DNA of 39,395 nt from Planctomycetota bacterium (lineage in GTDB: Bacteria > Planctomycetota > Planctomycetia > JALXBF01). Positions within the stretch are counted from its first letter, which is position 1; the number at the start of each line of letters is the position of its first letter. A model generated the notes under the pieces. The model was not told the DNA's origin. It saw only the letters and a program-made list of their open reading frames with translations, and did not search any database. Location of the stretch: the NCBI GenBank assembly GCA_026991575.1, contig JALXBF010000164.1:1-39395 (forward strand), in the 5' to 3' direction. Positions 1-39,395 of this stretch are shown piece by piece. Made by a program: the position numbers and the translations under genes.

Positions 1-2829
1 CGCCGAGCTCGGCACGTCGAAGTCCAACTCCTCGGTGATCAGCACGGCAACCTGGTGCACCTCTGGGAGCGTGACTGCAGCATCCAGCGGCGCCATCAGA
101 AGGTGGTCGAGATCGCGCCGGCAATCAACCTGCCCGAACGGCTGCGCGAGCGCATCTGTGCTGCTGCGGTGCAGATCGGCCGTCACATGCGCTACGACAA
201 CGCCGGCACGGTCGAGTTCTTGGTGGATCTGGAGACGGAGGAGTTCTACTTCATCGAGGTGAATCCGCGCATCCAGGTCGAGCACACGGTTACTGAGCAG
301 GTGACCGGCATCGACCTTGTGCAGTGCCAGATCCTCGTCGCCGAAGGCGTGCCGCTTGATGATCCGGCGATCGGGCTGGCAAGTCAGGAGGCGGTAAAGG
401 TACACGGCTTCGCGTTCCAGTGCCGCGTGACGACGGAGGATCCCGAGAACAACTTCCTGCCTGACTACGGCCGCATCACGCATTACCGCTCGCCCGGTGG
501 CCTGGGCATCCGGCTCGATGCCGGGCAGGCGTTCACCGGTGCGGTGATCACGCCGTACTACGATTCGCTTCTGGTCAAGGTCACCGCCTGGGGGATCCGT
601 TTTCCAGACGCCGCCCGGCGGATGGAGCGGGCGCTGCAGGAATTCCGCATCCGAGGGGTGAAGACCAATCTGCCGTTCCTGATCAATCTCGTCACTCACC
701 GTGATTTCCTGGAAGGCAGACTCTCGACGCGGTTCATCGACGAGCGGCCGGAACTGTTTGCGTTCAAGCCACGCCAGGACCGCGCCAGCCGATTGGCTGC
801 GTACCTGGGGCATGTGATCGTTAACGGCAATCCGATCGTGAAGGATCGGCCTCGAGCGCGGCGCAAGAGCGAAGCGCCTCTACCGCGGTTCGATCACCGC
901 CAGGATCCTCCGCCGGGCATGCGCGACAAGCTGCGGGAACTGGGGCCAGAACAGTTTGCCCGCTGGGTACGTGAGCAGCAAACGCTGTTCATCACGGATA
1001 CGACGTTCCGAGACGCACACCAGTCGCTACTGGCCACGCGGATGCGCACTTACGACATGCTCCGGATCGCACCGGCTTACGCTCGCCTGTTGCACCGGCT
1101 GTTTTCCATCGAGATGTGGGGGGGGGCTACGTTCGACGCCGCGATGCGTTTCCTGAAGGAATGTCCCTGGCAACGGATCGTCGAACTCCGGCGCCGGATT
1201 CCGAACATCCTGTTCCAAATGCTGCTGCGCGCTTCGAACGCCGTCGGCTACGCTGCTTACCCGGACAACGTGGTCAAGGCGTTCGTGCAGGAAGCGGCTG
1301 CTGCAGGAATCGATCTATTCCGCATTTTCGATGCCTCCAACTATCTGCCTAATCTCAGGTTTGCCATCGAGACGGTACGCGAGACCGGGGCATTGTGCGA
1401 GGCAGCCATCTGCTACACGGGTGATATCCTGTCCGCCAGGCGGACCAAGTACAACCTGAGCTACTATGTCGAACTGGCGCGTGAGCTGGAGAAGGCCGGA
1501 GCGCATTTCATAGCCATCAAGGATATGGCCGGTCTGTGTAAGCCGTATGCGGCCGAACGGTTGGTTCGGGCCCTGCGCGAGGAAGTCGGCCTACCGATCC
1601 ACTTCCACACCCATGACACCGCTGGCGGTCAGCTTGCCACCCTAATCAAGGCGGCTGAGGCAGGCGTCGACGTGGTCGATGCCGCCATGGGGCCGCTGTC
1701 CGGGCTTACCTCCCAGCCAAACCTGCATACCCTGGTCGAAGCGATCCGTGCCACGCCGCGGGCTGTCGAGCTGGACTTCGAGGTGCTCGAGCAGATCAAC
1801 GAGTACTGGGAGGCTGTACGGGACTTCTACAGCGCCTTTGAGACCGATATGAAGGCGCCCAGTGCCGAGGTGTACCGGCACGAGATTCCCGGCGGCCAGT
1901 ACTCGAACCTCCGTGAGCAAGCCCGGGCTCTGGGGCTGGCGGACCGCTGGCACGAGGTCTGCCGCATGTATGCCGAAGTGAACAAGCTCTTCGGTGACAT
2001 CATCAAGGTCACGCCGACGTCTAAGGCTGTCGGCGATATGGCTCTGTTCCTCGTGGCCAACAACCTCTCGCCCGAAGACGTCCTCAACCCCGACAAGGCG
2101 ATCGCGTTCCCCGAGTCGGTCGTCGATCTGATGATGGGCAAGATGGGCTGGCCGCCCGGTGGCTTCCCGCCAGAGATCCAGCGCCGCGTTCTTGGTGACC
2201 GTAAGCCAATCGAGGGTAGACCTGGCGCCGTGCTACCGCCGGCCGATTTTGAGGCTGCCGCCGACGAGCTGCGCGCGTTACTGGATCGGGAGCCGAGCCG
2301 ACGCGAGATCGTCTCCTACTTGATGTATCCGAAGGTCTTTCGCGAGTTTGCCGCGCACCAGAAGCAATTCTCCGACACAAGCGTGCTGCCCACGGTCCCG
2401 TTCTTCCACGGTATGGAGCCAGGTGAAGAAGCGGCCGCCGAGATCGAGCACGGCAAGACACTGTTCTTTAAATTCCTGGCCGTCGGGGATCCCCATCCGG
2501 ACGGCAAGCGCACCGTGTTCTTCGAAGTGAATGGCCAGCCGCGCGAAGTCGTCGTCGTGGACCAGCAGATCGAGCGACACACCGGAAAGCGGCGTAAAGC
2601 GGACCCGGCAAATCCCCTGGAGATCGGTGCGCCGATGGCCGGGCTGGTGGTGCGAGTGGGCGTGCGGCCCGGGGACCGTGTGCGCCGCGGACAGCCGTTG
2701 CTGTTCCTGGAGGCTATGAAGATGGAAACCTCGGTCACCGCCCCCGAGGATGGCCGAGTGGCCGAGGTGCTTGTGACGCCCGGAACGCAAGTCGAGCCTG
2801 GCGAACTGCTGGTTCGGCTCGAATCCTAA
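1..2829 (+). CDS. pyc: Pyruvate carboxylase, 3' part (start lies before the window)
   Basis: Carboxylates pyruvate to oxaloacetate using ATP, bicarbonate and covalently bound biotin (anaplerosis, cytoplasm). The frame is open from base 1 and already encodes biotin-carboxylase sequence, so the 5' end is missing; 942 residues remain of about 1150 expected. Domains in order: end of the ATP-grasp biotin carboxylase (ERDCSIQRRHQKVVE near nt 70-115; EVNPRIQVEHTVTE near nt 259-300), carboxyltransferase (TDTTFRDAHQSLLATR from about nt 994; AIKDMAG with the presumed carboxylated lysine near nt 1515; metal-binding HFHTHD near nt 1600), the PYC/OADA domain, and a C-terminal biotinyl domain with AMKME, whose biotinylated lysine is codon 2719-2721. 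Having both carboxylase and carboxyltransferase parts in one chain separates it from acetyl-CoA carboxylase and from two-subunit forms. A biotin-protein ligase gene lies 1.7 kb downstream. Confidence 0.96.
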   Translation, partial: RRARHVEVQLLGDQHGNLVHLWERDCSIQRRHQKVVEIAPAINLPERLRERICAAAVQIGRHMRYDNAGTVEFLVDLETEEFYFIEVNPRIQVEHTVTEQVTGIDLVQCQILVAEGVPLDDPAIGLASQEAVKVHGFAFQCRVTTEDPENNFLPDYGRITHYRSPGGLGIRLDAGQAFTGAVITPYYDSLLVKVTAWGIRFPDAARRMERALQEFRIRGVKTNLPFLINLVTHRDFLEGRLSTRFIDERPELFAFKPRQDRASRLAAYLGHVIVNGNPIVKDRPRARRKSEAPLPRFDHRQDPPPGMRDKLRELGPEQFARWVREQQTLFITDTTFRDAHQSLLATRMRTYDMLRIAPAYARLLHRLFSIEMWGGATFDAAMRFLKECPWQRIVELRRRIPNILFQMLLRASNAVGYAAYPDNVVKAFVQEAAAAGIDLFRIFDASNYLPNLRFAIETVRETGALCEAAICYTGDILSARRTKYNLSYYVELARELEKAGAHFIAIKDMAGLCKPYAAERLVRALREEVGLPIHFHTHDTAGGQLATLIKAAEAGVDVVDAAMGPLSGLTSQPNLHTLVEAIRATPRAVELDFEVLEQINEYWEAVRDFYSAFETDMKAPSAEVYRHEIPGGQYSNLREQARALGLADRWHEVCRMYAEVNKLFGDIIKVTPTSKAVGDMALFLVANNLSPEDVLNPDKAIAFPESVVDLMMGKMGWPPGGFPPEIQRRVLGDRKPIEGRPGAVLPPADFEAAADELRALLDREPSRREIVSYLMYPKVFREFAAHQKQFSDTSVLPTVPFFHGMEPGEEAAAEIEHGKTLFFKFLAVGDPHPDGKRTVFFEVNGQPREVVVVDQQIERHTGKRRKADPANPLEIGAPMAGLVVRVGVRPGDRVRRGQPLLFLEAMKMETSVTAPEDGRVAEVLVTPGTQVEPGELLVRLES

Positions 2830-3069
2830 CGCCGCCTGCCGCCCCGACCGAACCGACGTGACGTGCACCGGCGGACCGGATTCTCCGGCGAAACTGTTCC
2901 CCCATAGGCACACGGCCGTGATGTATCATCGCGGAAGCCACGCCGTGCATGCCACAGCGGGACGAAGCGAACTAGGTCCCCGTGGCTGCTCCTCAGGTTT
3001 CCGTGGAAACGCAGAACCGATAGCTGCGCCATCGGATTCGAACGAAGCGGTCAGTCAAAGGCAAGCGTC

Positions 3070-4500
3070 ATGGGCACTAGCGCAACGCGTAACCCTGCTG
3101 TATTGCTTGCCGCGGTCCTGGCGATCCCAGTGGTGCCGGTGGCGACCACCGCCGCCGAGAAGCCAAACATCCTATTCATCCTGGCCGACGACCTCGGCTG
3201 GGGAGACCTGGGATATTACGGCCATCCGGTACTGCGCACGCCGAACCTCGATCGCCTCGCGCGCCAGGGTACGTTGTTCACCGATTTCTACGTGAACGGT
3301 TCCGTCTGTTCGCCCAGCCGGGCAGCGTTCATGTCCGGGCTGTTTCCCGCCCGCTTGCGGATCCACGGGCACCTGGCCGACCACCGCCGTAACCAGGCCC
3401 GCGGCATGCCCGACTGGGTGGACCCGACCGTGCTGTTCTTGCCTCGGCTTCTCAAACAGGCCGGCTATGTCACCGCTCACGTCGGCAAGTGGCATCTCGG
3501 ACATGGCCGCACAGCGCCGCAGCCGTCCGCATACGGGTTCGACTACCATCGCTGCACGCTGGCAAACGGACCGGGCTTCCAACAGCACCAGAAGGACCCG
3601 TACTTTCGGGCCCGCTCTACCGCGATATTCGTTGATGAGGTGATCCGGTTCATTGAGCGGAACCGCGGCAAACCGTTCTACGTGAACCTCTGGACACTCG
3701 TACCACACGCCACACTCCATCCCACGCCAGAACAGCTGCGTCTGTACGCCTTCCTCAAGCCCAGCCCGAACTTGCCCTATGCCTCCGCTCGGCAGATCTA
3801 CTACGGCACGGTCACTGCGATGGACCGGGAGCTCGGACGGCTATTCCGCTGGCTGGACCAACAGGGGCTGACACAAAACACGCTGATTCTCTTCAGCTCA
3901 GACAATGGTCCCGAAGACATCCACATCCGCAACGCCGGGCACAGCGGAGTCGGCTCCCCTGGGCCGTTCCGCGGCCGGAAGCGGAGCTTGTACGAGGGGG
4001 GCATCCGGGTACCGTTCATCGTCCGCTGGCCCGGACACGTCCCGGCGGGCAAGGTAAACAGCAGCTCGGTGGTTGCCGCCGTCGACTTCCTGCCGACCCT
4101 GGCTGCGCTGGTGGGGATTCCGTTGCCGAAAGCTTATCGGGGAGACGGCGAGAACATGCTCGACGTGTTGCTCGGATCGGATCGACCCAGGAAGCGACCG
4201 CTGTTCTGGGAATGGCGCTTCCGGATCTACGGCTATCACTTTCACCGCAGCCCGATGCTGGCCATGCGCGACGGCAACTGGAAGCTGCTGATGAATCCGG
4301 ATGGCAGCCGGATCGAGCTGTACGATCTTAGGGAGGATCCGGGCGAAGTGGACAACAAGGCGGCCGAGCATGAGGACGTTGTTCGAAGGATGTCGGCCGA
4401 GCTGTTGGCTTGGCAGAAGACGTTGCCCCCCGGACCGATCCAGCGCCAAGCCGGCAGCAATGCGTACCCGTGGCCGAGGCAGCGGGAAGCGGACCAGTGA
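3070..4500 (+). CDS. Secreted sulfatase (arylsulfatase family)
   Basis: Hydrolyses sulfate esters, probably of sulfated polysaccharides, outside the cytoplasm. The 476-residue protein has an N-terminal signal peptide (hydrophobic stretch around residues 10-28, then AAEKPNILF). It carries the family hallmarks: metal-binding DD at residues 40-41 (ILADDLGWGDLGYYG), and the formylglycine motif C-S-P-S-R with Cys80 as the residue to be oxidised, followed by AAFMSG. Later come VGKWHLGHG (Lys and His of the active site) and SSDNGPE. The C-terminal WEWRFRIYG...RDGNWKLL part is typical of secreted planctomycete sulfatases. Activity would need a formylglycine-generating enzyme, not seen here. Its stop codon overlaps the start of the biotin ligase gene. 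The true substrate cannot be read from sequence. Confidence 0.95.
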   Translation: MGTSATRNPAVLLAAVLAIPVVPVATTAAEKPNILFILADDLGWGDLGYYGHPVLRTPNLDRLARQGTLFTDFYVNGSVCSPSRAAFMSGLFPARLRIHGHLADHRRNQARGMPDWVDPTVLFLPRLLKQAGYVTAHVGKWHLGHGRTAPQPSAYGFDYHRCTLANGPGFQQHQKDPYFRARSTAIFVDEVIRFIERNRGKPFYVNLWTLVPHATLHPTPEQLRLYAFLKPSPNLPYASARQIYYGTVTAMDRELGRLFRWLDQQGLTQNTLILFSSDNGPEDIHIRNAGHSGVGSPGPFRGRKRSLYEGGIRVPFIVRWPGHVPAGKVNSSSVVAAVDFLPTLAALVGIPLPKAYRGDGENMLDVLLGSDRPRKRPLFWEWRFRIYGYHFHRSPMLAMRDGNWKLLMNPDGSRIELYDLREDPGEVDNKAAEHEDVVRRMSAELLAWQKTLPPGPIQRQAGSNAYPWPRQREADQ

Positions 4501-5333
4501 GTCGAACGCAGCAAGAAACGGGCGACGACCGTCTGGACCTGGGCCGAATTGTCAGGCTCGCAACGTTGCGCACGGTCTGCTGGAGTGAACGGGTCGGTTC
4601 CACCAACGACCTGGCCCTGGCCGTCGCGCGCAGCAGCGACGTTGCACTGCCTGCGCTCTTCGTCGCCGAACACCAGTCGCGTGGCCGCGGTCGCGGCAGC
4701 AACCGGTGGTGGTCCTCGGCCGGTGCGTTGACGTTCTCGTTGCTAATCGACCCATACCGCTACCAGCTTGACCCCGACCAATGGACCCGTATTGCACTGG
4801 CCAGTGCCGTGGCCATTTGCCAGACGATCGACCCGTTGTTGCCGCCATGGATTGGCCCGGCTCGGATTCGCTGGCCGAACGATGTGTACCTCAAGGACCG
4901 CAAGGTTGCTGGCATCCTGGTCGAGAACACGACGGCCCGGGGCAACGGGCAACCTGGCGACCGGCGGCTGGTGGTGGGGATTGGCCTGAATGTGAACAAC
5001 TCGGTTCAGAAAGCTCCTGCCGAGCTGCGGCAGCGGGCGGTGGCGTTGTGCGACGTCGTCGGCCACGAGCTGGATCTGACCGGCCTGTTGGAACGGTTGC
5101 TACGAGCGTGGTTCGAGGCCGTGCACCTTTTGGGCCAGGGGGAGCTCGAGCTGGCTCGCTTCTGGCAGGCTCGCGCCGATCTGGTGGGTGAGCCGGTGGA
5201 GCTGACGACACCAGCCGGGCCCGTCAAAGGGCTATGCTGCGGCATCGCTCAGGATGGCACGCTGCTGCTGCGTACCGCGCAGGGACCGACAACGTGTGCC
5301 ACCGGCTGGAACCTTCGCCGCTGCTACGGGTAA
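4497..5333 (+). CDS. birA: Biotin-protein ligase (biotin-[acetyl-CoA carboxylase] ligase)
   Basis: Activates biotin with ATP and attaches it to the conserved lysine of biotin-dependent enzymes such as the pyruvate carboxylase encoded just upstream. Family motifs: VGSTNDLA, SRGRGRGSNRWWS (biotinyl-AMP binding loop), RWPNDVYLKDRKVAGILVE with the catalytic lysine, and VVGIGLNVN; a small C-terminal SH3-like domain follows. There is no N-terminal winged-helix domain, so this is a class I enzyme without the BirA repressor function. The GTG at 4497 is chosen because it overlaps the sulfatase stop as GTGA, has purine-rich GGAAG just upstream, and gives 278 residues, the usual length. A longer frame from TTG 4410 would run 90 nt into the sulfatase and adds no conserved sequence. 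Confidence 0.92.
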   Translation: MSRTQQETGDDRLDLGRIVRLATLRTVCWSERVGSTNDLALAVARSSDVALPALFVAEHQSRGRGRGSNRWWSSAGALTFSLLIDPYRYQLDPDQWTRIALASAVAICQTIDPLLPPWIGPARIRWPNDVYLKDRKVAGILVENTTARGNGQPGDRRLVVGIGLNVNNSVQKAPAELRQRAVALCDVVGHELDLTGLLERLLRAWFEAVHLLGQGELELARFWQARADLVGEPVELTTPAGPVKGLCCGIAQDGTLLLRTAQGPTTCATGWNLRRCYG

Positions 5334-5487
5334 AGCTGCTGTGTTTGTTGGCGGCATTGCCGTACGTGTGTGTGCCAGCAGGCTGGTCTCGCGGCTCGGC
5401 GCACGGCCGCGTTAAAATTAAGGAAAACCTGTCCGCCATGGCCTACCCGCCGAGCGAAGAGCCTTTCCAACCCGTGAGGTGCCTGCC

Positions 5488-7305
5488 ATGATGATGACGC
5501 TGCGACGCAGCCTCTTCGCACTGCTGCTCGTCTCGTGCCTCCTCTACCTCGCCCACCAGAACGACGCGCTTGGGGACGGCGCCAACAACGGTGCCGCTGC
5601 CGCACAGAAGCCGGCCAAGAACAAGGCCAAGGCCGACCAGAAGAAGGACTCGAACAACGCAAACAGACCCGACGCCAGCAAGAAGCCGGCGGAGAAACGG
5701 GCCAACAAAGCCAAGCCAAAGCCTGATGCGAACCAGCCCGCCAAGAAGCCGCAAGCGAAAGGCAAGCCGGACAAGAAACAGGAGACCGGTAAGCAGCGCA
5801 AGCCGGAGGCCAAGCAAGCGAAACCTGCAGGCAAGAAGCACTCCGCGCCGCAGCAGCCGAGCGATCGGGAGAAGCCGAAGCAAGCTGCAAAGCAGGAAGA
5901 GAAGCCTGCCGATCAGGCCCGAACGGCGACTAAGCAGGAGCCGCAGCCAGCACCGGAGCAGAAAGCGGTCACCCGGCCGGTCTCCTTCATGCGCGACATC
6001 GCGCCCATCCTGGTTAGCCGCTGCGTGGCCTGCCACAACCCGCAAAAGCCCGAAGGGGACGTGCTACTGCACAACTGGCAGGCCATTCAGCAGGGCTCTG
6101 GCGGCGAGCCGCTCGTTGAGCCCGGTGAGCCGGAGCTTAGTCTGCTGGTCGAGGTGCTGCAGCCGGACTATGAGCCACGCATGCCGTACAAGGAGGAGCC
6201 TCTGCCGGCGCAGCAGCGGCACCTCTTTGAAGCATGGGTAAAGCAGGGAGCGAAGTTCGACGGACCATCAACGACTGCTTCGTTCCAGGTGCTGCTTGCT
6301 GCAGCGGCCCTATACAGGACGCCGCCGCAGGTATACCCCGCGCCGGCACCGGTCACCGCCCTGGCCTTCAGCCCCGATGGCAAGCAGCTGGCCACGGGCG
6401 GTTACCACGAGATCCTCATCTGGGACGTCGCGTCCGGCAAGCTGGTGCGGCGGATCCAGGGCGCTCCGGAGAGGGTGTACCGGTTGTGCTACAGCCCCAA
6501 CGGGTGGTGGCTAGCTTCTGCGGGGGGCACTCCCGGGCAGGCGGGCTGCGTGCAGCTGTGGGATGCACGCACGGGGGAGCCGATTCGAGAGTTGGTGCGC
6601 ACCGAGGATGCCGTCTACGGACTGGCGTTCAGCTCCGACAGTCGGTATCTGGCAGCCGGAGGATGCGACCAAACGGTACGCCTGTGGGACCTTGCCCGCA
6701 TGGGCTTCCTGAAACACACCTTCTCTGACCACGCCGACTGGGTGCTGTCGGTTGCGTTCTCGCCAGACGGCAGGTTCCTCGTGTCAGCCAGTCGGGACAA
6801 GACGTGCAAGGTTTATGACCTGACAAAGGGCGAGTTGCTCGGTACCTTCCCGGGACATACCGAAGCGGTCTACGCGGCCTTGTTCACGTCGGATGGGAAG
6901 GCAGTGGTATCTGCCGGTGAGGACAAGGTACTGCGGGTGTGGACGGTCGCTGCGCAGCCGAAACAGCAGCGCACTATCGGCGGCCACAGTGCTACGGTCT
7001 GGATGTTACACCGATTGCCCAACGGTCAGGTAGCGAGTTGCTCGGCTGACCGACGGGTCCGGATTGTCAACCCAGCCAATGGCCAGCAGGTTGCTGCATT
7101 CACTGGCCACAAGGAGTGGGTGTATGCCGTGGCGGCGTCGCCCGACGGCAAGTTAATTGCCAGCGGAGCGTACGATGGTGAGGTGCGCATCTGGGACGTT
7201 GCTGCCAAGAAGCTCGTGCGGGCGTTCGTGGCCGTGCCCACCAACGAGAACATCAAAGACGTTCCGGTTACCAAGGTCGACGCAGTGCTGGCCACACTCG
7301 AGTAA
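5488..7305 (+). CDS. Secreted planctomycete-type cytochrome c domain protein with WD40 repeats
   Basis: About 605 residues in four parts. An N-terminal signal peptide or anchor (MMMTLRRSLFALLLVSCLLY) is followed by a ~120-residue low-complexity segment rich in Lys, Ala, Pro and Gln (nt ~5590-5970). Next is a planctomycete-type cytochrome domain starting SFMRDIAPILVSRC with a single heme motif CVACH (Cys near residue 179) and the family's MPYKEEPLP..., then WD40 repeats to the C-terminus (repeated SPDGK...A.GG.D...R.WD units). Such proteins sit outside the cytoplasm of planctomycetes and usually lack a known reaction; I infer electron transfer or a scaffold role. ATG 5488 is chosen because GAGGTG at 5475-5480 lies 7 nt upstream; GTG 5479 is too close to that site. 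The gene converges on the ThuA-like gene. Confidence 0.9.
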   Translation: MMMTLRRSLFALLLVSCLLYLAHQNDALGDGANNGAAAAQKPAKNKAKADQKKDSNNANRPDASKKPAEKRANKAKPKPDANQPAKKPQAKGKPDKKQETGKQRKPEAKQAKPAGKKHSAPQQPSDREKPKQAAKQEEKPADQARTATKQEPQPAPEQKAVTRPVSFMRDIAPILVSRCVACHNPQKPEGDVLLHNWQAIQQGSGGEPLVEPGEPELSLLVEVLQPDYEPRMPYKEEPLPAQQRHLFEAWVKQGAKFDGPSTTASFQVLLAAAALYRTPPQVYPAPAPVTALAFSPDGKQLATGGYHEILIWDVASGKLVRRIQGAPERVYRLCYSPNGWWLASAGGTPGQAGCVQLWDARTGEPIRELVRTEDAVYGLAFSSDSRYLAAGGCDQTVRLWDLARMGFLKHTFSDHADWVLSVAFSPDGRFLVSASRDKTCKVYDLTKGELLGTFPGHTEAVYAALFTSDGKAVVSAGEDKVLRVWTVAAQPKQQRTIGGHSATVWMLHRLPNGQVASCSADRRVRIVNPANGQQVAAFTGHKEWVYAVAASPDGKLIASGAYDGEVRIWDVAAKKLVRAFVAVPTNENIKDVPVTKVDAVLATLE

Positions 7306-7412
7306 GCAGAGCCGCGGAAACCGGCTGTGTCCCGATCGATTTCGGTGAGGGGCAGTGCATGAGTGCTGCCAGTGGGACCGCCCCCCAGGGGGGGCAAAGC
7401 GATGGCTGGTCC

Positions 7413-7430
7413 CCCCGCAGCGGTGCGGGG
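7413..7430. terminator. Hairpin between convergent genes, possible terminator
   Basis: CCCCGC and GCGGGG (6 bp) enclose a 6-nt loop between the cytochrome/WD40 gene and the convergent ThuA-like gene. A second C6-A-G7 inverted repeat lies about 30 nt upstream (around 7381-7394). Position and stem fit a terminator, but no clear T-tract follows on either strand, so the assignment is weak. Confidence 0.3.
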
Positions 7431-7527
7431 TTGCATTGCTGGCCTGGGGTTCGCTAATTGGACTGTGGCGGTGGCGCAGCTGTGCTGGAGCGGCGGCACG
7501 GCCGAAGCGCACCACGGCGCCGGCGCG

Positions 7528-8268
7528 CTAGCGGTCCGCGACCCACAAGATCGCCTGTCGGACCAGCCGCCGGTAGAAGGGATTGGCGTATGCTTCAGGG
7601 CCGTGGCCGAGCTGGATGTAGACCACTTTCCCGTCGCCGTACCGCTTGCACCAGCCGATGATTCTCTCGCTCTTGGGATGGTCCGTGGTCAGTAGCACGT
7701 GGACATCGCTGCTGACCCAGTAGCCTTTGTACGTTTCGTCATGGATGGTGAAATCAGTGACCCCTTGCGTCACGGGGTGATTCGGATCGGCGATGTGCAC
7801 GGCGATGCTCTGGCCGTGGGTCGGGATCCCTCTCGGGTACATCTTGCCCTGCCACTTCTGTGGCGACAGGAAGTAGCGGCCGCCGAGCATCATGTGGAAT
7901 TCTGGCCACCCCTGGTGCGCGGCCAGGGCATGGTGCAGGACCACGAGACCGCCGCCTCTCTTGACAAACCCCCGGTAGGCTGCTTTCTGTTTGTCCGTCA
8001 GCGGGCCGTTCCACATGGAGTAGGTAACGATGACGTCGAAGCGCTGCGCGAGCGTGTCGTTGAGCTGTTCGGCAGCCTTCGGGTACGCGTGATGTGTGTA
8101 GCGGATACCGGCAAAGCGATCGAACATGGCGAAAAATGCTTCCTCGTTGAATCCGTGGCCCCCGGTCAGAAGCAGCACGCGGACCGGATCTGCTGGTGAT
8201 GGGGCGCGGGAACCAAGCATGAAGGCTGCTGTGGTGGTGACCAGCAAGGCAGCAAGTAGAGGACGCAT
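7528..8268 (-). CDS. ThuA-like domain protein, exported
   Basis: A 246-residue protein with an N-terminal signal peptide (hydrophobic LLAALLVTTTAAFML), then a ThuA-like fold: VRVLLLTGGHGFNEEAFF, VIVTYSMWNG, GGGLVVLHHALAAHQGWPEF, LGGRYFLSP, HPVTQGV, and near the end VVYIQLGHGPEAY. The ThuA family resembles class I glutamine amidotransferases without the catalytic cysteine and is often tied to sugar use; planctomycetes have many secreted copies of unknown substrate. Start ATG 8268 has AAGGAG 7 nt upstream on the minus strand. It is divergent from the cytochrome b/c gene at 8550. Confidence 0.9.
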   Translation of the reverse strand: MRPLLAALLVTTTAAFMLGSRAPSPADPVRVLLLTGGHGFNEEAFFAMFDRFAGIRYTHHAYPKAAEQLNDTLAQRFDVIVTYSMWNGPLTDKQKAAYRGFVKRGGGLVVLHHALAAHQGWPEFHMMLGGRYFLSPQKWQGKMYPRGIPTHGQSIAVHIADPNHPVTQGVTDFTIHDETYKGYWVSSDVHVLLTTDHPKSERIIGWCKRYGDGKVVYIQLGHGPEAYANPFYRRLVRQAILWVADR

Positions 8269-8365
8269 GGTGAGGCTCCTTGGCGATTAGCTTGCGGGCC
8301 GGACGGGGGCGGGTTGGCATCGGTGTCACGTCGTCATTCTACTGAGCCGCATGTCCGGCTTTGCT

Positions 8366-8383
8366 ACCGCCCCTGTGGGCGGT
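8366..8383. other. Perfect hairpin in the divergent intergenic region
   Basis: ACCGCCC and GGGCGGT form a perfect 7-bp stem with loop CTGT, about 100 nt upstream of the ThuA-like start and 165 nt upstream of the cytochrome b/c start. No gene reads into it, so it is not an obvious terminator; it could be an operator or part of a small transcript. Only the structure is directly seen. Confidence 0.35.
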
Positions 8384-8549
8384 TTCTGGGGTGAACGCGT
8401 GTTCAGTTCATTTCTGGAGCAGGCACCCAGGGGCGCGATCCGCGGGCGGGTGCCATCGTAGCTAAACTAGAGAGAGGTTGCAGACTTTATCGCGTTTTGT
8501 CTGCTCGTCCGCGTCTCGTTGGCCTGACAGTGGCGAGGTGAGGTGACCC

Positions 8550-10889
8550 ATGGAGCGGCCAAACGATCGTCGCAGGTTATTGCCCGTTGTCGACGCCGCG
8601 GCCGAATGGCGCGCTCGACTGACCTGGCTGACCACGGCCTGGATCCTGTTCCTGGGCCTAACGGGCCTGGCACTCTATCTGCTGCCGTTCAGCGAGTTTA
8701 CCCAGTTCAGCCTGCTGGTGCATACGATCGTCGGCGTTGTCCTACTGGTGCCGGTGCTCTGGTACAGCACCCGTCACTTTCTACAGCGGTATCGTGGCAA
8801 GCTGAGTCACTATCAGGTGACGGGCTACGTAGCCGTTGGACTCCTGCTGGTGTGCATCGTCAGTGGTCTGGTGCTGACCTACGAAGGGCTTTTTTCGATT
8901 CGCCGCAGCTATGTCTGGCACCTGATCCACCTGCTTACCGGGCTGACGGTTCTGGCGGCCACGGTTGTTCACTTGATTGCCGTGGCGGTTCGCCCGGTAG
9001 CCGAGGGGGAATCGCGCCAGCGGCTGCGGCAGGCACAGGGGCATTTTGCCAAGCTGACCATTGTTGCAACGTTCCTGGCGTTTGTGCCCGTGTTCGTCTG
9101 GATGGCTGCCTATGAGACCCCTGATCCGTGGAAGCCATTCCCGGAGGACTATAACTGGCGCTTCGGCGAGGACCGACCGTTCGCACCGAGCAACGCGCGT
9201 GCTGACTACTCGGAGTGGATCGAGTCGTTTACCGGCGAGATTGCCGCGTTGTTGTCGGAGGAGCAGGCCGAGCGGTTCCAGGAGCTGCTCAAAGATGTGG
9301 CTTACGACATTAACGGTCCATTCGCCCGAGTGCGTTCGGCGTTGGCGGAGTTGGAGGTTGGCGCCGAGGTGCGCGAGGAGGCGGAGAGGATCATGAAGAA
9401 GGCGGCGCATGTCTTACGGCAACGCGGTGCGCTGAAGGAGTCCATCCTGGCCAACTCAAAGCGGTGCGGCACCAGCGGTTGCCATGAGGAGATTTACCGC
9501 GAATGGCTGCCGTCGGCCCATCGGTACTCTTCGATGGACCACATGTTCCAGGCGGTCCAGGAAATCATGGCCAAGGAACGCTCACCGGAGCACACCCGCT
9601 ACTGTGCCGGTTGCCATGACCCGATCTCGCTGCTGGCGGGAGCCAAGAATCCGAACAACATCACGCTCAGTGTCGAAGGTGCCGACGAAGGCTCGTCCTG
9701 TGTCGTCTGCCACTCGATCGTTCAAACCGATACGCAGGGCAACGCCGATTACACGATCCGGCCGCCGATCAAGTACGTCTACGAAGCCGACGACGGCAAG
9801 CTGGCCCAGATCATCAGCGACTTCCTGATCCGAACCTATCCGGATCACCACATCGCCTCGTACTCGCGGCCGCTGTACAAGACGCCGGAGTACTGTGCCG
9901 CGTGCCACAAGCAGTACATCGACACAGAGGTCAACCTGGATATCGGCCGCGTCCAGGGTCAGAACCAGTACGACAGCTGGAAGAACAGCCGTTGGAACAA
10001 AGGACCTCACTCGGACAAGACGCTCGAATGCCGTGAGTGTCACATGCCGCTGTTGCCCGGCGTCGAGCCGGCAGCAGGCGACCTGGTCGATGCCTACCGC
10101 TCTCCGGACGATGGCCTCCATCGTAGCCATCGCTTCCTGGCGGCGAACCAGTACATGCCCGAGGACCTGAAGTTGGCCGGGGCCAAAGAGCACACAGAGT
10201 TGATCATCAAGTGGCTGCGCGGTGAGTATGAAGTGCCCGAGATCAAGGACAAGTGGACCGAAGGACCTGTGGTGAAAATGCAGCTCATGGTCCCCGAGGA
10301 GGTTCGGCCCGGAGAGGAACTACTGGTCAGGGTGGTGCTGACCAACAACAAGACCGGTCACGACTTCCCAACCGGGCCACTCGACATGATCGAGAGCTGG
10401 GTGGAGCTGCGAATTGAGGATGGTGAGGGCAAGGTGCTGTATCATGCCGGTGCCGTGCAACCGAATGATTTCCTCAAGGATCCGCTGTTCTGGTTCAAGG
10501 CGGACCTGTTCGACCGTGAAGGCAAGCTCGTCGACCGCCACAACCTGTGGGACGTGGTCGGCGCGAAGTACAAACGGGCCCTGTACCCAGGCATGACCGA
10601 CGTGGAGACGATCAAGCTGCTGTGTCCCTCGATGGCACGGCCGCGGCTTCTGCCGGCCGACGGCAGGCCGGGACAGCGTGTCGACAAGTTTGCGGTGAAG
10701 TTGCCCGAGGATATCGTCGGGACGGAACTGCGCGTCAAGGCGGTGCTCTGGTACCGGAAAGCGAATCCGGAGTTCCTGACCGCGGTCTACGGGGTCGACA
10801 CCAAGGAACGGTCGCCGCGCACGGCGATGACGGAAGCGGAGGCGCGCATCAAGGTGGTAGGCTATGAGCGACTTTCGGTTGCTAAGTAA
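8550..10889 (+). CDS. Membrane cytochrome b fused to a multiheme cytochrome c domain
   Basis: A 779-residue redox protein. Residues ~25-190 form five hydrophobic helices resembling a b-type membrane cytochrome; His in LLVHTIVG, STRHFLQ, WHLIHLLTG and VVHLI are candidate heme b ligands. The exported C-terminal part carries five c-type heme motifs: one unusual CX4CH (CGTSGCH, Cys306), then CAGCH (352), CVVCH (384), CAACH (449) and CRECH (494). A beta-rich domain follows (VRVVLTNNKTGHDFPTG...). This suggests electron transfer between membrane quinone and an external partner; the partner is unknown. ATG 8550 follows purine-rich GAGGTGAGGTG. Its end overlaps the ASPIC/UnbV gene by 26 nt, so the two are probably co-translated. 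Confidence 0.9.
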   Translation: MERPNDRRRLLPVVDAAAEWRARLTWLTTAWILFLGLTGLALYLLPFSEFTQFSLLVHTIVGVVLLVPVLWYSTRHFLQRYRGKLSHYQVTGYVAVGLLLVCIVSGLVLTYEGLFSIRRSYVWHLIHLLTGLTVLAATVVHLIAVAVRPVAEGESRQRLRQAQGHFAKLTIVATFLAFVPVFVWMAAYETPDPWKPFPEDYNWRFGEDRPFAPSNARADYSEWIESFTGEIAALLSEEQAERFQELLKDVAYDINGPFARVRSALAELEVGAEVREEAERIMKKAAHVLRQRGALKESILANSKRCGTSGCHEEIYREWLPSAHRYSSMDHMFQAVQEIMAKERSPEHTRYCAGCHDPISLLAGAKNPNNITLSVEGADEGSSCVVCHSIVQTDTQGNADYTIRPPIKYVYEADDGKLAQIISDFLIRTYPDHHIASYSRPLYKTPEYCAACHKQYIDTEVNLDIGRVQGQNQYDSWKNSRWNKGPHSDKTLECRECHMPLLPGVEPAAGDLVDAYRSPDDGLHRSHRFLAANQYMPEDLKLAGAKEHTELIIKWLRGEYEVPEIKDKWTEGPVVKMQLMVPEEVRPGEELLVRVVLTNNKTGHDFPTGPLDMIESWVELRIEDGEGKVLYHAGAVQPNDFLKDPLFWFKADLFDREGKLVDRHNLWDVVGAKYKRALYPGMTDVETIKLLCPSMARPRLLPADGRPGQRVDKFAVKLPEDIVGTELRVKAVLWYRKANPEFLTAVYGVDTKERSPRTAMTEAEARIKVVGYERLSVAK

Positions 10890-12690
10890 ACGCTATCGTC
10901 TGCTGATCACATGGTCTGTGGTGCTGACCATGAGCATGGCAGCCCTTGGGGCGCTGGGCCTTTTCGCCCTCCGCCCCAAGGACCCCTATCTGGCGCTGAA
11001 AACGGAGGGCAAGATCGAGGGCCTGACCAGCAGGTTCGAACGGAAGCTTGACGAAGAGTTGGTCCGGCTCCGTTTCGAGGAGGTCGCCGAGGATGTCGGC
11101 GTTCGGTTCCGCCACTTCCCGGCGGTCCGCAATTCGCTGCTCCCGGAAGACATGGGGTCAGGGGTTGCCTGGGGAGACTACGATGGCGATGGCGACCCGG
11201 ACCTGCTGCTGGTGAACTTCGCCGGCTCAATCCTGAACTCGCCGGAGCAGTCCGGGCCGGAAGGGGCCTGCGCGCTGTTCCGTAACCACGGCGGCCGGTT
11301 CGAGCCAGTTGCCGCTGCAGCGGGCCTGGACCTGAAACTGTTCGGCATGGGAGCAAGCTGGGGGGACTTCGACAACGACGGCTTCCCCGACCTGTACATC
11401 TCTGCCTATGGCAACAACCATCTGCTGCTCAACAACGGCGACGGAACGTTCGTCGACGTGACGGATGAGGCCGGGGTAAACGACCCGCGGTTCAGCGCCA
11501 GCGTTGCCTGGGCAGACTACGACCGTGACGGCGATCTGGATCTGTATGTGTGCAACTACGTGGCATTCGAATACAGCGAGGAGGATCTGGGCAAACTTTC
11601 CAAACAGTACGGTGAGGAGATCCCATTTACGATCAACCCGACGGTCTACCCCCCTCAGCCAAATGCACTGTTCCAGAACGACGGTCGTGGGCATTTTCGC
11701 GACGTTGCCGATGAGGTCGGGGTCGCCGACCCGAAAGGCAAGTCCCTCGCCGTTGCCTGGTTTGATTTCGACAACGATGGCTGGCTAGATATCTACGTGG
11801 CCAACGACATCTCGGCCAACGGTGTCTACCGCAACCGGGGCGACGGCACGTTCGAGGACATCGGTGCTAGCTCCTTGGCGGCCGACTACCGGGGGGCTAT
11901 GGGAGTTGCCGTGGGCGACTTCGATCTGGACCGAGACATGGATATGCTCGTTACCCACTGGCTGGCCCAAGAGAACGCCTTCTTTGTGAACATGTTCTCC
12001 AAGGGGGTGGTGGACAAACACGGCAACCGGGTGCTGTTCTTCGTCGATGAGTCCGACCGGTACGGCCTCGGCCAGATCTCGATCAAACCAGTGGGATGGG
12101 CGACGAGCTTCGTCGACTTCGACAATGACGGACTCCTGGATCTCTGGGTCGTCAACGGTGACACACTCCAGGTACCGTCCAACCCGCGGCTGCTCCGGCC
12201 GCAGCAGATGCACCTCTTCGAACAGCGTGCTCCGAATGGTTTCTTCCAGGTCGCCGCTCAGGCCTGTCCGGAGCTGGCAGAGCCGTTCGTCGGTCGTGGC
12301 GGTGCCCACGCTGATTTCGATGGCGACGGTCGCGTTGACCTGGCCGTTCTGGTGCACAGCGGTCAGCCGAAACTCCTCCGCAACGTCACGCCGCACCCAG
12401 AACACTGGATCCAGGTGCGTCTGGTCGGCTCCACAGCAAACCGCGGAGCGTACGGGGCACGCATCGAAGTCACCACCGGCCAGCGGACTCAGATCTGCCA
12501 GGTCGCATCTCAGGCACCATACCTGTCCCAGAACTACCAGACAATTCACGTCGGGCTGGGCCAGCACAACGCTGCTGACCGGTTGACCGTGATCTGGCCT
12601 GATGGCAGTCGTACAACGCTGGAGAATGTGCCTGCCGATCGCACCATCACGCTGCGCCAACACGCGGCCGTCACGACCGCGACTGAGTAG
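10864..12690 (+). CDS. FG-GAP/VCBS repeat protein with ASPIC/UnbV domain
   Basis: 608 residues. An N-terminal membrane anchor (residues ~13-36) leads to an extracellular beta-propeller built of FG-GAP repeats with Ca-binding DxDxDGxxD-like loops: WGDYDGDGDPDLL, WGDFDNDGFPDLY, WADYDRDGDLDLY, WFDFDNDGWLDIY, VGDFDLDRDMDML, FVDFDNDGLLDLW and HADFDGDGRVDLA. The C-terminal ~90 residues match the ASPIC/UnbV domain (GARIEVTTG...QVASQAPYLSQNYQTIHVGLG...VIWPDGS). The molecular role of ASPIC/UnbV proteins is not established; pairing with multiheme cytochromes suggests a binding or assembly partner on the cell surface. ATG 10864 lies inside the cytochrome gene end and precedes a basic then hydrophobic N-terminus as expected. 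Confidence 0.92.
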   Translation: MSDFRLLSKRYRLLITWSVVLTMSMAALGALGLFALRPKDPYLALKTEGKIEGLTSRFERKLDEELVRLRFEEVAEDVGVRFRHFPAVRNSLLPEDMGSGVAWGDYDGDGDPDLLLVNFAGSILNSPEQSGPEGACALFRNHGGRFEPVAAAAGLDLKLFGMGASWGDFDNDGFPDLYISAYGNNHLLLNNGDGTFVDVTDEAGVNDPRFSASVAWADYDRDGDLDLYVCNYVAFEYSEEDLGKLSKQYGEEIPFTINPTVYPPQPNALFQNDGRGHFRDVADEVGVADPKGKSLAVAWFDFDNDGWLDIYVANDISANGVYRNRGDGTFEDIGASSLAADYRGAMGVAVGDFDLDRDMDMLVTHWLAQENAFFVNMFSKGVVDKHGNRVLFFVDESDRYGLGQISIKPVGWATSFVDFDNDGLLDLWVVNGDTLQVPSNPRLLRPQQMHLFEQRAPNGFFQVAAQACPELAEPFVGRGGAHADFDGDGRVDLAVLVHSGQPKLLRNVTPHPEHWIQVRLVGSTANRGAYGARIEVTTGQRTQICQVASQAPYLSQNYQTIHVGLGQHNAADRLTVIWPDGSRTTLENVPADRTITLRQHAAVTTATE

Positions 12691-12898
12691 CAGCCGGCCC
12701 TGTCTGCTCCAGTTAGCCAGCCAGACTGCCCCGGTAGCTGCCCGCCGGACCGAGGCGGCCCAGAGCGGCGTGGTAAAGGGAGGGCCGGTGAAGGGCAGTC
12801 GACGGCGAAACCGCCAGGCAGGTGAACCAAAACGCTCCTGCCGGCCAGACGTGTTGTCTATCCGGACGCTGCCATATGACGCTTTGCCAACGCCGGCG

Positions 12899-13405
12899 TT
12901 AACCAGTCCTCGAGCCAGCGGAACTTCGCTGAGTGCGCTTGCGTCCGCGCGACTGCTTGCCGTTGGTGGTGACGGTCAGGTCGCGCGCCAGCTTATCCAG
13001 CGTATGCTGCGCGAGCAGCTTGAGGAAGTCGTGCTCGATCGTACGGATCCTTAGCGACAGCCGGCAGATGTTCTGACGAGGACACTCCGGCTCGAGGGAC
13101 AGGCCGCAGCGATCAAGCTGGACGCCTTCCAGCGCCGTGTATACCTCACGCAGGCTGGTTTCCTCAGGCGGACGTGCAAGCGAGTAGCCCCCGGCAACAC
13201 CTCGGTGGCTCCGTACCAGCCCCGCCCGCACCAGCTGCTGCAAGACAGCGGACAGGTAGGTGCGCGACGCCGACGGCCAGATACTCTGCATCCAGGCCGC
13301 AAGCTCCGGTAGGGTCGTCACCTCACCGAACCGCTTCTTGGCCATATACGCAAGTGCGTGAGCGGCGTAACCGAACCGCTGGGAAAAGAGTTGGCCAACA
13401 GCCAT
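12899..13405 (-). CDS. Rrf2-family transcriptional regulator
   Basis: 168 residues. The N-terminal winged helix (QRFGYAAHALAYMAKK, then LVRSHRGVAGGYSLARPPEE) is the Rrf2 signature. Three cysteines in CGLSLEPECPRQNIC (CX7CX5C) sit where Rrf2 proteins such as IscR and NsrR bind an Fe-S cluster, although the spacing differs from those. This suggests a sensor of iron-sulfur status, oxygen or nitric oxide. The C-terminal ~25 residues are basic and poorly conserved. Start ATG 13405 has GGAG 6 nt upstream; a -10-like TAGAAT lies at 13455-13460 on the minus strand. Targets are unknown; no isc/suf genes are in the window. Confidence 0.88.
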   Translation of the reverse strand: MAVGQLFSQRFGYAAHALAYMAKKRFGEVTTLPELAAWMQSIWPSASRTYLSAVLQQLVRAGLVRSHRGVAGGYSLARPPEETSLREVYTALEGVQLDRCGLSLEPECPRQNICRLSLRIRTIEHDFLKLLAQHTLDKLARDLTVTTNGKQSRGRKRTQRSSAGSRTG

Positions 13406-13937
13406 GGTGCACTCCAGGCACGGCGAGACCCGAAAGCATTGAACCTCTACTGAGATTCTACCCTACGGCCTGCTCCCCTGGCGGCTGGCTCTCCCGCTGA
13501 AGCGTCCTGCCGGGGCGCGACCTGCCCGATCGGCCTAACGCCCGCTGCAGTCTATGGATCAACGGTTCAAGGGACAGATGGCAAGTCCATGCACGATCGC
13601 ATCACCGTCCTATGGTCGCACACCACTAGGGGCGCGCACACTGGCATGAACGACTCTGCGACGAGAGGGTAAGGACCGGAGGTCTCCGCGGGTGACGCTT
13701 CCGGAGAATGGCTGAGCGAGGCGGCAGAGGACGGCAGGCCACGTGCTCTACAAGAGAGCTAGTGCATATGGCGAAAAGCCCGCCCCACGGCTCAAGCGCC
13801 ACTGGAGCTCACCAGGCGTGGACCGAACCGCTAACAACCCACGACTGATTCCCGCGGTGGACGGTGCGCCGTGGTCCTCAGGATCCGAAGCAGCCACTGG
13901 ATGCGGGCTGCGCGAGCGTCCGCGGTCACCGGTGCCA
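13406..13937. other. Intergenic stretch, no gene recognised
   Basis: 532 nt between the Rrf2 regulator start and the stop of the H1-tail protein. It should hold the regulator's promoter near 13455-13485. Open frames here are short, or run antisense through the H1-tail gene, and show no conserved features. No tRNA-like fold or repeat array was seen. Confidence 0.5.
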
Positions 13938-14738
13938 CTAGGCGATGGCGCGGCGTCGAGTAGTGCGGCGGGTTGCCGGAACGGATTTCTTTCTGGCCTT
14001 GCTCCGGGCGCTGACCTTGACGACCGCTTTCTGTGTCTTGCGACTTCCCGAAGCGGAGGCTGTCTTTTTCTTGGCCTGGCGCTTGGAACCGGCCTGAGTC
14101 GCACGCTTCGCCACGGTCCGTGCCGCGCTGCTCTTGGCAGCCGTCTTCGTTGCCGCACGTCGCGGGCTCGCTGTCTTGCTTGCCTTCGCCCCCGCCTTCT
14201 TCGCGGACGTCGTTCGCGATGCTTTCGACTGCTTGCGACTGGCCGTGCTACCGGCTCTGGTCCGCGTCCCCTTGCGCCCGCCCGACGACTTGGCCCGATG
14301 GTACTTCACGCGGACCACGTAGTCCATCGAATGGGCCGGCATCACGATGCCGCTCTCGTCACTGTCACCCGTGCACTCGATGGCACCAGAGCGACGCCGG
14401 CCGTGGCGCTGGATCACCTCGCTGACGACGTCGTTCAAGCTGATCAGCGCTCCCTCAATCGGGCAGCGCAATTCGAATAGCGCAAAGGAGTCGGCCGTGA
14501 CGTGGCGGACGCGCCGCTGGACGGGGCGGCCATCGGTGTCGTGAAACACCGTCTCGAGAGTGATCTCTTCGACCTGAGGATAACGCTCACTGACGAGCCC
14601 GGCTTCGCGTTGCCGTTCTCTCAGGGCCTCAAGGCGTGCCGACTGCCTACTGTTGAATCCCACTTGGAAATGCCCCTCGCTGTCTCTCCGCAATGTAACC
14701 AGTTCAGTACCGGACTCGCTACCATGCGCCGCTGCCAT
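13938..14738 (-). CDS. Hypothetical protein with histone H1-like basic tail
   Basis: About 266 residues in two parts. The N-terminal ~150 residues form an unrecognised acidic/mixed domain (GHFQVGFNSRQSARLEALRE; RRVRHVTADSFALFELRCP; SMDYVVRVKYHR). The C-terminal ~110 residues are almost only Lys, Ala, Arg, Ser and Thr (KASRTTSAKKAGAKASKTAS and similar), like histone H1 and bacterial H1-like tails, so nucleic-acid binding is likely. The folded part is not an H1 winged helix. ATG 14738 is used; an in-frame TTG at 14768 would add 10 residues. Neither has a strong ribosome binding site. A perfect TATAAT lies about 60 nt upstream. Function unknown. Confidence 0.75.
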   Translation of the reverse strand: MAAAHGSESGTELVTLRRDSEGHFQVGFNSRQSARLEALRERQREAGLVSERYPQVEEITLETVFHDTDGRPVQRRVRHVTADSFALFELRCPIEGALISLNDVVSEVIQRHGRRRSGAIECTGDSDESGIVMPAHSMDYVVRVKYHRAKSSGGRKGTRTRAGSTASRKQSKASRTTSAKKAGAKASKTASPRRAATKTAAKSSAARTVAKRATQAGSKRQAKKKTASASGSRKTQKAVVKVSARSKARKKSVPATRRTTRRRAIA

Positions 14739-14788
14739 CCCTGGGGTGGCCGGCTCGCGGCCGACCAAGCCTCGCCCCGTCCCACCGT

Positions 14789-14809
14789 GTCGCTACCATT
14801 ATACGCGAC
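14789..14809 (-). promoter_or_regulatory. TATAAT box inside a GTCGC/GCGAC inverted repeat
   Basis: On the minus strand a consensus -10 hexamer TATAAT (14803-14798) sits between the arms GTCGC and GCGAC, about 60 nt upstream of the H1-tail gene. No good -35 element is seen at the right spacing, so the promoter may be activator-dependent, and the inverted repeat could be an operator. Confidence 0.4.
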
Positions 14810-14865
14810 AAGGGTTGCGCGTGCCAGTCCGCAACACACTGCTGTTGTCAACTTGATGGCGCACG

Positions 14866-16371
14866 CTAGGCGTCCCCCAGAGCCACACCGAGAACGTCCG
14901 TCTTAGGCAGCCCGGGATGTGGCAGACACAGTAGACTGGCGGCCAGAAACATTCCGGCCCAGGGTTGACGAAGAAGGTGAACGTCTTCCAGGACCGCCGA
15001 ACTCAACTTGTAGTCGTGAGGATCGCTTGCGTGCAGGAGCGTCGTTTCCCGGACCATCCGTTCCAGGGTACGTGCTTCGGAGACGTGCCCGTTGAGCACG
15101 CATGCCAAGCGTATCGCTTCCTCTGCCCGGCCGACGGCCAGCAGTTCCATGACCTTTGCTGCGTCGGTCGGTTCCATCGGCTGCTCAGCCACAAGGTCCT
15201 GGAGCCGCCGGTCTGCCACGCGGCCGCGACTCGCCATGGTGTGCCGGAATAGTGGCAGGAATGACGCATTCTGCAGCAGCAGGATGCGGCGCGTTTCGGC
15301 ATCCTCGGCCACCTGATAGAGCTGGTGGATGGCGTTCGTTGTTGTCACTGCATGCAGTGCGACGATGCCCGGCTGCCGATACACCAACTCTGCGGCCGCG
15401 GCAAACAGACCATCCCAGAGGGATCGGGGCGAGACGCCTCGGTTCAGTAGATCCAGAACCAGCTTAGCAGCCTCGGCTGCATCGGCATCGTGGAGCTCCT
15501 GTACCAGGGCGGCGGTTGCTTCGTCATCGACGCGGCCTACTGCCCAGTCCGATCGGACCTTCCGCACCAGCCGGCGGTTCAAGCGCCATGGACGGTCCGC
15601 AACGTGGTCGCCGCGCACAGGGTCCTCTCCATAGCGGTTCAAGAGCGCGTAGACCAGCGACCGGACCACAGGCTCGGCATGCTCCGGGCCGATGGCCTGC
15701 AGCGTCCGGTATGCGTTGGCAACGAAGATCGCCTTGTGACCTATCGCCCGGTAGTCTCGCGCCGCGTACCGGAACAGGACCTCGAACACCTCATTCAAGC
15801 CGGCCGACCGCACAAGGGCCGCCGCAGCCACGTCGGCCGCAGCTTCGTCCCACCGCTCCAAGGCGTCAACCAGTGCCGTTCTGGCCCGATGCGGAGGCGG
15901 CAGTCGTTGCTCATCGACGGGTGCCATCACCCAGTCCCCCTCCCGTTCATCCTGTGCCTGGCACCGCTTGAAGTACTGCGCTGCCCAGAGAACGGGTAGC
16001 CAGCGCAGACGATCCGGCGCTTCCAGTGCGGCAAGGTGGCAGGAGTGCACCACCAACACGGTATGGAACTTATACCCCACGTGCGGGCGGGGTTGCACGT
16101 TTCGCACACCTGCAAGCAGCAGCGCGGCAACCAGCTCGCGATACCGGATCACGCCCGCTCTGATCCTGTGAGCCAGTTCCGGGAGCAGCCGTTCTGCGGG
16201 GGTATCTTCCAGGAAGCGGACCAGTGGAGCCAGCTGAGGGGCAACCTTGACGGCGGACCGGATCCGTCGGGCCTCGGCCTTCGCCACCGGCGGCAGCCCA
16301 CCGACCAGTCCGGCACAGCCGGCCGCCAGGCCGGCAGCCAGAAATTCCCGACGCCCCAATCGTACTTGCAC
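14866..16371 (-). CDS. Tat-exported protein of unknown function
   Basis: 501 residues beginning with a twin-arginine signal: GRREFLAAGLAAGCAGLVGG, so it is probably exported folded, perhaps with a cofactor. The rest is mostly alpha-helical and Ala/Leu/Arg-rich, with a distinctive GYKFHTVLVVHSCHLAALE near residues 100-118 and several further His residues (RYAARDYRAIGHKAIFVANA; IVALHAVTTTNAIHQLY). The H/C pattern hints at metal or heme binding but no standard motif is present; I do not recognise the family. GTG 16371 is well supported by AGGAGGTG with a 6-nt gap after AGGAGG. It is divergent from the glycosyltransferase gene. Confidence 0.85.
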   Translation of the reverse strand: MQVRLGRREFLAAGLAAGCAGLVGGLPPVAKAEARRIRSAVKVAPQLAPLVRFLEDTPAERLLPELAHRIRAGVIRYRELVAALLLAGVRNVQPRPHVGYKFHTVLVVHSCHLAALEAPDRLRWLPVLWAAQYFKRCQAQDEREGDWVMAPVDEQRLPPPHRARTALVDALERWDEAAADVAAAALVRSAGLNEVFEVLFRYAARDYRAIGHKAIFVANAYRTLQAIGPEHAEPVVRSLVYALLNRYGEDPVRGDHVADRPWRLNRRLVRKVRSDWAVGRVDDEATAALVQELHDADAAEAAKLVLDLLNRGVSPRSLWDGLFAAAAELVYRQPGIVALHAVTTTNAIHQLYQVAEDAETRRILLLQNASFLPLFRHTMASRGRVADRRLQDLVAEQPMEPTDAAKVMELLAVGRAEEAIRLACVLNGHVSEARTLERMVRETTLLHASDPHDYKLSSAVLEDVHLLRQPWAGMFLAASLLCLPHPGLPKTDVLGVALGDA

Positions 16372-16709
16372 GATCCACCTCCTGCGCTCAGCTTGTTGCA
16401 GCCACGATGACCCTGCCTCTATGGTACCGCAGCCGGGCTCGAACTCGCTTCAGACATGCCGGACTGAGCCTCTCTGATCACACACGCGGTAACGTGGGAG
16501 GAAAACACCGGTAGCCGGTATCCGTCGCAGTGTTGGCCAACGGGACCGGGGCGGATCCTCCTTTACCTATGAATAATTGCGACACCACCACGGTTTGCCT
16601 CGTGGGCTGCCGCGCGTCGGCCGCTCAGCGCCGGGTGCACGCGCTCGCCCTGGCGTCAACGCTTCTGGTGGTAATGGTCGATTCACCTGGATGCATCCGA
16701 CGGTGATCC
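16372..16709. other. Divergent intergenic region with a possible 45-codon upstream frame
   Basis: 338 nt between two divergent genes. It holds a short inverted repeat ACCGG-tag-CCGGT at 16507-16519 and an ATG-started frame at 16569-16706 (45 codons, hydrophobic ALALASTLLVVMV). That frame ends 3 nt before the glycosyltransferase ATG, but it has no ribosome binding site, so I do not call it a gene. Confidence 0.4.
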
Positions 16710-18395
16710 ATGCGCTGGATCTCGGACCGCGGAATCACGGCAACGGTCGTTGCTCTGGCTGCTGCCCCGCTGTTCTTCTATGGGCTGGGTGCGCAACCCC
16801 TCTGGCAGGACGAGGCCCACACAGCCCTCCTCGGGCGGCACACGCTGCGCTGGGGGCTGCCGTACGTCGGCACTGGTGCTGAGAGTGCCTCGGCCCTGGC
16901 TGGCAAAGATGCGGGCTGGGGGGGTGTCTTCCTGCACATCCCGCCGATGCAGAGCTACCTTGCTGCACTCTCGTTCGGCCTGTTCGGTGAATCGGCCTGG
17001 GCCGCGCGCTTGCCTTTTGCGCTCTGCGGATGGCTGTGCGTGCTGTTGCTGCCCTGGGCGCTCGGTGGGCGCGTCGACCGAGTGACCGCCATCTGGAGCC
17101 AGCTAGTCTTGGCAACCCATGTGCCGTTTCTGCTCCACATGCGTCAATGTCGTTACTACGCGCCTGCGGCCGTGCTATCACTGGTGGCGTTTGGGCTGGC
17201 ACGACGCCTGGTTGAGCGGCGGGATGGTGTCGGAACGAACCGCCGCATGGCGCTGGCGCTGGCTGCGACGTTGGTTGCCTTGACGCTGACGTACGAGTTC
17301 GCATGGGCCGCCGCGGCGGCAACGGTCGCCTTTGCTTGTGGCTGGTCGACGCTGCGTTCTCGGTCGCTCCGACCTGCAATCGGGTGCGGCACGGCAGTGG
17401 CCGTCTCGTCACTGGCCGCAGCGGGCTGGCTCTGGTTGGCATCGTCGGCTCCGTCCAGGCAGGCCGGCCCGGGCACCAACGTCAACCCCCACTTCCCCCA
17501 GTTTCCCTGGTACTACCTGGGAGTGCTCAACGGCTACGGTGTACCGCTGCTATGGCTTCTGTTCTTGTGCCTGCCGCTGGGCGTGGCCGCGACGCTGCGC
17601 AGCCGGTGGCGCGGAGGCCGGGAAACCGTGGACCAACAGCTTGCGCTGTGGGAACTGGTCGTCCTGGGCTTTATGCAGACTTTGGTGCTTTCGGTCGTCT
17701 GCACCTATACGCGAAACGGATTCCCACGCTACATCGTGCCGGCGTTTCCCGCGGCGGTCGCTGCCGCGGTTGCCCTCGTGCGCCTCGCCGGCAGCCTGGC
17801 TCAACGGAGCACGGCGTGGCAGCAACTCGTGACGGCCGGGGCCTGTCTGGTCATGGCATCCGGGCAATGGAGTTTTCGAGCCTCCACTGTCGCGTCGTTC
17901 TGGCCCTGGGAGCAGTGGCTGGAGGCACACACGGGCGTGACCTGGTCCAGGCGAAACGACGTGCACCTGCTTTCATACCTCCGAGAGTTGCAGAAGCCGC
18001 CGCAAGGACCCGTGGCCGCATGCCTGCGGTTCCTCAACCAGGCTGCCCGGCCAGGTGAAACGCTGGTTGCCGAGTACAGCGAGAAGCCACTCAAATTCCA
18101 CACGCCGCTTGCCGTCTACGGCGGCGAAACGGGCGCCTACCCGGACCGCCCACCGGACTGGATCTGGGTGCGACCGTTTCTACGGTTATGGGGTGAGGTG
18201 GCCCAGACCCGTAGCTGGCTGACGGCCAACGTGGACCTGTCCCAGTACGACCGCATCGTGTTACGCGGCGTCTACGATTCGCTCTGGGAAAACCGACCGC
18301 ACCCGGAGTGGCACGTGTTCTCAGACGAGTATCGCGCGATCTTTCCCCACACGCGTCCGATGCTCATCCTGTATCGCCGTCGCCCCGAACCTTGA
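16710..18395 (+). CDS. Membrane glycosyltransferase, GT39/ArnT-like
   Basis: 561 residues with about ten hydrophobic helices. The first external loop has PLWQDEAHTALLGR, the acidic D-E motif of polyprenol-phosphate-sugar-dependent transferases (GT39/ArnT/GT83-like); later come RQCRYYAPAAV and the loop PQFPWYYLGVLNGYGVPLLW. A soluble C-terminal domain of about 150 residues (PGETLVAEYSEKPLKFHTPL...) follows. Such enzymes move a lipid-linked sugar onto protein or glycan at the membrane; donor and acceptor are unknown. ATG 16710 has only a weak upstream GGTG. The gene stands alone on the plus strand. Confidence 0.85.
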   Translation: MRWISDRGITATVVALAAAPLFFYGLGAQPLWQDEAHTALLGRHTLRWGLPYVGTGAESASALAGKDAGWGGVFLHIPPMQSYLAALSFGLFGESAWAARLPFALCGWLCVLLLPWALGGRVDRVTAIWSQLVLATHVPFLLHMRQCRYYAPAAVLSLVAFGLARRLVERRDGVGTNRRMALALAATLVALTLTYEFAWAAAAATVAFACGWSTLRSRSLRPAIGCGTAVAVSSLAAAGWLWLASSAPSRQAGPGTNVNPHFPQFPWYYLGVLNGYGVPLLWLLFLCLPLGVAATLRSRWRGGRETVDQQLALWELVVLGFMQTLVLSVVCTYTRNGFPRYIVPAFPAAVAAAVALVRLAGSLAQRSTAWQQLVTAGACLVMASGQWSFRASTVASFWPWEQWLEAHTGVTWSRRNDVHLLSYLRELQKPPQGPVAACLRFLNQAARPGETLVAEYSEKPLKFHTPLAVYGGETGAYPDRPPDWIWVRPFLRLWGEVAQTRSWLTANVDLSQYDRIVLRGVYDSLWENRPHPEWHVFSDEYRAIFPHTRPMLILYRRRPEP

Positions 18396-18747
18396 CAGGC
18401 GCTCGACTGGCAGCCGTTCACCCGACGATCGGAACCTCCCCGGTTCGCGTTGGCCGCCAAACGAACCAGACGTCGTGGCCGTGGGTCGCTTCAGCCTCTC
18501 GGACAGGAGTGATTAGCGGCTCGGAACGCATGCTGCCGGCCGCCAACTAGCCGTCGACACGCTTGCCCGGCTGCGGATGGCCGACGACGTTGCCTACGCC
18601 GGGTCGGCGTGAACCGGTCGTGTTGTCCGCGGAAATGGAGTTCCGCCCTGGCCGGCAGCGATGCTTGCACTCCGGCGTTCCGCTCTGCTACGGTTGAGGC
18701 CAGCCTGCCCGTTCTTGGACATGCACACGCATTATGAACCCGGAACG
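18396..18747. other. Intergenic stretch, no gene recognised
   Basis: 352 nt between the glycosyltransferase stop and the hydrolase start chosen here. Open frames are short or are in-frame extensions of the hydrolase (from ATG 18661) without conserved sequence. I see no repeat or RNA gene. Confidence 0.45.
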
Positions 18748-19800
18748 ATGACGTTGGGACGGTGGCTTTTTCTGAGGTTCATTCCCTGCCTGGCGTGCTG
18801 TGCCGCGTTCGGGGACGCATGCTGCGCAGGGCCGTCGCGGCAGCAGCCGGAACCCGGCGCGACTAAAGGACGGCCAGCAACGGCCCGCTCCGTGCTGCGT
18901 ACCTGGGAAGAAGAGCGGGCGAAGCTGGAGCAGGCGTGGCGGTCCCTGCTGGGAACGGGGCCGCGGCACGCTCCTGAGCTTTCTCCCCAGGTGATCGAAG
19001 CCGAAGGCCATCCCGCGGTCCTCCGCATCCGGCTGCGCTACCAGGTCCTGACTGGGGTTTGGACCGAGGCTTTTCTGATCGAGCCTCTACGTGACGCAGG
19101 GCCGAGGCCGGGCGTGGTCGTTTTCCACTCGACCAACCCGGCCGCACACGAGCAACCTGCCGGTCGTGCCGATCGGCCCTGGCTTCACCTGGCACTGCTG
19201 CTTGCCCGTCACGGCTACGTGGTGCTAGCGCCACGCTGCTTCATCTTTGAACCGGGAGATACGTACGCCGGGCATGCACGCCGGCTGCTGAGCCGCTGGC
19301 CTCGCTGGACCGGTATGGGCAGGATGCTGTGGGATGGCGGGCGGGCGCTGGACCTGGTTGAGAAGCACCCCAGGGTAGACCGGCAACGGCTTGCTGCCGT
19401 CGGACACTCGCTCGGTGCGAAGGAGACGCTCTACCTGGCTGCGTTCGATCGCAGGGTGCGCGCGGCGGTATTCAGCGAGGGGGGGATCAGTTTGAAGTTC
19501 TCCAACTGGGATGCGCCCTGGTACCTGGGCGATCAGATTCGAGCGCTGTCGCTCGAGCGCGATCATGATGAGCTATTGAAGCTGATCGCACCGCGCTGGT
19601 TCCTGTTGATCGGTGGTGGCGCAGCTGACGGCCAGAAGAGCCGACCGTACGTCGAGCGCGCCAGGGACGTGTACCGGAAGTTGGGCGTTTCCGATCGCCT
19701 GCGGCTGTTCGTGCACGACAAGGGACATCGTTTGCCTGCCGAGGCTCGTGAGGCGATGCTTCGCTTTTTGGCCGAGGCATTGGGGGAGGCGACCCGGTGA
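18748..19800 (+). CDS. Secreted alpha/beta hydrolase (dienelactone-hydrolase-like)
   Basis: 350 residues from ATG 18748. An N-terminal signal peptide (MTLGRWLFLRFIPCLACCAA) is followed by a linker and an alpha/beta-hydrolase fold: GPRPGVVVFHSTNPA, nucleophile elbow VGHSLGAKE with Ser221, late acidic loop LIGGGAADGQKS, and catalytic His327 in HDKGHRLPAEA. It resembles the secreted acetyl-xylan esterase/dienelactone-hydrolase-like proteins of planctomycetes; the ester substrate is unknown. An earlier ATG at 18661 would add 29 residues ahead of the signal peptide, so 18748 is preferred, although no start has a strong ribosome binding site. The stop overlaps the CPBP protease start (GTGA). Confidence 0.85.
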   Translation: MTLGRWLFLRFIPCLACCAAFGDACCAGPSRQQPEPGATKGRPATARSVLRTWEEERAKLEQAWRSLLGTGPRHAPELSPQVIEAEGHPAVLRIRLRYQVLTGVWTEAFLIEPLRDAGPRPGVVVFHSTNPAAHEQPAGRADRPWLHLALLLARHGYVVLAPRCFIFEPGDTYAGHARRLLSRWPRWTGMGRMLWDGGRALDLVEKHPRVDRQRLAAVGHSLGAKETLYLAAFDRRVRAAVFSEGGISLKFSNWDAPWYLGDQIRALSLERDHDELLKLIAPRWFLLIGGGAADGQKSRPYVERARDVYRKLGVSDRLRLFVHDKGHRLPAEAREAMLRFLAEALGEATR

Positions 19801-20504
19801 CGTTCTTGCACAACGTCTTGCTGCTGCTTGCCCTGGTCTGGCCGTCGATCATGACCTGGTTGTACTTCGTCGTCTTCGCTGGCATGCGCTGGATGGCAGC
19901 GGTCTACGGGGTGGGCAAGCTGACGCAGTTTGCACTGCCGGTCGTGTACTGGTGGCTTGTCGGCCGACGGCCGGACTGGCGCCAGCTTCTCAGCACCCGG
20001 CTGTTGGTGCCGGCCGTAGGGTTCGGGGTGTTTGTGGCCGTGGCGGTTGGTGCCGTGTACCCGTACCTGTCGGCTCAGGAGTCGCTCGTCGAGCGGATTC
20101 GCCAGCAGGCGGTTCCCCGGCTGGCCGCGCTTCAGTTAGCGACCCCTGCCGGTTACTTCAGCCTGGTGGTCTTCTACAGCCTGGTGCACAGTTTGTTGGA
20201 GGAGTACTACTGGCGCTGGTTCGTTTACGCTGAGTTGCGTCGCCGGCTTGTGGTGCCCGCGGCAATTGGTCTGGCAAGTGCTGCGTTTGCGGCGCACCAC
20301 GTGATCGTGCTGTGGGTCTACTTTCAGTCGATTGGGCCGACAGCCTTCTTTTCGGCTTGCGTCATGGTTGGTGGAGCGGTCTGGTGCTGGTTCTACGAAC
20401 GGAGCGGGGGTTCGCTGTTGGGCATCTGGCTGAGCCACCTGATCGTCGATGCCGCAATCTTGACCGCAGGTTGGTTCTGGGTGGCGCCGGTGCTGGCCGA
20501 CTAG
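19797..20504 (+). CDS. CPBP-family intramembrane metalloprotease
   Basis: 235 residues, about six to eight membrane helices. All three CPBP (Abi/CaaX-protease) motifs are present: EEYYWR (E135, E136, R140), FAAHH (H167, H168) and HLIVD (H214, D218), so the active site looks intact. The family includes CaaX prenyl proteases and bacterial proteins that process peptides or anchor factors in the membrane; the substrate here is unknown. GTG 19797 overlaps the hydrolase stop as GTGA, so translation is probably coupled. Confidence 0.9.
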   Translation: MTFLHNVLLLLALVWPSIMTWLYFVVFAGMRWMAAVYGVGKLTQFALPVVYWWLVGRRPDWRQLLSTRLLVPAVGFGVFVAVAVGAVYPYLSAQESLVERIRQQAVPRLAALQLATPAGYFSLVVFYSLVHSLLEEYYWRWFVYAELRRRLVVPAAIGLASAAFAAHHVIVLWVYFQSIGPTAFFSACVMVGGAVWCWFYERSGGSLLGIWLSHLIVDAAILTAGWFWVAPVLAD

Positions 20505-20509
20505 GCCGG

Positions 20510-20537
20510 GGCTGCCGCATGCGGTGCGCTGGCAGCC
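20510..20537 (+). terminator. Inverted repeat after the CPBP gene, possible terminator
   Basis: GGCTGCC (20510-20516) and GGCAGCC (20531-20537) form a 7-bp stem around a 14-nt loop that contains CGCATGCG, just 6 nt past the CPBP stop. No T-run follows. TAGAAT at 20542-20547 right after it may be the -10 of the next gene. Confidence 0.35.
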
Positions 20538-20573
20538 GCTCTAGAATCCGTACAAACACTGGCAAAGGGCACC

Positions 20574-22712
20574 ATGTGGGGCAACGTCATGCGATGGTTC
20601 GGGCTGATCGTTTGCGCACTGGCGATCGGGATGGTGGCCTGGAGCCGCGGCATACGCGGCCGGGCGGGGGCTGATCGATACGACATCGTCGTCTACGGCG
20701 GTACTTCAGCTGGGGTAGCGGCGGCGGTGCAGGCAAGGCGAATGGACAAGACGGTGGTCATCGTCGCCCCGCGTGGCAAGCTGGGTGGCATGACCAGCAG
20801 CGGTCTCGGTTGGACGGACACCGGTCGCAAGGACGCCATTGGCGGATTTGCACGCGAGTTCTACCGTCGCATCAAGGAGCACTACGACCGGCCTGAGGCA
20901 TGGCGTTACCAGCGGCCCGAGGACTACCGCTATTACCGTCCAGACGACGATGCGATGTGGACGTTCGAACCGCACGTGGCCGAAGCGATTTTTGAGGACT
21001 ACGTGCGCCGGTACCGGATCCCTGTCCTGCGCAGGGATCGGCTGGTCCGACCCGGTGGCGTCTTGAAGCGGGGAACGAAGATCACGGCCATCCGGTTGGA
21101 ATCCGGGCGGACGCTGGCGGGACGCGTTTTCATCGACTGCAGCTACGAAGGCGACTTGATGGCCGAAGCCGGTGTTCAGTACGTTGTCGGCCGCGAGGCG
21201 AACAGTGTCTACGGTGAGACGATCAACGGGGTTGCCACTCGATTGAACGTCCATGCCCATCGCTTCCTGGTACCGGTGGATCCTTACCGGCGGCCAGGAG
21301 ATCCCTCAAGTGGCTTGTTACCGGGCATTGACCCGGAGGGGCCGGGCAGGGAAGGTGAGGGGGACCATCGTGTTCAGGCGTACAACTACCGGCTTTGCCT
21401 GACGGATGTCCGTGAGAATCAGGTGCCGTTCCGCAAACCGGAGGGTTACGATCCCCTTGAGTACGAGCTGCTCTTGCGGAACTTCGAGGCGGGTGATCAC
21501 CGTTTGCCGATCCATATCGCACCGATGCCGAATCGCAAGACGGACGTCAACAATCTGGGGGCGGTGAGCACCGATTACATCGGTCGCAACTACGCGTACC
21601 CGGACGGGAGCTACGAGCAGCGCGCGGAGATCGAACGGCAACACGAGCTGTACATCCGCGGCCTGATGTGGACGCTGGCTCATCACCCGCGCGTGCCTGC
21701 GGCGGTGCGTCGCGAGGTTTCTCGCTGGGGGTGGGCCAAGGATGAGTTCGTGGACAACGATCATTTCCCATTCCAGATTTACGTCCGTGAGGCTCGCCGT
21801 ATGGTGGGCACCTACGTCATGACCGAACACGATTGTTGCCGCCGCCGCATCGCGCCCGACTCGGTAGGCCTTGGCTCCTATAACATGGACTCGCACAACG
21901 TCCAGCGGTACGTCACCGAGGACGGCACGGTACAGAATGAGGGCGATGTGCAGGAAACCCCCGGCGGGCCGTACGTGATCAGCTACCGGTCGCTGTTGCC
22001 CAAGGCCGACCAGTGCAGCAACCTACTGGTACCCGTCTGCCTCTCAGCGTCGCATGCTGCCTATGGTTCGATCCGCATGGAACCGGTATTCATGATTCTT
22101 GGCCAGTCGGCTGCGACGGCCGCAGCTCTGGCCCTCGATCAGAGCGTCGCCCTACATGAGCTGGACTACAGTACGCTTCGCCGCCGGCTGCTGGCCGACG
22201 GCCAGGTGCTGGACCTGCCCCCTGGGGCCCAGCCCTACGAGCCGCTGTTCCCGTGGCGACTGCCCGGTATTGTGGTCGACGAAACGGACGCCGAACTGAG
22301 CGGTTCCTGGCGGCCAAGCCGCGCGGTGCAGCGGTATGTTGGCCGCTATTACATGCACGACGGTGGCCCGCAGAGTCGGCCGAGCAGCGCGCGTTACCGG
22401 TTGACGGCGCCCAACGATGGCACGTATCGATTGCGAATTAGCTACACGCCGAACGCGAACCGGGCTACCAATGTGCCCGTCGTCGTTGAGCTGCCCGGCG
22501 GCCGGCGGCTTTCGTTTCGAGTAAACCAGCGTCTTACGCCCTCCGACGGCGTTTTTCACGAGCTCACCCAGCTACGTCTGTCCCGGGGGAGCACGGTGAC
22601 GGTTTACGTGTCCAATCGCGGCTGCGACGGGTACGTGATCATCGACGCGGTGCAACTGTTGCCCGTGGACCGGGCCGAGAATGGCGCGGCGCGGCGGAGG
22701 CGGCAGCAGTGA
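20574..22712 (+). CDS. FAD-dependent oxidoreductase with golvesin-like C-terminal domain
   Basis: 712 residues. After an N-terminal membrane signal (FGLIVCALAIGMVAW) comes an FAD-binding Rossmann motif YDIVVYGGTSAGVAAAVQA, then KLGGMTSSGLGWTD and FIDCSYEGDLMAEAGV, typical of the FAD_oxidored family found in planctomycete glycan-degradation loci. The middle region includes RNYAYPDGSY and GSIRMEPVFMILGQSAATAA. The last ~130 residues (SARYRLTAPNDGTYRLRISY to GYVIIDAVQLLP) resemble the golvesin-type xylan/carbohydrate-associated domain. The substrate is unknown. ATG 20574 has AAAGGG 4 nt upstream; ATG 20589 (MRWFGL) is an alternative. The stop overlaps the next gene (GTGA). Confidence 0.88.
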   Translation: MWGNVMRWFGLIVCALAIGMVAWSRGIRGRAGADRYDIVVYGGTSAGVAAAVQARRMDKTVVIVAPRGKLGGMTSSGLGWTDTGRKDAIGGFAREFYRRIKEHYDRPEAWRYQRPEDYRYYRPDDDAMWTFEPHVAEAIFEDYVRRYRIPVLRRDRLVRPGGVLKRGTKITAIRLESGRTLAGRVFIDCSYEGDLMAEAGVQYVVGREANSVYGETINGVATRLNVHAHRFLVPVDPYRRPGDPSSGLLPGIDPEGPGREGEGDHRVQAYNYRLCLTDVRENQVPFRKPEGYDPLEYELLLRNFEAGDHRLPIHIAPMPNRKTDVNNLGAVSTDYIGRNYAYPDGSYEQRAEIERQHELYIRGLMWTLAHHPRVPAAVRREVSRWGWAKDEFVDNDHFPFQIYVREARRMVGTYVMTEHDCCRRRIAPDSVGLGSYNMDSHNVQRYVTEDGTVQNEGDVQETPGGPYVISYRSLLPKADQCSNLLVPVCLSASHAAYGSIRMEPVFMILGQSAATAAALALDQSVALHELDYSTLRRRLLADGQVLDLPPGAQPYEPLFPWRLPGIVVDETDAELSGSWRPSRAVQRYVGRYYMHDGGPQSRPSSARYRLTAPNDGTYRLRISYTPNANRATNVPVVVELPGGRRLSFRVNQRLTPSDGVFHELTQLRLSRGSTVTVYVSNRGCDGYVIIDAVQLLPVDRAENGAARRRRQQ

Positions 22713-23404
22713 AAGTAACCGTTTTCCAGCACGTACCGTTCGAGGGGCCGGCGTACATCGAGCAGTGGGCCAGGCGTCGCGGCGCGCAGGTGGACTGGGT
22801 CCGCTTCTACGAGCCTACCTGGCAGTTGCCGGCCCCCGACGAGCCGGACCTGCTGGTGATCATGGGCGGTCCGATGAGCGTCAACGATGTGGAGCAGTAC
22901 CCGTGGCTCGAGGCGGAGCGAGGGGTGCTCGCTCTGCGGATCGCTGACGACCTGCCCACGCTTGGAATCTGCCTGGGGGCCCAACAGATTGCTGCTGCGG
23001 CCGGCTGTGCCGTTTATCCCGGGCCGGAACGCGAGATCGGCTGGTTCCCGGTACGCGGGCTGATGCCAAACGGACCGGCTTTCCGATTTCCTGAGCAGTT
23101 CACGGCCTTGCACTGGCACGGGGAGACGTTCGACTTGCCAGACGATGCGCTCTGGTTGGCTTCCAGCGACGGCTGTCCGCACCAGGCGTTCCAGCTGGGC
23201 CGCCATGTGCTCGCCCTGCAGTTCCATCTAGAGGCAACGCCGGAGAGCGTGCGTGAGCTCGTGGCACATGCTGCGGAAGATCTCCAGAAGCCGGGCCGTT
23301 TCGTGCAGGCTGCCGACGACATCCTCAGCCCGCCGGAAGAATACTTCCGAGAAGCCAACCGCCTCATGGACCAGGTGCTGGAGTACGTGACGGCCGCCGA
23401 CTAA
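22709..23404 (+). CDS. Class I glutamine amidotransferase-like protein
   Basis: 231 residues of a GATase1 fold like stand-alone GMP-synthase glutaminase-type proteins (YfeJ-like). The catalytic triad is visible: nucleophile Cys88 in LGICLGAQ, His173 and Glu175 in LQFHLEATPE; VIMGGPMSVND forms the oxyanion strand region. It may release ammonia from glutamine or gamma-glutamyl compounds; no synthetase partner domain is present. GTG 22709 overlaps the oxidoreductase stop, suggesting co-translation with that gene. Confidence 0.9.
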   Translation: MKVTVFQHVPFEGPAYIEQWARRRGAQVDWVRFYEPTWQLPAPDEPDLLVIMGGPMSVNDVEQYPWLEAERGVLALRIADDLPTLGICLGAQQIAAAAGCAVYPGPEREIGWFPVRGLMPNGPAFRFPEQFTALHWHGETFDLPDDALWLASSDGCPHQAFQLGRHVLALQFHLEATPESVRELVAHAAEDLQKPGRFVQAADDILSPPEEYFREANRLMDQVLEYVTAAD

Positions 23405-23549
23405 GCGGAACGCAGCCGCTAGTTGGTGCCTGGGCCGCCATGAATCAAGTCGGGCAGTTGAGCCGAGCCGAAGGTCGGTGGCTGCGAACCCACCGGTGGC
23501 CTGGTAGGAAGGGCGGCGTGTTCTGGACCTATCGCACGAGGTGATGGCA

Positions 23550-24683
23550 ATGGTAGACGGGCCGTTGACGGTCGGCGACATTGCGAAGCGGTTGGAACAG
23601 TGGTATCCGCTGCGGTTGGCCGAGGATTGGGATAACGTCGGCTTGCTTGTGGGCCGTCGGAGTCGGCCGGTGACGCGAGTGCTGGTCTGCTTGACCGTGA
23701 CCCCTGAGGTCGTGGACGAGGCGGTCGCAGGGGGGTACGAGCTGATTGTCAGTCATCACCCGGTCCTGTTCCGGCCCACGCAGCGGTTGACCGAAGATGA
23801 CCCCATGGGCTGCATCGCTTATCGGCTTGCCCGGCACGACATCGCCGTGTACTCGCCCCACACGGCCTTCGACAGCGCCCGGGAGGGGATCAACCAGATG
23901 CTTGCGGAAGCGATTGGACTGACCGGCGTGCGGGCGCTGCGACCGGCTCAGCAGCCGGCTGCCTGCAAGATCGTCGTCTTTGTGCCCGAGAGCGATCTGG
24001 ACCGCGTGCTTGACGCAATGTTTGGCCAAGGGGCCGGGATTATCGGTGAATATCTGGAGTGTAGCTTCCGGGTCGCTGGCAAAGGTACCTTCTTTGGTAC
24101 AGACGCGACTAGCCCGACGGTCGGGCAGAAGGGCAGAAGGGAGCAAGTTGATGAGTGGCGGGTCGAAGTAGTGTGTCCGGCGGAGCGGGTTGCAGCCGTG
24201 GTCACAGCCATGAAGGCTGCCCATTCCTACGAGGAGCCGGCCTACGACGTCTACCCGTTGGTTCAGCTTGAAGATGCGTCTGTGGGGGGTGGGCGATTCG
24301 GTACGCTTACCGAGCCTGAACCCCTCGGCCAATTTGCCCGCCGTTTCGGTGGGCTGGTGGGGGCGCGTGTGGTGCAGGTGGTTGGTGATGAGTCGGCAAC
24401 GATCCGATCGGTGGCCATTGCCTGTGGAGCGGGAGCGTCGTTTCTGGGCGATGCAGCCGCTGCCGGTGCCGACGTACTCGTGACCGGTGAGGCCCGGTTC
24501 CATCAGCAGTTGGAAGCACGCCAGCGCGGTATCGCTCTGGTGCTGTTGGGGCATTACGAAATGGAGCGCTTCGGGGTGGAGCGGCTAACGGCACGGTTGC
24601 AGGAGGCGTTCGCTGGGCTGTCGGTGAAGGCTGCCGATGAAACTTCGCCAGTATTGTTCCTGACAACTGGCCTCAGCGAATGA
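23550..24683 (+). CDS. Nif3/DUF34-family dinuclear metal-centre protein
   Basis: 377 residues of the Nif3-like (DUF34, YbgI/YqfO) family: AEDWDNVGLLVG, metal-binding SHHP, SPHTAFD, and the C-terminal GHYEMERFG, where H and E complete the dinuclear site. The middle (VVFVPESDLDRVLDAMFGQG to SYEEPAYDVYPL) is the PII-like inserted domain seen in YqfO-type proteins, which explains the length. The biochemical role is unsettled; metal handling is the leading idea for the family. ATG 23550 is chosen since GAGGTG (23538-23543) lies 6 nt upstream; in-frame GTG 23541 and ATG 23544 are too close to it. Its TGA overlaps the CbiX start (ATGA). Confidence 0.92.
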   Translation: MVDGPLTVGDIAKRLEQWYPLRLAEDWDNVGLLVGRRSRPVTRVLVCLTVTPEVVDEAVAGGYELIVSHHPVLFRPTQRLTEDDPMGCIAYRLARHDIAVYSPHTAFDSAREGINQMLAEAIGLTGVRALRPAQQPAACKIVVFVPESDLDRVLDAMFGQGAGIIGEYLECSFRVAGKGTFFGTDATSPTVGQKGRREQVDEWRVEVVCPAERVAAVVTAMKAAHSYEEPAYDVYPLVQLEDASVGGGRFGTLTEPEPLGQFARRFGGLVGARVVQVVGDESATIRSVAIACGAGASFLGDAAAAGADVLVTGEARFHQQLEARQRGIALVLLGHYEMERFGVERLTARLQEAFAGLSVKAADETSPVLFLTTGLSE

Positions 24684-25444
24684 TCCAGACGACGGTTCGG
24701 CCCAATGTGCCTTTGGTTCTGATCGGGCATGGCAGCCCGGATGAGCAGGCGAGGCGGGAAGCGGCCGCACTGATCGAGCTTCTGCGACGCGAGGCCCGGA
24801 CACCTGTCTACTGCGGGTACCTTGAGTTCCAGCAGCCTGACGCTCGCAGTGCCATCGCACAAGCGGCTGCTTCGGGCGCTGCAGAGCTGAGTGTCGTTTC
24901 CCTGGTGCTCTTGCCCGGGGCCCACTGGAGCCGGGACGTGCCGCGCCTCCTGGCGGAGGTCGCGTGCGACTTTCCGCAGCTACGGTTTCGCTATGCTCAG
25001 CCTCTGGTGCAGCAGGCCGAGTTGCAGGAGCTTGCACGGGTCCGCGTGCGCGATGCGTTGGCTGCTGGCGCGCAGTGGCGGCCGCACGAGGGTGAGCTCT
25101 GGGTGGTTGCCCGCGGGAGCCGCCGCCGCGAGGTGGATCGTGCGTTGGCTCAGCTGGCGGAACACCTCGCTGCGGATTTTGGCTTCGCCGGCTACGGCCG
25201 AGCGTACGTCAGTGTCGCGGAGCCTACGTTGGAGCAAGTCCTACCATGCCTGCTTGCCCGGCGTGCGGTTATCCTGCCCCTCCTGGCTTTCGGCGGTGTG
25301 CTGGTCAAGCGGATTGAGCGGATGGTCTGCTCTGTGCCGGGGAATGCCGACCGGCTACTGTTGGCCCGACACCTGGGACCGCATCCGTTGCTGGCTGCCG
25401 CGATCATGCGGGCCGCCGTCTCAGCCCCATTGTTGTCACGATGA
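24680..25444 (+). CDS. CbiX/SirB-like sirohydrochlorin chelatase
   Basis: 254 residues with two related halves. The first half has both expected ligands: His17 in VLIGHGSPDEQ and His82 in LVLLPGAHWSRDVP, the metal/tetrapyrrole-binding histidines of CbiX/SirB-type chelatases, which insert cobalt or iron into sirohydrochlorin (cobalamin or siroheme synthesis). In the second half the equivalent positions read VVARGSRRRE and ILPLLAFGGVLVK, so both histidines are gone and this half is probably structural. ATG 24680 overlaps the Nif3 stop, so the two are probably co-translated. Confidence 0.88.
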   Translation: MIQTTVRPNVPLVLIGHGSPDEQARREAAALIELLRREARTPVYCGYLEFQQPDARSAIAQAAASGAAELSVVSLVLLPGAHWSRDVPRLLAEVACDFPQLRFRYAQPLVQQAELQELARVRVRDALAAGAQWRPHEGELWVVARGSRRREVDRALAQLAEHLAADFGFAGYGRAYVSVAEPTLEQVLPCLLARRAVILPLLAFGGVLVKRIERMVCSVPGNADRLLLARHLGPHPLLAAAIMRAAVSAPLLSR

Positions 25445-25520
25445 ACTGAGCGGCTCCGTCAGCTGTAGAAGTAGTGTTGCCCGGCGCCGCAGGCGATGGT
25501 CAGCTTGTTGCGGAGAACCG

Positions 25521-26633
25521 ATGGCCGAAGAACTGTGGTACGTGTATTCGGATCGGAAGCTTCAGGATGGCAAGACCGGGCCCAGGATCGTGGCGCACAC
25601 GGAGCGGGTCAGCGACACGTTGGCCCGGCTGATGGTTCAGTTGAGCGACTATCCAGCGACGGCCTTTCCTCAGCCAATCTACAGCCACGTCATCGTGCGG
25701 TCGTCCGGGTTAGAGTACAGCATCGTGACGAAGATTTTTCCGCTGTGTGAAACGACGCGCGGTGGGCTGGATTACTTTGCCCAGCACTTCCTGTTCTCCA
25801 CCCAAGACCGGCCCAAAGGGGGACCAGCGTACCTACTGGGGCAGCCGTCCGTGTTCCTGACCTCCTGGGACGGTCGGTCCGGCAAGCTACCGTACCGGAA
25901 ACACATTCCGGACGGTGAGGATCCGCCGCTGCGTTGCGATCGCTGGCAGGACATCGCCGGCGATGCAGGCTGGGCGGGCGTATTGCTACGGCACATCGAT
26001 GAGGGAAAGCCTGAACCGATCTACCTGCTTGCCGAGACGGACGTGCCCGTGATTCACTTGCTTCGCGAAGCGCTAGCCCATCTTGCGCCCCCTCAGCGCT
26101 GGGAGCTGACCTTTTCGACCCACGAACGGCAGTTGCCCAAGAAGGTGCGATGCCAGCTACATGTCGTGCCGCCGTGGCCGAACAAAGAGGAGGAACTGCG
26201 CAAGAAAGGCAACGCGCTGGTCATCAACCTGAACCAGCCGAGGCCGTGCAACGTGGTGCACGAGATGGTTCAGCTCACTCGCCGCGGCAGTCGCGTTGGG
26301 GGCCGGGGCATCTGGCACAGCCAGCCCGCTCCGACCGCCGCGGAACGTCCGCGGCCTGCCTCTGCCACTGCAGCTGCGACCCGGCGCGCTACCACCGCGA
26401 CGTCGCAGCGCGCCGGCCGTGCCAGCCAGCGAAACAGCGGCTCGCGCCGTCCCGTGCCCCAGCTCGGTACCAGTTCGCTGGAAGGGATCTATGCGGAGAT
26501 CGATCATGCCGAGCGGCGTCGGCGACGAATGCAGCTGGTGAAGCGGATCGCCGGCAAGCTGATTGCCTTGCTTCTGGTCGGTGGCCTGCTTGGCGGCGGC
26601 GCCTACGCCGCCTGGTACTTCTGGCTCCGCTAG
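25521..26633 (+). CDS. Tail-anchored protein of unknown function, possibly GAP1-N-like
   Basis: 370 residues. The N-terminal ~260 residues (ELWYVYSDRKLQDGKTGPRI; RSSGLEYSIVTKIF; YFAQHFLFS; VFLTSWDG) resemble the N-terminal domain of GTPase-associated protein 1 (GAP1-N) in order of short motifs, but this is a pattern-level guess. A Pro/Ala/Arg/Thr-rich linker (RPRPASATAAATRRATTATS) leads to a single C-terminal transmembrane helix (IALLLVGGLLGGGAYAAWYF) ending in WLR, so the bulk should face the cytoplasm. ATG 25521 starts the conserved part; the frame is open much further upstream but only across the CbiX gene. It is convergent with cas2. Confidence 0.72.
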   Translation: MAEELWYVYSDRKLQDGKTGPRIVAHTERVSDTLARLMVQLSDYPATAFPQPIYSHVIVRSSGLEYSIVTKIFPLCETTRGGLDYFAQHFLFSTQDRPKGGPAYLLGQPSVFLTSWDGRSGKLPYRKHIPDGEDPPLRCDRWQDIAGDAGWAGVLLRHIDEGKPEPIYLLAETDVPVIHLLREALAHLAPPQRWELTFSTHERQLPKKVRCQLHVVPPWPNKEEELRKKGNALVINLNQPRPCNVVHEMVQLTRRGSRVGGRGIWHSQPAPTAAERPRPASATAAATRRATTATSQRAGRASQRNSGSRRPVPQLGTSSLEGIYAEIDHAERRRRRMQLVKRIAGKLIALLLVGGLLGGGAYAAWYFWLR

Positions 26634-26742
26634 TGGTCCACGGTGTGCCGGGGGCCCGCGTGTGGATTCCGCTGGTCGGCTGGCACTGAAGCGGACGCGG
26701 TCGTGGTGCAGCTGCTGCTGGCCGTTTCCGCCGCGGCGCCGT

Positions 26743-27027
26743 TCATTCGATGACCGCTTCCGTGCTGCCGCGTTCGAGACCGAGGACCTCACGGTAAACG
26801 ACGGAGCCTGCGGGCAGGCGGTAGATGTAGACGCTGTCGTGCTCAGGATCAATGAGACCGCGGAGGCCGTGTTTGAGCCGCTTGAGCTGGCTTTCGGTCA
26901 GCTCCCCCTCGAACGCCGAGTTCTGCACCCAGTTCAGGAACCGCCGCAGATACTGGCACACCTTGCCTACCCGCCTTTGCTCCACGTCGTAGACCACAAT
27001 GACAAACGGTCTGTTGCCTACCACCAT
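26743..27027 (-). CDS. cas2: CRISPR-associated protein Cas2
   Basis: 94 residues, normal Cas2 size. The ferredoxin-like fold starts FVIVVYDVEQRRVGKV, with the conserved metal-site Asp14; FLNWVQNSAFEGELT and DSVYIYRL are typical family segments. Cas2 bridges two Cas1 dimers in the spacer-integration complex. ATG 27027 is chosen because it starts just before the fold and overlaps the cas1 stop by 10 nt; an upstream start would add 19 residues lying inside cas1. Confidence 0.95.
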   Translation of the reverse strand: MVVGNRPFVIVVYDVEQRRVGKVCQYLRRFLNWVQNSAFEGELTESQLKRLKHGLRGLIDPEHDSVYIYRLPAGSVVYREVLGLERGSTEAVIE

Positions 27028-28028
27028 GCCTTGAGCACCCGGTACGGTTGAACGCCGATCAGGTGGCGGACGAGCTTGTAGCATTCGATGCGCATGAGCT
27101 GCCGGTACGAAACGTTCCGTTTCAAGCTACGATGACGCACCGTCTGCTGCAGGACCGCCTCCCACTCACGCACGAACAGCTTGCGACCGTCCTCGTTTAG
27201 ATAGACCCCTTTCGCGCCACCAACCGCTTGAGTATGCCGATCAGGGTTCAGCATCTTGCGGTTGATCAGGCGAAAGATCAGACGATCGACCAGCAGGGGC
27301 TTGAAGATCTCAGCTATATCCAGTGCCAGGGAGAAACGCCGCTCGGACGGTTCGTGCAGATAGCTGATCGTTGGATTGAGCTGGGTCACGTAGATTTCCG
27401 AGAGGGCAGCCGAGTAGGCCAGGGCATTGCCGAAGGAGATCATGGCGTTGAGCAGGTTGTCCGGCGGGCGACGAACCCGCTTGGTAAACGGTTCGGGCAG
27501 ATCCATGATCTGGTTGAACGCGCCGTAGTAAGCGTCGCGGGATTGGCCTTCGAGGCTCATCAGGGTGGCGATGTCCGGGGCAGTCTTGACCTGCGCCATG
27601 TTCGCCTCGACGACCGCGATGATATCGCCGATCTCACGGCCGCGATTGCGGTAGTAGCGCAAGTTGCGTCGAATGTGGTAGATCGCACCGTAGACGAACT
27701 GCCGGGCGATACGCAGGCGTCGTCGGCCATTGCGGTAGTGCGCTACCTGCTGGACCAGCAGGTGGCCGCTGACGTTGCTCTCACGTGGATAGAACGTCCC
27801 CGTGTAGTAGCCATAGTAGTTGAAGAAGTGCACGGGAATGCCGGCCTGGGCTAGGAAGTTGAGCAGTTTGGTATTCAGCTCGAGTTCTGAGAAAACGTAG
27901 ATATCTCGAACGTCCTCGACGGGTATCGGACGCCGTTGGCGTTGGCCATCCTGCTCGGATTCCAAGTACAGCGTGTTCTGGCGTCGGCGTAGTCGACCGC
28001 TTCGAAACAGGTAATAGGATCTGGCCAT
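27018..28028 (-). CDS. cas1: CRISPR-associated endonuclease Cas1
   Basis: 336 residues. Cas1 integrates new spacers into the CRISPR array with Cas2. The N-terminal beta domain (YYLFRSGRLRRRQNTLYLE; GIPVHFFNYYGYYTG) precedes the helical catalytic domain. Metal ligands: Glu160 in SLEGQSRDAYYGAF, His225 in NPTISYLHEPSERR, Asp237 in LALDIAEIFKP, all intact. The sequence style is that of Cas1 from type I-B or III systems with Cas4. ATG 28028 follows a G-rich stretch and starts the conserved YYLFRSG; a start further upstream would lie inside cas4. Confidence 0.96.
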   Translation of the reverse strand: MARSYYLFRSGRLRRRQNTLYLESEQDGQRQRRPIPVEDVRDIYVFSELELNTKLLNFLAQAGIPVHFFNYYGYYTGTFYPRESNVSGHLLVQQVAHYRNGRRRLRIARQFVYGAIYHIRRNLRYYRNRGREIGDIIAVVEANMAQVKTAPDIATLMSLEGQSRDAYYGAFNQIMDLPEPFTKRVRRPPDNLLNAMISFGNALAYSAALSEIYVTQLNPTISYLHEPSERRFSLALDIAEIFKPLLVDRLIFRLINRKMLNPDRHTQAVGGAKGVYLNEDGRKLFVREWEAVLQQTVRHRSLKRNVSYRQLMRIECYKLVRHLIGVQPYRVLKAWW

Positions 28029-28044
28029 AGCGTGATCCCCCCAG

Positions 28045-28710
28045 TCATCCCCAGCACAGCTCGCAGTACGCGCACGCCTTGCAGTAGGGCTGCCACTCAA
28101 CCTGCGGAGGCCTCGGCAGACTCTCGATAGCCGGGATGTCGTTCAGGGCCTTGATCACCTCCTGTTCAAGCTCTGGTGTCAGCTCGACTCGCTGGACACG
28201 CCGCTGGCGTGGGAATCGCAGTTCCCCGCTCAGGTCGGCGGCCCCCAGTTGCTTTAGGTACCACAGATAGTAGGCCAGCTGGAGGCGGGCGGCGTGGACG
28301 AGCTTGGGTGAATACTTGATCTCGATCAGCCGATTCCGTTGGTGGAGGAGGTCGATGCGAATGAGTTCATGCACCAGCACGTCGCGTCGGTCCTGGTGCC
28401 GATAGGCCGTCTCGTGTAGGAAGCGACCGAGGGCGACGCGGTCGGAGGTGTGTTCCAGGGTGATGTGTCGAGAGAACAGCCAGAGACGGCGGAGGCACGT
28501 GGCCCAGTAGTTGACTTTGACGCCGTTGATCCGCAGCCGACGTGCGGTTTCCGGGTCGACGCTGGGGCAGGCCCTCCGGCTGCTCTGCCGATCGCACACG
28601 CGTTGAGAACGGCATGCTACCGGCTCTGATGGTGACGACGACGCCACGGTGCTTCTGGCTGCCTGCCGTCCAGCCTGTTTCCTCATCACGTTTCGTTTTG
28701 TCGACGCCAC
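28045..28710 (-). CDS. cas4: CRISPR-associated exonuclease Cas4
   Basis: 221 residues. Cas4 trims prespacers and selects the adjacent motif during adaptation. Seen: INGVKVNYWATCLRRLWLFS with the first cluster cysteine, GRFLHETAYR, the nuclease motif RIDLL...LIEIKYS (D and ExK), and the C-terminal Fe-S cysteines in PYCKACAYCELCWG. GTG 28710 has GGAGGA 6 nt upstream on the minus strand, the best start signal, although it adds about 55 non-conserved, Ser/Arg-rich residues before the family homology; GTG 28599 is an alternative. The gene ends 16 nt before cas1, forming cas4-cas1-cas2. Confidence 0.93.
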   Translation of the reverse strand: MASTKRNVMRKQAGRQAARSTVASSSPSEPVACRSQRVCDRQSSRRACPSVDPETARRLRINGVKVNYWATCLRRLWLFSRHITLEHTSDRVALGRFLHETAYRHQDRRDVLVHELIRIDLLHQRNRLIEIKYSPKLVHAARLQLAYYLWYLKQLGAADLSGELRFPRQRRVQRVELTPELEQEVIKALNDIPAIESLPRPPQVEWQPYCKACAYCELCWG

Positions 28711-29324
28711 GGTTCTTCCTCCGATTCGCGGCAGCCCGATACCGGAGGCTTGGCAACGTCTCTCAGTGACACGCTGCTTCCCTTAACAGGCCCGCTTTCG
28801 TTTTGTTCTTCGGATGGTTCTGCATCCAGCTACTTCGCCGACTACCTCGCAGGCGGGTGGTTGCCTACGCCTGCTGACGGCCTCCGACAGTGTGTACTTG
28901 TTTTGGCAGCGAAACCTGACAACACAAGTGGCAGAGCAGTGTGGCCAGCTCGGCATGGACGTCGCGCTGGATCGGGCCGGGGTAGGTTACGATGTTTTCT
29001 TGTCAGTGGCCGGAACCCCGTGCGGCGGGCCGTCTGCATCGACCCAGGTGCTCGCACAGGTCATGGGCTGTCGGCTGGGCGATAGTTGACGGACGGGGAC
29101 TGAGGCAGATGGATCGCACGGTACCGATTCGAAGGAAAGCATGGCTCGGCAGGTGCCCCCGGAGTGTCTTGGCCAGTCGCCCGCTCGGGCGGCAGTGCCA
29201 AGCCGGCGAAACTCCAGGGCGGTCCACTTGCCGGACCGGCTGCACCGCGTTAAACTACCGGGTGTCAACGCGAGGGTGCCGGAACTGCCTGATGCCGATC
29301 CGGGAGTCTTCGGGAGGTTCGCCG
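28711..29324. other. Divergent region between cas4 and the DUF1559 gene
   Basis: 614 nt without a supported gene. It must hold the promoter of the cas4-cas1-cas2 operon and that of the DUF1559 gene. TTTCGTTTTGT occurs at 28796-28806 and again at 28691-28701, within the cas4 start, 105 nt apart. A 91-codon plus-strand frame (28814-29089) lacks recognisable domains or a good start. There are no CRISPR repeats. Confidence 0.5.
29228..29256 (+). promoter_or_regulatory. Candidate promoter of the DUF1559 gene
   Basis: TTGCCG and TAAACT are separated by 17 nt, each matching four of six bases of the sigma-70 consensus. The -10 ends 68 nt before ATG 29325. GTTAAA/CTAAA-type sequences also sit about 70-85 nt before the starts at 5488 and 8550. 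Confidence 0.35.
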
Positions 29325-30413
29325 ATGCGCCGAGGGTTCACGTTGATCGAGCTCTTGGTCGTTATCGCCATTATTGCCGTGTTGATTGCCCTTCTCTTGC
29401 CCGCCGTGCAGATGGCCCGAGAAGCCGCGCGACGCGCGCAGTGTGCAAACAATCTCAAACAGATCGGCCTTGCCCTGCACAACTACCACCAGGCACACGG
29501 GTACTTCCCGCCCGAAGGTAACAAGGCCTACTTCCAGCCCAGAAGCAAACGCTGGGGCCCGGGGGGAAACCAGTACTGGTCGCTGAAAGTATTCCTCTTG
29601 CCGTACATGGATCGTGCCGACATCTACAACGCGGCAAATCTGGATCTACGCGCGTACGGTGAGCCAGCGGGGTATCGTTCTTGGAGTCGGGACGCGAACC
29701 TGACCCTGCGTCGCGCGCGGATCGAATCTTTCCTCTGTCCGTCGGATCACCACTTCGACCACGCAAATCCCTACCGTACGTCGCAGAGCTATGCTCCCAA
29801 CCACGGAACGGAACGCTACTTCAACAACTGGCGCACGAACGGCATTGTCTATCGACCGGGCTGGTACCGGTACTATCAGAAGCCGCTGGGGGTCCGGGAC
29901 ATTGTCGACGGGACTGCGTTTACGGCGGCGTTCTCCGAGTGGGTGCGCGGCAGCATGGTGTGGAACCGGAGTGTGGAGGCCCGCAGGGCTCTGGCACTGC
30001 GCGACCAGGCTGCCTGGGTCTGGCAAATCCAGCCGGTCTGGATTGCCTTTCCCCGTAGTACGCATCTGGGACGTGAGGGGGATCGCCAGTGGGAGCGTCT
30101 GTGCGAGGCATCACAGATCCCGCGCTGGCACGCCAAGGGAAGCATGTGGTGGGCTTCCGCTACCGGGGCCGGCACTGGCATCGGCTTTGGGAAGCGACCG
30201 AATCGCAAGTCGTGTGCACCTTACTCGCCGCTGTGGTGGGACGTGGGTACGCACCTGATGACGGCCAGTAGCATGCACCCAGGCGGGGTAAATGTGCTGT
30301 TTGCCGACGGCCGCGTGCGGTTCATTTCTGATGAGGTCGACGAGCAGGTTTGGTTTGCCATCGGCACACGGGACGGTCAGGAGCCGATTGACGAGACGGC
30401 CCTCAGCTTCTAG
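29325..30413 (+). CDS. DUF1559 (prepilin-like) protein
   Basis: 362 residues. It begins with a type IV prepilin-like N-methylation segment: [20 protein letters not shown], with Glu five residues after the cleavage-site Gly, then the DUF1559 signature ([36 protein letters not shown]) and the C-terminal [18 protein letters not shown]. This family is greatly expanded in planctomycetes; it is probably a pseudopilin-like surface or secretion component. ATG 29325 has GGGAGG 7 nt upstream. A short lipoprotein gene follows, as often seen for this family. It sits between the two cas gene groups but has no known CRISPR role. Confidence 0.95.
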
Positions 30414-30508
30414 CAACTTCTTTGTGGCGGGCGTCCAGCAGCTCCGGCGCAGCTGGACGCCCCCCCCTTTCGCCAACGACCGTGGATCTCACCATTGGGC
30501 AGGGTGAA

Positions 30509-30724
30509 ATGCGAGTGGTACGTAGTCTGCTAACTGGCATCCTGGTAATCAGTTGCGTGATCGGATGCAGCCAGGGCCCCAAGCCGGCACCGCAGCCGGA
30601 AACAGAACAGGACGTGATGGAAGAAATGCAGCAGCTGTATGGAGATGCCAATCCGGCGAGCGGCGAGATGCCGGGTGAGGTGCCCGAAGACATGGAAAAA
30701 GCCGTCACGGGCGATCTACCATGA
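30509..30724 (+). CDS. Small lipoprotein
   Basis: 71 residues: a signal peptide with lipobox VIGC (MRVVRSLLTGILVISCVIGC), then a short acidic, proline-rich tail (PKPAPQPETEQDVMEEMQ...). Predicted to be lipid-anchored outside the cytoplasm. Tiny lipoproteins of this kind commonly follow DUF1559 genes in planctomycetes; function unknown. AGGGTG precedes ATG 30509 closely. The frame is open to an earlier start at 30422, without conserved sequence. Confidence 0.8.
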   Translation: MRVVRSLLTGILVISCVIGCSQGPKPAPQPETEQDVMEEMQQLYGDANPASGEMPGEVPEDMEKAVTGDLP

Positions 30725-30750
30725 GAACCGATCGGTACCTACCTGCAACA

Positions 30751-30768
30751 GCCCGGCTGGGCCCTTTT
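30751..30768 (+). terminator. Weak candidate terminator after the lipoprotein gene
   Basis: GCCC-ggct-GGGC forms a 4-bp stem 26 nt past the lipoprotein stop, followed by CC and TTTT. Short but correctly placed for the DUF1559-lipoprotein unit. Confidence 0.3.
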
Positions 30769-31644
30769 GGTAACCAGGAACCGGCGCCTTGGAGAGTCGC
30801 TTAGCGTACGGTGCGCCCTGGAATGTTGATGCGATGCCGAGGACCTGGGGCGAGTGTGACCGGCGGGAGGGAATTCCGGTTCCGACTATTCGAGTGCTAT
30901 TGCGTACCGACCGCGCGGGGTTCGCTGGCGGTAGTTTGGTAACCTTGGTTTCCCGCCCGACTTCTTGAATCCAGCACTGCAGCGCTGCCGCGCCGGAGGG
31001 TTTTCCCCGCCGCTATGAACCGCTCAGCGCTCCCCCGACCTCGTGGCGATGCTCCCCGCGACCTGGTGGCGGCCGCCAGCCACGTACAAGGTGTGCTGCC
31101 CTTCGCGTTGCTCCCTTACGCGCGGTACCCATGCCGGCCAACGGATTCGCGTTCGCTCGGACCAGGAGGGAGTCCGATGCTCTCGCTTGCGCAACTCCCG
31201 TAGCTCCGTCCACTCACACCGGTGTGCCCTCCGGACTTGGGCGTTGGATGCCCGAGAACGCCACAAGGAAGGCGCCCTGGAGTGATATGCTGTCGAGCCA
31301 GTGGTGGACCAGCAACGTGTCGTGGGCCGCTTAACCGAAATCGTCTTGTCTTTTCCCGACAGACCTGCGGCAGCCGCGGGCCCCTCGAGGCACGCTATGG
31401 CGTGGCCAGGAACGCCGGCATCCTCGGACACGTTGTAGCCTCCTTGATCTGACGGTCCCCATTCCCGTACTGGGGGACACATGCATGTCCGCAGGCGTTT
31501 GTTTCCGATCGGGACCTGGACCCGGTACCGGCAAAGCTCCCCTTCAGGAAGGACCTGAGGCTCGCTTCATCGGCGGGCATCGATCCCGTGGAACTCGGGG
31601 CCGTGTTCGTGTAAGAAATTCGGCCCGGACCGGAGTTAGCATTA

Positions 31645-31663
31645 GGGGACGAGCGCCGTCCCC
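31645..31663 (+). promoter_or_regulatory. Hairpin directly upstream of the cas6 ribosome binding site
   Basis: GGGGAC (31645-31650) pairs with GTCCCC (31658-31663) around a 7-nt loop, 1 nt before GAGGAGG. As RNA it would border the ribosome binding site. It may be a translational control element, or a site resembling a CRISPR-repeat hairpin, which Cas6 recognises; the latter is only an idea. Confidence 0.4.
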
Positions 31664-31676
31664 GAGGAGGCGTGCG

Positions 31677-32513
31677 ATGAGATTCCGGGTCCGTCTCATA
31701 CCGGTTGAGAGCGTTGCGGTTGTGCCGTGGAACTACCAACACCATCTTCAGGGCGTGCTCTACCGCGTGTTGATCGAGGAGCAGCCTGAGCTGGATGAGC
31801 TCTTGCATCGCAGCGGTTTCCCCTCAGGAGCCCGGCGGTTCCGCATGCTAACGTTCTCGAAGCTGCTGCCGCGCGCGGCCGAGACGAGCCACCATGGGCT
31901 GATCCTCCACCCACCCGTCTACTGGCTGATCAGCACCGCACTCGAGGCGGTGGCCAACGCGCTGGTACAGGGGCTGTTGAAACGAGCGGAGATCGCGGTC
32001 GGGGGACAGCAGTTCTTCATCGATCAAGTAGAAGACCAGCCCGTGCCCGACTTCAGCGCGGGGAAGATGCGTTTCGAGACTCTGTCACCCATCGTCGTAT
32101 CGCGGCCGGTCACCGATCAACGAGGTCGGTTAACCAAACAATACCTCGCGCCGGACGATCCGGAATTCTGGCAGCGCGTGGCGAGCAACCTGGCACGGAA
32201 AGCAGACGCGTTGGGCATCGAACCGGTTGGCTCGGTTCAGTTTAAGCCGATCGGTCGATGGCGGTCCCGGTTGATCTCGGTGCAGGGGGCCCGAGTCCGT
32301 GGTTACGAGGGGCGCTTTGTGGCCACTGGGGATCCGGCCCTGTTGTGCCTTGCCTATGACGTTGGGCTAGGCGAACGAAACGGCCAGGGTTTTGGCATGA
32401 TTGGGCTGATGCGCAGCGGTCGGCCTCCACAGGGCAGGCGTGGCTACGGGAGCAGCGGCAACGGGCGGCGGCTCGGCGACGGTGAACAAAGCAACGCAAA
32501 CAGCTGCCATTGA
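31677..32513 (+). CDS. cas6: CRISPR RNA endoribonuclease Cas6
   Basis: 278 residues. Cas6 cuts precursor crRNA within repeats. Two ferredoxin-like (RAMP) domains: the N-terminal part has PWNYQHHLQGVLYRVL, DELLHRSGF (His44, likely catalytic) and RRFRMLTFSKLL; the C-terminal part ends with the glycine-rich RAMP loop DVGLGERNGQGFGMIGL. A basic tail follows. ATG 31677 is supported by AGGAGG at 31665-31670 with a 6-nt gap, better than the distant upstream start at 31485 whose extra 64 residues look unrelated. Located 3 kb from cas4-cas1-cas2 on the other strand; overlapped at its 3' end by a methyltransferase gene. Confidence 0.93.
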   Translation: MRFRVRLIPVESVAVVPWNYQHHLQGVLYRVLIEEQPELDELLHRSGFPSGARRFRMLTFSKLLPRAAETSHHGLILHPPVYWLISTALEAVANALVQGLLKRAEIAVGGQQFFIDQVEDQPVPDFSAGKMRFETLSPIVVSRPVTDQRGRLTKQYLAPDDPEFWQRVASNLARKADALGIEPVGSVQFKPIGRWRSRLISVQGARVRGYEGRFVATGDPALLCLAYDVGLGERNGQGFGMIGLMRSGRPPQGRRGYGSSGNGRRLGDGEQSNANSCH

Positions 32514-33369
32514 CAAGACGCTGGCGGAAATCTGTCGTGAGTTCCGCCTTCCGGCGGTTGCCTCGGAGGCCCAATGGCAGCGGCTGCTAGAGTGCTTGCC
32601 CGTTGCCGTTCGTCGCCGCTTTGAGTGCTATAGCCTGGCGCTAAGCCTGTCTGGTGACCCCTTCGAGCGACGCCGACTTCAAGAGGCGCTGGCCGAACGC
32701 ACTGTCCCGCCAGGCGCCGCCCACATGCTCGAAGAGGCCCTCAGGCTGGCAGCCGCTCCCGACCTGGAGGCACGCTTCTATCGGTTCCTTGGCTCTGACC
32801 CTCAGCTGGTGGCCGTTGGCCTGGCCGGCCGCATGCGGCTGTACCGAGAGCTCCTGCCGTCTCTGGTGGCGGCGGTGACGCAGAGCGGGAGCCCGCCCAG
32901 GCGTATCCTGGACGTAGGCAGTTTCGCCGGCGTGGTCACGGTGACGATCGCTCGGGTTTTCCCGCAGGCCCACGTGATCGGCATCGAACGGGACGTGCGG
33001 TGGGTCGAGGTGGCCCGAGACTTAGCCCGACGCCTGGCCGTGGGCAATGTGCGCTTTGAACCAGCGGACTGCTGGGCGTACAACCCGGAGTGCAGCGTCG
33101 ACCAGATCTGGTGGTTGTTCGTAACGTCAGGTCAGGCGCCCGAGGATCTCCTGGGGGCCATCCTGAGCCGTGCCCGTAGCTGGCTTCGAGTTGGTGGACG
33201 GCTCATCCTGCTGGAGCGCTGGCAACAAGACGTGGACTTGCTCATCCGCTCTGCCGCGCGCGTGGCCGGGTTGGCCATTGGCGATGTGCTTCCCGTCCGA
33301 TGGCACTGCCCCGCGGAAGGCGACCAGCTGCAGAGAACCAATGCGTACTTATTGGACCGCGTCTCGTAA
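32440..33369 (+). CDS. Class I SAM-dependent methyltransferase overlapping cas6
   Basis: 309 residues. The N-terminal ~145 residues are helical and unrecognised (EICREFRLPAVASEAQWQRL...). The C-terminal part is a Rossmann methyltransferase: motif I RILDVGSFAGVVTVTIARVF (a variant in which the middle glycine of GxGxG is replaced by Phe), acidic GIERD after strand 2, VRFEPADCW, and RSWLRVGGRLILLERW for the later strands. The substrate is unknown. GTG 32440, with AGGGCAGGC before it, overlaps cas6 by 74 nt; GTG 32482 is an alternative. The overlap suggests co-expression with cas6, though no link to CRISPR function is established. Confidence 0.82.
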   Translation: MATGAAATGGGSATVNKATQTAAIDKTLAEICREFRLPAVASEAQWQRLLECLPVAVRRRFECYSLALSLSGDPFERRRLQEALAERTVPPGAAHMLEEALRLAAAPDLEARFYRFLGSDPQLVAVGLAGRMRLYRELLPSLVAAVTQSGSPPRRILDVGSFAGVVTVTIARVFPQAHVIGIERDVRWVEVARDLARRLAVGNVRFEPADCWAYNPECSVDQIWWLFVTSGQAPEDLLGAILSRARSWLRVGGRLILLERWQQDVDLLIRSAARVAGLAIGDVLPVRWHCPAEGDQLQRTNAYLLDRVS

Positions 33370-33486
33370 TCAACCCTGCGGGTCACGTGGCTCCTGTCCG
33401 GATCCTCACGCCGGCGCCGGCGGCAAGTCCCGGTGGTTCTGTCCTCACGGGAGCCAGCGTCGCAGCAGCCGGATCCCGCCAAGCCA

Positions 33487-35697
33487 TTAGCCTCCATCGG
33501 ATGGTTCAGCCGATTGTCCTCGCGGTGGCGCGGCTGTCGTTCCTTCATGGTTCCGTTGCCATTCGATCCGGCCTAAACGCATGACCCAGTGGAGACGGGC
33601 CAGGAGCTGGACGTCCTCGAGTGGGTTGCCGTCGACAGCGATCAAGTCTGCCATGGTGCCAGGCTGGACCCGTCCGGCCGGTAGGCCGAGCCAATCGGCG
33701 CAGCGCGACGTGGCTGCTTTAAGCACCTCGATCGGGGGCAGGCCGGCTTCCTGCAGTAAGCGCAGCTCGCGATGCAGGGCTGCACCATGAAACGTGCCAG
33801 GATTCCCGGCATCGGAGCCGGCTACAATGGCGACCCTGGCCTGGTAGGCGGCGCGGACGTTGGCCATGGCTTGGGCAAGCATGGCGGCGCGAGCCTGGGC
33901 CGGAATGAGCGAACCCATGAACCGCGCGAAAGGCTGTTTGAGCACCTCCTGTTCGTTGGCCGACAGTGTCTCGCGCACGAACGGCTCCTCGAGGATCCGC
34001 TCCGCCTCGGTCATCCTCATCAGCCCTTCATAGACGGCGAGAGTCGGGATCAGCACAGCGGATCGTTCAACCATCGTCTGCCATGCCGCCTGCGGCACGG
34101 CACCCGTCACGGGGACGTGCTCGATGCCGTCTGCGCCCATTTCGGCCGCGGCAAGCAGTTCGGCGGGTTCGTCGACATGGACCGAAATACGCAGGCCTGC
34201 GGCGTGTGCTTGGCGGATGAGTTCGCGAAGGATTTCCGGTTCCAGCCGCCGGTAACTGAAGTAGGGCGGAATGCCACCGCCGTAGACCGCTTTGATTGCG
34301 TCTACCTCGCCAAGGCAATCCGCCAGCGCCTCGGGTACTTCGGCAACGGCTGCCAGCTCTCGCACAAACTCGCGCTTGTCCGGCATGAACACAGCGAACT
34401 GGGCCGGATGGCCGCCGGGCGCGGTAAACAGCGGACCGACAAGCACAAACGCAGGGCCCCGCAGGAAGCCGCTCCGCAGCGAATCGCGCACGCTCAGGAC
34501 AACGTTCTTCGCGTCGCCGCAGCTCTTGACCATCGTCACGCCGCACCGGAGGTAGCGTTTCAAGTGTTCCCGCACCAGTTTCCTGGGCTCCGTCGTGAAC
34601 GCCCCGCCGAAGAACAGCCCCCCTGAGGTCAGGTGCACGTGAGCGTCTCCTAGGCCGGGCAGAACGGTCAACTTACGAGCGTCCACTAGCGTTGCTCCGG
34701 CCGGGGGCGGCTCGTAGCCGTCAACCACATCCGTGATCCGCCCGGCGCGGATCTTGATCGTGACCCGTGAACGAAGCTGCTCGGACGTACCATCCCACAG
34801 CCTGCCAGCATGCACGTAGACGGTCCCGGTCGGAAGCAGGGTGAAAGCGATGACGGCTTTCAGCACTCGCGGCGTTGCAAGCAGGCCGACGATCAAGGCC
34901 GCGCTAGTCAGCCACTGGCTTGGCCGCAGCGCCGTGAACGGGTCCCAGCGGAACACTCCGATGGCCAGAGCAAGGCCGAGCACGGCGGTAACCACTAGCG
35001 AGATCGCGGCCAGCAGAATCTCGGCCATCTCCGGCGACGCCTCACCGACAGACTCGGCCGCCCTGACCATGACGCCCAGCGGGTTGTATTCGCCGATTTG
35101 ACGCAGCCAGGAGGGTAGGAACTCGGCCGGGATCGTCGCACCGCTGAGGAACATCATCGGCAGGAAAAGCGTTTGCCCGACGGCCGGCACCAGCTTTGCA
35201 CTCGGCACCGTGGCGGCAATGATTAGCCCGAGTGCCAGTGCCGTCAGGGCTCCACAACCCAGGATGAGGACGGCAAGCGGCAGATGCACGGGGCCAGAGG
35301 GCGCCACCACGATAAGCAGTACGGTGAGCTGAACCGCCAGCGATATCCCCCCGACGATGCAGAAGGCCGTCGCTTCGGCCAACAGCAGAAGGGCCGGCGG
35401 AAGCGGGGTGACCAGGTAACGCCGCAGCACGCCACGCTCGCGCCACGTTACCAGCTGTGTCGGCAGGCTGAAGAGTCCCATCGCGATCATGTTGATGGCG
35501 ACGACCCTGAGGATGAGCCGCCAGTGCTCCTCGGCCGGTAGCCGCGCGAAGATTACCGTGAACGAGACGGCAAAGATGATGGGAAACGCCAGCGTCCAGA
35601 ACACACTCTGCCGGTCGCGCAGCCACAGCCGCAGCGACACAGCCGTGGACTTCAGATAGGCTCGGATCACTCGTCTCGTTCCGCCGGTTTCAGTCAT
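33487..35697 (-). CDS. ABC-2 permease fused to an amidohydrolase
   Basis: 736 residues in one uninterrupted frame. Residues 1-255 are an ABC-2/DrrB-type permease: about six helices between 31 and 250, including FLSGATIPAEFLPSWLRQIG and EYNPLGVMVRAAE. A further hydrophobic segment (~263-290) leads into a complete amidohydrolase of the imidazolonepropionase/prolidase-like group: DAHVH (His353, His355), EVDAIKAVYGGG (Lys469, likely carboxylated), SVHVDE (His507), IEHV (His527), GSDAGNPGT (Asp629). If the seventh helix is real, the hydrolase lies outside the cytoplasm. It begins in a 4-nt ATGA overlap with the upstream ABC ATPase gene. An internal GTG at codon 278 could in principle start a separate signal-bearing hydrolase, but it has no ribosome binding site. 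Confidence 0.88.
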   Translation of the reverse strand: MTETGGTRRVIRAYLKSTAVSLRLWLRDRQSVFWTLAFPIIFAVSFTVIFARLPAEEHWRLILRVVAINMIAMGLFSLPTQLVTWRERGVLRRYLVTPLPPALLLLAEATAFCIVGGISLAVQLTVLLIVVAPSGPVHLPLAVLILGCGALTALALGLIIAATVPSAKLVPAVGQTLFLPMMFLSGATIPAEFLPSWLRQIGEYNPLGVMVRAAESVGEASPEMAEILLAAISLVVTAVLGLALAIGVFRWDPFTALRPSQWLTSAALIVGLLATPRVLKAVIAFTLLPTGTVYVHAGRLWDGTSEQLRSRVTIKIRAGRITDVVDGYEPPPAGATLVDARKLTVLPGLGDAHVHLTSGGLFFGGAFTTEPRKLVREHLKRYLRCGVTMVKSCGDAKNVVLSVRDSLRSGFLRGPAFVLVGPLFTAPGGHPAQFAVFMPDKREFVRELAAVAEVPEALADCLGEVDAIKAVYGGGIPPYFSYRRLEPEILRELIRQAHAAGLRISVHVDEPAELLAAAEMGADGIEHVPVTGAVPQAAWQTMVERSAVLIPTLAVYEGLMRMTEAERILEEPFVRETLSANEQEVLKQPFARFMGSLIPAQARAAMLAQAMANVRAAYQARVAIVAGSDAGNPGTFHGAALHRELRLLQEAGLPPIEVLKAATSRCADWLGLPAGRVQPGTMADLIAVDGNPLEDVQLLARLHWVMRLGRIEWQRNHEGTTAAPPRGQSAEPSDGG

Positions 35698-36692
35698 GGC
35701 GTTCCTGTGTCCGCAGGGATTCGGTTCTGGCCGACCGGTGCGTTGGAGCTGGTCTCGGCCGCTGTCCGATCGGCGTTGATGTCGTCGGTGAGCTTCAGGA
35801 AGGCTTCCTCCAGAGTGGCGCTTCGCACGTGCAAGCTCTCGATCTCGCTACCGGGCGGCAGCTGTTGGACAAGCTCCGTGATCGCGCGGCTAAGCGATTC
35901 GGTCAGCAGCTTTAGCCGGAGCCGGTCGGCTCTCGGCTGGCTACGTACCACTAGCCGACAGCCTTCCGGTATCGCCAGCCGCTCCACCGTCGGGCCGCGC
36001 ACGGTTAGCTCCACGCTGTGCTGCGCGCCAACTTCCCGGATCAGCTCCGCCGGGTGGCCGCACGCGATCAGACGGCCGCGGTGCAGGATGGCGACGCGAT
36101 CGCAAAGCTTTTCCGCCTCCTCGATGTAGTGTGTCGTCAGCAGCACCGTGCGCCCCTCGTCGCGGAACTGCTTGATAAGCTCGTGCAATTCGTTGCGGGC
36201 ATGTGCGTCCAGCCCGGCCGTCGGCTCATCAAGGATGACCAGCTCCGGGTCGTTCACCAGCGCCAACGCCAGCGCCAGCCGCTGCTTCTGGCCGCCGGAG
36301 AGTCGCTCATACGGCCGGTCCGCTTGCTCGGCAAGACCGGCCCAGCCCAGCAGCGACGCCGCCGGCCGATGGTTGGGGTAGAAGCTGGCGAACAGCTCGA
36401 GTGCTTCGCGCGGCGTGATCAACGGGGGCAGGGACGTAGCCTGAAGCTGAACCCCGATGCGCGCTTTGACCTGCTGCGGGTAGCGCACCGCGTCGATGCC
36501 CAGTACGCGGATCGACCCACCGTCCGGCCGCCGCACCCCCTCGATGCATTCCACCGTCGTCGTCTTTCCCGCACCGTTCGGGCCAAGCAGCCCAAACGTT
36601 TCCCCGCAGGACACGGTCAGCGACAGCCCGTGGACCGCCACCACCGGCCCGTATCGCTTGGTTAGACCACTGATCTCAATAGCGTTCGTCAT
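35694..36692 (-). CDS. ABC transporter ATP-binding protein, DrrA-like
   Basis: 332 residues. Walker A GPNGAGKTTT, signature LSGGQKQRLALALALVNDP, Walker B LVILDEPTAGLD and the switch histidine in LLTTHYIEEAEKLCDR are all present, with the C-terminal DUF4162-like tail seen in drug/lipid exporters (HVRSATLEEAFLKLTDD). It powers the ABC-2 permease encoded next, whose start overlaps this stop by 4 nt. ATG 36692 begins the conserved TNAIEISGLTKRYG; an upstream GTG at 36827 adds 45 residues without similarity. Confidence 0.93.
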   Translation of the reverse strand: MTNAIEISGLTKRYGPVVAVHGLSLTVSCGETFGLLGPNGAGKTTTVECIEGVRRPDGGSIRVLGIDAVRYPQQVKARIGVQLQATSLPPLITPREALELFASFYPNHRPAASLLGWAGLAEQADRPYERLSGGQKQRLALALALVNDPELVILDEPTAGLDAHARNELHELIKQFRDEGRTVLLTTHYIEEAEKLCDRVAILHRGRLIACGHPAELIREVGAQHSVELTVRGPTVERLAIPEGCRLVVRSQPRADRLRLKLLTESLSRAITELVQQLPPGSEIESLHVRSATLEEAFLKLTDDINADRTAAETSSNAPVGQNRIPADTGTP

Positions 36693-36868
36693 CCGGTAAG
36701 TGTCGTCCTGAAATCCAGAGTGCCAGCGTAGCTGATGTCGGGATCGGCCGGAACGTCTATTCGCGTTGTCGCAGCCGATCTTGTCGGTCGACGGGCGCGC
36801 GGTCCGTTCGTTCCTATTGTCGTCCATTTGTCGCCCATACGTGCCGAGCTGCTGCGGGAGCTTCTGCC

Positions 36869-38702
36869 GTGCATCGTCAGGCGGCGGCGTTCGTGCTATC
36901 TGCTGCGGTGATCACGCTGAGTTGTCCGGCCGCTGACTGGCGGAACCTGCGGAACGGGTACCCCGTTTCCGGACGAGGGGTACTGTGATCCGCCGTACGT
37001 GCTGGGCCTGCCCGATGGCAGCTGGCTTTGCGTGCTGACCACTGGACCGGGACGCGAAGGAGAGCCAGGCCAGCACATCGTGGCTACCCGGAGCGAGGAC
37101 CAGGGGCGGAGTTGGTCGAAGCCAGTGGCGATCGAGCCATCAAGCGGACCGGAGGCCTCGTGGGCAACGCCGTCGGTCACGCCCTACGGCCGCGTGTTCG
37201 TCTTTTACACCTGCAACGGCGATCGCGTTCGTCACCTGCCCGGCGGACGGCGGCGGATCCGGGCCGATATGCTCGGTTGGTACTGCTTCCGCTACTCCGA
37301 CGACGGTGGTCGCACGTGGTCTCGGCGTTACCGGCTGCCTATGAGAGTGACCGAGTGTGATCGAGCGAATGACTGGCAGGGTACGGTCCAGATCTTCTGG
37401 GGGATAGACAAGCCCAAGATTGACAATGGTGTCGTGCGGTTCGCGTTTACGAAGATCCGGCGGTACATGCTTGACGGGGGAGAGGGCTGGTTGTTTGAGA
37501 GTCCGAACCTGTTGACCGAGCGCGACCCGACACGGCTCCGGTGGCGGATGCTGCCGGTGGGGGAGAAGGGCATCAGAGCGGAAGCGTTTGGCTTGGTCCA
37601 GGAGGAGCACAATCACGCGCCGATTGGCGGCGGACGACTGTTCATGGTGTATCGCACGGCGTTGGGGTTCCCGTGCCAGACATATAGCCGAGACGGCGGA
37701 CGCACGTGGGAGTGGCCCACGCCGATGACCTACTCGGCTAGCGGCCGCGTGATGAAGAGCCCGCGGGCGTGTCCTAAGCTGTGGCGGTGCTCGAACGGCA
37801 AGTTCCTGTTCTGGTACCACAACCACAGCGGCCGGACATTCCGGGAACGGAACCCGGCGTGGCTGGCGGGGGGTGAGCTTCGGGCCGACGGGCGAATCTG
37901 GTGGAGCGAACCGGAGGTGGTGCTCTACGATCCAGAGCCCCAGGTGCGGATTAGTTATCCCGACCTGATCGAGCAGGACGGTAGGTTCTGGATCACCGAG
38001 ACGCAAAAGAGTGTGGCACGCGTGCATCCGATAGATCTGAGCCTGCTGGACGGGCTCTGGCGGCAGGGAAAGGTGCGCGAGGTTGTCAGGCGTGGCCTGG
38101 TACTGGATATCGGCCCGAGTGAGCATCGCTTGCCGGTGCGGGCGGACCTTCGCACCGATAGTGGCTTGACACTCGACATCTGGCTTCGGCCGGGGGCGTT
38201 CGAGCGGTCTGAGCTAGTCGTGGACGCTCGGGATGGGGCAGGACGCGGCGTGGCTGTGTGGACGAGGGAGGATCGGTCAGTGGCGGTGCTGCTCAGCGAC
38301 GGTCAGCCGAGGGTGTCGTGGCGGAGTGACCCGGGCGGGCTCAGCCCTGGAAGGCGGCACCACGTGGTGGTCATCGTCGACGCACGGCCGCGGCTTGTCC
38401 TGTTTGTGGTGGACGGCAAGTTATGCGATGGCGGTTCGGCTCGGCAGTACGGGTGGCTGCGGTACGATGCCGAGCTGGGTGACGTGACCGGCAGCGGCCG
38501 GCTTCGCGTGGGGAAACGGGTTGCTCGGCTACGATGGTACAACCGATACCTGCGCGTCTCCGAAGCGGTGGCCAACTACCACGCCGGCGGTGGGGCCGCG
38601 ACGCGTGCCGGGCATGGTGCCGATGCCACGGCGCGGGCGGAGCGGAAAGCTCGCGTGCAACCGGCGTTGCTAACCAACGAAGCTTGCGAGCGGCCGAGGT
38701 AG
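36869..38702 (+). CDS. Secreted sialidase/BNR-like protein with LamG-type C-terminus, frameshifted
   Basis: GTG 36869 (GGGAG 8 nt upstream) opens a signal peptide, MHRQAAAFVLSAAVITLSCP, then AADWRNLRNGYPV, but this frame stops at TGA 36986. Moving one base at the TTT of 36966-36968 continues as PDEGYCDPPYVLGLPDGSW and the rest of the protein to 38702, the expected family sequence. The body has Asp-box/BNR-like units (SEDQGRSWSKP, SDDGGRTWSRR, SRDGGRTWEWP) of a sialidase-type propeller, then a concanavalin/LamG-like domain (LTLDIWLRPG to LRWYNRYLRVSEAVANYHAG). Translation of the body alone could only start internally (about 36999), without a signal. Either a sequencing/assembly error in a homopolymer or a decaying gene. 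Confidence 0.8.
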
Positions 38703-39395
38703 AACCCCACGGCCTGCCCGTCTGCGCAACCGAAGGCACCAAACCCTGTTCCGCCACCTTTCCATTCGCGACCGTCGGCATGGCCAACCCAACCAGCGTC
38801 GCCGAGAAGCTCTCCAGCCTGCTCTGTACCCGCTTGGCACAAACTCAAGTGAATCCCGAGCGAGCCCGGCCCTGGCGGCCAACGGGTCAATTGATCGCCT
38901 CTTGCCACCGCGTTCGGAACTCAAGAGCCCCGCGCCTTTGAAGAGGCCGTGCGCCAGTACGCTGTAGCTTGTGGCAGGGGGGGCGACGTCAGGGGCCTGC
39001 TGGGAGAGCACCGGCCAGGCGGAGCCTCGCACGTCGCCGGCATGGTGCGGCCCCAGGGTGGTCCGCAGCGTGTCCACTTCGGTTCGGCTCCGGCCGGCAC
39101 CATGCGATCCGTAATCTCACCGGTCCGCGGTGGACTGACAAAGTGGCTCGGATGCCGGCCGTTGCGCCGGAGCTCTGCGAGTGAACCGTCCCACGGCTTG
39201 AGCCTCACAGGGTACCGACCGGCCACATGATCGGGGGTTACACCGGACCGAGATCGCACCAAACCCAAAGGGGCGTGATTCGGTAGTCGGCTGGGGGTTG
39301 GCGGGCCTGGTTGAGGCGTTGGTGGTCTGTGGGTGGCTGGGCGGACGGTGGGGTGTTTGGGGGCAGCAGCAGCGAGAGGGAGCGGAGGGTGGTGA
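38703..39395. other. Window end, no gene recognised
   Basis: 693 nt after the sialidase-like gene. Frames up to ~115 codons overlap each other on both strands without domains or start signals. The last ~110 nt are strongly G-rich on the plus strand (runs such as GGGGGTTGGCGGG), possibly the edge of another gene or a G-quadruplex-prone tract. Confidence 0.4.

Follow-up and report, generated by a model that had tools for sequence, protein, structure and literature searches.

A gene of a planctomycete encodes, in one reading frame, an ABC-2 permease, a seventh transmembrane helix, and a prolidase-type amidohydrolase. It lies in the window, i.e., the whole stretch of 39,395 nucleotides analyzed here (Planctomycetota bacterium, GenBank assembly GCA_026991575.1, contig JALXBF010000164.1). 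The overall best explanation is a DrrAB-type ABC exporter encoded by two genes, in which the fusion protein would be the membrane subunit and would carry a processing enzyme on its outer face (probability about 0.6). Both halves belong to known families, and the joined form, the adaptor helix, and the breadth of their occurrence appear undescribed; the fusion was not found in the open-access literature, subscription papers lying outside the search. A preliminary description of the DNA had stated that no such exporter was known, which holds for the literature searched, whereas in genomes the architecture is widespread.

Organization of the Fusion Gene

The frame runs on the minus strand from 35697 to 33487 for 736 codons without an internal stop (Table 1), and the plus strand of this interval holds no open frame. 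Two Pfam matches pass their cut-offs, namely ABC2_membrane at residues 21–214 (E = 2.9e-21) and Amidohydro_1 at residues 344–701 (E = 4.5e-20), and the permease part scores 76.4 bits against PF01061 (cut-off 26.9) and 52.6 bits against PF12698 (cut-off 31.6). In the AlphaFold2 (AF2) model of the fusion protein (mean pLDDT 87), an N-terminal interfacial helix and six membrane helices are followed by a helix at residues 259–286, which runs directly into the first strand of the enzyme at residue 292. The single polypeptide and the six-helix permease of the preliminary description are thereby borne out, by the frame and full-length fused relatives and by Pfam and the AF2 helices, respectively, and the hydrophobic segment that it had placed at residues 263–290 corresponds to the seventh helix of the model.

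An error of assembly or sequencing might have fused two adjacent genes, since both other frames have stops at codons 263–268 and a one-base error could in principle join them. However, the GC content at third codon positions is constant (0.79–0.81) before, across, and after the junction, so that the junction is coding in the fusion's own frame, and colinear fusions occur in dozens of independent assemblies. Because the fusion is conserved, an artefact is refuted in practice and its probability is close to nil.

The stop codon of the partner ATPase gene overlaps the start codon of the fusion gene by 4 bases (ATGA), and the ATPase matches ABC_tran of Pfam (E = 1.1e-29) and resembles DrrA and NodI. 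The pair is oriented toward a methyltransferase gene on the opposite strand (32440–33369). Neither a sigma-70-like promoter nor a clear terminator excess was detected when positions 33300–37100 were scanned.

Table 1. Features of the fusion gene and its partner (positions in the window; residues of the fusion protein).
Feature	Position	Strand	Evidence
Fusion gene: ABC-2 permease, seventh helix, and amidohydrolase, 736 aa	33487..35697	-	ORF, Pfam, AF2, full-length homologues
ABC-2 permease part, residues 1–258; six transmembrane helices; FRWD end motif (residues 249–252)	34924..35697	-	PF01061/PF12698, AF2 helices, alignment
Seventh helix, residues 259–286, joint between permease and enzyme; predicted single in-to-out crossing	34840..34923	-	AF2; homologous helices in other permeases; loop charges
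Amidohydrolase part, residues 292–714, prolidase type; ligands H353, H355, K469, H507, H527, D629	33556..34824	-	PF01979, Foldseek, ligand conservation
Partner ABC ATPase gene, DrrA/NodI-like	35694..36827	-	ORF, Pfam, sequence similarity

Several other genes of the window were observed. According to Pfam, cas1 (minus strand), an overlapping cas4 (minus strand), and cas6 (plus strand) are located at 27018–28710 and 31485–32513; a search of the window for direct repeats with copies at most 120 bases apart revealed no array. A pilin-like DUF1559 protein whose N-terminus bears a methylation motif, as is typical of planctomycetes, is encoded at 28992–30413, where the longest open reading frame has about 110 extra N-terminal residues and the true start probably lies near residue 112. 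A BNR/sialidase-like protein with a laminin-G-like domain is encoded at 36999–38702, divergent from the ATPase gene.

Distribution of the Fusion

A single-sequence scan of genome contigs with the full window protein returned no match because this protein has no close relative, and a permease profile was needed instead. When GTDB contigs were searched with the profile, the same three-part order in one frame was found at 26 of the best 80 permease relatives. These loci belong to Acidobacteriota (including Bryobacterales, Acidobacteriaceae, Vicinamibacteria, and Thermoanaerobaculia), Calditrichota (a Calditrichia bacterium), candidate division KSB1, and Rhodothermota (a Rhodothermales bacterium); the window gene is the sole fusion found in Planctomycetota, and at least four further phyla have the joined gene. 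By tblastn, the full window protein matches other fused frames down to E = 7.5e-90 over residues 11–709, far above chance, and it aligns with most fusions over residues about 10–710 at 28–34% identity. A homologous ATPase gene (cluster c1) lies directly upstream in 21 fused loci, and besides the ATPase no neighbour is constant outside close kin. Downstream of the Calditrichia fusion gene lie genes for a histidine kinase of the LytS type and a LytTR response regulator (L089:8154-9973), a hint that an outside signal regulates this locus.

The fusion is most frequent in the acidobacterial class of the L108 fusion (presumably Terriglobia), where a fused query finds matches in 56 of the 299 genomes. 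A full-length fusion is present in at least 34 of them, the query's own genome included; 17 match only up to residues 365–477 in one frame, most of these frames being 570–780 residues long, and five match the permease only. Searches of the phyla to which the Calditrichia and Rhodothermales genomes belong matched the founding genome only, so the fusion is sporadic outside acidobacteria, which suggests horizontal transfer or frequent loss. No fusion was detected in the window's own class (398 genomes), the window genome being the sole member of its order in the set compared, nor in the plasmids searched, and a search of the phylum with the permease part recovered seven-helix permeases of planctomycete family f32 and no fusion. 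Two sets of candidates were rejected: L002–L004 carry separate hydrolase genes, the long frame being upstream read-through, and the 753-residue frame of L075 belongs to an ordinary two-permease locus. The preliminary description had held that a fusion would be contradicted by a frameshift near the junction or by relatives in which the two genes are always separate; the same order in 26 loci, and in at least 34 genomes of one class, favours it.

The Seventh Helix and the Side of the Enzyme

Plain relatives of the permease end 0–4 residues from their FRWE motif. By contrast, each of the 26 fusions has a hydrophobic helix that follows 4–13 residues after the FRW(E/D) end, and so do 14 permeases that bear a different C-terminal domain and several that are unfused, among them L082, L083, and L086 of planctomycete family f32 and L173. 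The protein of L173 shares 47% identity with the permease of the L108 fusion and ends right after helix 7. In a quick permease tree, the deep branches of which are weak, the helix-7 proteins group together, except for two Salinibacter-type sequences within the six-helix group, and L173 and L107 fall within or beside fused groups; these two have probably lost the hydrolase. Since helix 7 is present in hydrolase-free sister permeases and in permeases with other C-terminal domains, it is a trait of the permease lineage. The earlier suggestion that the segment is the relic signal peptide of a secreted hydrolase was consequently abandoned: the helix follows the permease end with or without a hydrolase, and simple relatives stop at FRWE.

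The helix of the window protein is less hydrophobic than those of its relatives and carries R277 and K280 in its last third; its membrane part therefore probably spans residues about 259–276. With only about 16 hydrophobic residues before R277 and two basic residues within the predicted helix, it might fail to cross the membrane, and the enzyme would then be cytoplasmic. Against this, the homologous helices of relatives are clearly hydrophobic over 19 residues. Furthermore, the alternative C-terminal domain is elsewhere a protein of its own that starts with a signal-like leader, which places the C-terminus after helix 7 outside, and stand-alone relatives of the amidohydrolase start with signal-like or anchor segments (leaders and topology were assigned by eye from sequence). 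The loop charges fit an N-terminus inside, so that seven crossings would bring the C-terminus outside. A cytoplasmic enzyme is hence very improbable, and the fusion architecture with its enzyme outside the cytoplasmic membrane, the location anticipated by the preliminary description, is regarded as highly probable.

The Hydrolase Domain and Its Decay

All six metal ligands (Table 1) are present in the window protein, and 22 of the 25 fusions aligned, the window included, keep all six unchanged, in agreement with the intact metal site first described. The best Foldseek matches of the enzyme part were 2qs8 (E = 4.8e-26; TM 0.85 by target), 3mtw, and ADH3, and the sequence matches solved cog1228 enzymes at E = 1.7e-32. 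The nearest solved structures are of the cog1228 prolidase type, i.e., Xaa-Pro dipeptidase, the Lys/Arg carboxypeptidase Cc2672, and ochratoxin-degrading hydrolases. A viral fold search returned distant metal-dependent hydrolases of giant viruses only.

In the Bryobacterales-type fusions L104, L120, and L141, several metal ligands are lost and the permease is kept; L104 and L120 retain the whole domain with five of the six ligands changed, and L141 is similar. Part of the hydrolase domain is missing in L125 and L156, where the permease is likewise kept. These five proteins, together with further acidobacterial genomes, are apparent pseudoenzyme exporters. Because the enzyme is degenerate or lost in some acidobacteria while the pump stays, catalysis would be accessory and not essential to transport in every lineage; the enzyme appears to be under selection in most lineages and dispensable in some where the pump remains.

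Retention of a whole but altered domain in L104 and L120, and in similar form in L141, would also be expected if the hydrolase domain acted mainly as a binding or gating element (a receptor or lid) at the pump outlet, with catalysis secondary. About 16 further acidobacterial genomes, which match the first part of the hydrolase only, yet mostly in long frames, fit this possibility as well. Nevertheless, the invariance of the six ligands in the great majority of fusions argues for selection on catalysis in most lineages, and a chiefly binding role is considered improbable.

A Split Form of the Pairing

When 47 hydrolases were placed in a tree, the fused enzymes clustered with one stand-alone enzyme, L174, with support of 97/83, apart from 21 other stand-alone enzymes, which come mostly from the window's class, other phyla being thinly sampled; more cases like L174, or stand-alone enzymes without a pump, may exist. 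The L174 hydrolase (L174:4740-6719) has an N-terminal single-helix membrane anchor and an extra C-terminal region, and within 6 bases it is followed by an ABC ATPase gene and then by an ABC-2 permease gene of another type (L175:26-796, 811-2016). The locus is read from its gene order as a split version of the fused pairing of hydrolase and ABC-2 permease, and the position of L174 beside ABC-2 exporter genes ties this hydrolase lineage to ABC-2 export even as a separate protein. One and two origins of the fused hydrolases are both compatible with the data (AU test of a single clade, p = 0.21), and a joint placement of the window protein with L154 is unsafe because both are long branches.

The same locus bears on whether the permease is merely a membrane anchor, like a signal anchor, with pump and enzyme acting on different molecules. 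Decay or disappearance of the hydrolase in several acidobacteria where the pump stays fits such loose coupling, and the stand-alone L174 shows the enzyme lineage in use at a membrane surface. On the other hand, the single-helix anchor that L174 itself carries shows a simpler way to achieve anchoring alone, and even this enzyme is encoded beside an ABC-2 exporter; moreover, the pairing is seen in five phyla and comes both fused and split. Tethering alone is thus considered unlikely, and the functional tie of pump and enzyme that had been proposed at the outset is supported.

A Second Domain on the Same Helix

In Opitutae and related genomes, another domain of 130 residues follows helix 7 on the same chain. 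Verrucomicrobia, Acidobacteria, and Myxococcota have ABC-2 permeases with this orphan domain fused to helix 7 (L144:2365-2859, L100, L111, L118, L128, L136, L138, L158, L159, and L167), and in planctomycete f32 genomes (L083, L085, and L086) it is encoded by a gene of its own downstream of seven-helix permeases and starts with a signal-like leader. The fused and separate forms are homologous (hmmsearch, E = 1e-24 to 1e-31). AF2 predicts a confident all-helical fold for the domain (pLDDT 89; pTM 0.87), for which no match was found in Pfam or, at E ≤ 0.001, in the PDB. Tentatively, these proteins may constitute a class of seven-helix ABC-2 permeases that is so far undescribed. Its helix 7 would be a plug-in adaptor through which a DrrAB-type pump is fitted, at its outlet, with different extracytoplasmic domains (a prolidase-type hydrolase in one branch and, in another, the all-helical orphan, fused or as a secreted neighbour), so that export would be coupled to processing outside.

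Proposed Mechanism and Comparison With Known Systems

In the proposed mechanism, the permease would hold, through helix 7, a metalloenzyme resembling prolidases and N-acyl-amino-acid hydrolases at the outer face of the cytoplasmic membrane. The ATPase would power the outward transport of a small molecule, which probably contains an amino acid in amide or peptide linkage, and the tethered hydrolase would trim or inactivate the exported molecule, or a related one from outside, at the release site of the pump. That pump and enzyme process a shared substrate is put at slightly below even odds. Candidate roles are the maturation of an exported amide compound, the inactivation of a toxic amide at the surface alongside efflux, and plain anchoring. 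Among the open reading frames of the window, neither a biosynthetic cluster nor a synthetase of a non-ribosomal peptide cluster was seen, the contig being just 39 kb long.

The permease part resembles the DrrAB/NodIJ-type ABC-2 exporters (PF01061, TIGR01247/TIGR01188), which share the six-helix permease, the FRWE-type end, and an ATPase gene directly upstream; standard members stop at FRWE, whereas the window fusion adds the seventh helix and the enzyme. Similarly, the enzyme shares its fold and six metal ligands with prolidase-type amidohydrolases of cog1228 (2qs8, Cc2672 3mtw, 3n2c, the ochratoxin hydrolase ADH3, and ochratoxinase), although the known members are free enzymes and the window domain is held by an ABC permease. 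Other hydrolases are carried on transporter chains. In peptidase-containing ABC transporters (PCATs), the peptidase is N-terminal, cytoplasmic, and of the cysteine type, and in fusions of ABC-2 permeases with M1 aminopeptidases, the enzyme is unrelated to the amidohydrolase; a Pfam scan revealed no N-terminal C39 cysteine peptidase in the window protein.

The nearest functional analogues, which work most like the maturation role among the candidates, are ZmaM, EdeA, and PamJ, in which a peptide prodrug is activated by a ClbP-type peptidase joined to half of an ABC transporter (PMC9889268, PMC4234257), so that an extracytoplasmic amide-cleaving enzyme and a part of an ABC exporter likewise share one chain. 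Their enzyme, however, is an N-terminal ClbP-like serine peptidase of the beta-lactamase family on a half-transporter with its own ATPase domain, whereas the window fusion has a C-terminal metal amidohydrolase on an ABC-2 permease and a separate ATPase gene, and no match to PF00144 (ClbP-like) was found in the window protein by the Pfam scan. Because the enzyme differs and the ATPase is separate, the likeness is functional only.

The fused, split, and decayed forms, together with the parallel fusion of the second domain, constitute a natural series on the coupling between export and extracellular processing, found mainly in Acidobacteriota, the secreted chemistry of which is poorly known. To our knowledge, most DrrAB-type exporters are without an assigned substrate. 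Here the attached enzyme offers a handle, in that the substrate of the hydrolase would give a direct and testable hint to the cargo of the pump.
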